Positions 1-64,000 of a DNA stretch of 64,000 bases are shown here, one piece after another. Each line of letters begins with the position of its first letter. Positions within the stretch are counted from its first letter, which is position 1. Both the position numbers and the translations under genes were made by a program. Source of the stretch: Gemmobacter caeni (GTDB lineage Bacteria; Pseudomonadota; Alphaproteobacteria; Rhodobacterales; Rhodobacteraceae); the NCBI RefSeq assembly GCF_003054195.1, contig NZ_QBKP01000018.1, positions 1-64,000 of the forward strand. The letters are read 5' to 3'. The notes under the pieces were generated by a model. It did not search any database, was not told where the DNA came from, and saw only the letters and a program-made list of their open reading frames with translations.

Positions 1-33
1 GGTCTTGTAGGTCGGGGATGTAGGTCTGCTCAT
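1..33 (-). CDS. IS5-family transposase, first 11 codons only
   Basis: The ATG at 33 opens MSRPTSPTYKT, running off the window edge. This start is characteristic of a widespread group of IS5-family DDE transposases in Rhodobacteraceae and other alphaproteobacteria. The assignment rests on these eleven residues together with the inverted repeat at 80-95 and the interrupted motA next door. Nothing of the catalytic domain is visible, so whether the transposase is intact is unknown. Confidence 0.7.
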   Translation of the reverse strand, partial: MSRPTSPTYKT

Positions 34-95
34 GCACCCCAGCTACCACGCTGGATTCATGAGATGAATCCCACAGGGGTTTGTGCAACAGAGCC
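1..95 (-). mobile_element. End of an IS5-family insertion sequence (cut by window edge)
   Basis: Bases 80-95, read on the minus strand, give GGCTCTGTTGCACAAA, which has the look of the terminal inverted repeat of IS5-type elements. Sixty-odd bases further in, an ATG opens a reading frame matching the start of an IS5-family transposase. The boundary at base 95/96 falls exactly where the MotA reading frame stops resembling MotA, so this is an insertion inside motA. Only one end is inside the window, so the target duplication and the other inverted repeat cannot be seen. Confidence 0.8.
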
Positions 96-248
96 ATTTG
101 ACAGCAGAAACGCGCCTAGTGCGGCACCCCCGATCATGATCATCTCGAAAGGCAGGGATTTGAGAATGATCCCCAGCTTGCCGCCGGCAAGAATATACCC
201 GCCGAACACCATGACGAAGATTATGACAATACCGACGAGGCCGAACAT
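96..248 (-). pseudogene. motA: motA N-terminal fragment, interrupted by an IS5-family element
   Basis: MotA is the proton-channel stator subunit of the flagellar motor in the inner membrane. Fifty-one codons remain: a first membrane segment (about residues 3-22), then AGGKLGIILKSLPFE and a second hydrophobic stretch MIMIGGAALGAFLLSN, all typical of the MotA N-terminus. After Asn51 the frame enters the IS and ends at base 57. I chose ATG 248 because AAGGAGG lies five bases upstream; a GTG two codons earlier would overlap that ribosome site. Normal MotA is nearly 300 residues with four membrane segments, so this remnant cannot form a stator. It is the last visible gene of the minus-strand flagellar operon after motE. 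The rest of motA should lie beyond the element. Confidence 0.88.
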
Positions 249-307
249 CGGCACCTCCTTCCCGCTGCATCTCCAACGATCTTTCCGCGTGGCAGGTTAA
301 GATTCCC

Positions 308-871
308 TCACTCCCTTGGAGCATTCGCGTTGCGACCCGCGATCAGCACGCTCATCGCATAGGCCGTATCCGGCGGCATTCCGGCGAGGATTGCCGCAGC
401 AGCCTGCGGCTGCATCCTTCCAAGGAAACCTGCGGCAAACTGCGGGTCCATCCCGGCAAAGATCGCTGCGGCCTCTTTGGGCTTCATGGCCTGATAGACT
501 TCGGTCAGTTGCGTAAGATCCCGCTCTGCCGCACCGTCGGCGAGCGAAAGCGTTGCGCGAAGACGATCCTCGGCGGTCGCGAGCTCGGCCAGCCGTCTGG
601 TCACAACATCCTCAGCAAGTGCAAGCGCTGCGGTCTTTTCAGCCAGTGCTGCTTCCTGCACCCTGACCCTTTGCTCCCGCAGAGAAAGCGCCTCGACCAG
701 AGCGGCGGGCGGCGTGGGGCAGTTCAGCGGAACCGCCGCCGGGCCTGTCTCCTCCGATGCGGCCAGTGCCTGACCGACGTTGGTGCCGATCCGCAGTGAT
801 GCGCTTGCCAGAAGCAGGACCGACAGCAGATAGAGCGCGCCACGTCCGGGCCGACGCACCATCCTGCTCAT
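308..871 (-). CDS. MotE-like flagellar protein (MgtE N-terminal-like domain)
   Basis: A 187-residue protein with an N-terminal membrane anchor (about residues 11-37), a coiled-coil stretch rich in Ala, Glu and Leu (about 60-120) and a C-terminal domain with the repeated pattern ExYQAMKPKEAAAIFAGM...FLGRMQPQAAAAILAGM, as in the MgtE-N/FliG-like fold of MotE proteins. In Rhizobiales MotE is a periplasmic chaperone for the MotC motor protein. Here it sits directly upstream of motA and its start ATG overlaps the previous stop (ATGA), so it is translated with its neighbours. The function in Rhodobacteraceae is inferred from domain and position. Confidence 0.75.
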   Translation of the reverse strand: MSRMVRRPGRGALYLLSVLLLASASLRIGTNVGQALAASEETGPAAVPLNCPTPPAALVEALSLREQRVRVQEAALAEKTAALALAEDVVTRRLAELATAEDRLRATLSLADGAAERDLTQLTEVYQAMKPKEAAAIFAGMDPQFAAGFLGRMQPQAAAAILAGMPPDTAYAMSVLIAGRNANAPRE

Positions 872-1236
872 ATTCCGGTCTCCGCTTCATCGCGGCCATT
901 CCGCCGACGCACGAACCGCAATCGCCGGTCCCCCGCATCATCGTCGGCCCGCTCCGGCAGATCGTGCAGCGAGGCCAGCATGACCTCCAGTCGCGCGGCG
1001 GCGGTTTCGGCGCGCAAGGTCAGTGATTCCAGCGTCGCGGCAGAGCCGGTTGCGGCGGCCTGCGCCCTGGCCAAAGCGCGGGTCATATCGTCGACCTGTG
1101 CCGAAAGAACGGCAATCGCACCACCCATTCCGGATTCAAGTGTCGAGAACCGTTTCAGCCGTGCCGAAAGCACATAGCAGTAGAACGCGACGCCAAACGT
1201 TCCCGCAACCATCAGAATATCTGCGACAAATGTCAT
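868..1236 (-). CDS. Small membrane-anchored coiled-coil protein of the flagellar operon, function unknown
   Basis: 122 residues. The first 25 form a membrane segment (FVADILMVAGTFGVAFYCYVL), followed by an Ala-rich, probably coiled-coil region with heptad-like Leu/Ala spacing (about 40-95) and a charged, Arg- and Asp-rich tail. I do not recognise a family. It lies between fliL and motE, 8 bases after fliL, and shares an ATGA overlap with motE. The position suggests a part in assembly or regulation of the motor or stator. It is probably a real gene, because its frame is open and coupled on both sides. Confidence 0.65.
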   Translation of the reverse strand: MTFVADILMVAGTFGVAFYCYVLSARLKRFSTLESGMGGAIAVLSAQVDDMTRALARAQAAATGSAATLESLTLRAETAAARLEVMLASLHDLPERADDDAGDRRLRFVRRRNGRDEAETGI

Positions 1237-1244
1237 GACTGCCC

Positions 1245-1724
1245 TCAGTTCAGAACAAATTCGGTGACAAGCAGGTCGCGCACGCGCCCCTCGCCTGTGA
1301 CCACCTGAATGCGGCGCAGAAGCTGCGCCCTGATCTTCAGAAGGGCACTGGGGTTCTGCAATTCGGCCACTTCGACGGCCCGCAGATAGGAATTGATGAC
1401 ATCCAGAATCCGGGGCATCAGGTTGGCAACCTCGGTCGTATAGATGGGCGAAACCTCCAGCTGCGATCCGAACTTGAGATGCTGGTTGTTTCCTGCGGCA
1501 CCAAGGGACATCACCACCGTATCGACCGGCACAAAAGCGAGATCGGGCAGGTTTTCTGCCGGAGGTTCCACCTTGGCCGAATGGCCAGGCAGGGGGATCA
1601 AACCGCTGTAGGTGCCATAAAACCCGCCCGCTGCGAGCACCAAGGCGAGAATGCCCCCCACCAGCAGAGGCTTTTTGGAAGCTTTTTTCGACGCCGCTTC
1701 CTGCGGCTCTTGCGTGTCTGCCAT
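1245..1724 (-). CDS. fliL: Flagellar basal-body-associated protein FliL
   Basis: 159 residues: a short Lys-rich cytoplasmic head, one membrane helix (about 19-37, PLLVGGILALVLAAGGFYG), and a periplasmic FliL domain containing FVPVDTVVMSLG, YLRAVEVAELQNPSALLKIRAQLLRRIQ and the terminal VRDLLVTEFVLN, the classic FliL ending. FliL forms a ring around the stator and supports torque. It is the first gene of the minus-strand flagellar operon (fliL - unknown - motE - motA) and faces fliF across a 120-bp promoter region. Length is normal for the family. Confidence 0.92.
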   Translation of the reverse strand: MADTQEPQEAASKKASKKPLLVGGILALVLAAGGFYGTYSGLIPLPGHSAKVEPPAENLPDLAFVPVDTVVMSLGAAGNNQHLKFGSQLEVSPIYTTEVANLMPRILDVINSYLRAVEVAELQNPSALLKIRAQLLRRIQVVTGEGRVRDLLVTEFVLN

Positions 1725-1844
1725 GGCTCTCTCCGCAACCTTTCGGGAAAAAGCTATAACGCCAAGGTCACTAACCGATTGTTAAGCCCGATCCCGCATG
1801 AGTCGTCTGAACGGGGGCAGATGCCCGCACGGCGGAGACGGCGC
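1725..1844. promoter_or_regulatory. Divergent flagellar promoter region with CtrA-like box
   Basis: This 120-bp spacer separates fliL (minus) from fliF (plus). Bases 1771-1785 read CTAA-N7-TTAA on the plus strand and TTAA-N7-TTAG on the minus strand; the CtrA consensus is TTAA-N7-TTAA. One base differs. It lies 47 bp from the fliL start and 60 bp from the fliF start, a sensible place to control both. CtrA control of flagellar genes is established in Rhodobacteraceae; binding here is an inference. Confidence 0.6.
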
Positions 1845-3446
1845 ATGCAGAATCTGATTTCGCTTTGGTCGCAGATGAATCTGCGCAGACGAGTCACGCT
1901 GATCGGGGTAACGCTGGCCGTATTTCTTCTGGTTTTCGCCATGTCGCAGATCGCCGGGCGCACGGAATATGCCCTTCTCTACTCCGGGCTGGAGCCTCAG
2001 GCGGCAGGCGAAATCGTTGCGGCGCTGGAACAGCGCGGTATCGCCTATGAGGTGCGCGGCAACGCCATTCAGGTCGATGCCGCGCGCCGGGATACGATTC
2101 GCATGACCCTTGCTGCCGAAGGCCTGCCCGCTGCGGGGGGCGCAGGCTATGAGCTTCTGGATGGTATGTCCGGTTTTGGCACCACTTCGCAGATGTTCGA
2201 TGCCGCCTATTGGCGAGCGAAGGAGGGTGAGCTGGCCCGAACCATTCTGGCCAACCCGGCGATTCGCAACGCGAGGGTTCATATCGCCCAGTCTGCTGCG
2301 CAACCCTTTCGCAAATCTGCGCCGCCCACTGCTTCGGTCACCGTCACCACAGCCTCAGGGACAGTTTCAGCCGAACAGGCAAAGGCTCTGCGCCATCTGG
2401 TTGCGGCCGCAGTCAGCGGAATGCGGCCGGAAGATGTTGCTGTCATCGACAGCGTGGGCGGTCTGGTTCCGCCAGACTCCGACCCCGCCACGAATGCCGC
2501 GGCTTCTGACCGGGAAACTGCCTTGCGCCAGAATATCGAGCGTCTTCTTGAAGCCCGCGTCGGACCGGGGAACGCCGTGGTCGAACTCTCGCTGGATCTG
2601 GTCACCGATCAGGAGCAGATCACCGAGCACAAATTCGATCCGCAGGGCCGGGTGGCGATCTCGACCGATACGACCGAGAAATCGGGCACCAATCGTGAGG
2701 CCAATCAGGATGTCACGGTCGCTTCCAACCTTCCCGAAGGGAATGCCGGACAGAATGGCGGCAGTCAAAGCCAGAGCAGCGAAACACGCGAAAGGGTGAA
2801 CTTCGAGGTTTCGGAAACCCGGCGCGAGCTGGTCCGGGGTCCGGGCACCATTCGAAGACTCACCATCGCCGTTCTGGTGAACGGCCTGCCCAGCCTCGGG
2901 CAGGATGGAAGCACAAGCTGGCAGCCCCGACCCGAGACGGAGCTTGCCGATCTGCGCGAACTCGTTGCTTCCGCCTCAGGGCTCGACACGTCGCGTGGTG
3001 ATGTCCTGACCCTGAAATCCCTGTCTTTCGAGTCGTTTGCGCCGCAGGGCACTTTGGCCGAGGCGAGCTGGCTGCCGCCGCTTGACGTGATGCGGCTTGT
3101 CCAGATTGGTGCGCTTGCACTTGTGACGCTGGTGCTTGGGATTTTTGTTCTGCGTCCCCTGCTGACCGGCGCCAGGCAGATCCCTGACTCGGATACCCCC
3201 CTTCTGCCCGCAACCGGCACCGGTATACTGCCTGTCCCCGCGGGCATGACCGAAAGTCCGCGCGTGGTTTCGGGCGAGATTGACGATATCGGCGATATTT
3301 CCGGCTTCGCCGATATCCCCGGCGAGAGTGTCGACCTTCCTGATGATCCGGTCGACAGGCTTCGTCGACTGATCGAGGCACGTCAGGCCGAATCCGTGCA
3401 GATCCTGCGCGGCTGGCTGGAAGAGCCGGAAGAGAGGGCATCGTGA
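1845..3446 (+). CDS. fliF: Flagellar MS-ring protein FliF
   Basis: 533 residues. FliF builds the MS ring in the inner membrane, the platform for the C ring and export gate. There is an N-terminal membrane helix (about 17-37), a periplasmic ring-building region beginning YALLYSGLEPQAAGEIVAALEQRG, the conserved GYELLDGMSGFGTTSQMFDAAYWRAKEGELARTI segment here in pieces, and a second membrane helix (about 413-437). I chose ATG 1845 (GGAG seven bases upstream, homology begins here); an in-frame ATG at 1821 is also possible and would add eight Arg-rich residues. It overlaps fliH by four bases (GTGA). Confidence 0.9.
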   Translation: MQNLISLWSQMNLRRRVTLIGVTLAVFLLVFAMSQIAGRTEYALLYSGLEPQAAGEIVAALEQRGIAYEVRGNAIQVDAARRDTIRMTLAAEGLPAAGGAGYELLDGMSGFGTTSQMFDAAYWRAKEGELARTILANPAIRNARVHIAQSAAQPFRKSAPPTASVTVTTASGTVSAEQAKALRHLVAAAVSGMRPEDVAVIDSVGGLVPPDSDPATNAAASDRETALRQNIERLLEARVGPGNAVVELSLDLVTDQEQITEHKFDPQGRVAISTDTTEKSGTNREANQDVTVASNLPEGNAGQNGGSQSQSSETRERVNFEVSETRRELVRGPGTIRRLTIAVLVNGLPSLGQDGSTSWQPRPETELADLRELVASASGLDTSRGDVLTLKSLSFESFAPQGTLAEASWLPPLDVMRLVQIGALALVTLVLGIFVLRPLLTGARQIPDSDTPLLPATGTGILPVPAGMTESPRVVSGEIDDIGDISGFADIPGESVDLPDDPVDRLRRLIEARQAESVQILRGWLEEPEERAS

Positions 3447-4030
3447 CCCTGAAGCTTGAAGTCTTCGAGTCGCGGGAAGAATCCGAGGCAGCGACACCTC
3501 CGCGTGCCTCGGTTGCCGAGGAAGAGCGGCTTGCAGCCTATGAACAGGGATATTCCGCCGGCTGGGAAGATGCCGCGAATGCCGCGAGTCAGGAGCAGGG
3601 CCGGATGACGGCCGACCTTGCCCGCAGCATTCAGGCGCTTGGCTTCACATTTCATGATGCGCGGATGCATGTGCTGAAGGCGCTGGCACCGCTGATGCAG
3701 GAAATCGCCTGCCGCCTGCTGCCCGGGGTCGCCCGCGAGGCACTTGCGCCAACAGTGCTCGAAACCCTGATGCCCCTGGCGGAGGAACTGGCAGAGGCAC
3801 CTGTTGAGCTCGTGCTCAATCCTGCCGCGCGCACGTCGGTGGAGATCCTGCTTGGCCAGGCAACAGGGCTTCCGCTTCGTCTGGTCGAGGAGCCGACCCT
3901 GAGTGAGGGGCAGGTCTATCTGCGCCTCGGGGAAACAGAAGCGCAGATAGACCTTGATCGCGCGACCAGCGAACTGACCGCAGCGGTTCGCAATTTCTTT
4001 GGATTATCAGAACAGGATCGCACAGCATGA
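3443..4030 (+). CDS. fliH: Flagellar assembly protein FliH-like
   Basis: 195 residues, starting at GTG 3443 that overlaps the fliF stop. It carries the FliH hallmarks: an acidic variable head, AYEQGYSAGWEDA (a GxxxG-type motif), then a helical region and a C-terminal globular domain ending DLDRATSELTAAVRNFFGL. FliH binds and restrains the export ATPase FliI and links it to FliN at the C ring. Its place directly before fliN agrees. Sequence is divergent as usual for FliH, so the call leans on both context and motif. Confidence 0.78.
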   Translation: MTLKLEVFESREESEAATPPRASVAEEERLAAYEQGYSAGWEDAANAASQEQGRMTADLARSIQALGFTFHDARMHVLKALAPLMQEIACRLLPGVAREALAPTVLETLMPLAEELAEAPVELVLNPAARTSVEILLGQATGLPLRLVEEPTLSEGQVYLRLGETEAQIDLDRATSELTAAVRNFFGLSEQDRTA

Positions 4031-4296
4031 ACGACACGGCAGATAGCAACCCTTTCGGGCAGGTGCCCATAGAAATCGTGATTTCCGTGGGCAAGGCACG
4101 GCCACGCATCCGGGATCTTCTGAAACTCCAGCGTGATGCGGTCCTGCCGCTCGACCGCCGTGTGGACGATCCGGTGGAACTTTACGTTGGCGACCGGCTC
4201 ATCGCGCGGGGCGAGTTGCAGGAGATGGAGGGTGATCAGGCCGGGCAACTGGCGGTTCGCCTGACCGAAGTCGCCAATCTGCGTGGTGAGCTGTAA
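4027..4296 (+). CDS. fliN: Flagellar motor switch protein FliN
   Basis: 89 residues, essentially a single SpoA (surface presentation of antigens) domain: VPIEIVISVGKARPRIRDLLKLQRDAVLPLDRRVDDPVELYVGDRLIARGELQ. FliN is the outer C-ring component that contacts the export apparatus and CheY. The start codon shares ATGA with the fliH stop and the stop TAA shares one base with the fliP start, so the four genes are tightly coupled. The protein lacks the long variable N-terminus of enteric FliN, which is common in alphaproteobacteria. Confidence 0.9.
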   Translation: MNDTADSNPFGQVPIEIVISVGKARPRIRDLLKLQRDAVLPLDRRVDDPVELYVGDRLIARGELQEMEGDQAGQLAVRLTEVANLRGEL

Positions 4297-5012
4297 TGCG
4301 GGGAACCCTTTTGACTGGCACTCTGCTGCTGCTGGCCGGCCCGGTAGCGGCGCAAAGCCTGACGGTCGATCTGGGCGCGGGGCCGACATTGGGCCTGCGG
4401 TCCATGCAACTGATCGCGCTGATCACATTGCTTGGCCTGGTGCCGGGACTTGCAGTCATGGTGACCTGCTTTCCCTTTATCCTGACCGTGCTGTCCATCC
4501 TGCGACAGGCGATCGGCCTGCAACAGGCCCCACCCAACATGCTGATGGTCAGCCTCGCCCTGTTCCTGACCTGGTTCGTCATGGACCCCGTTCTGACAGA
4601 GGCATGGACCAAAGGCGCAGGCCCGCTGTCACGGGGCGAGATTGAATTGCAGGAGGCGATCCCACTGACCATCGCGCCCTTCCGCCGCTTCATGGCCGCG
4701 CGAACGAACCCCGAGACCTATGCCGAACTCGCCTCGCTGCGCGAGAACGAGCCACCCGAGGTCACAGATGCCGCACTGCCGCTGCTGGTGCCGTCCTTTC
4801 TGCTGTCCGAACTGCGCCGCGCCTTTGAAATCGGCTTCATGGTCTTCCTGCCCTTCCTGATCATCGACCTGGTTGTTGCCGCGATCCTGATGTCCATGGG
4901 CATGATGATGGTGCCGCCAGCCATCGTTTCCCTGCCCTTCAAGCTGGCGTTCTTCGTCGTTGCCGACGGGTGGAGCCTGCTGTCCGGTGCGCTGGTCCGA
5001 AGTTACCTTTAA
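4296..5012 (+). CDS. fliP: Flagellar type III export gate protein FliP
   Basis: 238 residues. A cleavable-looking signal (MRGTLLTGTLLLLAGPVAAQ) precedes the FliP core with several membrane segments: MQLIALITLLGLVPGLAVMVT, RQAIGLQQAPPNMLMVSLALFLT, then a periplasmic loop and FLLSELRRAFEIGFMVFLPFLIIDLVVAAILMSMGMMMVPP before the C-terminal helices. FliP with FliQ and FliR forms the export gate of the flagellar type III secretion system. It is the last visible gene of the plus-strand operon; its TAA overlaps the convergent adaptor gene's stop by four bases, leaving no room for a terminator. Confidence 0.95.
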   Translation: MRGTLLTGTLLLLAGPVAAQSLTVDLGAGPTLGLRSMQLIALITLLGLVPGLAVMVTCFPFILTVLSILRQAIGLQQAPPNMLMVSLALFLTWFVMDPVLTEAWTKGAGPLSRGEIELQEAIPLTIAPFRRFMAARTNPETYAELASLRENEPPEVTDAALPLLVPSFLLSELRRAFEIGFMVFLPFLIIDLVVAAILMSMGMMMVPPAIVSLPFKLAFFVVADGWSLLSGALVRSYL

Positions 5013-6190
5013 CGCTCGCGCAGCGCCTGCTGCGATTTGTAAAGCGGCTTGGTCAGATAGGTCAGAATGGTCTTGCCACCGGTCTGCAATTCCACATCCG
5101 CCAGCATGCCGGGCCGGATTTCCAGCGCCTGCTGGCGTTCGGTCAGCTTCGACAGGTCCACCTTTACCGTGACCTTGTAATGCGGGTCGCCATCGGGATT
5201 GCGCGAGCGATCATCCTTGAACGTATCGGCAGAAATGAAATCGACCTTGCCCTGAAGCGTGCCATAAATCGTGTAATCATAGGCGGTCAGCTTGATCGTG
5301 GCATCCTGATCCTTGCGGACCTGCGCGATATCCTCTGGTTTCACCCGCGCCTCGATGTAAAGCTCGTCCTCCAGCGGAATGATCTGAAGGATTTCCTCGC
5401 CCGGGCGGACCACACCGCCGATAGTGGTGATCGACAGTTTGTTGACCACGCCTTTCATCGGCGCCACCAGAACCGTGCGGCGCAACTGGTCTTCCGCGAT
5501 CTTCAGCTGCTGTTTCAACGAGGTCAGCTTGGCCAGCGTCTCGGAATAGTTGGTGGCGCGATCCAGCTCCATCTGGGTAATCACGTCATTCAGCCGGTTT
5601 TCGGCTTCCGACTGCTGCTTGCGCGCATTCGTCACCTCGATCAGCGGCACCACTTCCATCGCAAGCATCTTCTCAAGGATCTCAAGTTCCTTGTTCGCCT
5701 GCTTCAGAACCTGCTCGGCGCCTTCTTTCTTGGAAGAGAAGTCGCTTTGCCGGGCCCCGAGAAGTGTGGTTTCCGAGGCCACGATATCCGGCACCCGCGC
5801 GGCATACTCCGGTGGCACATCGAAATCCGCGAGGTTCAGCATCTCGGCCTCCAGCCGGAGACGGCGGATTTCCAGTGTCGCAACCTGATCGGTCAGATCG
5901 TCCACCTGGGATTGGTATTGCGTGCCGTAAAGGCGGGCCAGAACCTGACCGGGTTTGACGATATCGCCCTCCGACACGTTCAGTTCGGCCAGAATGCCGC
6001 CCTCAAGGTTGTTGATGATCTGCGGACGCGACGAGGAAACCACCGTTCCGGGTGCATGCACGATCTCTGCCACCCAGGCGATGGCCGACCACAACAGAAA
6101 GACGACAACCGCAAGACCGATAACCCAGATGGTGACTGAGGGGCGGCGGGTGCGTTCGGACAGGTCGTGATCGAAGGCTGCGCTGCTCAT
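5009..6190 (-). CDS. Type I secretion periplasmic adaptor (HlyD family)
   Basis: 393 residues. One N-terminal membrane helix (about 20-42), a lipoyl-like half motif IINNLEGGILAELNVSEGDIV, a long alpha-helical hairpin (about 95-240, coiled coil), the second lipoyl half VLVAPMKGVVNKL and a beta-barrel region ending in the RPGMLADVEL motif of HlyD proteins. It bridges the inner-membrane ABC exporter and the outer-membrane channel. It is the last gene of the adhesin operon and its ATG overlaps the ABC gene stop (ATGA). Length is normal. Confidence 0.9.
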   Translation of the reverse strand: MSSAAFDHDLSERTRRPSVTIWVIGLAVVVFLLWSAIAWVAEIVHAPGTVVSSSRPQIINNLEGGILAELNVSEGDIVKPGQVLARLYGTQYQSQVDDLTDQVATLEIRRLRLEAEMLNLADFDVPPEYAARVPDIVASETTLLGARQSDFSSKKEGAEQVLKQANKELEILEKMLAMEVVPLIEVTNARKQQSEAENRLNDVITQMELDRATNYSETLAKLTSLKQQLKIAEDQLRRTVLVAPMKGVVNKLSITTIGGVVRPGEEILQIIPLEDELYIEARVKPEDIAQVRKDQDATIKLTAYDYTIYGTLQGKVDFISADTFKDDRSRNPDGDPHYKVTVKVDLSKLTERQQALEIRPGMLADVELQTGGKTILTYLTKPLYKSQQALRER

Positions 6191-8391
6191 GCCTTGCCCC
6201 CCTGCGCCTTGGACAGATGCGCCAGCACGGCGTCGCGCGGGCCATCGACGGCCATCTTGCCGTTCTGGAGGATCACCGTGCGTTCCGTCAGTTGCAGGAT
6301 CGGCACGCGGTGGGTGGCGATGATCGCAGTGCGCCCCTTCAGCCAGCCATGCAACCGGCTGACCAATGTCGCCTCAAGGGTCTGGTCGAGCGCGGCGGTC
6401 GGTTCGTCCAGCAACACGACTGACGGGTCTTGCAGCCAGAGTCGCGCCCAGCCGATGCTTTGCCGCTGCCCGACCGAAAGCCCCTCGCCCAGTTCGCGGA
6501 TCTCCAGATCAAGCCCGCGCGGATGGTTGCGCACGAAGGGGCCAAGACCCGCAAAATCCAGCGCGGCGAACAGCCGGTCATCATCGCGTTCCAGTTGGGT
6601 GAGGTTCAGGTTGTCGCGCAGGCTGCCCGCAAACAGTCGCACCTCCTGCCCTAGATAGCCGATCCCGCGGCGCAGGTCGCGCGGATGCACCTGCCCCAGA
6701 TCCACCCCGTCGATCAGGATGCGGCCGCGCGTCGGGTCAAACAGACCCGCCAGCAACCGCAGCAGCGTCGATTTGCCGGAACCATTGGCCCCCAGCACCG
6801 CGACGTGCTGGCCGGGCGGAATGGCAATGCCGGGGATATCGACCACGGCGCTGGATTTCTCATCATAGCGGAATTCCACGTTGCGCAGCTCGAACCCGCC
6901 TTTGATGCGGTCACGGCGCAAATAGCTGCGGCCCGCTTCCTCCTGCTGTTCGGCACTGGCGATGCTTTCCAGCCCGTCCAGCGCCGCGCGCACATTGGCC
7001 CAGCGCGCCAGCGTGGCAGAAATCTGCGACAGCGGGCCAAGCGTGCGCGAGGTCAGGATACCGATGGCGATGATCGTTCCCACCGTGAAATCGCCGGCAA
7101 AAACCTTGTAGGCCCCCACAACCACGGCGCTGACATAGGTCGCCTGCTGCACGCCCTGCGCCCAATAGGTCAGCAGCGACGACATATGCCGCTGTTCCGA
7201 AGATTTCAGCGCCGAAAGCGCAGTCAACTCGGCCCAGATGCGAGAAATCCGGTCCTGCGCGCGCTGGGTTGTGACCGTTTCATGTTCATAGACCGCTTCG
7301 TAAAGCAGCCGCGCCGCGCGGGTGGAGGCGCCCTGTGTCGCTTGTGTCAGCGCGATCATGCGCTTCTGGAAGAACAGGCCCGGCGCCACCATCAGGATGC
7401 CGCCGACCACCAGAATCCATACCAGATTGCCGCCGATCGAGGCGACAAGCAGGAAGAAAATGATCAGGAAGGGCAGATCCGCCAATGTGCCGATGGTGGT
7501 GGAGGTAAAGAATTCACGCACCGAAGAGAACTCGCGCATCGCCGAAAAGGTTTGCGACGGCGTGCGTTTTCCGGGGGCGGCGCGCATGTTCAGCAGCCGC
7601 TGCATCAGCCGTTCCTGCACCGACAGTTCGATCCGGCGGCCGGTGGTATCCATCAGGGTCGAGCGGGCGACCTTCAGCATGCCCTCAAGCACCACCGCCA
7701 GAAAGGCGCCCAGGGCCAGAACCCAGAGTGTGGGCTCCGACTGGTGCGGAATCACCCGGTCGTAGACCTGAAGCGAAAACAGCGCGACGGCGACCGCCAG
7801 CAGGTTCGCAACCAGCGAACCGGCCGCAACCTCTGCCAGCTGGCGGCGATACCCCCTGAACTCACCCCAGAACCAGTGCGGACGCGGCGCATCCTCGGCG
7901 TGGCGTTGTTCCAGCGCCGCCATCGAAGGCCGTGCACGCAGGAAAGTGCCACCGAACACCGCCGCAAATTCCTCCAGTGCGACTTCGGCACGCTTGTCCG
8001 GCAGGGTGGCGTCATAGATCGTCACGCTGTCATCGGATTGCGAAAGCACCAGAACAAGCTGCCCCGAGGACATTTGCGCAAGTGCGGGCCAGAAGGCAGG
8101 CTCTGGCGCAGCAGCACGATCAACCCGCGCGACAAGGCCCAGTTCGGTCAGCGCGCGACAAAGGTGATTGAGGTCAGGTGTCGCCCCGGCGTCGGCATGC
8201 CGTACCATCGCCTCGGCCAGATCGGCGGCGGAAAGCTCGGCGCCGGTCAGACCCAGATAGATCGTCGCCAGCCGCGCGCGGGCCAGGGCCTTTTCGCCCG
8301 GCTTCACGGCGGGATGTGCCGGGGCGGCGAGGCGCGGCTGCACCGCACTGCGATTGGCATTCAACTCGAATGCGACGACCCGATCGGTCAT
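6187..8391 (-). CDS. Type I secretion ABC exporter (permease-ATPase with degenerate peptidase domain)
   Basis: 734 residues. The N-terminal 150 resemble a C39-peptidase-like domain but I see no catalytic Cys at the start, as in LapB/HlyB-type exporters for uncleaved substrates. Six membrane helices follow (about 180-430), then the ATPase: Walker A GANGSGKST, signature LSVGQRQSIG (Val in place of the usual Gly), Walker B VVLLDEPTAALD, and H-loop ATHR. It exports proteins in one step from the cytoplasm; the neighbouring adhesin is the obvious substrate. ATGA overlaps on both sides show tight coupling. Confidence 0.9.
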   Translation of the reverse strand: MTDRVVAFELNANRSAVQPRLAAPAHPAVKPGEKALARARLATIYLGLTGAELSAADLAEAMVRHADAGATPDLNHLCRALTELGLVARVDRAAAPEPAFWPALAQMSSGQLVLVLSQSDDSVTIYDATLPDKRAEVALEEFAAVFGGTFLRARPSMAALEQRHAEDAPRPHWFWGEFRGYRRQLAEVAAGSLVANLLAVAVALFSLQVYDRVIPHQSEPTLWVLALGAFLAVVLEGMLKVARSTLMDTTGRRIELSVQERLMQRLLNMRAAPGKRTPSQTFSAMREFSSVREFFTSTTIGTLADLPFLIIFFLLVASIGGNLVWILVVGGILMVAPGLFFQKRMIALTQATQGASTRAARLLYEAVYEHETVTTQRAQDRISRIWAELTALSALKSSEQRHMSSLLTYWAQGVQQATYVSAVVVGAYKVFAGDFTVGTIIAIGILTSRTLGPLSQISATLARWANVRAALDGLESIASAEQQEEAGRSYLRRDRIKGGFELRNVEFRYDEKSSAVVDIPGIAIPPGQHVAVLGANGSGKSTLLRLLAGLFDPTRGRILIDGVDLGQVHPRDLRRGIGYLGQEVRLFAGSLRDNLNLTQLERDDDRLFAALDFAGLGPFVRNHPRGLDLEIRELGEGLSVGQRQSIGWARLWLQDPSVVLLDEPTAALDQTLEATLVSRLHGWLKGRTAIIATHRVPILQLTERTVILQNGKMAVDGPRDAVLAHLSKAQGGKA

Positions 8392-9737
8392 AGCTGCGCC
8401 CCGCTTACCAGAACCCCGCGGTCGCGGGCGATTTCCAGCCTGCGCAACGCAATTTCATATTTCAGTCCGGCCTGTTCGCGCTGCATCGCGACGACGGTCT
8501 CGAACATGCCCACCAACTCCATCAGCGGGCGGCGGCCCATCTTGTATTGCTGGGTAAAAGTCGCAAGCGTCGCCTCGGTCTGCGCAAGAACAGTCGCGCC
8601 CTCGGCCTCCCGTGCCTGCAAGGTGGCAATGTCATGCTGAAGCGAGACAATCCGCCGGTTGGTATCTTCGGCGCTTTTGGCAATCCGACGGTCCACCACA
8701 TCGCCTGTGGATTTCAGCGCCTCAAGCTCGGCCCCGGTGCCAAAGCCAAAGGCATTGTCGGCCCCGATAGAGAGGCCGGACAGCAGGCCATCGTCATTCA
8801 GCTTCGCCTCGGCCTTCATCCCCGGAAAATAGCCCGCACGCAGGATATCAGCCTCGGCCAGCGTGCGCGTGCCCTCGGCGCGGGTTTTCAGGACCGCAAT
8901 CGGCTCTGGTGTGGCGGCATCCGGCGGCAAGGACTGAAGACCCGAAACGGCATCCAGCGGCCGGGACGACATCGCGTTCAGCTCAGCCAGGGTCTGGCTG
9001 GCATTGAACCTGTCATCATTGAACCTTGCCCGCATCTCGGCGGTTTTCTGTTCGATGACCCGCTGCTCGGAACGGTCTGACAGGCCGCCATCGGCGCGGA
9101 TCGTGACGATCCGCTGAAATTCGGCCATGCGGGCCACTGCCGCTTCGGACAGCCGCGCGTAATCGCGCGATTGCTGCGTCTTGATATACAGCGACAGGCC
9201 ATCATAGACGCGCGCATTGGCATCGGCAGCCAGCGAGGCGGCGGCCACTTCGACATCAGCAGCGGAATAGGCCCGTTCGGCCTTCCTTGCGCCGCCGTCG
9301 AAAATGGTCTGCTCGATCAGGATGGAAGCGGCGACCGCACCAAGCGAGGTCAGGCTGACGCTCGGCCCGATCTTTGGCAGCCAGTTTTTTGACTTCGCCT
9401 CGGACCGCAGCCGCGCCACCCGCAGCTCGGCACGGGCCACACCGGCATTGGCCTCGGTCACGGCCTGCGCGACCTCGGCATAAGGGCCGGAAGGTGGCAG
9501 GATCGACTGGCGCGCCAGCAACGCGTCGATGATGTCGGACCGCTGTTTGGCATCCTGCCCGGCGCGACGAAGTTCCGTCATTCCAGCCGGTTGGTCGGGG
9601 CGATATCCCGCCCCGAACCCTGATTTGGTTACATCCGGCCCCGGACCGCCCATGCAGCCGGCCAGCGCCAGCACAAGCGTCAGGGCCGGGCCGGGGCGCA
9701 AAACCCCGGCGCGAACTGGTTTACACTGCACGGGCAT
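8388..9737 (-). CDS. Type I secretion outer-membrane channel (TolC family lipoprotein)
   Basis: 449 residues. The N-terminus carries a lipobox-like LALAGC (Cys near residue 28), so it is probably lipidated. The rest shows the TolC/OEP repeat pattern: two similar halves rich in Ala, Arg and Glu helices, such as EANAGVARAELRVARLRSEAKSKNWLP and VAMQREQAGLKYEIALRRLEIARDRGVL here in parts. It forms the outer-membrane tunnel for the ABC exporter. GGAGGG seven bases upstream supports ATG 9737. It starts 13 bases after the adhesin stop. Confidence 0.85.
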   Translation of the reverse strand: MPVQCKPVRAGVLRPGPALTLVLALAGCMGGPGPDVTKSGFGAGYRPDQPAGMTELRRAGQDAKQRSDIIDALLARQSILPPSGPYAEVAQAVTEANAGVARAELRVARLRSEAKSKNWLPKIGPSVSLTSLGAVAASILIEQTIFDGGARKAERAYSAADVEVAAASLAADANARVYDGLSLYIKTQQSRDYARLSEAAVARMAEFQRIVTIRADGGLSDRSEQRVIEQKTAEMRARFNDDRFNASQTLAELNAMSSRPLDAVSGLQSLPPDAATPEPIAVLKTRAEGTRTLAEADILRAGYFPGMKAEAKLNDDGLLSGLSIGADNAFGFGTGAELEALKSTGDVVDRRIAKSAEDTNRRIVSLQHDIATLQAREAEGATVLAQTEATLATFTQQYKMGRRPLMELVGMFETVVAMQREQAGLKYEIALRRLEIARDRGVLVSGAQL

Positions 9738-9750
9738 CCTGTGCCCTCCG

Positions 9751-12700
9751 TCAGATCAACGTCGTATTGATATCGTCGTCGATCAGAACCGAACCGTGCC
9801 CGTCGCCCAGCGTGTAAACCGTATAGGTCTGCCCGTCGATCGACTGGGTGCCCGTCGCGGCGAAGTCGCCGCTCAGCTTCACGTCATCGGCCGCATCACC
9901 CTTGATCATCATCTGATTGTCCGGCCCGGTCAGGCGGGTCAGGTCATCTGCCGTCAGGGTCATCTGCGCATCCGGTGCCCAGGTCAGGTCCACCGCCGCG
10001 AAATCGAAGCCGTGCAGCCCGGCGCGATCAAGATCGACCTCCACCGAATTCGTGGTGTTCACGATCAGCAGCGTGGAGGACGAGTTACCCGCCGCATCCG
10101 CATTGTTGATCACCAGATAGCTGCCGTCCGGCACCGTACCGCCAAAGCGGAACTCGGTTTCGTTGAAGGTGGCGTTATCGGTTTCCGTCGCCGAAACATG
10201 GCTCACCGCGCCCGAAGCATCCACACGGTCGAATGTGTAGATGTCATCGGTCATCTCGGTATAGAGCGCCCGCATGCCGATGGCGTTACCCAAGGCATCC
10301 TTTGTCGGCGTGATCGCGGTGATCTCCGGCGACAGCGGTGCGACCGTATCGACATGGATCGTTTCGGTGAAGAAATCGACGTTGCCGACGCTGTCGGTGG
10401 CGCTGACGCGGATGTCGGTATCAATGCCATCCCCGACCGGCAGTTCGCCCGCCGCCAGGGTGACCGACCACTTGCCATCCGCACCGGCATTCACCGTATG
10501 GCGCGTGCCGTTCTCCAGCGTCACGGTCACGGTCGAATTGGCCTCGACCGTGCCCTGAACCACAACGCCCTGGGCATATTCGGCGGCATTCACCACGCCA
10601 TCGCCCGCGATCTCGCCCGAAAGGCCCAGATTGCGCACCAGCGTGTCGACATGCACGGCCTGAGTCAGCGTCTTCGTGTTGCCGATGTGATCGGTCGCCA
10701 CCATGGTCATCGTCAGGTCATGCTCACCCGCCGGGATCTCGGCCGAGGGCACCCGGACAGACCAGTTGCCGCTGGCATCGACCGTCGCATTGTGCCACGC
10801 ACCATCGGCCAGCTTGACCACAACGCGCGAGCCGACTTCAACCGTGCCCGAGACGACAAGATCATTGGCCGCTTCCGCGCCATTGATCACATCATCCCCC
10901 GCACCGGCGAAGTTCTGCACCTCGGTGTCAATCGAGACCGTATGCGTTGCCGTGTCGGTGTTGCCCGCCGCATCCGTCGTTGTCACACTGACGACCGAGT
11001 CGCGGGTTCCTTCGGCAATTTCGCTGCCGAGGTAGGTCACGCTCCACTGGCCATCGGCGCCCACGGTCGTCGTGCGGGTGATACCCTCGAATGTCACTTC
11101 GACCGATGCACCGGCCTCGCCCTCGCCGGTCAGCACGATGCCCGCGCTGCCCGAACGCTCGGCGGCCGAGATGTAGTTATCCCCCATCTGCGGATCGTCG
11201 ATGCTGAGCGAGATTTCGGTATCCACGTCGATGGTGTGGGTCGCGGTCGCGCTGTTGCCCGCCGCATCCACCGCCGTGACCGTGGCCACCGTGCCGCTGT
11301 AGGTGCCCGAGGCCACCACACCGGCCGCGAAGCTCGCGGTCCACGACCCATCGGCAGCCACCACCGCATTCACCGTGGTGCCCAGCCATTCAACCGTCAC
11401 TGTTGCCCCGGCCTGAGCCGAGCCGGTCATGGTGATCGTACCAGCCGCCTCGGCCGCGTTGATCACATCGTCCCCGGCAATGGCGGCATCCGCGAAGGCC
11501 ACGGTGGTGAAAGTATCCACCACCACGGTTTCATGGATGACCGTCTGGTTGCCCAGCGGATCAGTCGCGGTGATCGTCGCGGCATAGCTGTGCTCACCCG
11601 CGGCGATTTCCTCGGTCGAGAAGGTCACAGACCAGTTGCCCTCGGCATCGACCACAGTCGTGTGGGTCGTGCCCTCGATCTCGACTTCGATCGTGGCGCC
11701 AGCCTCGCCTTCGCCCCCGATGGTCACGCCATCAAGATATTCGGCGCCGTTCTCAATGTCGCCGACACTTTCCACCCCCGAGGTCGCCGAGACTTCGGGC
11801 GGGGTCATGTCGATCACGAAGCTCGGACCGTCAAGCTCATAGGTGAACCCGCCGCCGGTCACGGTGACTTCGGCCCGGAACGAACCGTCCGAGGGGAACG
11901 AGCCATCTTCGAAAGTGACACCCCAGGTGCCACTTTCGGTGATCGTGGTGGTCTGCGTCTGATCGCCGACAACTACGGTCACGGTATCGCCCGGCTCGCC
12001 GGTGCCGGTCACGACACAGCGCGGTTCCTCGGTGTTGGTCGTCAGAGTGTCGGATGACTCGGGGTGATCGACGGTCGGGGTGGCACGGGTATCGCCGTCA
12101 CCATCTCCGTCGCCGTCGCCGTCACCATCTCCGTCGCCGTCGCCATCTCCGTCGCCGTCGCCATCTCCGTCGCCGTCGCCATCTCCGTCGCCGTCGCCAT
12201 CTCCGTCGCCGTCGCCATCTCCGTCGCCGTCGCCGTCGCCGTCACCATCTCCGTCGCCGTCACCATCTCCGTCGCCGTCGCCGTCACCATCTCCGTCGCC
12301 GTCGCCGTCGCCGTCACCATCTCCGTCGCCGTCGCCGTCACCATCTCCGTCGCCGTCGCCGTCACCATCTCCGTCGCCGTCGCCGTCACCATCTCCGTCG
12401 CCGGTGCCATCGGTGCCATTACCGCCACCGCCGCCCAGAAGGGCAGCGCCACCGATAAGACCGGCCGCAAGCGCGCCTGCGCCAAGGCCACCACCAAGCA
12501 GGCCGGGGGCCAGGAAGCCCATACCGGCCGGCTCGTCGCTGACCATTTCAGCAGCGGCATAGTTGTCGGCTTCCGCAAAACGGATGTCGTCGAGAGTGGA
12601 AAACTTGTTCCAGGCGTCGACCGGGCCATAGCTGGCATAGATCACGCCATTTGCGCCGCTGTCTTGCAGCAGCACTTCGCTGACTTCACCATCAGCCGAA

Positions 12701-12951
12701 AGGTAAAGCCGGTTCACCCGGCCCGGGTCTGCATCGAAGAACCCGGCGAGGTCGACCGTCTGGCCATCCACCAGTTTCACGATCAGATCGGCGCCCTTGC
12801 GCTCGTATCCTACGACGCTGGAATGCGCGAGGTGCAACGAGACCTGCTCGCCGGACCCTACCTGAATGAAATTGCTTCCACTTCCACCTGCCGTGCCCTG
12901 CACGACACCGCCCGCAGAATTGCGGACAGCGAACTTAATCGCTTGCACCAT
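9751..12951 (-). CDS. bapA: BapA-like type I secreted adhesin with Gly-Asp repeat and Ig-like domains
   Basis: 1066 residues. Order: a BapA-prefix-like domain (about 1-150; [28 protein letters not shown]), a Gly/Ala-rich hydrophobic stretch ([22 protein letters not shown]), about 52 Gly-Asp dipeptides (residues about 184-287), six bacterial Ig-like units of roughly 95-110 residues, each with a GxWSVTF-like strand and ending TDxxGN...VDT, and a C-terminal secretion signal region ending [15 protein letters not shown] 12951 is preferred because GGAG sits seven bases ahead; an upstream TTG is unlikely. The gene leads the operon with its own exporter genes. Family knowledge: such proteins bind cells to surfaces in biofilms. 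The Paracoccus denitrificans BapA, as I recall, has a comparable acidic dipeptide repeat. Confidence 0.85.
12091..12402 (-). repeat. 312-bp tandem repeat coding for about 52 Gly-Asp dipeptides
   Basis: On the minus strand this is an uninterrupted run of 6-bp units (GGCGAC, GGAGAT, GGTGAC), many arranged in 18-bp or 24-bp higher-order repeats. 312 bases equals 52 hexamers. Because each unit is two codons, gain or loss of any number of units keeps the frame. The opposite strand gives an open Ser-Pro frame, which is only a by-product. It lies inside the adhesin gene between the prefix domain and the Ig-like domains. Confidence 0.95.
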
Positions 12952-13183
12952 TTTACTGCTCCGCCTCAAATCCGGGATAATGCCCGGATGATGGGTTATG
13001 GCCCCGTTATCGGGGTCCGATTGCCACCATCAATACGCGCGGACCGGCACAATTTCTAGGGGGCAGAAATGGTTGTGCCGCATTTTCTTCCAATTTCCCC
13101 ATATTCTGGCCACATTTGTTGCTTCGGAGACCAGATAAGCCTTCAGAAAATCCAGAGCCTATATATAGAGGGAACTGGAAGGA
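12952..13183 (-). promoter_or_regulatory. Leader and promoter region of the adhesin operon
   Basis: 232 bp without a gene, upstream of the adhesin. It contains two small dyads close to the start (CCCCG-ATAA-CGGGG near 13004-13017 and ATCCGGG-N6-CCCGGAT near 12968-12987), a larger inverted repeat at 13045-13080, and a TATATATA stretch near 13160 that could be part of a -10 element. It also must hold any 3' end of the ABC ATPase transcript, since that gene ends at 13184. No T-run follows a stem in the minus direction, so I see no clear terminator. Confidence 0.5.
13045..13080. repeat. Inverted repeat CGGCACAA / TTGTGCCG upstream of adhesin
   Basis: Perfect 8-base arms (13045-13052 and 13073-13080) enclose a second inner pairing TTTCT / AGAAA around AGGGGGC, giving a possible 13-bp stem with a three-base bulge. 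It sits about 95-130 bp before the adhesin start codon. It could be an operator or an RNA hairpin in the leader. Which strand is used and whether a protein binds cannot be told from sequence. Confidence 0.6.
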
Positions 13184-14182
13184 CTAATACAATCTCTGGC
13201 CATCTTCATCGAAGAAGAACAGTTTATTCTCGTCATAGTTGAGCGAGATTTCCTCATCCACCGCGAACTCATGTTCCCCAAACAGCCGGATGGTGATCAG
13301 ACCATGTGTCGGATTGACCACATAAACCAGAGTTTCGCCGCCCAGTTTTTCGAGGTGGCTGACTTTCGCCACCAGCTTCCCGGCACCGCGATCCAGCGTC
13401 AGATGCTCAGGCCGGACACCGACAGTTGCCGCCCGCAGGCCCAGCGCCTCGCCGTTCAGGAAGTTCATCTGGGGCGAACCGATGAAACCCGCGACGAAGG
13501 TATTCGCCGGATTGTTGTAAAGCTCCATCGGGGCACCGACCTGCTCGACCCGGCCTGCCCGCAGAACAACGATCCGGTCGGCCAGAGTCATCGCCTCGAC
13601 CTGATCATGCGTCACATAGATCATGGTCGCGCCAAGATCGCGGTGCAGCCGGGCAATCTCGATCCGGGTCTGCACCCGCAGCGCGGCATCAAGGTTCGAC
13701 AAGGGCTCGTCGAACAGAAACAGCTTGGGCCGCCGCACGATGGCCCGGCCGATGGCAACCCGCTGGCGCTGCCCGCCCGAAAGCTCCGCCGGGCGCCGCT
13801 CCATCAGGGCATCCAGCGACAGCATGGCAGCGGCCTTGTCGGTTGCCTGCGCAATTTCGGCCTTCGGTACCCCGGCCTGCTTCAGCGCCAGACCCATGTT
13901 GTCGCGCACGGTCAGATGCGGGTAAAGCGCATAGCTCTGGAACACCATGGCAATCTCGCGCTTCGCGGGCGCCACATCGTTGACCCGCCGCCCGTCAATC
14001 ATCACATCGCCGGAGCTTACATCCTCCAGCCCTGCGATCATCCGCAGCAGGGTGGATTTACCGCAACCGGACGGGCCGACGAAGACGCAAAACTCGCCAT
14101 CGTTCACCGTCAGATCGACACCCTTGATGACATCGGTCGCGCCGAAGGATTTCGTCACTTTGGTCAGATTGAGCGTTCCCAC
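13184..14182 (-). CDS. Sugar ABC importer ATPase (UgpC/MsmK type)
   Basis: 332 residues beginning at GTG 14182 with AAGGA eight bases upstream. ATPase domain: Walker [11 protein letters not shown]-loop [10 protein letters not shown], signature [15 protein letters not shown], Walker [14 protein letters not shown]-loop VTHDQ; then the C-terminal TOBE-type regulatory domain with VGVRPEHL. These are the features of ATPases that power CUT1-type sugar uptake. It is the last gene of the minus-strand amino-sugar operon, 11 bases after the oxidoreductase. Confidence 0.92.
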
Positions 14183-14193
14183 AGGGCGGTTCC

Positions 14194-15216
14194 TTACAGT
14201 TTCACGGGATGGCCGGTGCGCACGCTTTCATCCGCCGCAAGGCAGATGGCGAGCGACCGGACGGCATCGGTCATATGGCGGCCAAGGTCGAGGTCTTCGC
14301 GGATCGCCCGCGCGACGAAAGCCTGTTCGCGGTCGCAAAGCGCCTGATGGCCGGGTTCATCGGTCATGTTCAGGTCTTCATCCCCCTGCCCCACGCGATG
14401 AATGCGCAGAGTGGAGGTCTTGGTATGTGTGTCGATATCATCTGACCGCGCGCTTTCGGGCATACGGATCGAAACGGCACCGCGCGGGCTGACGACATCC
14501 TTCACGAAGAAGGCGGTGTCGCTCATCATCGGGCCCCAGCCGGCCTCGTACCAGCCGCAGGAGCCATCGGAGAACAGCACCTGAAAATGGCCGTAGTTAT
14601 ACATCTCCGGCGCAATCTCGTCCGACAGCCGCAGCCCCATCCCCCGCACCTCCACCGGCGCGGCATCGGTGATCTGGCACATCACGTCGACGTAATGCAC
14701 CCCGCAATCCACGATGGGCGGCGTGGTCTGCATCAGCGCCTTGTGAACCTCCCAGGTCGGGCCGGAGGATTGCTGGTTCAGGTTCAGGCGGAACACATAG
14801 GGCCCGCCCAGATCGCGCGCTTCCGCGATCAGCCGCTGCCAGCTTGGATGGTGGCGCAGGATATAGCCCACCACCAGCTTGCGGTTCAGTCGCGTGGCGG
14901 TCGCCACCACTCGTTCGGCATCGGCCACCGTCGTCGCCAGCGGCTTTTCGACGAAGACATGCGCGCCCGCCTCCATCGCCGCCACGGCGTAATCGGCATG
15001 GCTGTCGGAATAGGTGGCTACACAAACCAGATCAGGCTTCAGCCGCTCCAGCGCCTCGGCATAATCATGGCTCAGCGGGTAGCTGCGCAACGCCTCGGGC
15101 AGATCCGGCACCGAGCGGTTCACCAGCCCGACAATCTGAAAGGCAGGGTCATTATGATAGGCAAGCGCATGGCTTTGCCCCATGTTTCCAAGGCCGGCAA
15201 CAAGAATCCGGATCAT
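14194..15216 (-). CDS. Gfo/Idh/MocA-family sugar oxidoreductase
   Basis: 340 residues. N-terminal Rossmann fold starts [20 protein letters not shown] (GxGxxG-like), followed by [32 protein letters not shown] with the family motif EKP (Lys is the usual catalytic or cofactor-contact residue), and a C-terminal substrate domain. The family uses NAD(P) to oxidise or reduce sugars and derivatives. Start ATG 15216 overlaps the permease stop (ATGA). It sits in the amino-sugar operon between the permease and ATPase genes, so it may change an imported sugar before breakdown; the substrate is unknown. Confidence 0.85.
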
Positions 15217-16052
15217 TTCACTGCCCCCGCTGTGATGCCGCGGATCAGCTGCCGCGAGAAGATCAGATACAGAACAAGCACCGGCACGATGGCGAGGCTC
15301 AGCGCCGCCAGCACCGCGTTCCAGTTGGTGACGAACTGCCCGATGAACACCTGGCTGCCCAGCGTGATGGTCTTCGTCGCCTCGGACGGCGCCAGGATCA
15401 GCGGGAACCACAGGTCATTCCAGATCGGGATGAGGGTAAACACCGCCACCGTTGCCATGGCGGGCCGGACCAACGGCAACACCAGCCGGAAGAAGATCGT
15501 GTATTCGCTGAGGCCATCAATGCGCCCGGCATTCTTCAGATCGGCGGAGACATTGCGCATGAACTCCGACAGGATGAACACCGCCAGCGGCAGGCCCTGT
15601 GCGGTATAGACAAGGATCAGCGCGGTCAGCGTATTCACCAACCCGCTTGCCACCATCATTTGCAGGATCGCCACGGTGCCCAGCCGGATCGGGATCATGA
15701 TGCCCAGCGCAAGATACAGCCCCATCAGCAGATTGCCGCGGAACCTGTATTCCGACAGGGCAAAGGCCGCCATCGCGCCGAACATCAGCACGAAGAACAG
15801 GCTCACCACCGTCACCGACATGGAGTTCAGGAAATACTGAAAGAAGTCGCCCTGCTTCAGCACAGTCTGATAGCCGACCAGATCGAAGGTTGCGGGTCCG
15901 GGCAGGGCCAGCGGATCGGCAAAGATCGCCTTGCGTGACTTGAAGCTGTTGATGACCGTCACGAACACCGGGAACAACGCGATGACCGTATAGGTGATCA
16001 GGATGGCATGCGCCCCGAAGGTGCGGGCGGTGGAATGGCGTGCCTGGCTCAT
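15213..16052 (-). CDS. Sugar ABC importer permease (MalG type)
   Basis: 279 residues with six predicted membrane helices and the CUT1 permease motif near the end, DLKNAGRIDGLSEYTIFFRLVLPLVRP (EAA-like loop). This loop contacts the ATPase. ATG 16052 is preceded by GAGGGGG six bases away; longer frames upstream do not look like permease. It pairs with the MalF-type permease encoded just ahead, with only ten bases between them. Confidence 0.92.
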   Translation of the reverse strand: MSQARHSTARTFGAHAILITYTVIALFPVFVTVINSFKSRKAIFADPLALPGPATFDLVGYQTVLKQGDFFQYFLNSMSVTVVSLFFVLMFGAMAAFALSEYRFRGNLLMGLYLALGIMIPIRLGTVAILQMMVASGLVNTLTALILVYTAQGLPLAVFILSEFMRNVSADLKNAGRIDGLSEYTIFFRLVLPLVRPAMATVAVFTLIPIWNDLWFPLILAPSEATKTITLGSQVFIGQFVTNWNAVLAALSLAIVPVLVLYLIFSRQLIRGITAGAVK

Positions 16053-16062
16053 GGCGGCCCCC

Positions 16063-16983
16063 TCAGAACTGATAGCGGCGCAGCCGCGTCTGGATGGCGA
16101 ACAGGTAGAAACAGACGCCGACAAGGATGATCCCGAACATCGCCGTCGCAATCGTCGCCCCCATATGCGGGTCGCCCAGTTGCAACTGGAAGCCAAAGAA
16201 AGTGCGATAGAGGAACGTCCCCAGGATGTCGGTCGCAAAATTCGGCCCGGCCAGCGCGCCCTGCGCCACATAGATCAGGTCAAATGCATTGAAGTTGCCG
16301 ACAAAGGTCAGGATCGAGATGATCCCGATCGACGGCAGGATCAGTGGCAGCTTGATCTTCCAGAACTGCGACCAGCCGGTCACCCCGTCCATCTCTGCCG
16401 CCTCGATCACCTCATCCGGGATCGACAGCAGCGCAGCATAGATGAGCATCATCGGAATGCCCACGAACTGCCAGACCGAAATCAGGGCCAGCGTCGTCAG
16501 CGCATATTCCTCTTTCCCCAGCCAGGGCGCGAACAGGCTCTTCAGCCCCACCGCATCCAGCATCCCCGGCGCAATCCCCCAGATCGGCGAAAGGATCAGT
16601 TTCCACACGAAGCCCACGATGACAAAGCTCAGGATCGTCGGAATGAAGATCGCCGTGCGATAGAAGGCCGAGAACCGCAACCGGGGCGAAGACAACAGCG
16701 CCGCCAGCAAGATCCCCACCGGGTTCTGCACCAGCATATGCACCAGGAAGAACCAGGCGTTGTTCGCCAGCGCGTTCCAGAACGCCCCTGACCAACGCGG
16801 ATCACCGAACAATGTCGCGAAATTCGCCAGCCCCACGAAAAGCCGCGTCTTGGTTTCGTCCAGATTGAACAGCGACAGGTTCAGCGTGCCGAACAGCGGC
16901 ACGATCATCAGCGCTGTATAAACCAACACCGCAGGTGCCAGAAATACCACGATATGCCAGCGAACAGGCTTCCGCTGCGCCAT
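16063..16983 (-). CDS. Sugar ABC importer permease (MalF type)
   Basis: 306 residues; starts MAQRKPVRWHIVVFLAPAVLV and shows six membrane helices plus the EAA loop EVIEAAEMDGVTGWSQFWKIKLPLILP. The start at 16983 has GGGG about six bases upstream. With the MalG-type partner it makes the transmembrane channel. The gene follows the binding-protein gene after an 82-bp spacer that contains a strong hairpin, an arrangement that usually lets the cell make more binding protein than permease. Confidence 0.92.
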   Translation of the reverse strand: MAQRKPVRWHIVVFLAPAVLVYTALMIVPLFGTLNLSLFNLDETKTRLFVGLANFATLFGDPRWSGAFWNALANNAWFFLVHMLVQNPVGILLAALLSSPRLRFSAFYRTAIFIPTILSFVIVGFVWKLILSPIWGIAPGMLDAVGLKSLFAPWLGKEEYALTTLALISVWQFVGIPMMLIYAALLSIPDEVIEAAEMDGVTGWSQFWKIKLPLILPSIGIISILTFVGNFNAFDLIYVAQGALAGPNFATDILGTFLYRTFFGFQLQLGDPHMGATIATAMFGIILVGVCFYLFAIQTRLRRYQF

Positions 16984-17022
16984 GACCGTCCCCTTTGCTT
17001 CTTGAAAAATACTCTCGGGGGT

Positions 17023-17046
17023 CCGGGGGGGCAGACAGCCCCCCGG
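17023..17046 (-). terminator. Intercistronic hairpin after the binding-protein gene
   Basis: On the minus strand CCGGGGGGC-TGTCT-GCCCCCCCGG forms a nine- to ten-pair GC stem with a five-base loop, 20 bases after the binding-protein stop. A TTTTT run follows 10-15 bases later rather than directly, so it is a weak intrinsic terminator or an mRNA-stabilising stem. Such stems between binding protein and permease genes commonly protect the 3' end of the abundant upstream message. It is followed by GAGTATTTTTCAAG, of a kind I recall at gene ends in Rhodobacteraceae. Confidence 0.65.
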
Positions 17047-17065
17047 CCTCTCCGCAAGAACAGCC

Positions 17066-18322
17066 TTACTTGGCCTTTTGCGGCTCGTACCAGCTGGCAA
17101 GCCCGTCCTGAAGCCGCTTGGCGGCATCTTCCGGGGTCTCGGTGCCCTTGATCACATTGGCGCTGGCATTCCAGGTCTCGTTCTCAAGGTTCGGCGTGCC
17201 GCGCGACAGGATCTGGTAGGTGGACCGGATCGTCGGCTTGCAGGTCTCGCGCCAGCCCACGAACTCCTTGGCCAGCGGATCTTCCATCTCCACCGGAGTG
17301 GAATTCAGCGAGAAGAAGCCAGGCAGGGCATTTGCGTAGAGTTTCGCAAATTCGGGCGAGCCTACCCAGTCAAGGAACACTTTCGCGGCGTCAGGATGGG
17401 CCGTCTTCGCATTCATACCCAGCCCGATGTCGGTGTGATCCGAGATGTAGCAATCAGCCCCGGCAGCCGGCACCGGCGGGGCAAAGGCGCCCATCTTGAA
17501 TCCGGCCTGCGCGTTGAAGCCCGAGATTTCCCACGACCCGGCCGGGTAAATCGCCGCGCGGCCCAGCGTGAACAGGTTCTGGCTGTCCGGATAGGTCTGC
17601 GCCTCGAACCCGTCACCCAGATAGTCCTTCCATTTCGCCAGCTGGCGATAGGGTGCGACCCAGGCCTCATCCGTCAGCTTCTGGGTGCCTGCGATCAGCG
17701 CCTTGCGGCCTTCCTCGCCCTTCCAGTAGTTCGGACCGATGTTCTGATAGCCCATGGTCGCAGCTTCCCACTGGTCATTGGTGCCCATCGCCATCGGGAT
17801 ATAGGTGCCATCTGCCTTGATCTTGTCGAGCGCGGCAAAGAACTCGGCCTCGGTCTTGGGCACTTCGATACCCAGTTCGGCGAAAGCATCGGCATTGTAG
17901 ATGAAGCCGTGGATCACCGATGCCATCGGCACACAGAACGTGGCCGCGCCGTCATCCGTCTGCCAGGCCGATTTCGCCACATCCGAGAAATTCGCCATCG
18001 AGGCGAGACCCGAAAGGTCGGCAAGCTGACCCTTGTTGTAAAGCTCCAGCGAGGCGTCGAATGGGCGGCAGGTGATCAGGTCGCCCGCCGAACCGGCATC
18101 CAGCTTCGAGTTCAGGACAGCATTGTATTCCGCTGGGGCGGAAGGGGCAAAGACCACCTTGATACCCGGATTGGCCGCCTCGAAAGCCGGAATGATGGTA
18201 TCCTGCCAGATCGACAGGTCATCGTTGCGCCAGCTTTCGATGGTCAGCGTGACATCCTCGGCCTGTGCCGCCCCTGCGAGCATGGTGCTCGCCAGCAGCG
18301 CGAAACGCATGGTTCTTTTCAT
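17066..18322 (-). CDS. Sugar ABC importer substrate-binding protein
   Basis: 418 residues with a clear Sec signal peptide (MKRTMRFALLASTMLAGAAQA, cut after AQA), then the mature protein with VTLTIESWRNDDLSIWQDTIIPAFEAANPGIKV, typical of family 1 (MalE-like) solute-binding proteins. It captures a sugar in the periplasm. I prefer ATG 18322 over 18328, because GGGAG lies six bases before it. Gene context (murQ, nagA, GlcNAc-type kinase) points to N-acetylglucosamine, N-acetylmuramic acid or a derived oligosaccharide as ligand; this is not proven by sequence. Confidence 0.9.
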   Translation of the reverse strand: MKRTMRFALLASTMLAGAAQAEDVTLTIESWRNDDLSIWQDTIIPAFEAANPGIKVVFAPSAPAEYNAVLNSKLDAGSAGDLITCRPFDASLELYNKGQLADLSGLASMANFSDVAKSAWQTDDGAATFCVPMASVIHGFIYNADAFAELGIEVPKTEAEFFAALDKIKADGTYIPMAMGTNDQWEAATMGYQNIGPNYWKGEEGRKALIAGTQKLTDEAWVAPYRQLAKWKDYLGDGFEAQTYPDSQNLFTLGRAAIYPAGSWEISGFNAQAGFKMGAFAPPVPAAGADCYISDHTDIGLGMNAKTAHPDAAKVFLDWVGSPEFAKLYANALPGFFSLNSTPVEMEDPLAKEFVGWRETCKPTIRSTYQILSRGTPNLENETWNASANVIKGTETPEDAAKRLQDGLASWYEPQKAK

Positions 18323-18364
18323 CGTCATCTCCCTGATGCGGGCCTTGTTCCGGCCCTGTGGCTG

Positions 18365-19249
18365 TTATCGTTCAAGTAGTTCGGCCAGATGCCCGCCGCT
18401 GCGATCCAGCGCGACCCGCGCCTCTGCGGGCGACAGGCCCTGCGCAACCAGGATCGCGGGCTTCACCGCGCCTTCAGTCTGTGACAATGCGGCGTCAGCC
18501 TCTGCCCGGCTGACCCGTGCGACCGCCGCGACGATGCGCGCCGCACGGTCGAGCAGCTTGGCATTGTCGGCGATCACATTGACCATATAGCCGTCGTGCA
18601 CATGGCCAAGGCGCAGCCCGATCAGCACCGACACCATGTTCAGCGCCGCTTTCTGCGCCGTTCCTGCCCCCATCCGGGTGGAACCGGAAACAACCTCGGC
18701 CCCGGTTTCCAGCAGGACCGGCAGATCCGCCCGCGCCAGCAGCGCAGAACCTGCGACATTGGCAAAGCCCGCCACCGTCACCCCGCGCGCCTGCGCGGCC
18801 TCGGCCAGCGTCAGCGCGTAGGGCGTCGTGCCCGACGCCGACAGGACCAGCAGCACATCGCCCGCGCCAAGGCGCGAGGCCTCAAGATCCGCCAATGCAA
18901 GTGCCGGATCATCCTCGACCGCGCCCGTCATATGCAGCAGCGCAGCGGCCCCCCCGGCAAACATCATCGGCGTGCGATCCGGCGACAGGCCGAATGTTCC
19001 CGCAAGCTCCAGGCAATCCGCAAGCGCCATCAACCCGGAGCTGCCCGCCCCGCCATAGCCCAGGCGCCCGCCCCGACGCAGCGATTCAGCCCCGGCGTCA
19101 GCCACACGTTCCAGCGCGGCAAGCGCCGGACGCACCGCCGCAAGTGCCGCGACCTGCGCATCCAGAAGCAGGGCAAGCACCTCATCCGCCGGGCGCGCGT
19201 GCAGCCCTTCGGATTGTGTATGACGTGCTTCGGTGCTGCGTATTGCCAT
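18365..19249 (-). CDS. murQ: N-acetylmuramic acid 6-phosphate etherase (MurQ-like)
   Basis: 294 residues with one SIS sugar-isomerase fold. MurQ splits MurNAc-6-phosphate into GlcNAc-6-phosphate and D-lactate. Signs: TEARHTQSEGLHARPADEVL at the start, GGRLGYGGAGSSG, a Glu in ELAGTF where E. coli MurQ has the ECPPTF acid, AVEDD where the second Glu lies, ASGTTPYAL, and the very diagnostic STRMGAGTAQKAALNM. It is divergent in the ECPPTF segment. ATG 19249 has GGGGG six bases upstream. It is the first gene of the minus-strand amino-sugar operon and faces the kinase gene. Confidence 0.85.
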   Translation of the reverse strand: MAIRSTEARHTQSEGLHARPADEVLALLLDAQVAALAAVRPALAALERVADAGAESLRRGGRLGYGGAGSSGLMALADCLELAGTFGLSPDRTPMMFAGGAAALLHMTGAVEDDPALALADLEASRLGAGDVLLVLSASGTTPYALTLAEAAQARGVTVAGFANVAGSALLARADLPVLLETGAEVVSGSTRMGAGTAQKAALNMVSVLIGLRLGHVHDGYMVNVIADNAKLLDRAARIVAAVARVSRAEADAALSQTEGAVKPAILVAQGLSPAEARVALDRSGGHLAELLER

Positions 19250-19272
19250 GTGATTCCCCCTTGCCTCTGGAT

Positions 19273-19291
19273 AATGCCAAACCAATACCAA
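19273..19291 (-). promoter_or_regulatory. Operator copy facing murQ
   Basis: Read on the minus strand: TTGGTATTGGTTTGGCATT. It is a direct repeat of TTGGTATT-like octamers with an 11-base period, about one helical turn. It agrees with the opposite copy at 17 of 19 positions and lies 24 bases before the murQ start codon. The obvious candidate binder is the GntR-family regulator encoded at 20234. Confidence 0.75.
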
Positions 19292-19361
19292 TTGTAAAGA
19301 ACAATCTTCAATCTTACAGAAATCCCTTGTTTTTCAGAGATGTGAACTTTCCCCTTTTCAT

Positions 19362-19380
19362 TTGGTATTGTTTTGGTATT
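19362..19380 (+). promoter_or_regulatory. Operator copy facing the kinase gene
   Basis: TTGGTATTGTTTTGGTATT, a direct repeat of TTGGTATT spaced 11 bases apart. It sits 23 bases before the kinase start codon, nearly the same distance as the other copy from murQ. The symmetry suggests both operons are repressed by the same protein. Confidence 0.78.
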
Positions 19381-19403
19381 TTATATGTAGCGTGAGGAGC
19401 AGC

Positions 19404-20234
19404 ATGGTCGTCTTTCTGGGAATCGATGGTGGCGGCACCGGATGTCGCGCGGCTGTAGCCGATAGCGCGGGCACCATTCTGGGGCTGGGCGCGGCCGGGC
19501 CTGCGAATGTGAACACCGACGTCACCGGGACCTTTGCCAATATCATGACGGCCACCAGACAGGCCCTGTCCGGCCACACCATTGCGGAAACCGATCTTGT
19601 GGCCGTGCTGGGGCTGGCGGGCGCGAATATCAGCGCGGCAGTGGATCACCTGCACCAGATGCTGCCCTTCGCCCGCACCCGCATCGTCACAGATGCCGTG
19701 ACCGCAGCCCGCGGCGCTTTGGGTGGGGCGGATGGGATCGTCGCGGCCATGGGCACCGGATCGGTTTTTGCCGTCCAGCGTGCGGGCGTTATGCGGCAGT
19801 TTGGCGGACGGGGTTTTGTTCTGGGCGATCAGGGCAGCGGCGCCGTTCTGGGTCGCACCCTGCTGGCCGAAGCCCTGCGCGCCGATGACGGCTTTGCCCC
19901 GATGACACCACTTCTGGCCGAAGTCCTCGGCGAATTTGGCGGGATCGAGGGAATCATAACTTTCGGCTTTCGCGCCAGACCCGCAGAATTTGCCGCCCTC
20001 GCCCCCCGCATCGTGCAAAGCGACGATCCGGCAGCCCGGCGCATTTTCGAAGACGCGGTGAAAGAAGTGCGCGGCATCGTTGAAACGCTTCAGGCGGGGG
20101 ACAGGCTGCCGCTTGTATTTCTGGGTGGCCTCGGACCGTCTTATTCCAGACACCTCGGCGAACTGTGGGAAATCCGCGCACCACTCGGCTCGGGTCTGGA
20201 CGGGGCGGTGCGACTGGCGCTGGAGGAGGCGTGA
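19404..20234 (+). CDS. BadF/BadG-family amino-sugar kinase
   Basis: 276 residues, ASKHA fold. The phosphate-1 motif is FLGIDGGGTGCRAAVAD; further conserved parts are VLGLAGANISAAV, VTDAVTAARGALGGADGIVAAMGTGS and QFGGRGFVLGDQGSG. Family members phosphorylate GlcNAc, glucosamine or, in Clostridium MurK, both GlcNAc and MurNAc. With MurQ and NagA nearby, a GlcNAc/MurNAc kinase is the natural reading. ATG 19404 has GAGGAG five bases upstream. Its stop shares one base with the regulator's start. Confidence 0.85.
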   Translation: MVVFLGIDGGGTGCRAAVADSAGTILGLGAAGPANVNTDVTGTFANIMTATRQALSGHTIAETDLVAVLGLAGANISAAVDHLHQMLPFARTRIVTDAVTAARGALGGADGIVAAMGTGSVFAVQRAGVMRQFGGRGFVLGDQGSGAVLGRTLLAEALRADDGFAPMTPLLAEVLGEFGGIEGIITFGFRARPAEFAALAPRIVQSDDPAARRIFEDAVKEVRGIVETLQAGDRLPLVFLGGLGPSYSRHLGELWEIRAPLGSGLDGAVRLALEEA

Positions 20235-21004
20235 TGGATCACCTGTTTTCTCCCGAGGGGTTTGACGATACCGGCGCCGGGCCGCTGTATGTGCAATTGC
20301 ACCGCCGGATTGCGGAGGCCATCGCCTCGGGCCGCCTGAAACCCGGTGACAGCCTGCCGGCCGAACGCGAGATGGCGGCGATGACCGGCCTCTCGCGGGT
20401 CACTGTCCGTAAAGGGGTGGAGGCGCTGGTCGCCTCTGGCCAGCTGGTGCAGCGGCGCGGCTCCGGCACTTTCGTCGCGCCAAAGGTCGAGAAACTGGAA
20501 CAGGCGCTGTCACTACTGACCTCGTTCACCGAGGATATGCGGCGGCGCGGGCTGAACTCGGAATCCCGCTGGCTGTCCCGTGCCCTCCACAGCCCCTCGC
20601 CCGAGGAAGTGATGGCACTGGGCCTTGCCGCTGATGAGCGTGTGGCCCGGCTGGAACGGGTGCGCACCAGTGACGGCCTGCCGCTGGCCATCGAGCGCGC
20701 CTCGCTGCCGCAGGCGATCCTGCCCGAACCGGAGCGGGTGACGACCTCACTTTATGCCGAATTGCAGGCACGCGGCCTGCGCCCGGTGCGTGCCGTGCAA
20801 CGCATTTCCGCTGTCAACGTGACACCCCGTGACGCCGAACTTCTGGACGTGCCCGCCGGGGTCGCCGGGCTGCGGATCGAGCGGATTTCCTACTTGCCCG
20901 GTGGCAAGGTGGTGGAATTCACCCGCTCTCTTTATCGCGGCGATGCCTATGACTTCGCCGTGGAACTGAAACTTGCCCCCGAGGGCGAAAGGAAAGCCGA
21001 ATGA
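20234..21004 (+). CDS. GntR-family (HutC/UTRA) transcriptional regulator
   Basis: 256 residues. N-terminal winged helix-turn-helix: GPLYVQLHRRIAEAIASGRLKPGDSLPAEREMAAMTGLSRVTVRKGVEALVASGQLVQRRGSGTFV in about residues 14-85, all matching GntR. The C-terminal UTRA ligand domain (about 95-245) has VARLERVRTSDGLPLAIERASLP. Such regulators usually release DNA on binding a phosphorylated sugar, here perhaps GlcN-6-P or GlcNAc-6-P. The likely sites are the twin 19-bp elements between murQ and the kinase gene. Overlaps couple it to both neighbours. Confidence 0.9.
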   Translation: MDHLFSPEGFDDTGAGPLYVQLHRRIAEAIASGRLKPGDSLPAEREMAAMTGLSRVTVRKGVEALVASGQLVQRRGSGTFVAPKVEKLEQALSLLTSFTEDMRRRGLNSESRWLSRALHSPSPEEVMALGLAADERVARLERVRTSDGLPLAIERASLPQAILPEPERVTTSLYAELQARGLRPVRAVQRISAVNVTPRDAELLDVPAGVAGLRIERISYLPGGKVVEFTRSLYRGDAYDFAVELKLAPEGERKAE

Positions 21005-22026
21005 CCGACAGCCACATGGCCCGCGAAGTGGCCGAAATCCCCGAAGCGGCGGCCCGGTTTCTGGAACGGTCGCGCATTGCCGTGGTCGCGGCGGCGGCGG
21101 CACTGCGCCGCACTGACCCCGGCCTGATCGCCACCGTCGCACGGGGCTCGTCCGATCATGCGGCAACCTACCTGAAATATGCGATCGAGCTGGAGGCGGG
21201 CATTCCCGTCGCCTCGGTCGGGCCGTCGGTCGCCTCGATCTACAAGCGCCCGCTGAAGCTGCGGCAGGCGGCCTGTATCGGGATTTCACAGTCTGGCCGC
21301 AGCCCGGACATCGTGGAAATGATGCGCGCGGCGGGCGAAGGCGGAGCACTGTCCATCGCCATCACCAATTATGCCGACAGTCCGATGGCGCAGGCCTCGG
21401 CCCATTGCCTGCCCTTGCAGGCGGGCGAAGAGAAAAGTGTGGCCGCCACCAAGACTTTCGTCACCAGCGTGCTGGCCGGGCTCGCCCTGCTGGCGGAATG
21501 GCGCGAGGATGAGGCGCTGCGCGCAGCGGTCGCCGGGCTGCCAGAGGCGCTGTCCCGCGCCGTGACGCTGGACTGGTCACCGCTGTCGGCGCGGTTGGCA
21601 CGGGCGAACTCGGCCTTCGTGCTGGGCCGGGGGCCGGGGTTCGCCGTGGCCAGCGAGGCAGCGCTGAAGTTCAAGGAAACCTCGGGCATCCATGCCGAAG
21701 CCTATAGCGCGGCAGAGGTGTTGCATGGCCCCGCCGCCATCGTGCAGGCCCAGTTTCCGGTTGTGGCGCTGGGGGTCGAGGATGCCGCTCTGCCGCAACT
21801 GACGGCGACCGCCGCACGGCTGACAGCGCAGGGCGCCGATGTTTTCGTGACCGGCGCCGAGGTCGAGGGCGCGACCACGCTGCCATCGGTCGACGGGCTG
21901 CATCCGCTGGTGGCACCTCTGGTACTGATCGCGGGGTTCTATGCCTTCGTCGAGGGGCTGGCCCGCCGTCGCGGCTTTGACCCCGACACCCCGCCGCATC
22001 TCCGCAAGGTGACGGAGACAGTCTGA
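21001..22026 (+). CDS. Double-SIS-domain glucosamine-6-phosphate deaminase/isomerase-like protein
   Basis: 341 residues. Two SIS domains (about 30-165 and 195-330) as in the isomerase half of GlmS, but without the glutaminase half. Visible: TVARGSSDHAATYLKYAIE, GISQSGRSPDIVEMMRAA, EEKSVAATKTFVTS, FVLGRGPGFAVASEAALKFKETSGIHAEAYSAAEVLHGP. Proteins of this form (NagB-II type) turn GlcN-6-P into fructose-6-phosphate and ammonia. It lies between the regulator and nagA with 4- and 1-base overlaps, the right place for the final step. Confidence 0.87.
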   Translation: MTDSHMAREVAEIPEAAARFLERSRIAVVAAAAALRRTDPGLIATVARGSSDHAATYLKYAIELEAGIPVASVGPSVASIYKRPLKLRQAACIGISQSGRSPDIVEMMRAAGEGGALSIAITNYADSPMAQASAHCLPLQAGEEKSVAATKTFVTSVLAGLALLAEWREDEALRAAVAGLPEALSRAVTLDWSPLSARLARANSAFVLGRGPGFAVASEAALKFKETSGIHAEAYSAAEVLHGPAAIVQAQFPVVALGVEDAALPQLTATAARLTAQGADVFVTGAEVEGATTLPSVDGLHPLVAPLVLIAGFYAFVEGLARRRGFDPDTPPHLRKVTETV

Positions 22027-23153
22027 TGCGACAGGTTCTGACGGGGGCCCGGATTTTTGACGGACAAAGCTTTCGGGAAAATGCAGCGCTGGTGATCGAA
22101 GGCGACCGGATCGCCGCGCTGATCCCGGCAGACACGGCGCCCGCTGATGCCCGCCCGGTCGAGGGAACCATCGCACCCGCGTTTCTGGACCTTCAGGTCA
22201 ACGGTGGCGGCGGGCATCTGGTGGGCTCGGAAACCACGGTCGAGGGGCTGCGTCAGGTTTGCGCGGCGCATCTGCGGTTGGGGGCCGCAGGGGTATTGCC
22301 CACGCTGATCACCGATACCGCCGAAACCACCGCCCGCGTGATTGGGGCAGGCATTGCCGCAGCGGAGGCCCGGATGCCCGGCTTTCTGGGCCTGCACCTG
22401 GAAGGCCCGCACCTGGACCCGCGCCGCAAGGGCGCGCATGACCCCGCGCTGATCCGGCCGATGGAGGCGCAAGACCTCGCGCGCCTCTGCGAGGCCGCGC
22501 GGCGCTTGCCCGTTCTGATGGTGACGCTGGCCCCCGAAAGCGTGACGCTGGACCAGATTGCGGCGCTGGCCGAAGCGGGCGTGATCGTCAGCCTTGGCCA
22601 CAGCGATTGCAGCTATGACACCGCACGGGCAGGCTTTGCTGCCGGAGCGGGCTGCGCCACGCATCTGTTCAACGCCATGAGCCAGATCGGAAACCGCGCA
22701 CCGGGTCTGGCCGGGGCGATCCTTGATGGTGATGCTTTCGCAGGGCTGATTGCCGATGGGATCCATGTCCATCCGGCGGTGATGCGCATGGCGTTGGCGG
22801 CGCGACGCGAGGGGATTTTCCTCGTGACCGATTGCATGGCCTTCGCGGGCACAGACGCCACTGAAATGCTGCTGAACGGACGCCGCGTGCTGCGCCGGGA
22901 CGGGCGGCTGACGCTGGAGGATGGCACGCTCGCCGGGGCCGACCTCACACTGGCCGAGGCGATCCGTATTCTCATCCGCGATGTTGGGATCCCACCCGAA
23001 CGCGCCTTGCGCATGGCCAGCGCGGAACCCGCGCGCCTGCTGGGCCTGCAAGACCGCTACGGCGCAATCGCTCCGGGGCGAGCGGCGGATCTCGTGGTGC
23101 TTGGGCCGGATGGCAGCCTGACAGCCACCTGTCACGGCGGCGTCTGGCTTTAG
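22026..23153 (+). CDS. nagA: N-acetylglucosamine-6-phosphate deacetylase NagA
   Basis: 375 residues. NagA removes acetate from GlcNAc-6-P to give GlcN-6-P. The metal-dependent amidohydrolase signs are all present: FLGLHLEGPHLDPRRKGAH (about 120), SLGHSDCSYDTARAG (about 189), CATHLFNAMSQIGNRAPGL (about 210) and FLVTDCMAFAG with the catalytic Asp (about 266). It is the last gene of the plus-strand operon; its TAG overlaps the convergent glycosyltransferase stop by four bases. Confidence 0.95.
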   Translation: MRQVLTGARIFDGQSFRENAALVIEGDRIAALIPADTAPADARPVEGTIAPAFLDLQVNGGGGHLVGSETTVEGLRQVCAAHLRLGAAGVLPTLITDTAETTARVIGAGIAAAEARMPGFLGLHLEGPHLDPRRKGAHDPALIRPMEAQDLARLCEAARRLPVLMVTLAPESVTLDQIAALAEAGVIVSLGHSDCSYDTARAGFAAGAGCATHLFNAMSQIGNRAPGLAGAILDGDAFAGLIADGIHVHPAVMRMALAARREGIFLVTDCMAFAGTDATEMLLNGRRVLRRDGRLTLEDGTLAGADLTLAEAIRILIRDVGIPPERALRMASAEPARLLGLQDRYGAIAPGRAADLVVLGPDGSLTATCHGGVWL

Positions 23154-24136
23154 ACGCCCCGCCGCCGCATCTCGGCCAGCAGGTCATCAAGGCGCCAGCC
23201 GACGCGGCCGGTCAACCCGTCGCGCACCGCCCAGCCCAGAAGCCGCAGGAACGTGCGGCGGTTTTCACCCTGTGCCATGCCCCGCAACAGCCACTTCGGC
23301 AGCACCACCGCCAGCGCGGGCCAGAACCACAGGCCCGCCGCCTGTTTGTAAAGCAAAAGCAGGTTGCGGTGATAGAAATAGGTCTTCCAGACCGGGGTGA
23401 ACTGGCCTTTCGCACCGATGGTCGAGCAATCATGCTCGAACCGGATGCCGGGGAAGAAGCCGATCCGCCCGCCTGCCCGGCTGATCGCCATGGAATAAAG
23501 CCCGTCCTCGGCATAGACGAACAGCCGCCCATCGGGGAAGCCGGCAAGGCCGATGGCCCGGCGCGACAGAAAGAGACCGACGAAAGACCCGCCATCCACC
23601 GGCGTGGGCGCGTCTTTTACATAATCCGCATCCGTCAGGTGAAAGGCTGCCCGTCCCCCGCCCGCCATGGTGCGCAGGAAGATCGAAGGGTGCCAGAACG
23701 GGTTGAGCACCGGCCGGTTCATGCCGCAAACCCGCCCGTCGGGGTAATAGACCGCTGCGGCCACTGCATCCCAGCCGCTTTTGTCCGTTTCCAGAAACGC
23801 CGTAAGTGCGCCTTGCTCTGGCCGTGCATCGTCGTCCATCACCACAATCCAGTCAGGATCGCAGGTGGCAACCGCATGGCGCAGCCCGGCCTCGAACCCG
23901 CCTGCCCCGCCAAGGTTTTCCGCCATTTCCAGAACATCCAGCCGCGCATCCGGCTGCGCCGCCAGCCATTCGCGCGAGCCATCGGTCGAACCGTTGTCGA
24001 CCACGATCAAACGGTCCAGTGGCCCGGCCAGAAGCCGTTCCACCGTCCGGGTGATCTGAGCAAAACGGTTGAAGGTCACCACAACGGCACACAAACCATT
24101 GCCGGGCGTCCTGTATTCCACGTCCAACTGATACAT
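23150..24136 (-). CDS. Family 2 glycosyltransferase
   Basis: 328 residues, GT-A fold: [45 protein letters not shown] (nucleotide-sugar part), [17 protein letters not shown], and the DDDA metal motif in [14 protein letters not shown]. The C-terminal region has [10 protein letters not shown] and a Trp/Leu-rich segment near the membrane ([18 protein letters not shown]). It resembles galactofuranosyl- or rhamnosyl-type transferases of surface polysaccharides; donor and acceptor are unknown. It stands alone between nagA and hslV with its own promoter in the 122-bp spacer. Confidence 0.85.
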
Positions 24137-24258
24137 CTCCGCGCGCAGGGCGTTTGCCTGCCACTAGCACAGATCACCCGGATGTAAAGATTGCAGAACC
24201 GGCACCGGGGTTGTGGCCGCCCCGCCCCGGCGCCATATTGCCGGCAGGAGGATGCGCA

Positions 24259-24816
24259 ATGGCAGACGACAAGTTTCCCGGCTGGCACGGAACCACCATT
24301 CTGGCCGTCCGGCGCGGCGGCGAGGTGGTGGTGGCGGGCGACGGACAGGTGAGCCTGGGCCAGACCGTTATCAAGGGCACGGCCCGCAAGGTGCGCAGGC
24401 TGTCGCCTGGCGGGCGCGATGTGGTCTGCGGCTTCGCCGGATCGACCGCCGATGCCTTCACCCTGCTGGAGCGTCTGGAGAAGAAGCTGGAAACCGCACC
24501 GGGTCAGCTGGCGCGTGCCTGCGTCGATCTGGCGAAAGACTGGCGGATGGACAAATACCTCCGCAATCTGGAGGCCATGCTGATCGTGACGGACGGTGCG
24601 GACCTGTTTGTCATCACCGGCGCAGGTGACGTGCTGGAGCCGGAGCATGACATCGCCGCCATCGGATCGGGCGGCAACTTCGCGCTCGCCGCCGCGCGCG
24701 GGCTGATGCAGACCGATTTCGACGCCGAAACCATCGCCCGCAAGGCCATGGCCATCGCAGCGGACATCTGCGTTTACACGAATGGAAATCTGACGGTGGA
24801 GCGGATCGCGAAATGA
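24259..24816 (+). CDS. hslV: ATP-dependent protease peptidase subunit HslV
   Basis: 185 residues. HslV is the threonine-type proteolytic chamber of the HslUV protease. After processing the nucleophile would be the first Thr of [12 protein letters not shown]. Other marks: [63 protein letters not shown] 24259 is chosen by homology; the upstream frame has no protease sequence, and GGAGGA lies 6-11 bases ahead. It overlaps hslU by four bases (ATGA). Confidence 0.97.
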
Positions 24817-26111
24817 CCAACCTCACCCCGCGCGAGATCGTCTCGGAACTGGATCGTTTCATCATCGGGCAGGCCGATGCCAAGCGTGCGGTTGCCGTTG
24901 CGCTACGCAACCGCTGGCGGCGCAAACAGTTGGGCGACGACCTGCGCGACGAGGTTTACCCCAAGAACATCCTGATGATCGGCCCCACCGGCGTCGGCAA
25001 GACCGAGATCAGCCGTCGTCTGGCCCGGCTGGCCCGCGCGCCCTTCCTCAAGGTCGAGGCGACGAAGTTTACCGAAGTGGGCTATGTGGGCCGCGATGTG
25101 GACAGCATCATCCGCGATCTGGTGGATGCGGCGATGATCGAAACGCGCGAGCGGATGCGCGAGGATGTGAAGGCCCGCGCGCTCAAGGCCGCCGAGGATC
25201 GGGTGATCGAGGCCATCGCCGGCAAGGACGCCCGTGAACAGACACGCGAGATGTTCCGCAAGAAGCTCAAGTCCGGTGAGCTGGATCAGACCATGATCGA
25301 GCTGGATGTGGCCGACAGCGCCCCTTTCCCGATGATGATGGGCGGTGGCAACGGCATGGAAATGCAGATGCAGGGCCTTCAAGACCTGTTCAAAGCCTTC
25401 GGTGGCCGCACTACCCGCAAGAAAATGACCGTGGCGGACAGCTATGACATCCTGCTGGGGCAGGAGGCTGACAAGCTGCTGGATGACGAGGCGGTCAAGG
25501 CCGCTGCGTTGGAAGCGGTGCAGGAAAACGGCATCGTCTTTCTGGATGAGATCGACAAGATCTGCGCCCGCGCGGATGCCCGTGGCGCCGATGTCAGCCG
25601 GGAAGGTGTGCAGCGCGACCTGCTGCCGCTGATCGAGGGCACGACGGTTTCCACCAAATACGGCCCTGTAAAAACCGACCATATCCTGTTCATCGCTTCG
25701 GGTGCCTTCCATGTGGCCAAACCCTCGGATCTGCTGCCGGAATTGCAGGGTCGTCTGCCGATCCGGGTAGAATTGCAGGTGCTGACCGAGGGCGATTTTG
25801 TTCGCATCCTGACCGAGACGGACAATGCGCTGACCCGTCAGTATGCCGCACTGATGGCCACGGAAGAGGTGACGGTCAGCTTTACCGAAGACGGGATCGC
25901 CGCGCTGGCCCGGATTGCGGCCGACGTGAACCGCAGCGTCGAGAATATCGGCGCGCGGCGGCTTTACACGATTCTGGAACGCGTTTTCGAAGAACTGTCC
26001 TTCACCGCCCCGGACCGCGCTGGTGAAACGGTTGTGGTTGACGGTGCCTTTGTTGAACAGAATGTGGGGGCGCTGGCGAAATCCGCCGATCTGAGCCGTT
26101 ACGTCCTCTGA
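24813..26111 (+). CDS. hslU: ATP-dependent protease ATPase subunit HslU
   Basis: 432 residues, AAA+ unfoldase of the HslUV protease. Walker A is [17 protein letters not shown] (about 57), the pore motif is EVGYVGRD (about 88), the I-domain follows (about 110-220, with a Met/Gly-rich loop [18 protein letters not shown]), and Walker B is [12 protein letters not shown] (about 245). The last residues LSRYVL match the tail that docks in HslV. Length is typical for alphaproteobacteria. Confidence 0.97.
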
Positions 26112-26169
26112 TCCCTCTTGGCGCGCGGCGTCAAATCGGCAATGCCTTGGGCGTAGCAGGAGTTTTCTC

Positions 26170-27294
26170 GTGACCGCCCATCGTATTGCCCTTGGCATCG
26201 CCCTGACACTTCTGGTCGCCTGTTCACCGCGGGGCGCGATCACACTGGACCCGGCGGCGGCGCAGGTTGGCGCCGTCGAAGAGATTTTCGTCGCGACAAC
26301 ACGACAGATCGACCCTGAAACCGGCACCTTCGGCAGGCAGCGGTCAGAGACCGAGCATTTCGCCCGGTTCGAGATTTCCGTACCGCCGGAACGCAAGCTC
26401 GGGTCGATCACCTTCCCCCGGCGCGGCGGAAAGCCGGATCCGGCCAAGGACTTCCTGACGACGGAACAGCTCATCCATCCGAATGCGGCGACCTTCCAGA
26501 AGGATCTGTCCACCGCCCTGAGCAGCCTGCCCCGCGGCAAGCGGGATGCGGTTATCTATGTCCATGGTTTCAATAACACTTTTGCCGAGGGCCTGTATCG
26601 GATCGCCCAGTTGAGCCATGACCTGAACATGCCGGGCGTGACGCTGCACTATTCCTGGCCTTCCGCCGGAAATCCGCTGGGTTATGTGGCGGATCGCGAT
26701 TCCTCGATGTTTGCCCGCGACGGGCTGGAGGAGCTGATGGACCGCGCCGCCGATGCCGGCGCGGAGCGGATCGTGCTTGTCGCACATTCGATGGGTTCTG
26801 CCCTCACGATGGAGGCGCTGCGTCAGGTCGCCATCCGCAACAACAAGGATCTGATGCGTCGCATTTCTGGCGTGATTCTGATCTCGCCCGATATCGACGT
26901 GGATCTGTTCCGCACGCAGGCCCGTGCCTACGGGACATTGCCGCAGCCCTTCCTCATCTTCGGGTCCGACCGCGATACATTGCTGAATATTTCAGCCAAG
27001 CTCACGGGCGCCCCGGAGCGGCTGGGGAACCTGCGCGATATTTCGCGCGTCGCAGATCTGAAGGTCACCTTCCTTGATACCGTGGCATTTTCCGAAGGGG
27101 CGGGGCACTTCAACCTCGGTGACAGCCCGGCGCTGATCCAGCTGATGAACCGGATCGGGGATGTGGACGCGGCTTTCGGATCGGATCAGCGCGGCAAGGT
27201 GGGTCTGCTGCCCGGAGTCGTGCTGACGGTGCAAAGCGCCACGCAGATCGTGCTCCGGCCCGTGGGCGCGGTGGCGGAGGAACTGGCGAACTAG
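26170..27294 (+). CDS. Alpha/beta-hydrolase lipoprotein (DUF900 family)
   Basis: 374 residues, starting at GTG 26170 with AGGAG eight bases upstream. A lipobox LLVACS gives a lipidated Cys about residue 18. The body is the DUF900 hydrolase: EEIFVATTRQID, DAVIYVHGFNNTFAEGLYRIAQLSHD and the nucleophile elbow VLVAHSMGSALTMEALRQ (Ser about 222), with a C-terminal His region AGHFNLGDSPAL. It is likely a periplasmic or membrane-bound esterase; substrate unknown. It ends by sharing CTAG with the stop of the convergent smr gene. Confidence 0.85.
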   Translation: MTAHRIALGIALTLLVACSPRGAITLDPAAAQVGAVEEIFVATTRQIDPETGTFGRQRSETEHFARFEISVPPERKLGSITFPRRGGKPDPAKDFLTTEQLIHPNAATFQKDLSTALSSLPRGKRDAVIYVHGFNNTFAEGLYRIAQLSHDLNMPGVTLHYSWPSAGNPLGYVADRDSSMFARDGLEELMDRAADAGAERIVLVAHSMGSALTMEALRQVAIRNNKDLMRRISGVILISPDIDVDLFRTQARAYGTLPQPFLIFGSDRDTLLNISAKLTGAPERLGNLRDISRVADLKVTFLDTVAFSEGAGHFNLGDSPALIQLMNRIGDVDAAFGSDQRGKVGLLPGVVLTVQSATQIVLRPVGAVAEELAN

Positions 27295-27893
27295 CGCCCG
27301 CGCCGCAGATAGACGTAGTAAGCCCCTGTTCCGCCATGCTTCAGATGCGCCTCGGTCACTTGCAGGACGCAGGGACCGAGTGGCGGCAGGCGCAGCCAGT
27401 GCGGCACCTGATGTTTCAGCACGCCATAACGCTGCGGGATGGGGCCGAAATCCGGCCCGGGTTTGCCCTTTCCGGTGATCACCAGAACCAGCCGCAGCCC
27501 CTGCGACCAGCTGTTCATCACAAAACGGATGAGTTCGGGATGGGCTTCAGCGACGGTCATTCCGTGCAGGTCGATCCGCGCCTCGGGCACCAGCTTGCCA
27601 CGGATCATGCGGCCATGCTGCTTGTGATCCATCTGGACAGGCTGGGCAGTAAGACGATCCGGCAAGGAAGGTTGCAGATCGTGCCGCGCCTCGGTCTTGC
27701 TGCGCTCGCCGATGCGAAAGCGATTCAGCCCTGGTTCCGGCGGGGTGGGTTGCACCTCGGGCCGATGCAGCGGCGCCTCCGGCGTTTCATCGGCCGGGGG
27801 CAGGTGGTTGCCACCATGCATCGGCCGCGCGGTGCGGGCCACGGCCTGCCAGAGCTCGCGCTCGTCCGGGCGAAGGCTGCGACGGCGGGCCAT
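27291..27893 (-). CDS. Smr-domain protein
   Basis: 200 residues. The C-terminal half is a Smr domain: EARIDLHGMTVAEAHPELIRFVMNSW, then LVLVITGKGKPG and GAYYVYLRR, the two diagnostic pieces (DLHG and TGKG). Smr domains nick or bind branched DNA or, in other proteins, cut mRNA on stalled ribosomes. The N-terminal half is charged and probably disordered. It follows mltA by three bases, so the two are co-transcribed. Confidence 0.9.
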   Translation of the reverse strand: MARRRSLRPDERELWQAVARTARPMHGGNHLPPADETPEAPLHRPEVQPTPPEPGLNRFRIGERSKTEARHDLQPSLPDRLTAQPVQMDHKQHGRMIRGKLVPEARIDLHGMTVAEAHPELIRFVMNSWSQGLRLVLVITGKGKPGPDFGPIPQRYGVLKHQVPHWLRLPPLGPCVLQVTEAHLKHGGTGAYYVYLRRGR

Positions 27894-27896
27894 GGC

Positions 27897-28925
27897 TCAG
27901 CCCTCGGGGTAAAGCGCATAGGCAAGGTCGATGGGCAGAAGTACGACCATACGCCCGCCGTCCTTGACCGCCCCCGCCGCATCACCCGCAGCATCGCCCG
28001 TCCCGTAGAAGATATCGGCACGTTGCGCGCCCTTGATCGCACCGCCAGTATCCTGCGCCACCATCAGGCGGTGCAGCGGCGCGCGGCCCGTCTTCTCGAT
28101 CCAGATCGGTGCACCCAGCGGATTATGCGCGGGGTCGACCGCCAGTGACCGCATCCCCGTGATGGACCGGCCCATCGCGCCGATCGGACCCTTCTCTGGT
28201 GCAAGATCGGGCAGTCGGCGGAAAAACACATAAGAGGGGTTGGTATCCAGCAGATCCATTCCCGTGCCAGGATTAGATCGCACCCAGGACCGGATCGCCT
28301 GCGCCGAAACCTGATCAGGCGTATGCGTGCCACGACGGATCATCTCTTGCCCGACCGAGCGGTAGGGGTGGCCGTTCTTGCCCGCATATCCCACCCGCAT
28401 TACACGGCCATCAGGCAGACGGATGCGGCCAGATCCTTGAATCTGCAAGAAAAACACCTCAACCGGATCTTCCAGCCAGGCAAGCTCCAGCCCGCGTCCG
28501 CGCAGTGCACCGCCTTCGATGGCCGCGCGGCTGTGAAACTGCATGCCGTCACGGAGTTCCGGCGGACGACCATAGATCGGCCAGGCATATCTTGGTGACC
28601 GCGTGAGCGATCCGTGCAGCTCCGGCTCATAATATCCGGTGAAGAGGGCAGGCGGTGTGCCTATAACCAGCGGACGGAAGAAAAGCTCGAAAAACTGCCG
28701 AGCCGAGGCGGGGCTTGCCCCCGCCTGCGTCGCGAATTTGCAGATCGGCCCCCATTCGGGTTCCTTCAGCAAATCGCAGCTGTCCTGAAAGACCTTCAGC
28801 GCCGCGCGCTGATCATCTTCTTCCCAGCCGTCGAGATCGTGAAAGGACAGGATCTGTGCCTGCGCGCTCATCGCCGCACCGACGGCAAGAATTGCCGCGA
28901 GCAGAAAGGCGCGAGCGGCACCCAT
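27897..28925 (-). CDS. mltA: Membrane-bound lytic murein transglycosylase MltA
   Basis: 342 residues. A signal peptide (cut about after SAQA, residue 23) directs it to the periplasm, where MltA enzymes cleave peptidoglycan to give anhydro-MurNAc ends. Visible: ALFTGYYEPELHGS (MltA barrel domain), FFLQIQGSGRIRLPDGR, then the 3D domain with MVAQDTGGAIKGAQRADIFYGTG, which holds the catalytic Asp. I place the start at ATG 28925, which shares one base with the upstream stop; GTG 28928 is an alternative. I see no lipobox, unlike E. coli MltA. Confidence 0.93.
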   Translation of the reverse strand: MGAARAFLLAAILAVGAAMSAQAQILSFHDLDGWEEDDQRAALKVFQDSCDLLKEPEWGPICKFATQAGASPASARQFFELFFRPLVIGTPPALFTGYYEPELHGSLTRSPRYAWPIYGRPPELRDGMQFHSRAAIEGGALRGRGLELAWLEDPVEVFFLQIQGSGRIRLPDGRVMRVGYAGKNGHPYRSVGQEMIRRGTHTPDQVSAQAIRSWVRSNPGTGMDLLDTNPSYVFFRRLPDLAPEKGPIGAMGRSITGMRSLAVDPAHNPLGAPIWIEKTGRAPLHRLMVAQDTGGAIKGAQRADIFYGTGDAAGDAAGAVKDGGRMVVLLPIDLAYALYPEG

Positions 28926-29593
28926 CACTCCCCGGTCGCGACAAGCTGCCAGTTGGGATCGGCGGCACCCATACGGCGCGCGAAGGTCCAGACATCACGC
29001 TGGCGCTTCACCTCGGTCGGACTGCCTTCGATCACTTCGCCAGCCTTGTTGCGAACGACCGAGGTAAGCTCTCCGACAAAGCGCACCGTCACTTCACCCT
29101 CGCGCGTGGTCTGATCGAAAGTGGCATCGTTCAGCCCCATTTCCCGCAGGCCGACAAAGCTTGCCTCGACCGTCAGACCCTGTTCCTCACGCACGCGCAC
29201 AGCCGAAGCGAAGCTGTCGTAGACGTCCGGCGACAGGAACGCCTTAACCTGCGACAGATCGCCCCGCTCGAACGCCATCAGGATCATTTCATAGGCGCCG
29301 CGGGCACCCTGAAGAAACGTGTTGACCGAAAACGACGGCTCCGCCTGTTTCATCGCGGCAAGCGCGACGGCGGCGGGGCTGCCCTCGGGCACATGATCAG
29401 TGATATCGCGATCCGGTCCGCCCTCGATCACATCGAATTTACGCTGCTGAACCGGGTCTGGCCGCGCAGCTTCCTCGGGCGGCAAGGGCGGCTTTTCAAA
29501 GCCTTCGCGCGTGCCCAGAACGCTGCGCAGCTTGAGGATCAGGAAGACCGCGATCCCGGCAAGGACAAGAAGTTGGATCAGCGCGTTGTTCAT
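28925..29593 (-). CDS. Tim44-like (TimA-type) membrane protein
   Basis: 222 residues. One N-terminal membrane helix (about 6-22), an acidic linker and a C-terminal Tim44-like domain: FLQGARGAYEMILMAFERGDLSQVKAFLSPDVYDSFASAV and RFVGELTSVVRNKAGEVIEG. In mitochondria the related domain of Tim44 ties the import channel to Hsp70; bacterial TimA proteins are membrane-attached but less understood. It is the first gene of the operon timA-like - mltA - smr, facing fxsA. Confidence 0.88.
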   Translation of the reverse strand: MNNALIQLLVLAGIAVFLILKLRSVLGTREGFEKPPLPPEEAARPDPVQQRKFDVIEGGPDRDITDHVPEGSPAAVALAAMKQAEPSFSVNTFLQGARGAYEMILMAFERGDLSQVKAFLSPDVYDSFASAVRVREEQGLTVEASFVGLREMGLNDATFDQTTREGEVTVRFVGELTSVVRNKAGEVIEGSPTEVKRQRDVWTFARRMGAADPNWQLVATGE

Positions 29594-29714
29594 TTGGCCT
29601 CGGCACGTCGGTTGGTGGTTGGGGTTGGTAACTGGCCCCCTTCGCCCCTATGTAGGGAAGGGGTGTGGACAAGTCTACCTTCACACCACGAAGTTCATGA
29701 CGGGAGATTGCAAG

Positions 29715-30185
29715 ATGCGGCTGTTTGGCCCGATCCTGGTGCTGACGCTGATTGAAATAGCACTGTTCATCACGGTCGGTGGCTGGCTGGGCCTTGGCCT
29801 GTCGCTGCTGGTGATCCTGGGCACGGCGGTTCTGGGTTCCGGTCTGCTGCGGCTGCAAGGGCAACGCATGGCACTTGATCTGCGTCAGGCCATGAACGGG
29901 ATCGGGGATCCGTTATCACCCATGGCGCAGCGTGGCCTGATCATGATGGCTGCGGCCCTTCTGATCCTTCCGGGTTTTCTGGGCGATACGCTGGGGCTGC
30001 TGCTGCTGCTGCCTCCGGTCCGGCATATGATCATTGCCATGGTCGGCCGCCGGGTGCAGATGCACCGCCCGCCCATGAATGATCCGCACCGGCACGGCGT
30101 GGTGATTGACGCGGATTTCGTCGAACTGGACGAGCCGCCTTCCGGACCGCCACCAGCGCGACGTTCGGGCTGGACGCAGGATTGA
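29715..30185 (+). CDS. fxsA: FxsA family membrane protein
   Basis: 156 residues. Starts MRLFGPILVLTLIEIALFITVGGWLGLGLSLLVILGTAVLGSGLLR, which is the typical FxsA opening with two membrane helices, and later has LILPGFLGDTLGLLLLLPPVR, the second conserved pair. E. coli FxsA modulates phage T7 exclusion by the F plasmid; the general role is unknown. GGGAG eight bases before ATG 29715 supports this start over the ATG at 29697. Confidence 0.9.
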   Translation: MRLFGPILVLTLIEIALFITVGGWLGLGLSLLVILGTAVLGSGLLRLQGQRMALDLRQAMNGIGDPLSPMAQRGLIMMAAALLILPGFLGDTLGLLLLLPPVRHMIIAMVGRRVQMHRPPMNDPHRHGVVIDADFVELDEPPSGPPPARRSGWTQD

Positions 30186-30258
30186 GGCGCCGCGCGGCGG
30201 ATGCTAGGAAGAACAGGATCAAGGTGGCCGGAATGGCCAAACCAACAGGAGATTTGCA

Positions 30259-30777
30259 ATGACCGAAGCCAATGGCGAAACTCAGGGCCAGGGCGAAGCG
30301 CAGAACGGCGGCTCCCAGGTGCGGATGAGCGTTCTCGCCCAGTTCATCCGTGACATGTCCTTTGAAAATGTTGTCGCGCAGAAGGGCCTTCAGGGCGGTG
30401 ATGTGCAGCCCGATGTGCAGGTGGCGGTCAGCCTTGACGCCCGCAAGCGCCCTGCGGATCACCAGTACGAGGTGATGCACAAGTTCCGTGTGACCTCGAA
30501 GAACAAAGCCAACGGCGACACGCTGTTCCTGCTGGAGCTGGATTACGGCGGGATTTTCCACGTCGAGGGCGTGCCGGACGAGCAGTTGCATCCGTTCCTG
30601 CTGATCGAATGCCCGCGCCTTCTGTTCCCCTTCGTGCGCCGCATCATCTCGGACATTACGCGCGATGGTGGCTTCCCGCCGCTGAATATCGACACCGTGG
30701 ATTATCTGGCGCTGTATCGTCAGGAACTGGCGCGCCGCGCCCAGGCACAATCCGCCGAAGCGGTTCCGGTTCAGTAA
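30259..30777 (+). CDS. secB: Protein-export chaperone SecB
   Basis: 172 residues. SecB holds preproteins unfolded and delivers them to SecA. Conserved pieces: VLAQFIRDMSFENVVAQKG, YEVMHKFRVTSKNKANGDTLFLLELDYGGIFHVEGVP, LLIECPRLLFPFVRRIISDITRDGGFPPLNIDTVDYLALY. A Gln/Gly-rich head and an Ala/Arg tail are extra, as is common in this group. AGGAGA lies upstream of the start. Its TAA is directly followed by the convergent dnaQ stop with no bases between. Confidence 0.97.
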   Translation: MTEANGETQGQGEAQNGGSQVRMSVLAQFIRDMSFENVVAQKGLQGGDVQPDVQVAVSLDARKRPADHQYEVMHKFRVTSKNKANGDTLFLLELDYGGIFHVEGVPDEQLHPFLLIECPRLLFPFVRRIISDITRDGGFPPLNIDTVDYLALYRQELARRAQAQSAEAVPVQ

Positions 30778-31476
30778 TCAGCCACGCTTGAGCCAGATTG
30801 CCCCGTCGCCCATCTTTGCCACAAAGGCCTCATGGGCGGCGGCTTCCGTCGCAGTGATCCGCGGAGCAAGCGGGGTCGGACGTGGACGCGGACGCCATGT
30901 CGAATCTTCCTGAACCGCATCCTTGCGCGGGGTGACGCTGGCCGGGGCCAGAACAAGGTCAGGCTGCCGCCCGCCGATCAGTTCAAGATAGACTTCTGCC
31001 AGAATTTCGCTGTCGAGAAGTGCTCCGTGCTTTTCACGCATCGAATTGTCGATACCGAACCGACGGCACAGAGCATCCAGCGAGGCGGGCGAGCCCGGAA
31101 ATCTTGACCGCGCGATCATCAGCGTGTCGATAGCCTGATTGTTCGGCAGTTGCGGAAAGCCGTGGGTCCGCAACTCCCAGTTCAGGAATTTCATGTCGAA
31201 GCTGGCATTGTGGATGACCAGCTTGGCTTCGCCCACGAAATCGAGGAAATTCTGCGCTTCCTGCCGGAACAGGGGCTTGTCGCGCAGAAAATCATCCCCC
31301 AGCCCGTGCACCTCGAACGCCTCTTTCGGCATAGGGCGTTCGGGGTTCAGGTAAACGTGAAACGTCCTGCCGGTCGGCAGATGATTGAACAGTTCGACCG
31401 CGCCAATCTCGACAATACGATGCCCTTCGGAAGGTTCGAATCCCGTGGTTTCGGTATCAAGGACGATCTCACGCAT
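30778..31476 (-). CDS. dnaQ: DNA polymerase III epsilon subunit (3'-5' exonuclease)
   Basis: 232 residues. DEDDh exonuclease motifs: [14 protein letters not shown] (Exo I, D and E), [17 protein letters not shown] (Exo II), and [17 protein letters not shown] (Exo III, His and Asp). It proofreads for the replicative polymerase. The gene overlaps coaE upstream by eight bases. The block maf-aroE-coaE-dnaQ next to the replication origin is typical of alphaproteobacteria. Confidence 0.95.
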
Positions 31477-32062
31477 CGCAGCTCTCCCGAATATAGGCGA
31501 TCAGCGCCGTGACCGCCGCCTCGACGGAGGCGAGGCTCAGCGTTTCGATGATATGTGTCGCGCGGGCGCGTTTCTGCGGGTCGGGCATCTGCCGCGAGAG
31601 GATAAGGCCAAACTGCGCCTCAGTCATTCCGGGTCTTGCTAGTACGCGCGCGCGTTGCAGGGCAGGGGGGGCGGTCACCAGAAGCGTGGCATCCATTTCC
31701 GCCTCTGTCCCCTTCTCAAAAAGAAGAGGAATATCAAAAACAGCAATATCAGTGACTGTTTCTGCCGCGAACCTGTCCCGGTCTGCTGCGACGAGCGGAT
31801 GAACAATAGCCTCGATATCGGCAAGAAAGGCAGGGTCTTTCGCCAGTTCCTGTTTCAGCACGTCGCGTGAAACCCCGAGCTCCGACGCTGCGGTCGGGAT
31901 CAGCCTGGCAATCGGCGCAACAGCCGCGCCGCCCGGCGCGTAAAGGCGATGCACGGCCGCATCCGCATCCCATACCGGCAAACCAGATTTGCGGAAAAAC
32001 TCCGCCGTCGTGGATTTTCCCATCCCAATCGAGCCGGTGAGGCCAAGCCGAAACGCTGTCAT
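31469..32062 (-). CDS. coaE: Dephospho-CoA kinase CoaE
   Basis: 197 residues. The P-loop is [17 protein letters not shown] and the substrate motif is [30 protein letters not shown] is the usual middle segment. CoaE phosphorylates dephospho-CoA as the last step of coenzyme A synthesis. Overlaps of four bases with aroE and eight with dnaQ show an operon. Confidence 0.96.
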
Positions 32063-32898
32063 GCTGACAGAACCGCCTGCCTGGTCGCTTCATCAACCTC
32101 GGGGCGATGGCCAAACCAGCGTTCGAATCCCGGCGCAGCCTGATGGAGCAACATGCCAAGACCGTCGACCACCGTGGCTCCCGCCGCCTCTGCCTCAATC
32201 AGGAACTGGGTTTTCAGCGGTGTATAGACCAGATCCGTCGCAAGGGCGCCCGGTTCCATCGCATCAAGCGGCACCCGAAACTCCGGCTTGCCTGTCATGC
32301 CCAGCGAGGTGGTATTAACCACAGTCGCCGCACCTTCGAGCATGTTTCCAGCCTGAATCCAGTCATGCACCATCACCTTCGCCCCGAAATCGCTGCGAAA
32401 GACTTCGGCGCGTGGCCGGGTACGGTTTGCGATACGGATTTCGGGCGCGCCAACTTCGATCAAGGCAGCGACAACAGCCCGTGCAGCACCCCCCGCCCCA
32501 AAGACCACAGCCGGCCCTGCGGCGGGGTTCCACTGCGGAGCGTTCTGCCGCAAATTCGCTATGAACCCCGCGCCATCGGTATTGTCGGCGTGAATCCGAC
32601 CATCTTTGCGGAAGATCAGCGTATTGGCCGCACCGATCAACGCCGCGCGATCTGTCACGATATCGGCAAGGCCGAGAATGGTCTCTTTATGCGGAATAGT
32701 GACGTTCAGCCCGACAAAGCCCATGCGGGGCAGCAGGCGCAGCGCCTCTGGCAGATCGGCCTGCGCAATGTCCATCGGGATATAATGGCCCTTGATGCCA
32801 TAGCGGCGCAGCCAGTAGCCATGCAGCGCGGGCGAACGGCTGTGCGCGATCGGAGAGCCGATCACGCCGGCCAGCGGAAGGCGCGGATGGTCTGTCAT
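32059..32898 (-). CDS. aroE: Shikimate dehydrogenase AroE
   Basis: 279 residues. Shikimate-binding [17 protein letters not shown] and [13 protein letters not shown] (catalytic Lys about 66 and later Asp about 101 in ADNTDGAGF), then the NADP Rossmann motif [16 protein letters not shown] and IANRTRPRA. It reduces 3-dehydroshikimate in the aromatic amino acid pathway. The start overlaps the maf stop by four bases. Confidence 0.96.
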
Positions 32899-33494
32899 GT
32901 CTCGATGAACCCCCGAAGTTCCAGATAGGCCAGCAGCGGCAGAAGCGGCAGCCCCAGAACTGCAAAGTAATCACCCCGGATGTCGGTGAAAAGCCGCACG
33001 CCCTCTTCTTCCAGCTTATATCCCCCGGCAGAGTGGCGCAGGCTGTCCCAGTTGCGGGAAATGTAGCCATCCAGCCAAGCGTCGGAAAACTCCCGCATGG
33101 TCAGATCCACCCGGCCGATATGGCGCCAGACCGGCTTTGCCTGATCGTAAAGAACCAGGGCTGACAGCAGCCGATGGGTCTTGCCACGCATCGCAAGCAG
33201 TTGAACCCGCGCTTCATCGGGCGAGGCGGGCTTGCCCCAGGCACGACGATCAAACTCCAGCACCTGATCACAGCCAAGAACCAGCGCATCGGGATGCCGT
33301 TCAGCGATCTTGCGCGCCTTCATCTCGGCGAGAGCATCGGCGATATCCTGCGGATGTGCGCCCTCAGCCTCCAGCGCGGCGCGGATGGTTTCCTCATCAA
33401 TGCGGGCGGGCAGCGCACTCGCCGCGACCCCTGCGTTATGCAGAAGCGCGAGGCGCGTTGGGGAAGCGGAGGCAAGCAGGATCTGGCGCGGCAT
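32895..33494 (-). CDS. maf: Maf-family nucleotide pyrophosphatase
   Basis: 199 residues: [19 protein letters not shown] (the Maf opening), [23 protein letters not shown] and a C-terminal [18 protein letters not shown]. Maf proteins hydrolyse non-canonical or modified nucleotides. ATG 33494 is chosen by homology; no good Shine-Dalgarno precedes it and the frame is open further upstream to 33551. It is the first leftward gene from the presumed origin. Confidence 0.9.
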
Positions 33495-33897
33495 CTGGGG
33501 GCGTATCTGTGGAAAATCTGGGTTTGTTCCCAAGGTCGGTCTTGGGGTCATTCAGGCGTCTGGCAAGGATTGGCGACGGCAATCCCGGTTTGTCAAGCAA
33601 AGCCGGAATCTTTTCCACCTGTGGGAAGGACATCCCGGCGGCTTGGGACAGCGGAGTAACACACAATGCCGGTATGGCTGACCGCTGTTTGCGAGAAAAG
33701 CTCATCTATCTGAAAATAATGGAGAAAGTTCCAAATTTTCTGGTTTCTTCCATAGGTTATGCGAAGTTATCCACCATCGGGCGTATGTGGAAAAGCCTGG
33801 GGGTTGCGCCGCAAATCCTGTTATCCACTGCCCCAATCACATCATTCCTTTTTCTCTTTCTTTTATTAATAAGAGGTAAGCACAGCAGGAGGCAGAC
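33495..33897. other. oriC: Candidate chromosomal replication origin (oriC)
   Basis: 403 bp with no gene. DnaA-box-like sites (consensus TTATCCACA): TGTGGAAAA at 33508-33516, TTTTCCACC at 33611-33619, TGTGGGAA at 33620-33627, TTATCCACC at 33767-33775, TGTGGAAAA at 33786-33794 and TTATCCACT at 33821-33829. An AT-rich, T-rich tract follows at about 33841-33880 and could be the unwinding element. Genes to the left (maf, aroE, coaE, dnaQ) run leftward and those to the right (hemJ to parB) run rightward, so both arms are co-directional with forks leaving here. In Caulobacter oriC lies beside hemE with maf and aroE nearby, and parAB is close. Confidence 0.82.
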
Positions 33898-34347
33898 ATG
33901 GGCGATTTTCTGGCGGGAGCCTATCCTTGGCTGAAGTTCCTGCATGTGATCTCGGTGATCAGCTGGATGGCAGGTCTGTTCTACCTGCCTCGGCTCTACG
34001 TCTATCACGTTGAAAAAGTGTCAAAAGGTTCGGAAACCGATGCTCTTTTTCAGCTTATGGAGCGGCGTCTGCTGCGGGCGATCATGAATCCTGCGATGAT
34101 CGCGACCTGGCTTTTCGGACTCGCCCTTGTACTCACGCCCGGCATTGTGGACTGGTCGATGATCTGGCCCTGGACAAAGGCCGCGAGCGTGCTTGGCATG
34201 ACATGGTTTCACATGTGGCTTGCCGCCCGCCGCAAGGATTTCGTCGCTGGGATGAATGCAAAGACCGGGCGGACCTACCGGATGATGAACGAAGTTCCGA
34301 CGCTTCTGATGATCGTGATCGTGGCCTCGGTCATCGTGAAGTTCTGA
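33898..34347 (+). CDS. hemJ: Protoporphyrinogen oxidase HemJ
   Basis: 149 residues, four membrane helices. Opens FLAGAYPWLKFLHVISVISWMAGLFYLPRLYVYH with the conserved His and WMAGLFYLPRLFVYH-like motif; later TWFHMWLAARRKDF and TGRTYRMMNEVPTLLMIVIV. HemJ oxidises protoporphyrinogen IX in haem synthesis in bacteria without HemG or HemY. AGGAGG six bases before ATG 33898 supports the start. It is the first rightward gene from the presumed origin; hemE is not beside it. Confidence 0.93.
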   Translation: MGDFLAGAYPWLKFLHVISVISWMAGLFYLPRLYVYHVEKVSKGSETDALFQLMERRLLRAIMNPAMIATWLFGLALVLTPGIVDWSMIWPWTKAASVLGMTWFHMWLAARRKDFVAGMNAKTGRTYRMMNEVPTLLMIVIVASVIVKF

Positions 34348-34352
34348 TTTTG

Positions 34353-34451
34353 TTGACTCAGGGCTGTCGCAGGCTTATGTGGGCCGCTGAGCAGGGCCGT
34401 CCGGCCTGATGCGTTTCCCGATGACAGAACGATCCGGGCCCCCATTGGGGC
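34353..34451 (+). promoter_or_regulatory. Candidate rho promoter and leader
   Basis: TTGACT at 34353-34358 and TATGTG at 34376-34381 are 17 bases apart, a fair sigma-70-type pair. Downstream, GCCCC-CATT-GGGGC at 34438-34451 is followed by TTTC and could be a weak attenuator stem. Rho genes are often self-regulated in the leader, but nothing here proves it. Confidence 0.4.
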
Positions 34452-34473
34452 TTTCGTGGATGGACCATTTCCC

Positions 34474-35745
34474 ATGACCCTTGAACGGCTGAACCTTTCC
34501 GATCTGAAAGCCAAGACCCCGGCAGAACTGCTGGCGATGGCCGAGGAATGGGAGATCGAGAACGCGCCTTCCATGCGGAAGGGCGAGATGATGTTCTCGA
34601 TCCTGAAAGAGCATGCCGAAGAAGGCTGGGAGATTGGCGGCGACGGCGTTCTGGAAGTGTTGCAGGATGGCTTTGGCTTTTTGCGCAGCCCCGAAGCCAA
34701 CTATCTGCCTGGTCCCGATGACATCTATGTCAGCCCCGAGATGATCCGCCAGTTCAGCCTGCGCACCGGGGACACCATCGAGGGTGTCATTCAGGGGCCG
34801 CGGGACAATGAGCGCTATTTCAGCCTCGTGAAAGCGGAGCGAATCAACTTTGACGATCCCGAGAAGGCCAAGCACAAGGTCCATTTCGACAACCTGACGC
34901 CGCTTTACCCCGATGAGCGGCTGAAGATGGAAATTGAAGACCCGACCATCAAGGACCGTTCGGCCCGTATCATTGACCTGGTGGCCCCTATCGGGAAGGG
35001 CCAGCGGGCGCTGATCGTGGCACCGCCGCGCACGGGTAAAACCGTGCTTTTGCAGAATATTGCGCATTCCATCGAGGTTAACCACCCGGAATGCTATCTG
35101 ATCGTTCTGCTGATCGACGAACGTCCTGAAGAAGTGACGGACATGCAGCGCAGCGTCAAGGGCGAGGTCGTTTCCTCGACCTTCGACGAACCTGCCACCC
35201 GGCACGTTGCGGTGGCGGAAATGGTGATCGAGAAGGCGAAACGCCTGGTCGAGCACAAGCGTGATGTCGTTATCCTGCTGGACTCGATTACGCGTCTGGG
35301 CCGGGCTTTCAACACCGTGGTACCGTCGAGCGGCAAGGTGTTGACCGGCGGTGTTGATGCCAATGCTCTGCAGAGGCCGAAGCGGTTCTTTGGGGCGGCG
35401 CGAAACATCGAGGAAGGCGGCTCGTTGACCATCATCGCAACGGCGCTGATCGACACGGGCAGCCGGATGGACGAAGTGATCTTTGAAGAATTCAAGGGCA
35501 CAGGTAACAGCGAGATCGTGCTGGACCGTAAAGTCGCGGACAAGCGGGTATTCCCGGCGATGGATATTCTCAAATCCGGTACCCGGAAGGAGGATCTTCT
35601 GGTCGAGAAGGCGGATCTGCAAAAGACCTATGTGCTGCGCCGTATCCTGAACCCGATGGGTACCACGGATGCCATCGAGTTCCTGATCGGGAAGCTGAAG
35701 CAGACCAAGAGCAATTCCGAATTCTTCGATTCGATGAATACCTGA
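34474..35745 (+). CDS. rho: Transcription termination factor Rho
   Basis: 423 residues. N-terminal helix region ([39 protein letters not shown]), RNA-binding cold-shock fold ([36 protein letters not shown]), Walker [13 protein letters not shown] (about 181), [31 protein letters not shown] with Walker B and the Q/R loops. It winds RNA into its ring and stops transcription. I use ATG 34474 by homology; GTG 34456 is possible. Rho is needed more here because several convergent gene pairs have no room for hairpin terminators. Confidence 0.96.
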
Positions 35746-35768
35746 TCACGGCGTGATACGGGTGCGGG

Positions 35769-37061
35769 ATGGATACGATTTATGCCTTGGCCTCGGCTCG
35801 CGGACGTGCGGGCGTGGCGATCATTCGGGTGTCCGGACCCGCAGCCTTTGAGGCTGCGCGAAAGCTGACGCGTGGCGCTTTGCCACCTGAACGTCAGGCC
35901 GTCCTTCGCAAGATCGAGCTGGATGGCGAGATTTTGGACGAAGGCCTGCTGCTGCTGTTCGGCGCGGAGCGGAGCTTTACGGGGGAGGCCGTTGCAGAGT
36001 TCCACCTCCATGGTTCGATTGCCGTAACGGGTGCCGTCCTGCGCGCGATGTCAACGATTCCAGGCTTGCGGCCTGCGGGTCCCGGGGAGTTTACGCGCCG
36101 GGCCCTAGAGAACGGGCGACTGGATCTTGCTCAGGTCGAAGCACTGGCCGATCTGATCGACGCGGAAACCGAGGCTCAGCGTCGTCAGGCTGTGCGCGTT
36201 CTTTCCGGGCATATCGGTCAGCGGGTGGAGGCGTGGCGCGGGCGCCTGCTGCGCGCGGCTGCGCTGATTGAAGCGACGATTGATTTTGTTGATGAGGATG
36301 TCCCGGTCGACGTTACCCCTGAGGTTCGCGAGATCGCGACCGCCCTCCTGGATGAGATGCAGAAAGAGATTTCGGCATCTGCGGTCGCAGAAAGGGTGCG
36401 TCAAGGCTTCGAGGTGGCGATCGTTGGTGCGCCGAATGCAGGCAAGTCGACGCTGCTGAATGCGTTGGCGGGGCGGGAGGCTGCGATTACCTCCGAGGTC
36501 GCAGGCACGACGCGCGATGTGATCGAAGTCCGAATGGACATCGCCGGATTTCCGGTCACCTTGCTGGATACTGCGGGGCTGCGCGAAACCGACGATCATG
36601 TGGAGGGCATCGGTATTGCCCGTGCCATAGAGCGCGCGGGTCAGGCCGATCTGCGGATATTCCTGCTGGAAAACAGAGCCGATGTGTTGCCGATGACACC
36701 GGAGGAGGGGGATATCATCCTCCTCGGTAAGGCTGATCTGTGGGAAGATGCCAATATTCTTTCTGTTTCTGGCAAGACGGGGCAGGGTCTCGACAGGTTG
36801 GTTGAACGGATTGGCCAGCAATTGAGCGGTCGCTATGATGGTGAGCCGCTGCTGATTCGTGAACGTCAGAGGCTGGCCTTGATGGATGCGGCCGCGTCAT
36901 TGAAGGTCGCACTTGCCTGGCTGTCCAGTTATGATAGCCGGGTAGAACTGGTTGCCGAATCCCTTCGTGCGGCGAGCCGGTCGCTGGATATGCTGATTGG
37001 CAGGATCGGGGTTGAAGATATCCTCGGTGAGATTTTCTCGAGTTTCTGCATCGGAAAGTAG
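35769..37061 (+). CDS. mnmE: tRNA modification GTPase MnmE
   Basis: 430 residues. N-terminal tetrahydrofolate-binding domain beginning [24 protein letters not shown], a helical domain, and an inserted G domain: G1 [14 protein letters not shown] (about 220), DTAGLRE (G3) and GKADL (G4-like). It ends FCIGK, the conserved Cys-containing tail. With MnmG it makes the xm5U34 wobble base change in tRNA. Its stop is two bases before the mnmG start. Confidence 0.97.
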
Positions 37062-37063
37062 GA

Positions 37064-38938
37064 GTGTTCCACGTGAAACATTTCGATGTCATTGTCATTG
37101 GCGCAGGTCATGCTGGCTGTGAGGCTGCGGCAGCAGCTGCGCGGATGGGTGCGCGCACGGCATTGGTAACGTTGCGAATGGCAGATATCGGCACCATGTC
37201 CTGTAACCCGGCCATTGGTGGGCTTGGGAAGGGGCATATCGTGCGCGAAATCGACGCGCTGGATGGTGTGATGGGCCGTGTTGCCGACCGTGCAGGAATT
37301 CAGTTTCGTCTGCTGAACAGGCGGAAAGGCCCGGCAGTGCAGGGGCCTCGGGCGCAGGCGGATCGCAAGATCTATCGGGCCGAAATGTTTGCAGCGCTTT
37401 CCAATTATGAAAATCTTGAGATTGTTGAGGGAGAAGTGGCCGATATCCTTGCCAGGGATGGCAAGGTTCATGGTGTCATGCTCGCAGATCAAAGCGAGAT
37501 ACTTGCGCGACAGGTGATCCTGACGGCGGGAACCTTCCTCAATGGCGTGATTCACATTGGTGATGTGAAGCGCAGTGCTGGCCGGATGGGGGACAGGCCT
37601 TCGATACTGCTGGCGGATCGCCTTGCAGAGTTTGATCTGCCGCGCGGTCGGCTGAAAACCGGAACTCCACCGCGACTGGATGGACGGAGCATCGACTGGT
37701 CGATTCTGGACAGACAGGAGGGCGATGCCGATCCGGTTCTGTTTTCCTTTGCCCACCGGAAACCTTTTGTCCGACAGATCTCTTGCGGAATTACTCACAC
37801 TAACGAGCAGACGCATGACATCATTCGGAAAAATCTGGATCGGTCAGCGATGTACGGTGGGCATATCGAAGGAGTAGGGCCGCGATACTGCCCCTCGATC
37901 GAGGATAAGGTTGTCCGTTTTGCTGACAAGACCAGCCATCAGGTGTTTCTTGAACCTGAGGGCCTGGATGACGATACGGTCTATCCGAATGGGATTTCCA
38001 GCTCCTTGCCGATTGAAGTGCAAGAAGCTTATGTGCGGTCCATCCGCGGGCTGGAGAACACCCGTATTCTTCAGCCGGCCTATGCTATCGAATACGATTT
38101 CTTCGATCCTCGCAGCCTGAAGCAGACGCTGGAAACGCGTGCGCTTCAGGGGCTTTACTTTGCCGGGCAGATCAATGGCACGACGGGATATGAAGAAGCT
38201 GCGGCGCAGGGGCTGGTTGCAGGCCTGAACGCTGCGGCGACGGCGCTGGGGCGCGATGCCATCATCTTCTCGCGCACCGATAGCTATATCGGCGTAATGA
38301 TCGATGATCTCCTGACCTTCGGCGTCACCGAGCCATATCGCATGTTCACTTCCCGAGCAGAGTTTCGGTTGTTGCTTCGTGCAGATAATGCGGATCAGAG
38401 GTTGACAACGAAGGGCCGCGAGGCCGGTTGTATCAGCGATGAACGCTGGGCATTGTTTGAAACGAAGTCGAGGCAGCTTGCCCAGGGCCGTGCTGCGCTG
38501 TCTGCGTGTCAGGTGGCACCGAAAGAGGCCGTTGCCATGGGGATCAATGTGAGCCTGGAAGGGGGGCGGCGCTCGGCGTTGCAGCTTTTGACTTTCCCTG
38601 ATGTTGGGCCGAATGATCTGCGTGGCCTGGCCGAAGATTTTGACAGCCTGCCGGATGATATCAAGATGCAGCTGCGCATTGATGCGCTCTACGATGCATT
38701 TTCGGATCGGCAGAAGACGGATGTGATGGCAATTCGGCAGGATGAGGGAAATATGATCCCACCCTCGCTGGACTACCGCGCCATTTCAGGGCTTTCGAAT
38801 GAGCTGGCAGACAAGCTCAGCCGGATACAGCCGGCCAATATCGGTCAGGCAAGCCGGATCGAAGGGATGACGCCTGCGGCTTTGGTTCTGATCATGGCGC
38901 GGATTTCAAAAGAGAAACCTGAACGGATTGCCTCGTGA
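37064..38938 (+). CDS. mnmG: tRNA modification enzyme MnmG (GidA)
   Basis: 624 residues. FAD-binding [17 protein letters not shown] near the N-terminus, [32 protein letters not shown], and Cys in GISSSLP-type and SCNPAIGG segments, all MnmG. Starts at GTG 37064; the first residues FHVKH are encoded by a parS site (37065-37080), so the start of this protein is fixed by the centromere sequence. GTGA links it to rsmG. Works with MnmE on the tRNA wobble uridine. Confidence 0.97.
37065..37080. other. parS centromere site 1 (one mismatch), over the mnmG start
   Basis: TGTTCCACGTGAAACA differs from the parS consensus TGTTTCACGTGAAACA at one position. It begins one base into the GTG start codon of mnmG, so it encodes the FHVKH residues. 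ParB bound here could also affect mnmG expression. Confidence 0.85.
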
Positions 38939-39555
38939 CGCTTCCTGATGGTATCGGAGTAGATGTTTCACGTGAAACATCTGATGCGCTGACGCGGTAT
39001 GTCAAGCTGCTGGAAAAGTGGAACAAGGCGATCAACCTCGTTTCAAAAGGAACGGTTGCGGATATCTGGACAAGGCATATTGCCGATTCCGCCCAGCTTT
39101 TCAGAATGCTGCCTGCCCAGGCTTCAAGTTGGGTGGATCTCGGCTCTGGTGGGGGTCTTCCGGGGCTGGTTCTGGCGATTCTGAGTCGCGATCTGGAGCG
39201 GGAGTTGAATTTTGTTCTGGTTGAATCTGACCAGCGAAAGGCAACGTTTCTGCGGCAGGTTGCGATGGAGCTTGCGCTTCCTGTAAAGGTTTATGCTTGT
39301 CGCGTGGAAAATCTGCCGGTGGGACTTCGCGCTGATGTCGTTTCTGCGCGCGCGCTGGCGCCTTTGCAGGATCTTTGCACCATGGCTTCACCGCTCCTCG
39401 CACCAGACGGGATATGTATTTTTCCGAAGGGCGAGACCGCCGGGCAGGAGATTGAGGCTGCAATGCAGCATTGGCACTTTGATCTTGAACGCTTCCCGAG
39501 TATCACAAGTGCGAACTCTGAAATCCTGAAACTTTCGAAGATCCGTCATGTCTGA
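38935..39555 (+). CDS. rsmG: 16S rRNA (guanine-N7) methyltransferase RsmG
   Basis: 206 residues. SAM-binding [46 protein letters not shown] and FPKGE, all RsmG hallmarks. It methylates G527 of 16S rRNA; loss gives low-level streptomycin resistance. GTG 38935 overlaps the mnmG stop. The segment DVSRET (about 10-15) is the translation of a perfect parS site at 38964. The 3' end overlaps parA by eight bases. Confidence 0.95.
38964..38979. other. parS centromere site 2 (perfect), inside rsmG
   Basis: TGTTTCACGTGAAACA matches the consensus exactly. It encodes part of DVSRET near the RsmG N-terminus, a place tolerant of change. Confidence 0.95.
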
Positions 39556-40363
39556 TCCCAGCCGACCGAAGCTTCCCCGTATCGTGGCGGTCACCAATCA
39601 GAAGGGTGGCGTTGGAAAGACGACAACCGCCATCAATCTGGCGGCCGGGCTGGTCGAACTGGGTGCCCGGGTGCTGGTGGTTGATCTTGATCCGCAGGGG
39701 AATGCGTCCACCGGCCTCGGGATTGAGGCACAAGACCGGGCAGTTACCACTTACGACGTGCTGCTGGATGATGTGCCGATCTCGGACGCGGTTCAGACCA
39801 CAATCATCGAGAACCTGTTGATTTGTCCGGCCAACGCAGATCTTGCCTCGGCCGATATCGAGCTTGTAGCGAACGAGAAGCGCAGTTTTCTGTTGCACGA
39901 TGCCTTGCGCGCCATCGATATCGACAATCTGAAGCTGGATTATGTCCTGCTGGACTGCCCACCCTCGCTGAGCTTGCTGACCGTGAACGCCCTTTGCGCC
40001 GCACATTCGGTGCTTATTCCTTTGCAGAGCGAGTTTTTCGCGTTGGAGGGCTTGTCCCAGCTCATGCTGACCATCCGCCAGGTCCGGGAGGCAGCAAATC
40101 CTGCCTTGCGGATCGAAGGGGTGGTTCTGACCATGCACGATGCGCGGAACAACCTTTCCCAGCAGGTTGAGGCTGATGCCCGTGCGACGCTGGGTGATCT
40201 GGTTTTCAAGACCATCGTGCCGCGGAATGTCCGCGTCAGCGAGGCGCCTTCTTATGCAATGCCGGTGCTGACTTATGATTCTGCCTCCAAGGGAAGCGAA
40301 GCTTATCGCGCCCTGGCTCTGGAACTGGCGGTGCGGCACGGATTAGCGCAGGAAAGGATCTGA
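39548..40363 (+). CDS. parA: Chromosome-partitioning ATPase ParA
   Basis: 271 residues. Deviant Walker A NQKGGVGKTTTAINLAAGL at about residues 19-37, VLVVDLDPQGNASTGLG (A') and VLLDCPPSLSLLTVNAL (Walker B), as in chromosomal ParA/Soj. ParA forms ATP-dependent gradients on the nucleoid that pull ParB-parS complexes apart. It lies directly before parB, with two bases between, and 6 kb from the presumed origin. Confidence 0.97.
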   Translation: MSDPSRPKLPRIVAVTNQKGGVGKTTTAINLAAGLVELGARVLVVDLDPQGNASTGLGIEAQDRAVTTYDVLLDDVPISDAVQTTIIENLLICPANADLASADIELVANEKRSFLLHDALRAIDIDNLKLDYVLLDCPPSLSLLTVNALCAAHSVLIPLQSEFFALEGLSQLMLTIRQVREAANPALRIEGVVLTMHDARNNLSQQVEADARATLGDLVFKTIVPRNVRVSEAPSYAMPVLTYDSASKGSEAYRALALELAVRHGLAQERI

Positions 40364-40365
40364 CG

Positions 40366-41265
40366 ATGGAAAAGAAAGTTGAACGCCGTGGCCTTGGCCG
40401 TGGTCTTTCCGCGTTGATGGCCGATGTGAGCGTGAGCAACCCTCAGGAGGTTCCGGGAACCGCCCGGAAGCCCGATGTCCTGCCCATCGAGGCCATAAAG
40501 CCGAACCCGGATCAGCCCCGTCGCAGTTTTACGGATGGTGATCTGGAGGATCTTGCAGCGTCGATCCGTCAGAAGGGTGTATTGCAGCCGCTGATCGTAA
40601 GGCCGGTGGAAGCGGGATATGAGATTGTGGCGGGTGAGCGGCGCTGGCGGGCGGCCCAACTTGCAAACCTGCATCAGCTTCCTGTTCTGATCCGGGATTT
40701 CGATGACACGGAAGTGCTTGAGATCGCGATTATCGAGAACATTCAGCGCGAGGACCTGAACGCGATCGAAGAGGCTCTGGCTTTCCGGCAGCTGATGGAC
40801 CGTTTTGGCCATACCCAGGAAAAGCTGGCAGAGGCGCTTTCCAAGAGCCGCAGCTATATCGCGAACCTGCTGCGGCTTTTGAACCTGCCCGAAGATGTGC
40901 AGCGGCATGTCCGTGACGGGCGGCTGAGCGCCGGTCATGCACGGGCACTGGTAACCCATTCCGATGCCTCCGCCATTGCGCAAGAGGTCATCGCGAAGGG
41001 CCTGTCTGTGCGGGAGACCGAAGAGCTGGTTCGGAAAGTTGGGGCGCCCGCTCGCACCCGGCGATCCGCTCAGGCCGGGGCGTCGGAGAAAGACGCGGAT
41101 ACAAGAGCCCTTGAACTCGATCTGTCAGCGAATCTTGGAATGGGCGTGACCATCGCGCATGGGGTCGATGGTGAGGGCACATTGTCGATTCGCTATCAGT
41201 CGCTCGACGAGCTGGATTTGCTGTGCCAAACGCTTTCTGTCATGCGTCGGGACGTGTCCATATGA
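40366..41265 (+). CDS. parB: Chromosome-partitioning protein ParB
   Basis: 299 residues. Opens with the ParA-contacting basic segment (RRGLGRGLSALMADV), then the CTP-binding N-domain (IKPNPDQPRRSFTDGDLEDLAASIRQKGVLQPLIVRP, GERRWRAAQLA), the helix-turn-helix QEKLAEALSKSRSYIANLLRLLNLPEDVQ and a C-terminal dimer part. ParB clamps load at parS and slide. It ends in a 26-base convergent overlap with the DUF454 gene. Confidence 0.97.
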   Translation: MEKKVERRGLGRGLSALMADVSVSNPQEVPGTARKPDVLPIEAIKPNPDQPRRSFTDGDLEDLAASIRQKGVLQPLIVRPVEAGYEIVAGERRWRAAQLANLHQLPVLIRDFDDTEVLEIAIIENIQREDLNAIEEALAFRQLMDRFGHTQEKLAEALSKSRSYIANLLRLLNLPEDVQRHVRDGRLSAGHARALVTHSDASAIAQEVIAKGLSVRETEELVRKVGAPARTRRSAQAGASEKDADTRALELDLSANLGMGVTIAHGVDGEGTLSIRYQSLDELDLLCQTLSVMRRDVSI

Positions 41266-41593
41266 ACAATGCAGCGGCGGCCATTGCGGTCGCCTGCAGG
41301 GCTAAGACGCGATAATCCAGCCCGATTGCCAGAGCCAGCAGTACGGAAGCAACCATTGAACCTGTGCTCAGCCGCTTCGCCCAAGGAGAAATCGCACCCC
41401 GCTCGCGCCAGGCCATAATAGGTGGCCCCAGCCTCGGATGCGAGATGATCCAGTTATGGAGGCGTTCTGAGGATTTCGAAAATCCGAATGCAGCAAGGAT
41501 AAGGAATGGCACCGTGGGCAGGATCGGAGTGACAATGCCGATGACACCCAGGGCGAGGGCCAGCACTCCGATCAGAAGCCAGAGAATGCGCAT
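41240..41593 (-). CDS. DUF454 (YbaN-like) inner-membrane protein
   Basis: 117 residues, about three membrane helices. MRILWLLIGVLALALGVIGIVTPILPTVPFLILAAFGFSKSSERLHNWIISHPRLGPPI is the DUF454 signature (PxLPTxPF and FxRSSxRLHxWL pattern). Function is unknown in general. The TAG of hemW touches its ATG on the minus strand, so the reading order is DUF454 then hemW reading upstream is hemW first; they are adjacent with no gap. It overlaps parB's 3' end by 26 bases. Confidence 0.88.
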   Translation of the reverse strand: MRILWLLIGVLALALGVIGIVTPILPTVPFLILAAFGFSKSSERLHNWIISHPRLGPPIMAWRERGAISPWAKRLSTGSMVASVLLALAIGLDYRVLALQATAMAAAALFIWTRPDA

Positions 41594-42805
41594 CTAAAGT
41601 GCCCCTGCCAGCTGCTCGATCACCGCATTCAGAAGCGGGCGACCCTTTCTTGTGACGCGCAAAGTGTCTGCTTGCAGGTCGATCATGCCCAGCTCACTCA
41701 GCTCGGCCAGCTTGCCGGCACGGATGGATGCGTGTGCCATAGCCTCCAGACGAGAAAGTGAGATACCGCTACCGAGCCGGAGGCCCATCAGGAGGTATTC
41801 GAGGGCGCAATCCATCTCTCCCAGCGGCTCCAGTTCCAGATTGCCTCGATCTTTGGCTGTTTCACACCATTGGACGGGCATCGGCTGCATCGTCGTGGCA
41901 TAGCGAGTATCGCCAAGCGTCAGGCGACCATGCGCCCCGGGCCCGACGCCCGCATAGTCACCTGCCGACCAGTAAATCATGTTGTGCCGGGATTCAGTCC
42001 CAATGCGGGCGTGATTGGAAACCTCATAGGCAGGCAGCCCGGCTGCTTCCATCATGTCTTGTGTCACGGCGAAGAAATCTGCGCCCTGGTTCTCATCGGG
42101 AAGGCCCAACAGCTGTCCGCGTGCAAAGCGCTCGCCAAAGACAGTGCCTTGTTCAATTGTCAGCTGGTATAGCGACATATGGGAGGCGCCAAGTGCGATA
42201 GCCCGGGCAAGCTCCTTCTGCCAGCTTTCAAGGCTTTGGTTCTGGCGGGCATAGATAAGGTCGAAGGAAACGCGGTCAAACGTACCCTGCGCGATGTCAA
42301 GTGCGCGGAGCCCCTCTGCGACGGTATGCTTGCGGCCAAGCATTCGCAGGTCGGTGTCGTCCAGAGCCTGCATGCCGAGAGAAACCCGGTTCACGCCAGC
42401 CGTGCGATAGCCCTGAAAATTGGCCGCATCCACAGAGCCGGGGTTTGCCTCCAGCGTAATCTCGATGTCGTTCGCGAAGTCCCAGTGATCTGCGGCGCGT
42501 TCAAGGATCGCTGCCACGGTGTCCGGTCGCATCAGGGAAGGGGTCCCACCGCCAAAATAGATCGAATTGAGTACGCGCCGCCCTGTCATTGTGGCGACGC
42601 GATCAATCTCCTGTTCATAGGCGGCTGCCCAGGCACTTTGGTCGATCTTCCCGGCGACATGGCTGTTGAAATCGCAATAGGGGCATTTCGACTGGCAGAA
42701 GGGCCAGTGAAGATACAGCCCGAAGCCTCCGGACCGCCAGTCTTCCTTCGCAATTGGCGCGGTATCTGCGGGAGCCCGGGGCAGGGGATGTTTCACGTGA
42801 AACAC
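41594..42805 (-). CDS. hemW: Radical SAM haem-related protein HemW
   Basis: 403 residues. Radical SAM cluster motif in LYLHWPFCQSKCPYCDFNSHV (CxxxCxxC), then YFGGGTPSLM, ITLEANPGSVDA, GVNRVSLGMQALDD. HemW proteins look like coproporphyrinogen oxidase HemN but act as haem chaperones. The first residues FHVKH come from a perfect parS site at 42789. The start lies inside the 3' end of rdgB (13-base overlap). Confidence 0.93.
   Translation of the reverse strand: MFHVKHPLPRAPADTAPIAKEDWRSGGFGLYLHWPFCQSKCPYCDFNSHVAGKIDQSAWAAAYEQEIDRVATMTGRRVLNSIYFGGGTPSLMRPDTVAAILERAADHWDFANDIEITLEANPGSVDAANFQGYRTAGVNRVSLGMQALDDTDLRMLGRKHTVAEGLRALDIAQGTFDRVSFDLIYARQNQSLESWQKELARAIALGASHMSLYQLTIEQGTVFGERFARGQLLGLPDENQGADFFAVTQDMMEAAGLPAYEVSNHARIGTESRHNMIYWSAGDYAGVGPGAHGRLTLGDTRYATTMQPMPVQWCETAKDRGNLELEPLGEMDCALEYLLMGLRLGSGISLSRLEAMAHASIRAGKLAELSELGMIDLQADTLRVTRKGRPLLNAVIEQLAGAL
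42789..42804. other. parS centromere site 3 (perfect), at rdgB/hemW overlap
   Basis: TGTTTCACGTGAAACA exact match. On the minus strand it covers the hemW start codon region (FHVKH) and the last codons of rdgB, so one 16-base site is used by two reading frames and by ParB. Confidence 0.95.
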
Positions 42806-43398
42806 TCCATGAGCTTATGGAATGCTCTGGCGCGATGGCTGATCCGGTTTTTTTCCCAGCGATCCATCTCACCAAAGGTCTGGCTGTAACCTTCGGGGAT
42901 AAAAATCGGGTCGTAGCCATGCCCCTGATCCCCCCGTGGAGGCCAGCTGAGATGCCCCGGCATCTGGCCTTCGAACACTTCGTCATGGCCATCAGGCCAG
43001 GCGAGAACCAAGGTGCAGCAGAAGCTGGCATGATAAGGTGGCGCGGCGGCGATGCTGCAAAGCTCGTCTTGCACGCGCTGCATGGCCATCCCGAAATTCC
43101 TGCCATCCGGCGTTTCAGCCCAATCTGCCGTATAGACCCCGGGCGCGCCGCCCAAAGCCTGAACGGAAAGACCGGAATCGTCCGCCAATGCAGGCAGACC
43201 GGCTGCCCGAGCGGCGGCGTGGGCTTTAATGCGCGCGTTTCCGACGAAGGTTGTCTCGGTTTCCGCAGGCTCTGCCAGCCCCAGATCTGCCGCAGAAACC
43301 ACCGAGATGCCAAAAGGTTTCAGCAGGTCGGCGATTTCCTCGAGCTTGCCCTTGTTGTGGGTGGCAACCAGAAGTGTTTGATCCGAAAACTTCCGCAT
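42793..43398 (-). CDS. rdgB: XTP/dITP diphosphatase RdgB
   Basis: 201 residues. LLVATHNKGKLEEIADLL (SHNxxK-type), FVGNARIKAHAAARAAGLPALADDSGLSVQALGG and GVYTADWAE. RdgB removes inosine and xanthosine triphosphates from the nucleotide pool. The start shares one base with the rph stop (TAATG). Operon rph - rdgB - hemW - DUF454. Confidence 0.96.
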   Translation of the reverse strand: MRKFSDQTLLVATHNKGKLEEIADLLKPFGISVVSAADLGLAEPAETETTFVGNARIKAHAAARAAGLPALADDSGLSVQALGGAPGVYTADWAETPDGRNFGMAMQRVQDELCSIAAAPPYHASFCCTLVLAWPDGHDEVFEGQMPGHLSWPPRGDQGHGYDPIFIPEGYSQTFGEMDRWEKNRISHRARAFHKLMECFT

Positions 43399-44111
43399 TA
43401 TGCGATGGCCGAGTTCTGGATCGCGACAAGATCGGCAATGCCCCTCTCTGCAAGGTCAAGCAACTGTGCCATCTGCTCCCGTGAGAAGGTCGCGCCTTCC
43501 GCTGACATCTGAACTTCGATCAATCGTTGCGATCCCGTCAAAACGAAGTTGCCATCGGTGCCTGCGGCGGAGTCCTCGGGGTAATCCAGGTCGAGCACGG
43601 GTTGGCCTGCGTAGATCCCGCAGGAAACGGCGGCGACGTTGTCCATGATCGGATCGCTTGTCAGAAGGCCGGCCTTAAGAAGCTTGTTTACCGCAAGGCG
43701 CAAGGCGACCCAGCCGCCGGTGATAGAGGCACAACGTGTGCCGCCATCGGCCTGGATCACATCGCAGTCCACCACAATCTGCCGTTCGCCAAGCGCCGAG
43801 CGATCAATCCCCGCGCGTAGCGAGCGGCCAATCAGGCGCTGAATCTCCTGCGTCCGCCCGCCTTGCTTGCCAGCGGCAGCCTCCCGACGAGTGCGGCTGG
43901 TTGTGGCGCGGGGAAGCATGCCGTATTCAGCCGTTACCCAACCCAGTCCCGTGTTCTTCAGGAAGGGCGGAGTCTTGTCTTCGATTGTCGCGGTGCAGAT
44001 GACATGGGTATTTCCCATGCGGATGAGGCAGGACCCTTCAGCATGCAACGAGACATTGGTCTCGATGCTGACTGCACGAAGTTGATCGAGTTTTCTTCCG
44101 GAAGGCCGCAT
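43398..44111 (-). CDS. rph: Ribonuclease PH
   Basis: 237 residues. [103 protein letters not shown] are all RNase PH. It trims tRNA 3' ends phosphorolytically. I prefer ATG 44111, eight bases after AGGA, over ATG 44120. It faces hrcA across about 110 bp. Confidence 0.97.
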
Positions 44112-44174
44112 CTTTGTCATCCTGTAATTGGGTGCCTTCAGGTATCGCCAGCCCTATATGGGATGCAACTGTTA

Positions 44175-44203
44175 TTGACGCTGCCGCGTTCCCCACCTTT
44201 ATT
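44175..44203 (+). promoter_or_regulatory. Candidate hrcA promoter
   Basis: TTGACG (44175-44180) and TTTATT (44198-44203) are 17 bases apart, a fair sigma-70-type promoter about 30 bases before hrcA. I looked for the CIRCE inverted repeat bound by HrcA and did not find it here. Confidence 0.45.
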
Positions 44204-44229
44204 GAACTTCCAGTGATGCGGACAATGCC

Positions 44230-45303
44230 ATGGGCTCGAACAGCAATATCCTGACCGAACTGAACCAGCGTTCGCGCGAGGTGTTTCGACGTGTAGTCGA
44301 AACCTATCTGGAATCAGGCGATCCGGTGGGCTCACGAACGCTGACCCGCGGCTTCTCTGAAAAGATCAGCGCCGCCACGATCCGCAATGTCATGCAGGAC
44401 CTGGAATATCTTGGCCTTCTGAACAGTCCGCATATTTCGGCCGGCCGAATTCCGACGCAGCTTGGGCTTCGCATGTTTGTTGACGGGCTTCTGGAGGTTG
44501 GTGCGGTTGCCCATGCGGATCGGGAAATTCTGGAATCCACGCTGGGCCATGAAGCCCCTGATGTGGCGTCGACGCTGGATCGCGTGGGCGCTGCGCTTTC
44601 CGGGATTACGCGGGGGGCCAGTATTGTCCTTGCGCCGAAGCACGACGAGGCCGAAATCCGACATATTGAGTTCGTCAATCTCGGGCCGGGGCGGGCACTG
44701 GTTGTGCTGGTGCTTTCGGATGGCCAGGTTGAGAACCGCGTTTTTACCCCGCCGCCGGGGCTGACGCCTTCGGCGATGCGCGAGGCGGCAAACCTGCTGA
44801 ACGCCCTTGCCGGAGGTAAAACACTCAGCGCACTGCGCAGCACAGTGCGTCGCGATATGGATTCCCGGCGACGTGAGATCGACACACTGGCCCAGGCGCT
44901 GGTCGAAAGCGGCATCGCGCTTTGGGAAAACGCCGGCGAAACCGGAGAGCGTCTGATCGTCCGGGGCCGCGCCAATCTGCTGGAGGGGACTCGCGAGGCG
45001 GATGATCTGGAGCGTGTTCGCCGTCTTTTCGATGATCTTGAACGCACGCGGGACCTGGCGGATTTCCTTGATCTTACAGAGCAGGGTGACGGGGTTCGAA
45101 TTTTTATTGGCTCAGAGAACAAACTCTTTTCACTTTCGGGTTCCTCTCTGGTGGTCTCTCCCTATATGAACGCTGATCGGAAGATTATCGGTGCGGTGGG
45201 TGTGATCGGGCCGACGCGTCTGAACTATGGGCGTGTCGTTCCGGTTGTCGACTATACGGCCCAACTGGTGAGTCGGTTGGTGTCGGATCGCGGCCGAGGT
45301 TAG
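44230..45303 (+). CDS. hrcA: Heat-inducible transcription repressor HrcA
   Basis: 357 residues. Winged helix N-terminus: LNQRSREVFRRVVETYLESGDPVGSRTLTRG, ISAATIRNVMQDLEYLGLLNSPHISAGRIPTQLGLRMFVD. The C-terminal GAF-like part ends IIGAVGVIGPTRLNYGRVVPVVDYTAQLVSRL. HrcA binds CIRCE elements before groE in many alphaproteobacteria. It is followed by grpE after 20 bases. Confidence 0.96.
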   Translation: MGSNSNILTELNQRSREVFRRVVETYLESGDPVGSRTLTRGFSEKISAATIRNVMQDLEYLGLLNSPHISAGRIPTQLGLRMFVDGLLEVGAVAHADREILESTLGHEAPDVASTLDRVGAALSGITRGASIVLAPKHDEAEIRHIEFVNLGPGRALVVLVLSDGQVENRVFTPPPGLTPSAMREAANLLNALAGGKTLSALRSTVRRDMDSRRREIDTLAQALVESGIALWENAGETGERLIVRGRANLLEGTREADDLERVRRLFDDLERTRDLADFLDLTEQGDGVRIFIGSENKLFSLSGSSLVVSPYMNADRKIIGAVGVIGPTRLNYGRVVPVVDYTAQLVSRLVSDRGRG

Positions 45304-45323
45304 AAGTGACAAAGGATATGAAG

Positions 45324-45857
45324 ATGGCTGATGAAAGTGCATCGAGCCCTGAGCTGAACCTTGAAGAACTGGAAGAGTTCATCGGTGCGGATGAGCTTGA
45401 GGCGATCCGCGCTGAGCGTGATGCGTTTCGCGACAAATTCATGCGCGCGCTTGCCGATGCGGAGAACGCCCGCAAGCGCGGGGAGCGTGATCGTCGTGAG
45501 GCCGAGCAATATGGTGGTTCGAAACTCGCCCGCGACATGCTTCCGGTTTACGACAATCTGCGCCGGGCTCTGAATGCCGTGCCGGAGGAAAACCGCGCGC
45601 AGTCTGCCGCTCTGATTGAAGGCATCGAACTGACCTTGCGCGAACTGCTGGGCGTGCTGAACAAGCATGGTATCTCTCTGATCGTGCCCGAAGTGGGTGA
45701 AAGCTTTGACCCGCAGATGCATCAGGCAATGTTCGAGGCACCGCTTCCGGGAACGAAGGCTGGTCAGATCATTCAGGTTCTTACCGAAGGCTTCATGATC
45801 CACGACCGCCTTCTGCGCCCTGCGCAAGTCGGCGTCAGTTCGAATACCGCAGGCTAA
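45324..45857 (+). CDS. grpE: Nucleotide exchange factor GrpE
   Basis: 177 residues. Long N-terminal coiled coil (RAERDAFRDKFMRALADAENARKRGERDRREAEQYGG), four-helix region, and beta-wing with FDPQMHQAMFEAP and VLTEGFMIHDRLLRPAQVGVS. GrpE drives ADP release from DnaK. ATG 45324 is chosen because AAGGA lies seven bases before it; GTG 45306 and ATG 45318 are less well placed. Confidence 0.96.
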   Translation: MADESASSPELNLEELEEFIGADELEAIRAERDAFRDKFMRALADAENARKRGERDRREAEQYGGSKLARDMLPVYDNLRRALNAVPEENRAQSAALIEGIELTLRELLGVLNKHGISLIVPEVGESFDPQMHQAMFEAPLPGTKAGQIIQVLTEGFMIHDRLLRPAQVGVSSNTAG

Positions 45858-45866
45858 ATTCTGCTT

Positions 45867-45882
45867 TGTTTCACGTGAAACA
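45867..45882. other. parS centromere site 4 (perfect), between grpE and mutS
   Basis: TGTTTCACGTGAAACA exact match, the only copy here in a true intergenic space. It lies between the grpE stop and its terminator hairpin. Confidence 0.95.
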
Positions 45883-45886
45883 TCGG

Positions 45887-45915
45887 GGCGCTGGCTATTC
45901 AGCCAGCGCCTTTTT
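45887..45915 (+). terminator. Rho-independent terminator of grpE, inside mutS 3' end
   Basis: GGCGCTGGCT-ATTC-AGCCAGCGCC is a perfect ten-base stem with a four-base loop followed by TTTTT. It ends the hrcA-grpE transcript. Its stem also encodes the last codons of mutS (ALAE) and the mutS stop codon on the other strand, so one sequence serves two roles. Confidence 0.92.
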
Positions 45916-48534
45916 CAATTCATAAACCAGATTGAGCGCCGCCATCGGTGTCAGTTCATCCGGGTTAACCGATTTCAGCCGCTCCTCCAGCGCCGATTCC
46001 TTCGGCGGGGCGGGCGACACGGGTGGTGCAATGCGGAAGAGCGGCAAATCATCGACCAGCGTTCTGCGCCGGTTTCCGCCATCCCGATCCCCCGATTCCA
46101 ACGCCTCAAGAACCACCTTTGCACGCTCGATGACCGGCTCGGGCAGCCCCGCGAGCTTGGCCACCTGCACGCCATAGGAACGGTCCGCCGCGCCGCGTCG
46201 CACTTCATGCAGGAAAATCACATCGCCTTTCCATTCCTTGACGCTTACCGTCGCATTCTCCACGCCGGGCAGCTTCTGGGCGAGTGATGTCATCTCGTGG
46301 TAATGGGTTGCGAACAAAGCACGACAGCGGTTGGCATCGTGCAGATGTTCAAGTGTGGCCCAGGCAATCGAAAGGCCATCATAGGTCGCCGTCCCCCGGC
46401 CGATTTCATCCAGTATGACAAAGGCCCGGTCATCTGCCTGGTTCAGGATCGCCGCCGTTTCCACCATTTCGACCATGAAGGTTGATCGCCCGCGCGCGAG
46501 ATCGTCCGAGGCACCGACGCGGCTGAACAGCTGGCTTACCAGGCCGATATGAGCCTTCGCGGCGGGAACGAAGGAGCCCGACTGGGCCAGTAGCGCAATC
46601 AGCGCATTCTGGCGCAGGAAGGTCGACTTACCAGCCATGTTGGGGCCCGTCAGCAGCCAGATCGCGGGGGCGTCGCGTGCGGTCAGCGCGCAATCATTGG
46701 CAACGAAGGCTGCGGCGCCCTGGCGTTGGAGTGCTCGTTCCACAACCGGATGCCGACCGCCTTCAATCAGGAAGGCATGGCTTGCATCAACCCTGGGCCG
46801 GGTCCATCCTTCGCCGGATGCGAGATCTGCGAACGCGGCTGCAACATCCAGCTCGGCAAGGCCCGCCGCGGCAAATCCGATCGGGCCGGCAGCAGACAGT
46901 ATAGCCGTACGCAACCTGTTGAAATGGTTCTTCTCCAGCTCAAGCGCATGATTGCCAGCGTTCAGGATGCGGGTTTCCAATTCACTCAGCGGAAGCGTCG
47001 TGAAGCGGACCTGGTTCGCTGTGGTCTGCCGGTGAATGAACTTTTCGTTCAGCGGTGCCGACATCATCTTTTCAGCATGCGTTGCTGTGACTTCGATGAA
47101 GTAACCAAGCACATTGTTATGTTTGATTTTCAGGCTCTGTACGCCTGTTTCGGCGGCATAATCGGCCTGCATCCCGGCGATCACGGCCCTGCCTTCATCA
47201 CGAAGCTTCCGCGTCTCGTCGAGATCGGGGTCAAAACCGGCTGAAATAAAGCCGCCATCCCGGGCCAGAAGTGGCGGATCCTCTACAAGAGATTGATCTA
47301 AAAGGGAAATTATGTCCTCATTTCCGGTCAGTGATTTTGCGGCCTGGGTCAGAAGACCGTCGTCCACCCCTGCCACGAGACTGGCAATCAATTGCGCCTG
47401 CGACAGCCCGTTCCGGATTGCAGCCAGGTCGCGCGGGCCGCCCCGATCCAGCGCAAGTCTCGAAAGCGCACGATCCATGTCCGGTACACGGCGCAGCGCC
47501 TCGCGTAACTGATTGCGCAACCCTGACTGGGCCAGCAGGCAGTCGACGGAGTCGAGTCGCCCACTGATAACGTTCAGATCGCGGGAAGGGGCCGACAGCC
47601 TGCGTTCCAGCAGCCGCGCCCCGCCTGCGGTCGCTGTCCGGTCGACGGTTTCAAGAAGTGAACCCGCGCGGCCGCCAGCGAGGGCAGAGGTGATTTCAAG
47701 ATTGCGGCGGGTCGCAGCGTCGATCAGCATTGCGCCGCCCAGTGCCTCGCGCACCGGCGGGCGCAGCAGCGGCAGCTTGCCTCGCTGGGTCAGGTCCAGA
47801 TAGTCGACGAGCGCGCCCATGGCAGACAGTTCTGCGCGCCCATAGGTGCCGAAGGCATCCAGCGTCGCAACCTGCCACAGCGCGCACAGCCGCCGCTCCG
47901 CCCCGGCAGAGTCGTAAGAGGCGCGCGCGACTTCGGTCACGGCAGCACCAAGATCCGTCGCCACCGAGGTTACCGGCGTATCACTGGCATCGCTGACCAG
48001 AATTTCACGCGGCATCAGACGCGCCAGCTCAGGTGCCAGACGGGCGCGGGCACAAGGCATCACCCGTAACTCGCCTGTGGAAATGTCGGTCCAGGCGAGC
48101 GCACCCTCGTCACGCACCTCTGCCCAGGCGCAAAGAAAGTTATGCCGCCGCGCCTCCAGCAGGGAATCCTCGGTGAGTGTTCCCGGCGTGACAAGCCGGA
48201 CGACATCGCGCCGCACCACGGATTTTGAGCCGCGCTTTTTCGCTTCGGCGGGATCTTCCATCTGCTCGGCAATTGCCACGCGAAAGCCCTTGCGGATCAG
48301 CGACAGCAAATGCCCCTCGGCGGCGACCACCGGCACACCGCACATCGGGATTGGTTCGCCCAGATGAAAGCCACGCTTCGTCAGCGCGATGTCCAGCGCC
48401 TCGGACGCCGCAACAGCATCATCAAAGAACATCTCGTAGAAGTCGCCCATCCGGTAGAACAGGATCGCATCGGAATACTGCGCCTTAATCTCCAGATATT
48501 GCGCCATCATCGGCGTCACGCTGTCGTCGGTCAC
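45895..48534 (-). CDS. mutS: DNA mismatch repair protein MutS
   Basis: 879 residues. N-terminal mismatch-reading domain with LFYRMGDFYEMFFDDA (Phe-X-Glu type contact), connector and core, then the ABC-type ATPase: LTGPNMAGKSTFLRQNA, LFSRVGASDDLARGRSTFMVEM, VILDEIGRGTATYDG, ATHYHEM. GTG 48534 is the start, with AAGGGGA six bases upstream. MutS recognises mismatches and calls MutL. It is divergent from maeB over 129 bp in which I see no clear signal. Confidence 0.97.
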   Translation of the reverse strand: MTDDSVTPMMAQYLEIKAQYSDAILFYRMGDFYEMFFDDAVAASEALDIALTKRGFHLGEPIPMCGVPVVAAEGHLLSLIRKGFRVAIAEQMEDPAEAKKRGSKSVVRRDVVRLVTPGTLTEDSLLEARRHNFLCAWAEVRDEGALAWTDISTGELRVMPCARARLAPELARLMPREILVSDASDTPVTSVATDLGAAVTEVARASYDSAGAERRLCALWQVATLDAFGTYGRAELSAMGALVDYLDLTQRGKLPLLRPPVREALGGAMLIDAATRRNLEITSALAGGRAGSLLETVDRTATAGGARLLERRLSAPSRDLNVISGRLDSVDCLLAQSGLRNQLREALRRVPDMDRALSRLALDRGGPRDLAAIRNGLSQAQLIASLVAGVDDGLLTQAAKSLTGNEDIISLLDQSLVEDPPLLARDGGFISAGFDPDLDETRKLRDEGRAVIAGMQADYAAETGVQSLKIKHNNVLGYFIEVTATHAEKMMSAPLNEKFIHRQTTANQVRFTTLPLSELETRILNAGNHALELEKNHFNRLRTAILSAAGPIGFAAAGLAELDVAAAFADLASGEGWTRPRVDASHAFLIEGGRHPVVERALQRQGAAAFVANDCALTARDAPAIWLLTGPNMAGKSTFLRQNALIALLAQSGSFVPAAKAHIGLVSQLFSRVGASDDLARGRSTFMVEMVETAAILNQADDRAFVILDEIGRGTATYDGLSIAWATLEHLHDANRCRALFATHYHEMTSLAQKLPGVENATVSVKEWKGDVIFLHEVRRGAADRSYGVQVAKLAGLPEPVIERAKVVLEALESGDRDGGNRRRTLVDDLPLFRIAPPVSPAPPKESALEERLKSVNPDELTPMAALNLVYELKKALAE

Positions 48535-48663
48535 ACTGGTCCCCTTCCATCGGCAAGGGTGACCCTACAAAAGGCGAAACCCGGCGAAAAGCGGCAAACC
48601 GCAATTGGCACAGGGTCGCGGGGGCGGTAAGAGGGCAGGATAACCCCACAGGATGGCCCCCTG

Positions 48664-50919
48664 ATGACCAAGACCAAGATTACACCCGAAGAGGCGCTCG
48701 CATACCATCTGGAACCGCGCCCCGGCAAATACGACATCGTCGCCTCGACCCCGATGGCCACCCAGCGCGACCTGTCGCTGGCCTATAGCCCGGGTGTAGC
48801 CGTTCCGGTGCAGGCCATCGCGGAGCGGCCGGAGACGGCATACGATTATACGGTGAAGGGGAATATGGTCGCGGTCGTCTCGAACGGCACCGCCATTCTG
48901 GGTCTGGGCAATCTGGGCGCGTTGGCCTCTAAGCCGGTGATGGAGGGTAAGGCCGTCCTGTTCAAGCGTTTCGCCGATGTGAACGCCATCGACATCGAGC
49001 TGGATACCGAAGACCCGGACGAGATCATTCAGGCCGTTCGCCTCATGGGGCCGACCTTCGGGGGGATTAACCTCGAAGACATCAAGGCGCCGGAATGCTT
49101 CATCATTGAACAGCGGTTGAAAGAGATCATGGACATTCCGGTGTTCCATGACGACCAGCATGGCACGGCCGTGATTTGCGCTGCGGGTCTGCTCAATGCG
49201 CTCGAAATCAGCGGCAAGAAGATCGAGGACGTGAAGATTGTCCTCAACGGGGCCGGGGCAGCGGGGATTGCCTGTCTGGAACTGCTGAAGGCCATGGGGG
49301 CCAGGCATGACAACTGTATCATGTGCGATACCAAGGGCGTGATCTGGCAGGGCCGGACTGAGGGCATGAACCAGTGGAAGTCGGCCCATGCGGCGCGCAC
49401 TGATGCCCGCACTCTGGAAGAGGCGATGATGGGGGCCGATGTTTTCCTTGGTGTTTCGGCCAAGGGTGCGGTGACGCCGGAGATGGTGGCTTCGATGGCC
49501 GATAATCCGGTGATCTTCGCCATGGCCAACCCGGACCCCGAAATCACGCCGGAAGAGGCGCATGCGGTCCGGGCTGATGCCATCGTGGCGACCGGGCGCA
49601 GCGATTACCCCAATCAGGTCAATAACGTTCTGGGTTTCCCCTATCTGTTCCGGGGCGCGCTGGATATTCATGCCCGCGCCATCAATGACGAGATGAAGAT
49701 TGCCTGCGCCAAGGCGCTGGCTGCCCTCGCGCGCGAGGACGTGCCGGACGAGGTGGCAATGGCCTATGGCCGCAAGCTCAGCTTCGGGCGCGACTACATC
49801 ATCCCCACGCCCTTCGACCCCCGCCTGATTCATGTCATACCGCCTGCCGTTGCCAAGGCAGGCATGGATACCGGCGTTGCGCGTCGGCCGATCATTGATC
49901 TGAAAGGGTATGAGGCAAGCCTTAAGGCCCGGATGGACCCGACGGCCTCGATCCTTCAGGGTGTGCATGCCCGCGCCAAGGCGGCGCAGGCGCGGATGAT
50001 CTTTGCGGAGGGTGACGACCCGCGCGTCCTGCGCGCGGCGGTTGCCTATCAGCGGTCAGGCCTGGGCCGCGCGCTGGTGGTCGGTCGCGAGACGGATGTC
50101 CGCGAAAAGCTGGAAGCCGCCGGGCTTCAGGATGCCGTGCGCGAACTGGAGGTGGTGAATGCCGCCAATTCCCGACATCTCGACCAGTATCGGGATTTTC
50201 TTTACAAAAGGCTGCAACGTCAAGGGTTTGATAGCCACGACATCCGCCGTCTGGCCACGCGTGACCGGCATGTTTTCTCGGCCCTGATGCTGGCCCACGG
50301 GCATGGCGATGCGCTGGTAACCGGGGCCACCCGCAAATCGGCGCATGTGCTGAACCTGATCAATCACGTCTTTGATGCAAAGGCCGCGGATGGCGCGGTG
50401 GGCGTGACAGCCCTGCTGAACAAGGGGCGGATCATCCTGATCAGCGATACGCTGGTGCATGAATGGCCGGAACCGGAAGACCTCGCCACGATCGCCATTC
50501 GGTCGGCGGGTGTGGCGCGCAGCCTTGGGATCGAGCCGCGCGTGGCCTTCGTCAGCTTCTCGACCTTCGGTTATCCGGTCTCGGAGCGTGCGACCAAAAT
50601 GCACGAGGCGCCCAAGGTTCTGGACCGCATGAAGGTCGATTTCGAATATGATGGCGAAATGACCGTGGATGTGGCGCTGAATGCGCAAACCATGGCGCAG
50701 TATCCGTTCTGCCGCCTCTCTGGACCTGCCAATATCCTGGTTGTTCCAGCGCGGCATTCGGCCTCGATCTCGGTCAAGCTGATGCAGGAAATGGCCGGGG
50801 CTACCGTGATCGGGCCGATTCTGACCGGGGTCAAAAAGCCGATCCAGATCTGCTCGACCAATTCGACGGTGAATGACATTCTGAATATGGCGGCCCTTGC
50901 CGCCTGCAATATCGGCTAA
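48664..50919 (+). CDS. maeB: NADP-dependent malic enzyme with phosphotransacetylase-like domain (MaeB)
   Basis: 751 residues. The N-terminal malic enzyme half (about 1-430) has [47 protein letters not shown], the catalytic region [12 protein letters not shown] and the NADP site [15 protein letters not shown]. The C-terminal half (about 440-750) is phosphotransacetylase-like ([13 protein letters not shown]...[13 protein letters not shown]), usually regulatory and not catalytic in MaeB. It turns malate into pyruvate with NADPH. 14 bases separate it from the ribokinase-like gene. Confidence 0.95.
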
Positions 50920-50933
50920 GGGCGGGGCGCGGC

Positions 50934-51803
50934 ATGGCGATATTCAATCTCGGTTCGATCAATATCGACCTTGTATATCAGGTGCCGCATCTGCCCAAGC
51001 CGGGCGAGACCCTGTCTGCGCTGGCCTTTTCGCAGGGTCTGGGCGGGAAGGGGGCAAACCAGTCTGTCGCTGCGGCGCGAGCCGGGGCAAGCTGTATTCA
51101 TATTGGCGCCACAGGGCCGGGCAGTGAATGGCTGCTCGCGCTCATGTCGGATTACGGGGTGGATACCGGATCGGTAACACAGCTCGATGAACCGACAGGC
51201 CACGCTGTGATCAACGTTGATCCTGAGGCAGAGAACAGCATCGTCATCTATCCTGGCGCCAATCGGCAGATCACCGGCGCGATGGTCGAGGTTGCCTTGG
51301 CGCGGGCAGTGGCGGGCGATAGCCTGCTGTTGCAGAACGAGACTTCGGCTCAGCAGGAGGCTGCGGCTCTGGCGCGGGCCAGGGGCATGCGGGTAGTCTA
51401 TTCGGCCGCCCCATTTGATCTGGCGGCGGTGCGTTCTGTTCTTGGCCATGTTTCGCTGCTGGTGATGAACGAAGGCGAAGCGGCAGAACTGCGCGCGGCC
51501 GAAGGACAACTGCCTGCGGTCGATTGCATCATCACCCGAGGTGCAAATGGCGCAGAATGGATTTCCGCGGAAACAGAGCCGCTTTTCATGCCATCTTTCC
51601 GCGTGGAGCCCGTTGATACGACCGGTGCAGGCGATACGTTCATCGGCACTTTGGTCGCGGCGCTTGATCTGGGGCTTGATCGTTCTTCGGCCATGCGCCG
51701 CGCCGCGGCAGCTTCGGCACTGCAGGTCACGCGACCCGGCGCGGCGCAGGCGATCCCCGCTGCCGCCGAGGTGACTGCATTTCTCGCAGCGCAGGGCGCT
51801 TAG
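50934..51803 (+). CDS. PfkB-family sugar kinase, ribokinase-like
   Basis: 289 residues. Family signs: FNLGSINIDLVYQVPHLPKPGETL and GLGGKGANQSVAAARAGA at the start, and the anion-hole/catalytic motif VDTTGAGDTFIGTLVAALDLG (Asp about 240) near the end. It is most like ribokinase, but no ribose transport or regulator gene is near, so the substrate is open. Probably co-transcribed with maeB. The stop overlaps the convergent addA stop by four bases. Confidence 0.88.
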   Translation: MAIFNLGSINIDLVYQVPHLPKPGETLSALAFSQGLGGKGANQSVAAARAGASCIHIGATGPGSEWLLALMSDYGVDTGSVTQLDEPTGHAVINVDPEAENSIVIYPGANRQITGAMVEVALARAVAGDSLLLQNETSAQQEAAALARARGMRVVYSAAPFDLAAVRSVLGHVSLLVMNEGEAAELRAAEGQLPAVDCIITRGANGAEWISAETEPLFMPSFRVEPVDTTGAGDTFIGTLVAALDLGLDRSSAMRRAAAASALQVTRPGAAQAIPAAAEVTAFLAAQGA

Positions 51804-54800
51804 TCGACAAGCATCATCCGGGCCTTGCGGGTCCAGAGCAGCGCCGTCTCGATCTGTCGACCGGGGTAGATTTGCGTTAATGCGGCGCGATAGGCGCGCA
51901 TCTGGCGTATGAGGCCCTCGGGTATCTCTTGCGGTGCTTCCGGTACGATTGCATTGGATTTGAAATCCACGGCGATAACCCGGCTCGGCAGAACGATCAG
52001 CCGATCAATCGCACCGGCAAGCGGCTGGCCCTGAAATTCTGCAACGACAGAGACTTCGCGTAGCGTTGATGGCGCGAAAATCTGCTGAAATTCGGGCCTG
52101 TCAATGACCGATCGTGCTTCGAAAAGCAGTTCTGCCCGAAGGACGGGATCGGGGATCAATATTTCGGCAAGCCGGGTCTGACGTTCTGCGGTCAGACCTG
52201 GCAGGTGTTCGAACAATCCGTGCAGCAGAGTGCCGCGCGCCTTCGCATCCGGGTTTTCGCCCTCGTAATCGCCCGCAAGAACCTTGGCTCCGCCAAGATT
52301 GCTGGGGTTCAGCATCTGTGCCGGGCGCAGGGCAGGCGCCGCAGGTTGCAAAGCCCAGGCAGGCAGAGGCTGCGGTGTTTCCGGGGGGGCCTCCGTCGTC
52401 AGGTTGTCCTGCGGCTTAGGCCAAACTCCAAACTCATGCACCAGTCGACCCTTCACCGACGGAACCGCACCGCTTTTCTCCGCCCCGGTGCGGATCAGAT
52501 CGTACCATGCGGGTGGCTTGTCGCTGTCGGCCTTGCCGCTTTGCGAGGCCAGTTTGCCAGCGGCCGCCACGATCAGCCAGGACTGTGCACGGGTCATGGC
52601 GACGTAGAGCAGGCGCATCTCCTCAGCCCGGCTGCGCCGGGCACGCTCGGCGCGGATGCGGGAAATGTCGGCGGGGCTGGCATCCGCCGGGGTGCGCCAG
52701 ACCGCCGTGTCATGCATCCGAAACAACTCATCCCGGTCATTCGCGGTCATGTCTGCGGTATCGGGCAAGATCACGATCGGGGCCTCCAGGCCCTTGGAGC
52801 CATGAACCGTCATCACCCGGATTTTCCGGCCCCCCGAATCCATCTGGCGTTTCACCTCGATATCATCGGTCTGAAGCCAGGTCAGAAAGCCGGTGAGGCT
52901 GGGTACATCGTTGCGTTCATAGGCGAGTGCCTGGGAAAGCAGCTCATCAATCCCGTCCTCGGCTTCCTCACCCAGCCGGGCCAGCAAGCGCCGCCGCCCG
53001 TCGTGCCGGGTCAGCGCGCGTTCAATCAGATCGAACGGGCGCAGGAAGTCGGCCTGATCACGCAGATCATGCAGCATGGCAAGCAAGTCGGGAAATGTCT
53101 CTGTCTGTGCCCGAAGGGCTTCCCACAGGTAGCCTTTTCGAGGTTGTGCCAGAGCGTAGAGTTGCTGCTCGCTCCAGCCGCACAGAGGAGAGCGCAGCAG
53201 TTCAGCCAGCGCCAGATCATCCTCGGGCGTCGCCAGAAAGGCCAGAAGCGCGGTCAGGTCTTTTACCGCGATTTCACCACCAAGATGCAGCCGGTCGGCC
53301 CCCGCGATGGGCAGTTTCGCGGCTTTACAGGCGCGGATGATCTCTGCAAACAGCGGCGAACGGCGGCGCACGAGGATCAGGAAATCCCCCGCATGCACAG
53401 GTCGCGCCCCCGTCGCATCGGGTATCATCGTGCCATTGCCGAGGATTTCCCTAATGCGGTCGGCGATCTGCCGCGCGAGGATTGCGTTATGGTGCTCGCC
53501 GGTGACCAGATCGACGGGGTTCGCCCAATCGCCGTCCTCAGGTGTGTCAGCCGGCTCAACGGGGGGCCAGATCTCGACCCGGCCAGGCATGGCGTCGCGG
53601 AAGGCGATGTGATGCGAGGGGCCACCGAGGTCGGGGTGCAGGTCTGGCGGAAAGGTCTGGTCCACGAGTCGCAGGATCGCCTGCGACGAACGGAAGGAAT
53701 ATTCCAGCTCCAGCGCGTTGAAAGGGGCATCAATCGCTTTCAAGCGCCCTGCGAAAGCCTCACGCATTTCCGCGAAGGCAGTCACATCGGCCCCCTGGAA
53801 GGAATAGATGGATTGCTTCTGGTCTCCGACGACGAAGATTGTGCGCTCGATCTCCCGCGCCCCGGTTCCGGCCGTAAACTCCTGTGCCAGAAGTTCGATC
53901 ACCTTCCATTGATCTGGCGAGGTGTCCTGCGCTTCATCGACGAGAATGTGGTCAATGCCCCCATCCAGCCTGAACAACACCCATTGCGCTACTGTTGGGT
54001 CCGTCAGCAGGCCCATTGCGCGTGAAATCAGATCGTCGAAATCAAGCGCACCGCGCAAGGCCTTGCGATGCGCATAGGCGGGCAAAAACGCCGCGGCGAA
54101 AGAGTGCAGTCGCGCAGTCCGATCCGCTGCAGCGAGGGCCAATCGCCTTGGTCGCGCAGCCTCTACTCTGAGCATCAGGGCATGCAGGGCCGGTGACAGG
54201 GCTGCAAGTTTGGGTTGCGTGGCCTTGGTGGCAAGCTGGTCGCCCTTGGCGGTGAAGCGTTTGCTTTCCTCCTTCACGTTGCCACTGAACAGCAACACCT
54301 CTTCCAGAGCGGCAAGCATGGTCAGATCCTGCCGCGCGCCACGCAGGGCGGCAAGTTTGGCCCCTGCCTGCTGATCCTTGGTGGAACCTGTCATAAGAAT
54401 GTCGGCGGTGTCCGACAGAAGGCCGGCTTCCCCACCAAGAAAGACCTCGTCCAGCAGGTCTATGGCGGTAAAACCGGGTGGCAGACCAAAAAGTGTCAGG
54501 CACCCTGCCGCGTCCAGCGGGGGCGACAGTGCATCGGAGTGGCGGGCGATTTCGGCGGTAAGCGCCGAAAAGTCCTCGCCCGTATAGATCGCTGCCAATG
54601 CTGCAATCACATCGGACTTTGATCCAGAAGCAAGGTCCGCGACAATATCTTCGCGCAGCAGTTTGGCGGCACGCTCGTCCATCTCGGTGAATTGCGGCGA
54701 AACCCCCGCCTCCAGCGGAAAGCGACGCAACAGGCTGGCGCAGAAGCTGTGGATGGTCTGGATGCGCAAGCCACCGGGGGTCTCAATGGCACGGGCGAAC

Positions 54801-55120
54801 AGGCGCCGCGCTTCGGCCAGTGTTTCACGTGAAACGGGCGCGATGGCGCCAAGGTTCAGCAGCGCCTCCCGCAGGTCAAGGTCGGGCTTCATCGCCCATT
54901 CGCCCAGCCGCTGAAACAGCCGGTTCTGCATCTCTGACGCGGCGGCCTTGGTATAGGTCAGGCACAGGATGCGGCCGGGCTCGACCCCGGAAAGCAGCAG
55001 CCGCGCCACTCGGTCAGTCAGGACGCGGGTCTTGCCCGATCCCGCATTGGCGGAAAGCCAGGTCGAATATCCGGGATCTGCGGCCTGCACCTGCCGTTCA
55101 CTGGCGGCGTTGCGAGTCAT
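51800..55120 (-). CDS. addA: Double-strand break repair helicase-nuclease AddA
   Basis: 1106 residues. SF1A helicase: Walker A SANAGSGKTRVLTDRVARLLL, ILCLTYTKAAASEM, ILVDEAQDTSPDQWKVI, VGDQKQSIYSFQGAD, VMTVHGSKGLEAPIVIL. The RecB-type nuclease at the C-terminus has GAIDRLIVLPSRVIAVDFKSN (Asp and Lys). AddAB resects double-strand ends to a Chi-like site for RecA. VSRET about residues 95-99 is the translation of a parS-like site (54821). ATGA couples it to addB. Confidence 0.96.
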   Translation of the reverse strand: MTRNAASERQVQAADPGYSTWLSANAGSGKTRVLTDRVARLLLSGVEPGRILCLTYTKAAASEMQNRLFQRLGEWAMKPDLDLREALLNLGAIAPVSRETLAEARRLFARAIETPGGLRIQTIHSFCASLLRRFPLEAGVSPQFTEMDERAAKLLREDIVADLASGSKSDVIAALAAIYTGEDFSALTAEIARHSDALSPPLDAAGCLTLFGLPPGFTAIDLLDEVFLGGEAGLLSDTADILMTGSTKDQQAGAKLAALRGARQDLTMLAALEEVLLFSGNVKEESKRFTAKGDQLATKATQPKLAALSPALHALMLRVEAARPRRLALAAADRTARLHSFAAAFLPAYAHRKALRGALDFDDLISRAMGLLTDPTVAQWVLFRLDGGIDHILVDEAQDTSPDQWKVIELLAQEFTAGTGAREIERTIFVVGDQKQSIYSFQGADVTAFAEMREAFAGRLKAIDAPFNALELEYSFRSSQAILRLVDQTFPPDLHPDLGGPSHHIAFRDAMPGRVEIWPPVEPADTPEDGDWANPVDLVTGEHHNAILARQIADRIREILGNGTMIPDATGARPVHAGDFLILVRRRSPLFAEIIRACKAAKLPIAGADRLHLGGEIAVKDLTALLAFLATPEDDLALAELLRSPLCGWSEQQLYALAQPRKGYLWEALRAQTETFPDLLAMLHDLRDQADFLRPFDLIERALTRHDGRRRLLARLGEEAEDGIDELLSQALAYERNDVPSLTGFLTWLQTDDIEVKRQMDSGGRKIRVMTVHGSKGLEAPIVILPDTADMTANDRDELFRMHDTAVWRTPADASPADISRIRAERARRSRAEEMRLLYVAMTRAQSWLIVAAAGKLASQSGKADSDKPPAWYDLIRTGAEKSGAVPSVKGRLVHEFGVWPKPQDNLTTEAPPETPQPLPAWALQPAAPALRPAQMLNPSNLGGAKVLAGDYEGENPDAKARGTLLHGLFEHLPGLTAERQTRLAEILIPDPVLRAELLFEARSVIDRPEFQQIFAPSTLREVSVVAEFQGQPLAGAIDRLIVLPSRVIAVDFKSNAIVPEAPQEIPEGLIRQMRAYRAALTQIYPGRQIETALLWTRKARMMLVD
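54821..54836. other. parS-like site 5 (one mismatch), inside addA
   Basis: TGTTTCACGTGAAACG matches the consensus at 15 of 16 positions. It encodes VSRET in AddA and lies 21 kb from the presumed origin, the farthest of the five copies. Confidence 0.8.
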
Positions 55121-58044
55121 TCCACATCCTCCGGCGTCGCGCTGTCAGTCATGTCCCATTCCCCGAAACGGGCGAGATGGTCATAGTCGCCGGGAAACCG
55201 GCTGGCAAAAACCGCCCGTCTGGCGGTATAGCCCGTTTGGCGGCTCTGATAGCGCCGGACAAGGCGATGGAGGTCTTCCCAGACCTTGTCCAGGTCCTCA
55301 GGCATCAGGGCAGTGGTTTCCAGCTTCGGGTTGGTGCCCAGTCCGACATAGGTAATCCGGGCGACCTCGGTCGGGCCGACCTCCTTGAAAGCGCCACGTT
55401 CGGCCATGGCCGCCGCCAGAAGAAGCTGTTTGTCGAATTGCTCCTGCTGCTTGCGGGTCGGGGGCGTGCCGGTCTTGTAATCCAGAATGTGCAGGCGTCC
55501 GTCCGGCAGCAGGTCGATGCGGTCCGGTGTGCCGAACAGTTCGAAATCCAGCGGATCAAGCCCGATGCGGCCACGCTGCTCCAGACTGACGGGCACCCCG
55601 CCATCCGCGCCGTCGTGGCTGATGAAGAAATCGGCAGCACGCGAAATCCGGGCCAGCCACAGAACCCGAGCGGCTGGCCAGGGCACCTCTGTTTCCAGCA
55701 CTTCGGCGGCAAGGCTGATTAGCCGGTCTCTTGCGGCCTCCATGCTTTCGGCCTGCCGCTCCCGAACAAACCGCTCCAGAATCTTGTGCAGGATAGAACC
55801 ACGCAGCCGCGCATCGGATTCTCGATGCAGTGGCTCAAGCTTGTTCAGACGCAAGATGTAGCGAGCATAGATCGCGTAGGGATCGCGGATAAGCGTTGCC
55901 ACCCGCGTCAGCGCGAGCTCTTTCGGGCGGGCAGCAACGGGGGGGCGGGGGGCGGGGCGATGCGCGGAAGGCAGTTGGGCGGCAGGCTGCTCCAGCCGTT
56001 TTGCCAGCATCAGCCAATCCTGTCCGCGTGCCCGCATGGCTTCGAGCCCCTCGCGGCCGCCACGCTCCGGCAGACCGTCCAGAAGGTTTGTCAGGCGGTT
56101 CACCCAGCGGGAAGGGACGGTTTCCGCATCCGCGTCCCGCCGGGCGCGGGTCAGAACCACTTCACCAGCCGCTATGGCTTGCTGATAGTCATGGGCGGCT
56201 AGGCCGATACGCCGTTCTGGCAATAACAGAGCCGCATCCTTGCGCATTTTCCGGTTCAGCCAGGGGTCGGGAGGTGGCAACTGGGGCCAGATCCCGTCAT
56301 TCAACCCGCCAAGGATTACCAGATCGGCACCCTGAACACGGGCCTCCAGTGTGCCCCAGATCATCAGGCCGGGATGGCCCAGAACCTCATCGCGGACTTC
56401 TCCACGGTTCAGGACGGCATCGAACAGGTCTCGATAATCGTGCAGCGCGAAATCGCCCCCGGCATCCGCCTCGGAGCGTAGGGCATCGACCTGCGCAAGT
56501 GCCGCCTCTCCGGCGGCTGCGTGCCACAATTCGCCCGTATCCACTCCCCAGGGGCCGCGGGAAACAGTCTCTGTTATTGCCAGATGATGTTCCAGCCGTG
56601 CGGCCAGAGAGGTATCGGCAAGCGACGCGGCAGCATCAAGGATGTCGGAAATCCAGGCGACCCAGCCGGGCGCGAGCGGATCATTCCGCGCTTCGGCCCA
56701 ATGCGCCAGCATAGCTTTGTCGGGGAAGGGCGGACCAAATCGGCGCAGGTGCAACTCAAGATCCCGGGTCAGCCGCAGATGGCTGCCTCGATCCCCGCCG
56801 GTCGCAGTCAGCGGGTGTTTCAGCAGGGTCAGCAGCGTCTCGCCGGAAATCCTTTCGCCCAGCAATCGCGCGACATGCCGCAGCAACCGGCCCGGGGCGG
56901 ACAGAGCGAGCGGCCTGCCAGCGGAATCATCGGGAACAAGGCCCCAGCGATCCAGTGCCGCCGTAACGCGGCGTGTCAGGTTCCGATCCGGGGTGATCAG
57001 GGCCGCCGAACGCCCGTCCTCAACCGCCTTGCGCAAGATCAGCGCCACGGAAAGCGCCTCGTCGCGCGGAGACTCCGCCTCGATCAACGTCAGATCGGCG
57101 GTCGTGGCGACAAGATCGTCCAGCATCTGCCCCTCGGTCAGCCACTGGTCTGTGACCGGCGCTGGACGCAGTGACAGTGAAACAAGCGCATTCCGTGCCG
57201 GATTCGGCGCTTCTGTTGCCGTCCAGCGCCGCACGTCGCCGGGCCTGGCATCCAGCGCGTCCATCAGGCGACGGAAGCGGTATTGCGGGTGATCCTCGGC
57301 CGTCAGCGCATCAGACATTCCTGACCAAACGGCGAGTGGCAGGTCGAAATCATACCCCGGCAGGACGAGCGCACCCTGCGGCAGTGCCGCAACAGCCTGC
57401 ATGAATCGCAGGGTGGTCCCGCGCGAGCCGGTTGAACCCGCAAGGATGACCGGCCCCGAAGGCGGATCGGTAGCCCACCGCTTTGCAAGCGCCTCGACGG
57501 TGCGGCGCTGTCGGGCTTCGGGGTCGGGGGCTTCCGCAGTTCCGAAGAAAGGTTCCACGATGCCAAGGAATTGCTGCGTCCGCGTCCAATGGGCGGAATG
57601 GTTCGACACATCCAGCGCGGCAATCGTCTCGGGCGCGACGCCTTCGCCCTGCATTTCGTCCATCAGGGCGGCGAGGCTGTCCGCAAGATCGTAAAGGGCG
57701 GCACGGGGGGCAAGATCGGGCGCAGAATCCAGCAGACCGGCGATCAGCCGTGTCAGCTCCAGCCGACGCCGCAGGGGCGATACGGCGGGCGGTATCCCCT
57801 CCAGCGACGCTTCGATCCCCAGATCGGTAATCAACCGTATTTGCGGCAGAAAGCCGGGGCCTGAAGCTGCAAACAGCTCGACGATGCGTCGGCGCATGCG
57901 CTGGGTATTCACGAAAAGCTGCACACGGGCCATGGCCTCGGGCGGCTCGCCCTCCAGACGGTCGCGCAGGCCGCGCACGAGTTCGGCCGGAAAGTCCACA
58001 CCCGGTGGCAGCGCGAACAGGCGGGACTGGCCGGGTTCAAACAT
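55117..58044 (-). CDS. addB: Double-strand break repair protein AddB
   Basis: 975 residues. UvrD-like but mostly without intact helicase motifs (AGSTGSRGTTLRFMQAVAAL in place of Walker A), and a C-terminal RecB-type nuclease with GTPDRIDLLPDGRLHILDYKTGTPP. I find no Cys in the whole protein, so the iron-sulfur cluster known in Bacillus AddB cannot be present. ATG 58044 by homology, overlapping murU's 3' end by eight bases. Confidence 0.94.
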   Translation of the reverse strand: MFEPGQSRLFALPPGVDFPAELVRGLRDRLEGEPPEAMARVQLFVNTQRMRRRIVELFAASGPGFLPQIRLITDLGIEASLEGIPPAVSPLRRRLELTRLIAGLLDSAPDLAPRAALYDLADSLAALMDEMQGEGVAPETIAALDVSNHSAHWTRTQQFLGIVEPFFGTAEAPDPEARQRRTVEALAKRWATDPPSGPVILAGSTGSRGTTLRFMQAVAALPQGALVLPGYDFDLPLAVWSGMSDALTAEDHPQYRFRRLMDALDARPGDVRRWTATEAPNPARNALVSLSLRPAPVTDQWLTEGQMLDDLVATTADLTLIEAESPRDEALSVALILRKAVEDGRSAALITPDRNLTRRVTAALDRWGLVPDDSAGRPLALSAPGRLLRHVARLLGERISGETLLTLLKHPLTATGGDRGSHLRLTRDLELHLRRFGPPFPDKAMLAHWAEARNDPLAPGWVAWISDILDAAASLADTSLAARLEHHLAITETVSRGPWGVDTGELWHAAAGEAALAQVDALRSEADAGGDFALHDYRDLFDAVLNRGEVRDEVLGHPGLMIWGTLEARVQGADLVILGGLNDGIWPQLPPPDPWLNRKMRKDAALLLPERRIGLAAHDYQQAIAAGEVVLTRARRDADAETVPSRWVNRLTNLLDGLPERGGREGLEAMRARGQDWLMLAKRLEQPAAQLPSAHRPAPRPPVAARPKELALTRVATLIRDPYAIYARYILRLNKLEPLHRESDARLRGSILHKILERFVRERQAESMEAARDRLISLAAEVLETEVPWPAARVLWLARISRAADFFISHDGADGGVPVSLEQRGRIGLDPLDFELFGTPDRIDLLPDGRLHILDYKTGTPPTRKQQEQFDKQLLLAAAMAERGAFKEVGPTEVARITYVGLGTNPKLETTALMPEDLDKVWEDLHRLVRRYQSRQTGYTARRAVFASRFPGDYDHLARFGEWDMTDSATPEDVE

Positions 58045-58744
58045 CTCTGGCCTTCCCAAGGAGCGCTTCGGCCTCGGCAATTCCCTCTGGCCGTCCGACA
58101 TCACACCATCCGCCATCATGCACGACGCCGAAGGCACGCCCCTCGGCAATCGCGATATCCCACAGCCGGTTCAGCGAGAAAACAGTCTCTGATATGGCCG
58201 AAATATGCTTCGGAGACAGAATTTGCGCACCAAGATAGGCATAGCTCGGTGCGCCTTTGGCGCGGACAATTCTGCCATCTTCGTCCATGACGAAATCCCC
58301 GGTGCCGCGATAGCCTGTGGCCTTTTCGGCAGGCAGCAGCAGCAGCAGCGCATCCATCCGGCTGGCATCCCACCGCGACGCAAGCTGGCTCAGCGCGGGT
58401 GCGCCGGTCCAGACTGCATCGCTGTTCAGGGTGTAGAGCGGGCCGGGGCCGAGCTGGGGCAGGGCGGCGCGCAATCCGCCGCCGGTTTCCAAGATCGCGT
58501 CGCTTTCATCAGAGAACGCAATTTTCTCTCGGTCCGCAAGATGGGTGCGGATCATCTCGGGGCGGTAGTGCAGGTTAATGACGATCTGACGGGGCCTGAT
58601 GGCCGCTGCCTGATCCAGCGCATGATCTATCAGGGGGCGTCCCGCCACTTCGATCATCGGCTTGGGTCTGTCTGCTGTCAGTGCGCCCATCCGCGTGCCG
58701 AAACCGGCAGCGAAAAGCATCACGGCATCGGGAATGCACGGCAT
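58037..58744 (-). CDS. murU: MurNAc-1-phosphate uridylyltransferase-like MurU
   Basis: 235 residues. Nucleotidyltransferase opening MLFAAGFGTRMGALTADRPKPMIEVAGRPLIDHAL with the GxGxRxxPxTxxxPKP-type pattern, and TLNSDAVW for the metal site. In Pseudomonas putida MurU makes UDP-MurNAc from MurNAc-1-P, bypassing de novo synthesis and giving fosfomycin tolerance. The adjacent kinase overlaps it by 25 bases, as in other amgK-murU pairs. Confidence 0.85.
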   Translation of the reverse strand: MPCIPDAVMLFAAGFGTRMGALTADRPKPMIEVAGRPLIDHALDQAAAIRPRQIVINLHYRPEMIRTHLADREKIAFSDESDAILETGGGLRAALPQLGPGPLYTLNSDAVWTGAPALSQLASRWDASRMDALLLLLPAEKATGYRGTGDFVMDEDGRIVRAKGAPSYAYLGAQILSPKHISAISETVFSLNRLWDIAIAEGRAFGVVHDGGWCDVGRPEGIAEAEALLGKARDV

Positions 58745-59739
58745 TGGCCTTCGATCCTTACAAGGGCTTCAGGGGTCGGTTCCGGCAGGAGCCGGGCGCA
58801 AACCTCGGCCAGTTCCGTCAGTTCGGGATGCGCAAGGTTGCGTTGCAACTGGCCCCAGACGCGGGGCACCAGGCGCAGATAGGCAGGCTTGCCCGCAACA
58901 AGGCAGAGGCGTGCGAAAATGCCAAGAATGCGCAGGGCACGTTGCGCCCCCAGCGCAGCATAGGTAGCGGAAAAATGGTCTGCGGGAATGTCCAGCGCCT
59001 TGCGAAAGGTCGCACAAACAGCGGTCTCTGTTTCGGGCGCCACGTTACGGCGGGCATCCTGCAACAACGAAACCAGATCATAGGCAGGCTGCCCCATCTG
59101 GGCGAGCTGGAAATCCAGCAGCCCGACCCGTGCAAGGCCGCTGCGGTCGTCCAGCCACAGCAGGTTTTCCGCATGATAGTCACGTAGAATAAGAACGCGC
59201 GGGCCATCTGCAAGACGCCGCAGGCTGCGCGTCAGGCAATCCACGAACAGCTCTCTGTCGCCGCTGTCGCCCAGAATTGCATGGCGATACCAGTCCAGCG
59301 CGAAAGCGGCAGCCCGGGCCCAGTCCGCCGCGCCAGGATCGGGCAGATTCTCGGGTGCGGGAGCGGCCTGAAGGTGCAGCAACACCTCTGCCGCCGCATA
59401 ATACAGCGCTGGTTCCCGCGCCGGAGCTTGCGAGACCAGTCGCGCAAAGATGCCGTCCCCCAGATCTTCCAGCAGCAGGAAACCGTGATCGAAGTCGCTG
59501 GCCTTCACTTCGGGCGCCGAAAGGCCGAGCGCGCGCAGATGCCCGGCGATACGGGCGAAATCGCGCGGATCATCGCCCCTACCCGGTGGAGCATCCATCA
59601 AAACTGCGCTTCTGCCGTTCAGCGTCAGGCGCTGATAGCTGCGATCCGATGCGTCACCAGCAAGGTGCCGGCGCGTCGCCGCACCCCAACCTGCCCGTTG
59701 CAGAAAGGCCTCTGCCTGGGTTTTTCGCAGATCCGTCAT
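58720..59739 (-). CDS. amgK: N-acetylmuramate/N-acetylglucosamine kinase AmgK-like
   Basis: 339 residues, aminoglycoside-phosphotransferase fold. The catalytic loop is VLILRDYHAENLLWLD (Asp/His/Asn positions), followed by VGLLDFQLAQMGQPAYDLVSLLQDARR for the metal Asp. AmgK phosphorylates MurNAc at C1 for cell-wall recycling. Overlaps with murU and tsaE show a joint operon. Related APH proteins of other function exist, so the pairing with murU is the main support. Confidence 0.83.
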   Translation of the reverse strand: MTDLRKTQAEAFLQRAGWGAATRRHLAGDASDRSYQRLTLNGRSAVLMDAPPGRGDDPRDFARIAGHLRALGLSAPEVKASDFDHGFLLLEDLGDGIFARLVSQAPAREPALYYAAAEVLLHLQAAPAPENLPDPGAADWARAAAFALDWYRHAILGDSGDRELFVDCLTRSLRRLADGPRVLILRDYHAENLLWLDDRSGLARVGLLDFQLAQMGQPAYDLVSLLQDARRNVAPETETAVCATFRKALDIPADHFSATYAALGAQRALRILGIFARLCLVAGKPAYLRLVPRVWGQLQRNLAHPELTELAEVCARLLPEPTPEALVRIEGQCRAFPMP

Positions 59740-60209
59740 GCGTCCAAAGCCATGAAAGCGCCGCGCAAATCGTCGCGTTTACCGAAATCCAGCATCGCAA
59801 GGCGGCCCTCACCTTCGGGGCGGAACGCGATGCGGAGGGCATCGGGCGGGGTTTGGTTGCCAAGCCGGTCTGGCCATTCGACCAGACAGATCGCCGTCTC
59901 GAAAGCCGAGATCAGACCCAGTTCCGCAACCTCATCGGGATGGCCAAGCCGATAAAGATCGGCGTGCCAGATATCGCCCCGCGGATCTTCATAGGTCTGG
60001 ACCAGCGTATAGGTCGGCGAGGGGACATCGACCTCTGCGCCAAGCCGCTGGCGGATGAAGGCGCGGGAGAAATGGGTTTTTCCAGCACCGATGCCGCCCT
60101 CCAGCAGCAGGGTCATGCCCGGCTGCGCAAGGGTCGCAAGGCGACGCGCCAGCCGGTCTGTCGCAGTATCGTCTGGCAGGAAAAGGGTAAGGGGCGGGTG
60201 GCTGTTCAT
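59736..60209 (-). CDS. tsaE: tRNA threonylcarbamoyladenosine protein TsaE
   Basis: 157 residues. Walker A LLEGGIGAGKTHFSRAFIRQ (about 36-44), VPSPTYTLVQTYED, IWHADLYRLGHPDEVAELGL and CLVEWPDRLG, all TsaE. It is the ATPase of the TsaBDE complex that makes the t6A base in tRNA. ATGA links it to amgK. The divL-like gene ends 41 bases upstream. Confidence 0.95.
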   Translation of the reverse strand: MNSHPPLTLFLPDDTATDRLARRLATLAQPGMTLLLEGGIGAGKTHFSRAFIRQRLGAEVDVPSPTYTLVQTYEDPRGDIWHADLYRLGHPDEVAELGLISAFETAICLVEWPDRLGNQTPPDALRIAFRPEGEGRLAMLDFGKRDDLRGAFMALDA

Positions 60210-60250
60210 GCCCGCAGTTTTATCCGCCGCGTTTGCGGCTGCAACCCGGC

Positions 60251-61825
60251 TCAGGCGCGCAGACGTTCCGTTGCCATCGCGCCCGTCGCATCCTCGATCC
60301 GGGTGGCGATTTCAAAACGGGCAAGGGTGGCGCCGCCGGGCAGGGCCGAAATGCGGCATTCGACCAGACGCCCGTCCAGCAGGCGGGCTTCTCCGTGCAG
60401 GGGCGCGCTGTCGGTATCATGGGCCGCAGCAAAGCTTTCCGCTTCGGCCCAGAACGGATTTGGCGCGCTGCGGCCCTGCCAGTGCGCACAAAGCGTCGCG
60501 AAACTGCCTTCTGAAACGGTGCTCGCCGGATCGTGGCCCCACAACCGGCAATAGGCCGCATTTGCCATCACCAGCGCAGAGGCTGGGGAGAAGACCGCAA
60601 GCGCCTGATCCACGGAATCGACAACCGCCTGGCTAAGCTCCAGATCGGCCCGGTATCGCCGTATGCGGCCGATTTCGGTTGAAATATCCTCGATCAGCAG
60701 CGCCAGCGCGCCGTTGGGATGGGGGCGTCCGACCACCTTGTAGGTGAGGCCGGACGGCAGGCTCCATGTTTCCTCGAACAGGCCGGAGGAGGCCGCCTGT
60801 TCCAGCGCCACCATCTGCCGACGCCAGGTGCGATAATCTTTCGGTTCCGGGATCATGTCGCGGTCGCGCATGGCGTCCAGAAAGGCAAACAGCGTTGGGC
60901 GCATCGAAAGGAAATCGGGCTGAAGGCCTGAGAGATCCAGCAAGGCAGGATTGAACAGCACAAGTTGGCGCTGGCGGTCGAAAATCGCCAGCCCGATCGG
61001 CAGATGGGCGAAGGTTTTGACCAGGGTTTGCGTGAAATCCCGTAGCGATGCCTCGGCCATTACCAGCGTATCGGCTGGCAGCGCGAATACCAACTGTTCG
61101 GCGTCGTCCTGATAGGCGTGAAGTTCGAACCATTTGTCGGGTTGCCCCTGCTGCACCAGCCGGTGACGCAGGGCGGTGCCGGGTTGGTCGGTTGTGCGCT
61201 CAAAAAGGCGCGGCAGTGGCCATGTCAGATCCTGTCCGGGGGGTAAACCATCTGCAACGCGGTGCAGATAGGCGGCGTTGGCCCACAGAAGCTGGCCATC
61301 CGGTCTTTCACGCCAGACCGGCATCGGGGCCAGCGCCAGCGTATTGCGCAGCCGGCTCAGCTCGTCCTCCGTTGCCTTGCGGGTCAGTGCGTCGTGATTT
61401 GGAGCGGTGGCCTGAGCCTCCGGGTCTTCGAGGCTGATCCGGGTCAGCCCGCCGGCCAGTTCGGCCCGCAACAGAATGGGCGTTCCGTTCGTGTCGCAGG
61501 AGGTGAGGATCAGCAGCCCTTCCTCGGCGAGATTGGCAAAACGGCTTTCGAAATCGGCAAACCGCGCGCCGAGATAGGAGCGGAGCCGCAGCCAGGCAGG
61601 GCCCCGGATCGGGCTTTGGCTGATCAGGGCTCGGGCGGCGGGTGTCGCATCCAGAAGCGTTTCGCCGTCGAAAAGAAAGCTGGTTCCACCTGCGGTATCG
61701 GCGAAGATGGAGCGCGGTCCGCGCTGGGTCTGCGGATCAAGGGCCGCAATGGTGAACAGGCCGGCGACAGCGGCCAGAATGGACACAAGGAGCATCATGA
61801 AGGCCAGGGCCCAGTCGATCACCAT
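60251..61825 (-). CDS. divL: PAS-domain protein, DivL-like, without a kinase domain
   Basis: 524 residues. One N-terminal membrane helix (about 5-27), then an unassigned part and three PAS-like segments: RLRNTLALAPMPVWRERPDG (about 158), TFAHLPIGLAIFDRQRQLVLFNPAL (about 275) and AVVDSVDQALAVFSPASALVMANAAYCRLWG (about 405). It ends soon after the last PAS, with no HisKA or HATPase. The order PAS gene - tsaE - kinase - nucleotidyltransferase - addB - addA matches the divL neighbourhood in alphaproteobacteria, and Rhodobacter capsulatus DivL is described as a PAS-domain protein acting on the CtrA pathway. ATG 61825 is chosen; an earlier TTG is possible. A full CtrA box lies 46 bases upstream. 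Confidence 0.7.
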   Translation of the reverse strand: MVIDWALAFMMLLVSILAAVAGLFTIAALDPQTQRGPRSIFADTAGGTSFLFDGETLLDATPAARALISQSPIRGPAWLRLRSYLGARFADFESRFANLAEEGLLILTSCDTNGTPILLRAELAGGLTRISLEDPEAQATAPNHDALTRKATEDELSRLRNTLALAPMPVWRERPDGQLLWANAAYLHRVADGLPPGQDLTWPLPRLFERTTDQPGTALRHRLVQQGQPDKWFELHAYQDDAEQLVFALPADTLVMAEASLRDFTQTLVKTFAHLPIGLAIFDRQRQLVLFNPALLDLSGLQPDFLSMRPTLFAFLDAMRDRDMIPEPKDYRTWRRQMVALEQAASSGLFEETWSLPSGLTYKVVGRPHPNGALALLIEDISTEIGRIRRYRADLELSQAVVDSVDQALAVFSPASALVMANAAYCRLWGHDPASTVSEGSFATLCAHWQGRSAPNPFWAEAESFAAAHDTDSAPLHGEARLLDGRLVECRISALPGGATLARFEIATRIEDATGAMATERLRA

Positions 61826-61870
61826 CGAAATTCTCGCACAAGGTTTCAGCCGCAACCTTGGCGGGTGATA

Positions 61871-61886
61871 GTTAAGGCTTGGTTAA
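61871..61886 (-). promoter_or_regulatory. CtrA box upstream of the divL-like gene
   Basis: On the minus strand TTAACCAAGCCTTAAC fits the full CtrA consensus TTAA-N7-TTAAC. It is in the 109-bp spacer between regB and the PAS gene, 46 bases from that gene's start. A second, weaker match lies near fliL/fliF. Confidence 0.7.
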
Positions 61887-61934
61887 GGCATTGATTGCAG
61901 TCATCGCCCCTGAGGCGAAAGCCGCGAAAACCTG

Positions 61935-63341
61935 TCAGCTGTTCAGCGAGTTCTCTCCCAGGGCGCCGGTTTCAGCCAGAATGCGGTTGGCGGGCCAGAT
62001 CACCTCGACAATGGCGCCGCGCCGGTCTGCCATCGCCTCAGGCTGTGCATTGGCGAAGGACAGCCGGGCGCCCGTCCTTTCCAGCAGGGTTTTCGCGATG
62101 AACATGCCGAGACCCATGCCCTCATACCCCGGTCGTTGCGCGGGATCGGCCTTGCGATTGCGCAGAAAGGGTTCGCCCATCCGGCCCAGAAGATGCGGGG
62201 GATAGCCCGGCCCGTCATCGACAATCCGCAAGACAAGCCGATCGCCCCGCCATTCTGCATCGACCCAGACATTGGCATCTGCGAAATCCACGGCATTCTG
62301 GATCAGGTTGCGCAGGCCGTGCAGGATCTCGGGCTGCCGCTGAACCACCGGGTCGCTGTCAGGCAGGGTGAAATGCACCGCCTTACCCCGCTTCAGATGC
62401 GGTTCGGCGGCCTCGCGCAATACGAGGCTCAGCGGCCCCTGCCGCATCAGCCGGTCATCCTTGCCCGCCTGCCCCATGGAACGCAGGATGTCGCGGCAAC
62501 GGTCTGCCTGATCGCGGATCAGTTGCGCGTCGTCGCGCAGGTCTGGGTGATCTTCCAACTCCTCCATCAACTCGGCGCTGACCAGCTTGATCGTGGCCAG
62601 CGGTGTGCCCAGTTCATGCGCCGCTGCCGCCACCACACCGCCCAGATCAGTCAGCTTCTGCGCCCGTGCCAGCGCCATCTGGGTTGCGAGCAACGCATCC
62701 TGCATCGCGTGAATCTCTGCTGCGACGCGGTGGGCATAGATCCCGAGGAAGACGATGCCGATGACGATGGCCAGCCAGAAGCCGAATGAAAACAGCCGGG
62801 GCAGGGCAAAGATTGTACCGTCCCCCATGCTCATCGGCACGGCGAACAGGGCAACGACAGAGACCAGAACCAGTGCCACCGTGCCCAGAACCAGCGTCGC
62901 CCGTCCCTCCAGCGCTGTTGCGGAAATCGTGACCGGCGCCAGAAACAACAGGGCGAAAGGGTTGGTCAGCCCGCCTGTCAGCATCAGCAGGGTAGCGAGC
63001 TGCGTCAGGTCGAACAGCAGGGTGAAGAATACCTGCCGTTCGGTGAGGCGGGTGCTTTCGGGGAAGATGAAGACCGAGATCAGGTTGACGATAACGGACG
63101 CGCCCACCACCAGCAGGCAAAGCCCCAGCGGCAGCCGGATTTCCAGCCAGAACTGCGCGGCGAGAAGCGCGATGATCTGGCCGCCAATGGCGATCCAGCG
63201 CAACAGGTTCAGCGTGCCCAGGCGCAGCAGGTCTCCGGGGGCCTGAGTGCCGGGCAGGGGCGGTTCGTCCGGGGAAAGGGGCAATGCGGCCATGGTCCTT
63301 GCTGTCGCAGAAGGGTGTTTTGGCATTGTTAAAAGTCTCAT
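61935..63341 (-). CDS. regB: Redox-sensing histidine kinase RegB (PrrB)
   Basis: 468 residues. About six membrane helices in the N-terminal 190, including the quinone-region GGLTNPFALLFLAPVTISATAL; H-box AAAAHELGTPLATIK (His about 242), the redox Cys in ADRCRDILRSMGQAG (about 281), then N, G1 and G2 boxes (NLIQNAV, DDGPG, GMGLGMFIAKTLL). RegB signals redox state to RegA, controlling respiration, denitrification and other energy genes. The start could be 63341, 63326 or 63293; ribosome sites are weak. regA is not in the window. Confidence 0.93.
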   Translation of the reverse strand: MRLLTMPKHPSATARTMAALPLSPDEPPLPGTQAPGDLLRLGTLNLLRWIAIGGQIIALLAAQFWLEIRLPLGLCLLVVGASVIVNLISVFIFPESTRLTERQVFFTLLFDLTQLATLLMLTGGLTNPFALLFLAPVTISATALEGRATLVLGTVALVLVSVVALFAVPMSMGDGTIFALPRLFSFGFWLAIVIGIVFLGIYAHRVAAEIHAMQDALLATQMALARAQKLTDLGGVVAAAAHELGTPLATIKLVSAELMEELEDHPDLRDDAQLIRDQADRCRDILRSMGQAGKDDRLMRQGPLSLVLREAAEPHLKRGKAVHFTLPDSDPVVQRQPEILHGLRNLIQNAVDFADANVWVDAEWRGDRLVLRIVDDGPGYPPHLLGRMGEPFLRNRKADPAQRPGYEGMGLGMFIAKTLLERTGARLSFANAQPEAMADRRGAIVEVIWPANRILAETGALGENSLNS

Positions 63342-63380
63342 GATGCGGGATCAATGCGCCACGCAAGAAAGGGGAAAGCC
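63342..63380. promoter_or_regulatory. Short regB/senC divergent spacer
   Basis: Only 39 bases separate the two start codons if regB begins at 63341. Promoters of at least one gene must then lie inside the other coding region or overlap, or regB starts further in. AAAGGGG before senC is a good ribosome site. Confidence 0.5.
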
Positions 63381-64000
63381 ATGTCAAAGCTCTATGCAGG
63401 TCTCGCGGTGGCGGTGGTCGTCGGTCTGGTTGGCGGCAGTGCGCTGTGGATCATGTCGAACAAGGCGTCCGATGCGTTCGCGCAATGCCGTGCCGGAGCA
63501 GTTGGCGGCGGCGAGATCGGCGGCCCCTTCACGCTGGTCGATGGCGATGGCCGGACGGTAACCGACAAGGATGTTCTCACCAAACCCTCACTGGTCTATT
63601 TCGGCTACACGTTCTGCCCGGACGTCTGCCCCTTCGACAATGCCCGTAACGCGGAGGCAATCGACCTGCTGGTGGACCGTGGCTATGACGTGCAGCCGGT
63701 GTTCATCTCGATTGACCCGGAGCGAGATACGCCCGAAGTGGTGAAGGATTTCGCGGCCAACCTGCATCCCCGCATGATCGGTCTGACCGGCTCGGCCGAA
63801 CAGGTGAAGGCGGCTTCGCTGGCCTACAAGACCTATTTCAAGAAACAGGAGGCCGAGGACGAATTCTATCTCGTCGATCACTCGACCTTCACCTATCTGA
63901 TGCTGCCGGGCAGCGGCTTTGCCGAGTTCTACAAACGCGAGGCAACGCCCGAGCAGATGGCCGACAGTGTTGCCTGTTTTGTCGATGCGGCAAAAGCTGC
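63381..64000 (+). CDS. senC: SCO1/SenC family copper protein (cut by window edge)
   Basis: At least 206 residues, open at the window end. One N-terminal membrane anchor (about 4-24), then the thioredoxin-like SCO fold: GGPFTLVDGDGRTVT, VYFGYTFCPDVCPFD with the copper-binding CxxxC (about 78 and 82), PVFISIDPERDTPEVV and the third ligand His in VDHSTFTYLM (about 167). SenC/PrrC helps build cytochrome oxidase and feeds into Reg signalling; regA normally follows. Few residues seem missing from the end. Confidence 0.93.
   Translation, partial: MSKLYAGLAVAVVVGLVGGSALWIMSNKASDAFAQCRAGAVGGGEIGGPFTLVDGDGRTVTDKDVLTKPSLVYFGYTFCPDVCPFDNARNAEAIDLLVDRGYDVQPVFISIDPERDTPEVVKDFAANLHPRMIGLTGSAEQVKAASLAYKTYFKKQEAEDEFYLVDHSTFTYLMLPGSGFAEFYKREATPEQMADSVACFVDAAKA

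Follow-up and report, generated by a model that had tools for sequence, protein, structure and literature searches.

Our picture of alphaproteobacterial chromosomal origins is anchored by the experimentally identified Cori of Caulobacter crescentus, a stretch of 404 bp located between hemE and COG1806/ppsR (PMC1914354). In the Rhodobacteraceae, an oriC beside maf is stated to be conserved, on the basis of DoriC predictions (PMC4793288), and 101 origins of the family have been placed with Ori-Finder and curated by GC-disparity minimum, local GC minimum, and parAB proximity (PMC6699656). At the level of mechanism, the basal unwinding system (BUS) is described as a DnaA-box, a spacer, and a series of DnaA-trios, where a DnaA filament forms on the triplets of one strand and deviant trios are allowed for (PMC8287927). 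All four papers are cited here from excerpts.

The window analyzed here covers the opening 64 kb of contig C18 (89,419 bases), part of a 5.1-Mb draft assembly in 80 contigs. Within it, a gap of 403 bp (GC 0.50) opens between the start of maf at 33494 on the minus strand and the start of hemJ at 33898 on the plus strand. This gap, positions 33495 to 33897, is very probably the chromosomal oriC of a Gemmobacter-type member of the Rhodobacteraceae, and the location proposed by an initial annotation is thereby well supported, by a cluster of DnaA boxes, parS sites, a conserved gene order, and a shared sequence module. Boxes were scored against the consensus TTATCCACA and counted at one mismatch or fewer, and weak sites at two. 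The gap, its flanks, and its principal elements are:

32895 to 33494, minus strand: maf, left flank (NCBIfam Maf above the subfamily cut-off)
33495 to 33897, no strand assigned: maf-hemJ intergenic region, very probably oriC, 403 bp (DnaA-box cluster and conserved position)
33508 to 33516, minus strand: maf-proximal DnaA box TTTTCCACA, one mismatch
33611 to 33619, plus strand: weak DnaA-box-like site TTTTCCACC, two mismatches
33695 to 33764, no strand assigned: central AT-rich stretch of variable sequence, GC 0.33-0.38
33767 to 33775, plus strand: DnaA box TTATCCACC, one mismatch
33786 to 33794, minus strand: DnaA box TTTTCCACA, one mismatch
33814 to 33853, plus strand: conserved 40-bp core module comprising a degenerate box, a DnaA box, a GC spacer, a three-base repeat, and the start of a T-rich tract
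33821 to 33829, plus strand: DnaA box TTATCCACT, part of the core module, one mismatch; the BUS arrangement starts from here
33830 to 33880, plus strand: GC spacer (GCCCC), trio-like repeat, and pyrimidine/AT-rich tract, a probable unwinding element judged by its composition and order
33898 to 34347, plus strand: hemJ, right flank (NCBIfam TIGR00701, 137.0 bits, slightly below the cut-off of 138.05)

The genes diverge on both sides of the gap, as had been claimed from the sequence alone. The minus-strand arm on the left consists of maf, aroE, coaE, and dnaQ, an arm that the initial annotation had also recognized, with secB on the plus strand beyond it; the plus-strand arm on the right consists of hemJ, rho, mnmE, mnmG, rsmG, parA, and parB. 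Maf, AroE, CoaE, DnaQ, Rho, and the ParB domain exceed their NCBIfam cut-offs, and mnmE, mnmG, rsmG, and secB are putative names. Caulobacter also carries maf-aroE-coaE-dnaQ on one side of its origin.

Four boxes with at most one mismatch occupy the gap (33508 minus, 33767 plus, 33786 minus, and 33821 plus), and a two-mismatch site at 33611 (plus) is the fifth. Six box-like sites had been counted; five are indeed within the gap and the sixth, the two-mismatch site at 33436 (plus), falls just outside, inside maf. Dinucleotide-shuffled copies of the gap contain a mean of 0.08 boxes at this threshold and none of 5000 reaches four. The entire 64 kb holds nine, and no other 400-bp stretch has four, such that the gap carries, beyond chance, the DnaA-box cluster typical of a bacterial chromosomal oriC. 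Individual elements recur among relatives: a box about 400 bp before hemJ, comparable to that at 33508, is found again in many of the 88 loci compared below, the distance of the 33786 box to its neighbors is repeated in several relatives, and the TCCACCTGTG of the 33611 site is retained in all six rows used of alignment A1.

The AT-rich tract noted from the start is equally apparent, at 33695-33734 (GC 0.33), 33735-33774 (GC 0.38), and 33855-33894 (GC 0.38). Across 84 gaps of the family, mean GC drops to 0.27-0.31 at 21-60 bp before hemJ, the AT-rich unwinding region expected of an origin. A second AT-rich valley, which lies 160-200 bp before hemJ in the same gaps and separates the left boxes from the core module, is common in composition and variable in sequence.

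The nearby parAB genes and parS copies that had been reported beside the gap were also recovered, with parS counted at one mismatch or fewer:

37065 to 37080, no strand assigned: parS, one mismatch
38964 to 38979, no strand assigned: parS
39548 to 41265, plus strand: parA-parB (ParB domain over the cut-off; ParA family matches all below their cut-offs)
42789 to 42804, no strand assigned: parS
45867 to 45882, no strand assigned: parS
54821 to 54836, no strand assigned: parS, one mismatch

These five parS sites are the only ones found in the 5.1-Mb assembly and all lie in the window, 3-21 kb to the right of the gap; shuffled windows contain none, and the reversed pattern occurs nowhere in the genome. 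In each of nine other genomes, the parS copies detected group into one cluster. By-eye comparison in G002, G013, G023, G061, and G062, where hemJ was mapped, places 13 of 13 parS sites within approximately 21 kb of hemJ, one of them (in G002) to its left. An origin-proximal parABS system is therefore a feature of this region. Three of the sites coincide with coding sequence: that at 37065 overlaps the start of mnmG (MFHVKH), that at 38964 lies in rsmG (VSRET), and that at 42789 is at the start of a hemW-like gene (MFHVKH).

Elsewhere, contig C1 of G000 (locus L132, about 6740-6920, near 186.8 kb) contains two copies of TTATCCAC 64 bp apart and one AATCCACAG. On one side of them is an unnamed ORF and on the other an ORF read as exonuclease III-like. 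The cluster could be a DnaA-regulated promoter or a titration site. The TTATCCAC pair was set aside as a second origin candidate because C1 has no parS.

GC skew was sampled in 20-kb stretches on the large contigs of four relatives, G002 (3.38 Mb), G013 (3.56 Mb), G061 (3.43 Mb), and G062 (4.68 Mb). In the orientation of the window, it is positive to the right of the gap in 12/13, 9/11, 8/10, and 9/10 stretches, respectively, and negative to the left in 9/9, 7/8, 7/10, and 8/10; the exceptions in G061 include two positive stretches, at 11 and 50 kb to the left. The sign thus switches around the gap in all four, at a resolution of only about 100 kb. Within the contig of the window, the cumulative minimum falls at approximately 19-20 kb, which is 14 kb to the left of the gap. 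In the congener G002, it is near 1.876 Mb, about 18 kb left of the gap at 1.894 Mb; the two minima fall in syntenic genes. From the sampled signs and the offset minima, it follows that the skew switches around the gap and not exactly at it, and GC skew was rejected as a pinpointing test for being both too coarse and offset. The stretch at the minimum, 19200-19420 of the window, is AT-rich and intergenic, with a gene order common to G002.

Could the true origin reside at that minimum, near 19.2-19.4 kb, leaving the maf-hemJ gap to serve as a DnaA-regulated promoter? Beyond the cumulative minimum itself and its syntenic place in G002, the 60-mers with the lowest GC content in the window begin at 19.29-19.33 kb, with those at 33.70-33.71 kb, inside the gap, close behind. 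However, a solitary one-mismatch box (19266) is found there, the region from 1.8723 to 1.8825 Mb that surrounds the G002 minimum has no such box, and it is maf-hemJ that holds both the cluster of boxes and the core module; the skew shift may follow the strand bias of the intervening genes. The AT-rich 19.3-kb site was rejected as an origin for its lack of boxes, and we consider this placement highly improbable.

Placement of the origin in the maf-hemJ gap is reinforced by the persistence of the arrangement among relatives. The HemJ alignment A2 matched at least 586 related loci, of which the best 80 were kept. Their labels are Rhodobacteraceae, Rhodobacterales, or genera that belong there, the exceptions being L056, labeled "uncultured Rhizobium", and L086 and L096, both labeled "Alphaproteobacteria bacterium". 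One of them, L098, ends 207 bp upstream of hemJ, leaving 79 readable loci, and in all 79 of these, drawn from the best 80 of at least 586, a divergent maf stands beside hemJ across an estimated gap of 379-478 bp. Together with the window and eight congener loci, two of which duplicate named ones, these make up 88 loci. The gap contains at least as many boxes of one mismatch or fewer as any stretch of equal length in its own locus in 87 of the 88, and strictly more in 73; the gap of L092 has no such box. Among ten congeners, the DNA of the gap is matched in eight, and HemJ with maf across a gap is found in nine. HemJ was searched for and not found in the whole genome of the tenth, G008, and the family member L139 (G019) offers a very weak HemJ match (E 3.4e-4), from which it appears that hemJ itself may be lost or replaced in places. 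The maf|hemJ arrangement is a property of the family and not of one species.

The location of the origin is not new, because predicted Rhodobacteraceae origins beside maf are already in print (PMC4793288, PMC6699656, both in excerpt). A close precedent is the oriC of Ketogulonicigenium vulgare Hbe602, of the same family and with the same neighbor, maf; it differs in being a prediction only, hemJ is absent from the paper, which was the single match of a literature search on hemJ, maf, and Rhodobacteraceae origins, and neither a core module nor a history of gene loss figures in the excerpted account (PMC4793288). The origin described here is thus ordinary for its family and known at the level of prediction, and what is added is the shared module and its altered repeat.

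The core module emerged from a motif search of width 40 that assumed one site per gap, such that a site in every gap is by construction. It covered 84 gaps, that is, the 88 loci minus the duplicates or near-duplicates L022, L024, L056, and L106, with the near-identical pair L105/L113 kept. The resulting motif, AttCCcgtTaTCCACaGgCCCTACAaCAtCATCatctTTT, carries 33.6 bits, in comparison with 16.8-17.2 bits in three block-shuffled runs made with fewer restarts, and starts 69-114 bp before the start of hemJ. Column frequencies give its order as a degenerate box, a DnaA box, a GC spacer, C-T-A followed by C-A-T/A repeats, and a T-rich tract. When aligned by gene starts alone, independently of the module, the gaps show little column conservation, because of indels.

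A model trained on 72 sites, congeners excluded, scores 38.8 bits at 33814, and the next non-overlapping site on either strand of the 64 kb scores 2.3 bits. Under leave-one-out testing, the best match of a locus is inside the gap in 83 of 84 cases, L095 being the failure. A degenerate pattern of the congener module, with at most one mismatch, has a single match in the assembly, at 33814, and one each in seven of ten congeners, while its reversed form occurs nowhere; of the remaining three, G005 and G007 have diverged forms and G008 is the genome in which no HemJ match was found. The module seems to be a short, well-conserved unwinding element whose triplet is unlike the textbook version in related groups.

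A start 69-114 bp before hemJ in the 84 gaps is also what would be expected were the module a promoter or leader of hemJ instead of an element of the origin. Against this stand the DnaA boxes contained in the module, the lack of any Rfam match at E<=1 in 32800-34600, which indicates no RNA family in the gap, and the observation developed below that, in other Alphaproteobacteria, the gene after a similar module is hemE, not hemJ, in most gaps beside ppsR, so that the module follows position rather than gene. The chance that it belongs to hemJ expression alone is, in our estimation, slight in the extreme.

How does an origin module situated between maf and hemJ relate to the Caulobacter origin between hemE and ppsR? 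The two resemble each other in length (404 bp for Cori; PMC1914354, in excerpt) and in possessing DnaA boxes, and the ppsR-side gaps of other members of the class contain a core module similar to that of the maf-hemJ gap. They differ in that both hemE and ppsR are gone from the flanks of the maf-hemJ gap, and in their CtrA sites, since the gap has one TTAA and no TTAA-N7-TTAA. Across the 84 gaps, full CtrA-type sites (TTAA-N7-TTAA) occur in seven, against 0.8 after base shuffling, and half sites are rarer than in base shuffles, with 8 against 17; an AT-rich tract could yield full sites by composition. CcrM sites (GANTC) are not enriched in these 84 gaps (123 against 129.8 base-shuffled).

The earlier statement that hemE appears to have moved is true as far as it goes, with the hemE of this genome residing on contig C6 (named by NCBIfam), but incomplete, as the ppsR flank is missing too. 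A search for ppsR/COG1806 found none in this genome, which is one of 93 such genomes among the 100 sampled from the family; the gene exceeds the cut-off in the other 7 and in 79 of 115 genomes of the class. Within 1.5-kb flanks of 30 class ppsR loci, a hemE match occurs in 28 and a maf match in 26. In 48 further class loci held out from motif work, the first of the three genes hemE, hemJ, and rho on the far side of the gap is hemE in 39, hemJ in one, and rho in three, with none found in five. The seven family genomes with ppsR are divided between hemE|ppsR (L229, L230, and L232) and hemJ|ppsR (L231, L233, L291, and L292). hemJ itself need not have moved, because it directly follows hemE in the class members L146 and L166 and because hemJ|ppsR gaps exist in those four family genomes.

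A second motif search, independent of the family set, was conducted on 33 ppsR-side gaps (28 from the class and five from the family). It returned ATCCCCG.taTcCACagGccc.a..aa.cca..acc..tT at 24.9 bits, in comparison with 14.8-15.2 bits in four block-shuffled runs, with 31 of the 33 sites located 51-136 bp before hemE or hemJ. With the family box model alone as anchor, 23 of the 33 sites are at 45-140 bp before hemE or hemJ. The 40-bp family model scores below zero in seven of these 33 gaps. Given that a similar module was found independently in the hemE|ppsR gaps of other Alphaproteobacteria, the origin probably stayed in place while hemE left and ppsR was lost. Judged from gene orders, the simplest history probably runs from ppsR|ori|hemE-hemJ-rho, through the departure of hemE, to the loss of ppsR, with the origin unmoved.

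The arrangement of the module invites comparison with the BUS, with which the maf-hemJ gaps share a box, a GC-rich spacer, and a three-base repeat in matching order. The rule applied here comprised a DnaA-box with at most two mismatches, a spacer of 0-16, and at least three triplets with the published middle base. In the window, it leads from the box at 33821, 77 bp before hemJ, across a 15-bp spacer to nine NTN triplets; of the 84 family gaps, 61 conform to it on the expected strand and 25 on the opposite one, as do about 10 after shuffling. In contrast to the published system, the repeat here is mostly of CAT/CAA type, with C at every third base, and outside the core family, the published middle-base rule does not favor the expected strand over the other, with 9, 10, and 3.1 (expected, other, shuffled) in the 33 ppsR-side gaps. 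Among the titles listed by a literature search, none concerned alphaproteobacterial DnaA-trios.

A periodicity of three is evident when the sequence is anchored at boxes. In the 18 bases after the boxes of the family, identity at lag 3 is 0.57 versus 0.31 shuffled, with lags 1, 2, 4, and 5 below expectation. L145 was left out when this first lag test was applied to the 33 ppsR-side gaps. With box-only anchoring, lag-3 identity is 0.52 versus 0.30 in the family and 0.40 versus 0.31 in the ppsR-side gaps, and lags 1, 2, and 5 are below expectation in both sets.

A rule requiring C at every third base, devised after viewing the 84 and 33 gaps, finds runs of three or more in 25 of the 33 ppsR-side gaps on the expected strand and 13 on the other, and runs of four or more in 17 versus 5 (1.2 shuffled); in the 84 family gaps, the corresponding counts are 73 and 46, and 57 versus 13. 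Narrower versions, with the third base A, or A/T, were fixed before the hold-out outcome. The hold-out began as 50 loci, namely, the 48 class ppsR places without a locus and two family loci. G161 also offered a second copy, G091 two fragments, and G132 a weak match, all of which were left out; dropping the five without hemE, hemJ, or rho across the gap gave a final 45. The family model favors the expected strand in 36 of these. The published rule yields 22 versus 23 gaps at three or more triplets and 11 versus 10 at four or more (shuffled 8.8 and 3.5), C at every third base 30 versus 18 and 18 versus 7 (shuffled 5.1 and 1.4), and C first with A/T third 19 versus 5 and 12 versus 0 (shuffled 1.0 and 0.1). 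By these hold-out counts, some of the members have a strand-preferring three-base register that lacks the published middle base.

The repeat might instead be a by-product of a pyrimidine-rich unwinding tract, with no three-base register that matters. In an alignment-free scan, lag 4 (52/84) does as well as lag 3 (53/84; block-shuffled mean 23, largest 29), both peaking near the repeat, 27 of the 45 hold-out gaps lack a run of four C-every-third-base on the expected strand, and in 18 of the 45 a run of three is present on the opposite strand. The box-anchored lag-3 identities in both the family and the ppsR-side gaps and the strand preference of the hold-out for runs of four or more nevertheless favor a register, and we regard the by-product explanation as rather unlikely. 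As for the register, it may be, and we offer this as a tentative generalization about which we retain considerable doubt, that alphaproteobacterial origins share one core unwinding module with trios that obey a rule other than the published one, of the form 3'-G-N-W-5', in which, on the DnaA-bound strand, 3'-G in first position and A/T in third position return every three bases and the middle base is free. If true, the DnaA of this class would recognize single strands in another way than Bacillus DnaA does, and oriC could be located throughout the class from the module alone, drafts included.

With the published BUS work and the layout of the gap as guides, initiation at this site can be envisaged as follows. 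DnaA would bind the scattered boxes and a double box at approximately 33812-33829, and from the double box would extend across the GC spacer onto the three-base repeat of one strand. The T-rich tract beside hemJ would then be opened and the helicase loaded there, with forks leaving both ways, while ParB at the rightward parS sites would help move the new origin. The site itself would descend from the ancestral alphaproteobacterial origin, hemE having left one side and ppsR having been lost from the other, to give the present hemJ and maf borders. Taken as a whole, the explanation that the gap is oriC, that DnaA opens the module, that ParB moves the origin, and that the site descends from the ancestral alphaproteobacterial origin is one we hold, as a reading of sequence, with strong confidence.

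For a genome known only as 80 contigs, this analysis fixes the likely replication origin and yields a sequence signature by which the maf-hemJ gap was picked out in 83 of the 84 loci tested. It suggests that the origin kept its place as the classical border gene on either side disappeared. Should the altered repeat prove real, variation of a supposedly common origin-opening code within a large bacterial class would become testable.
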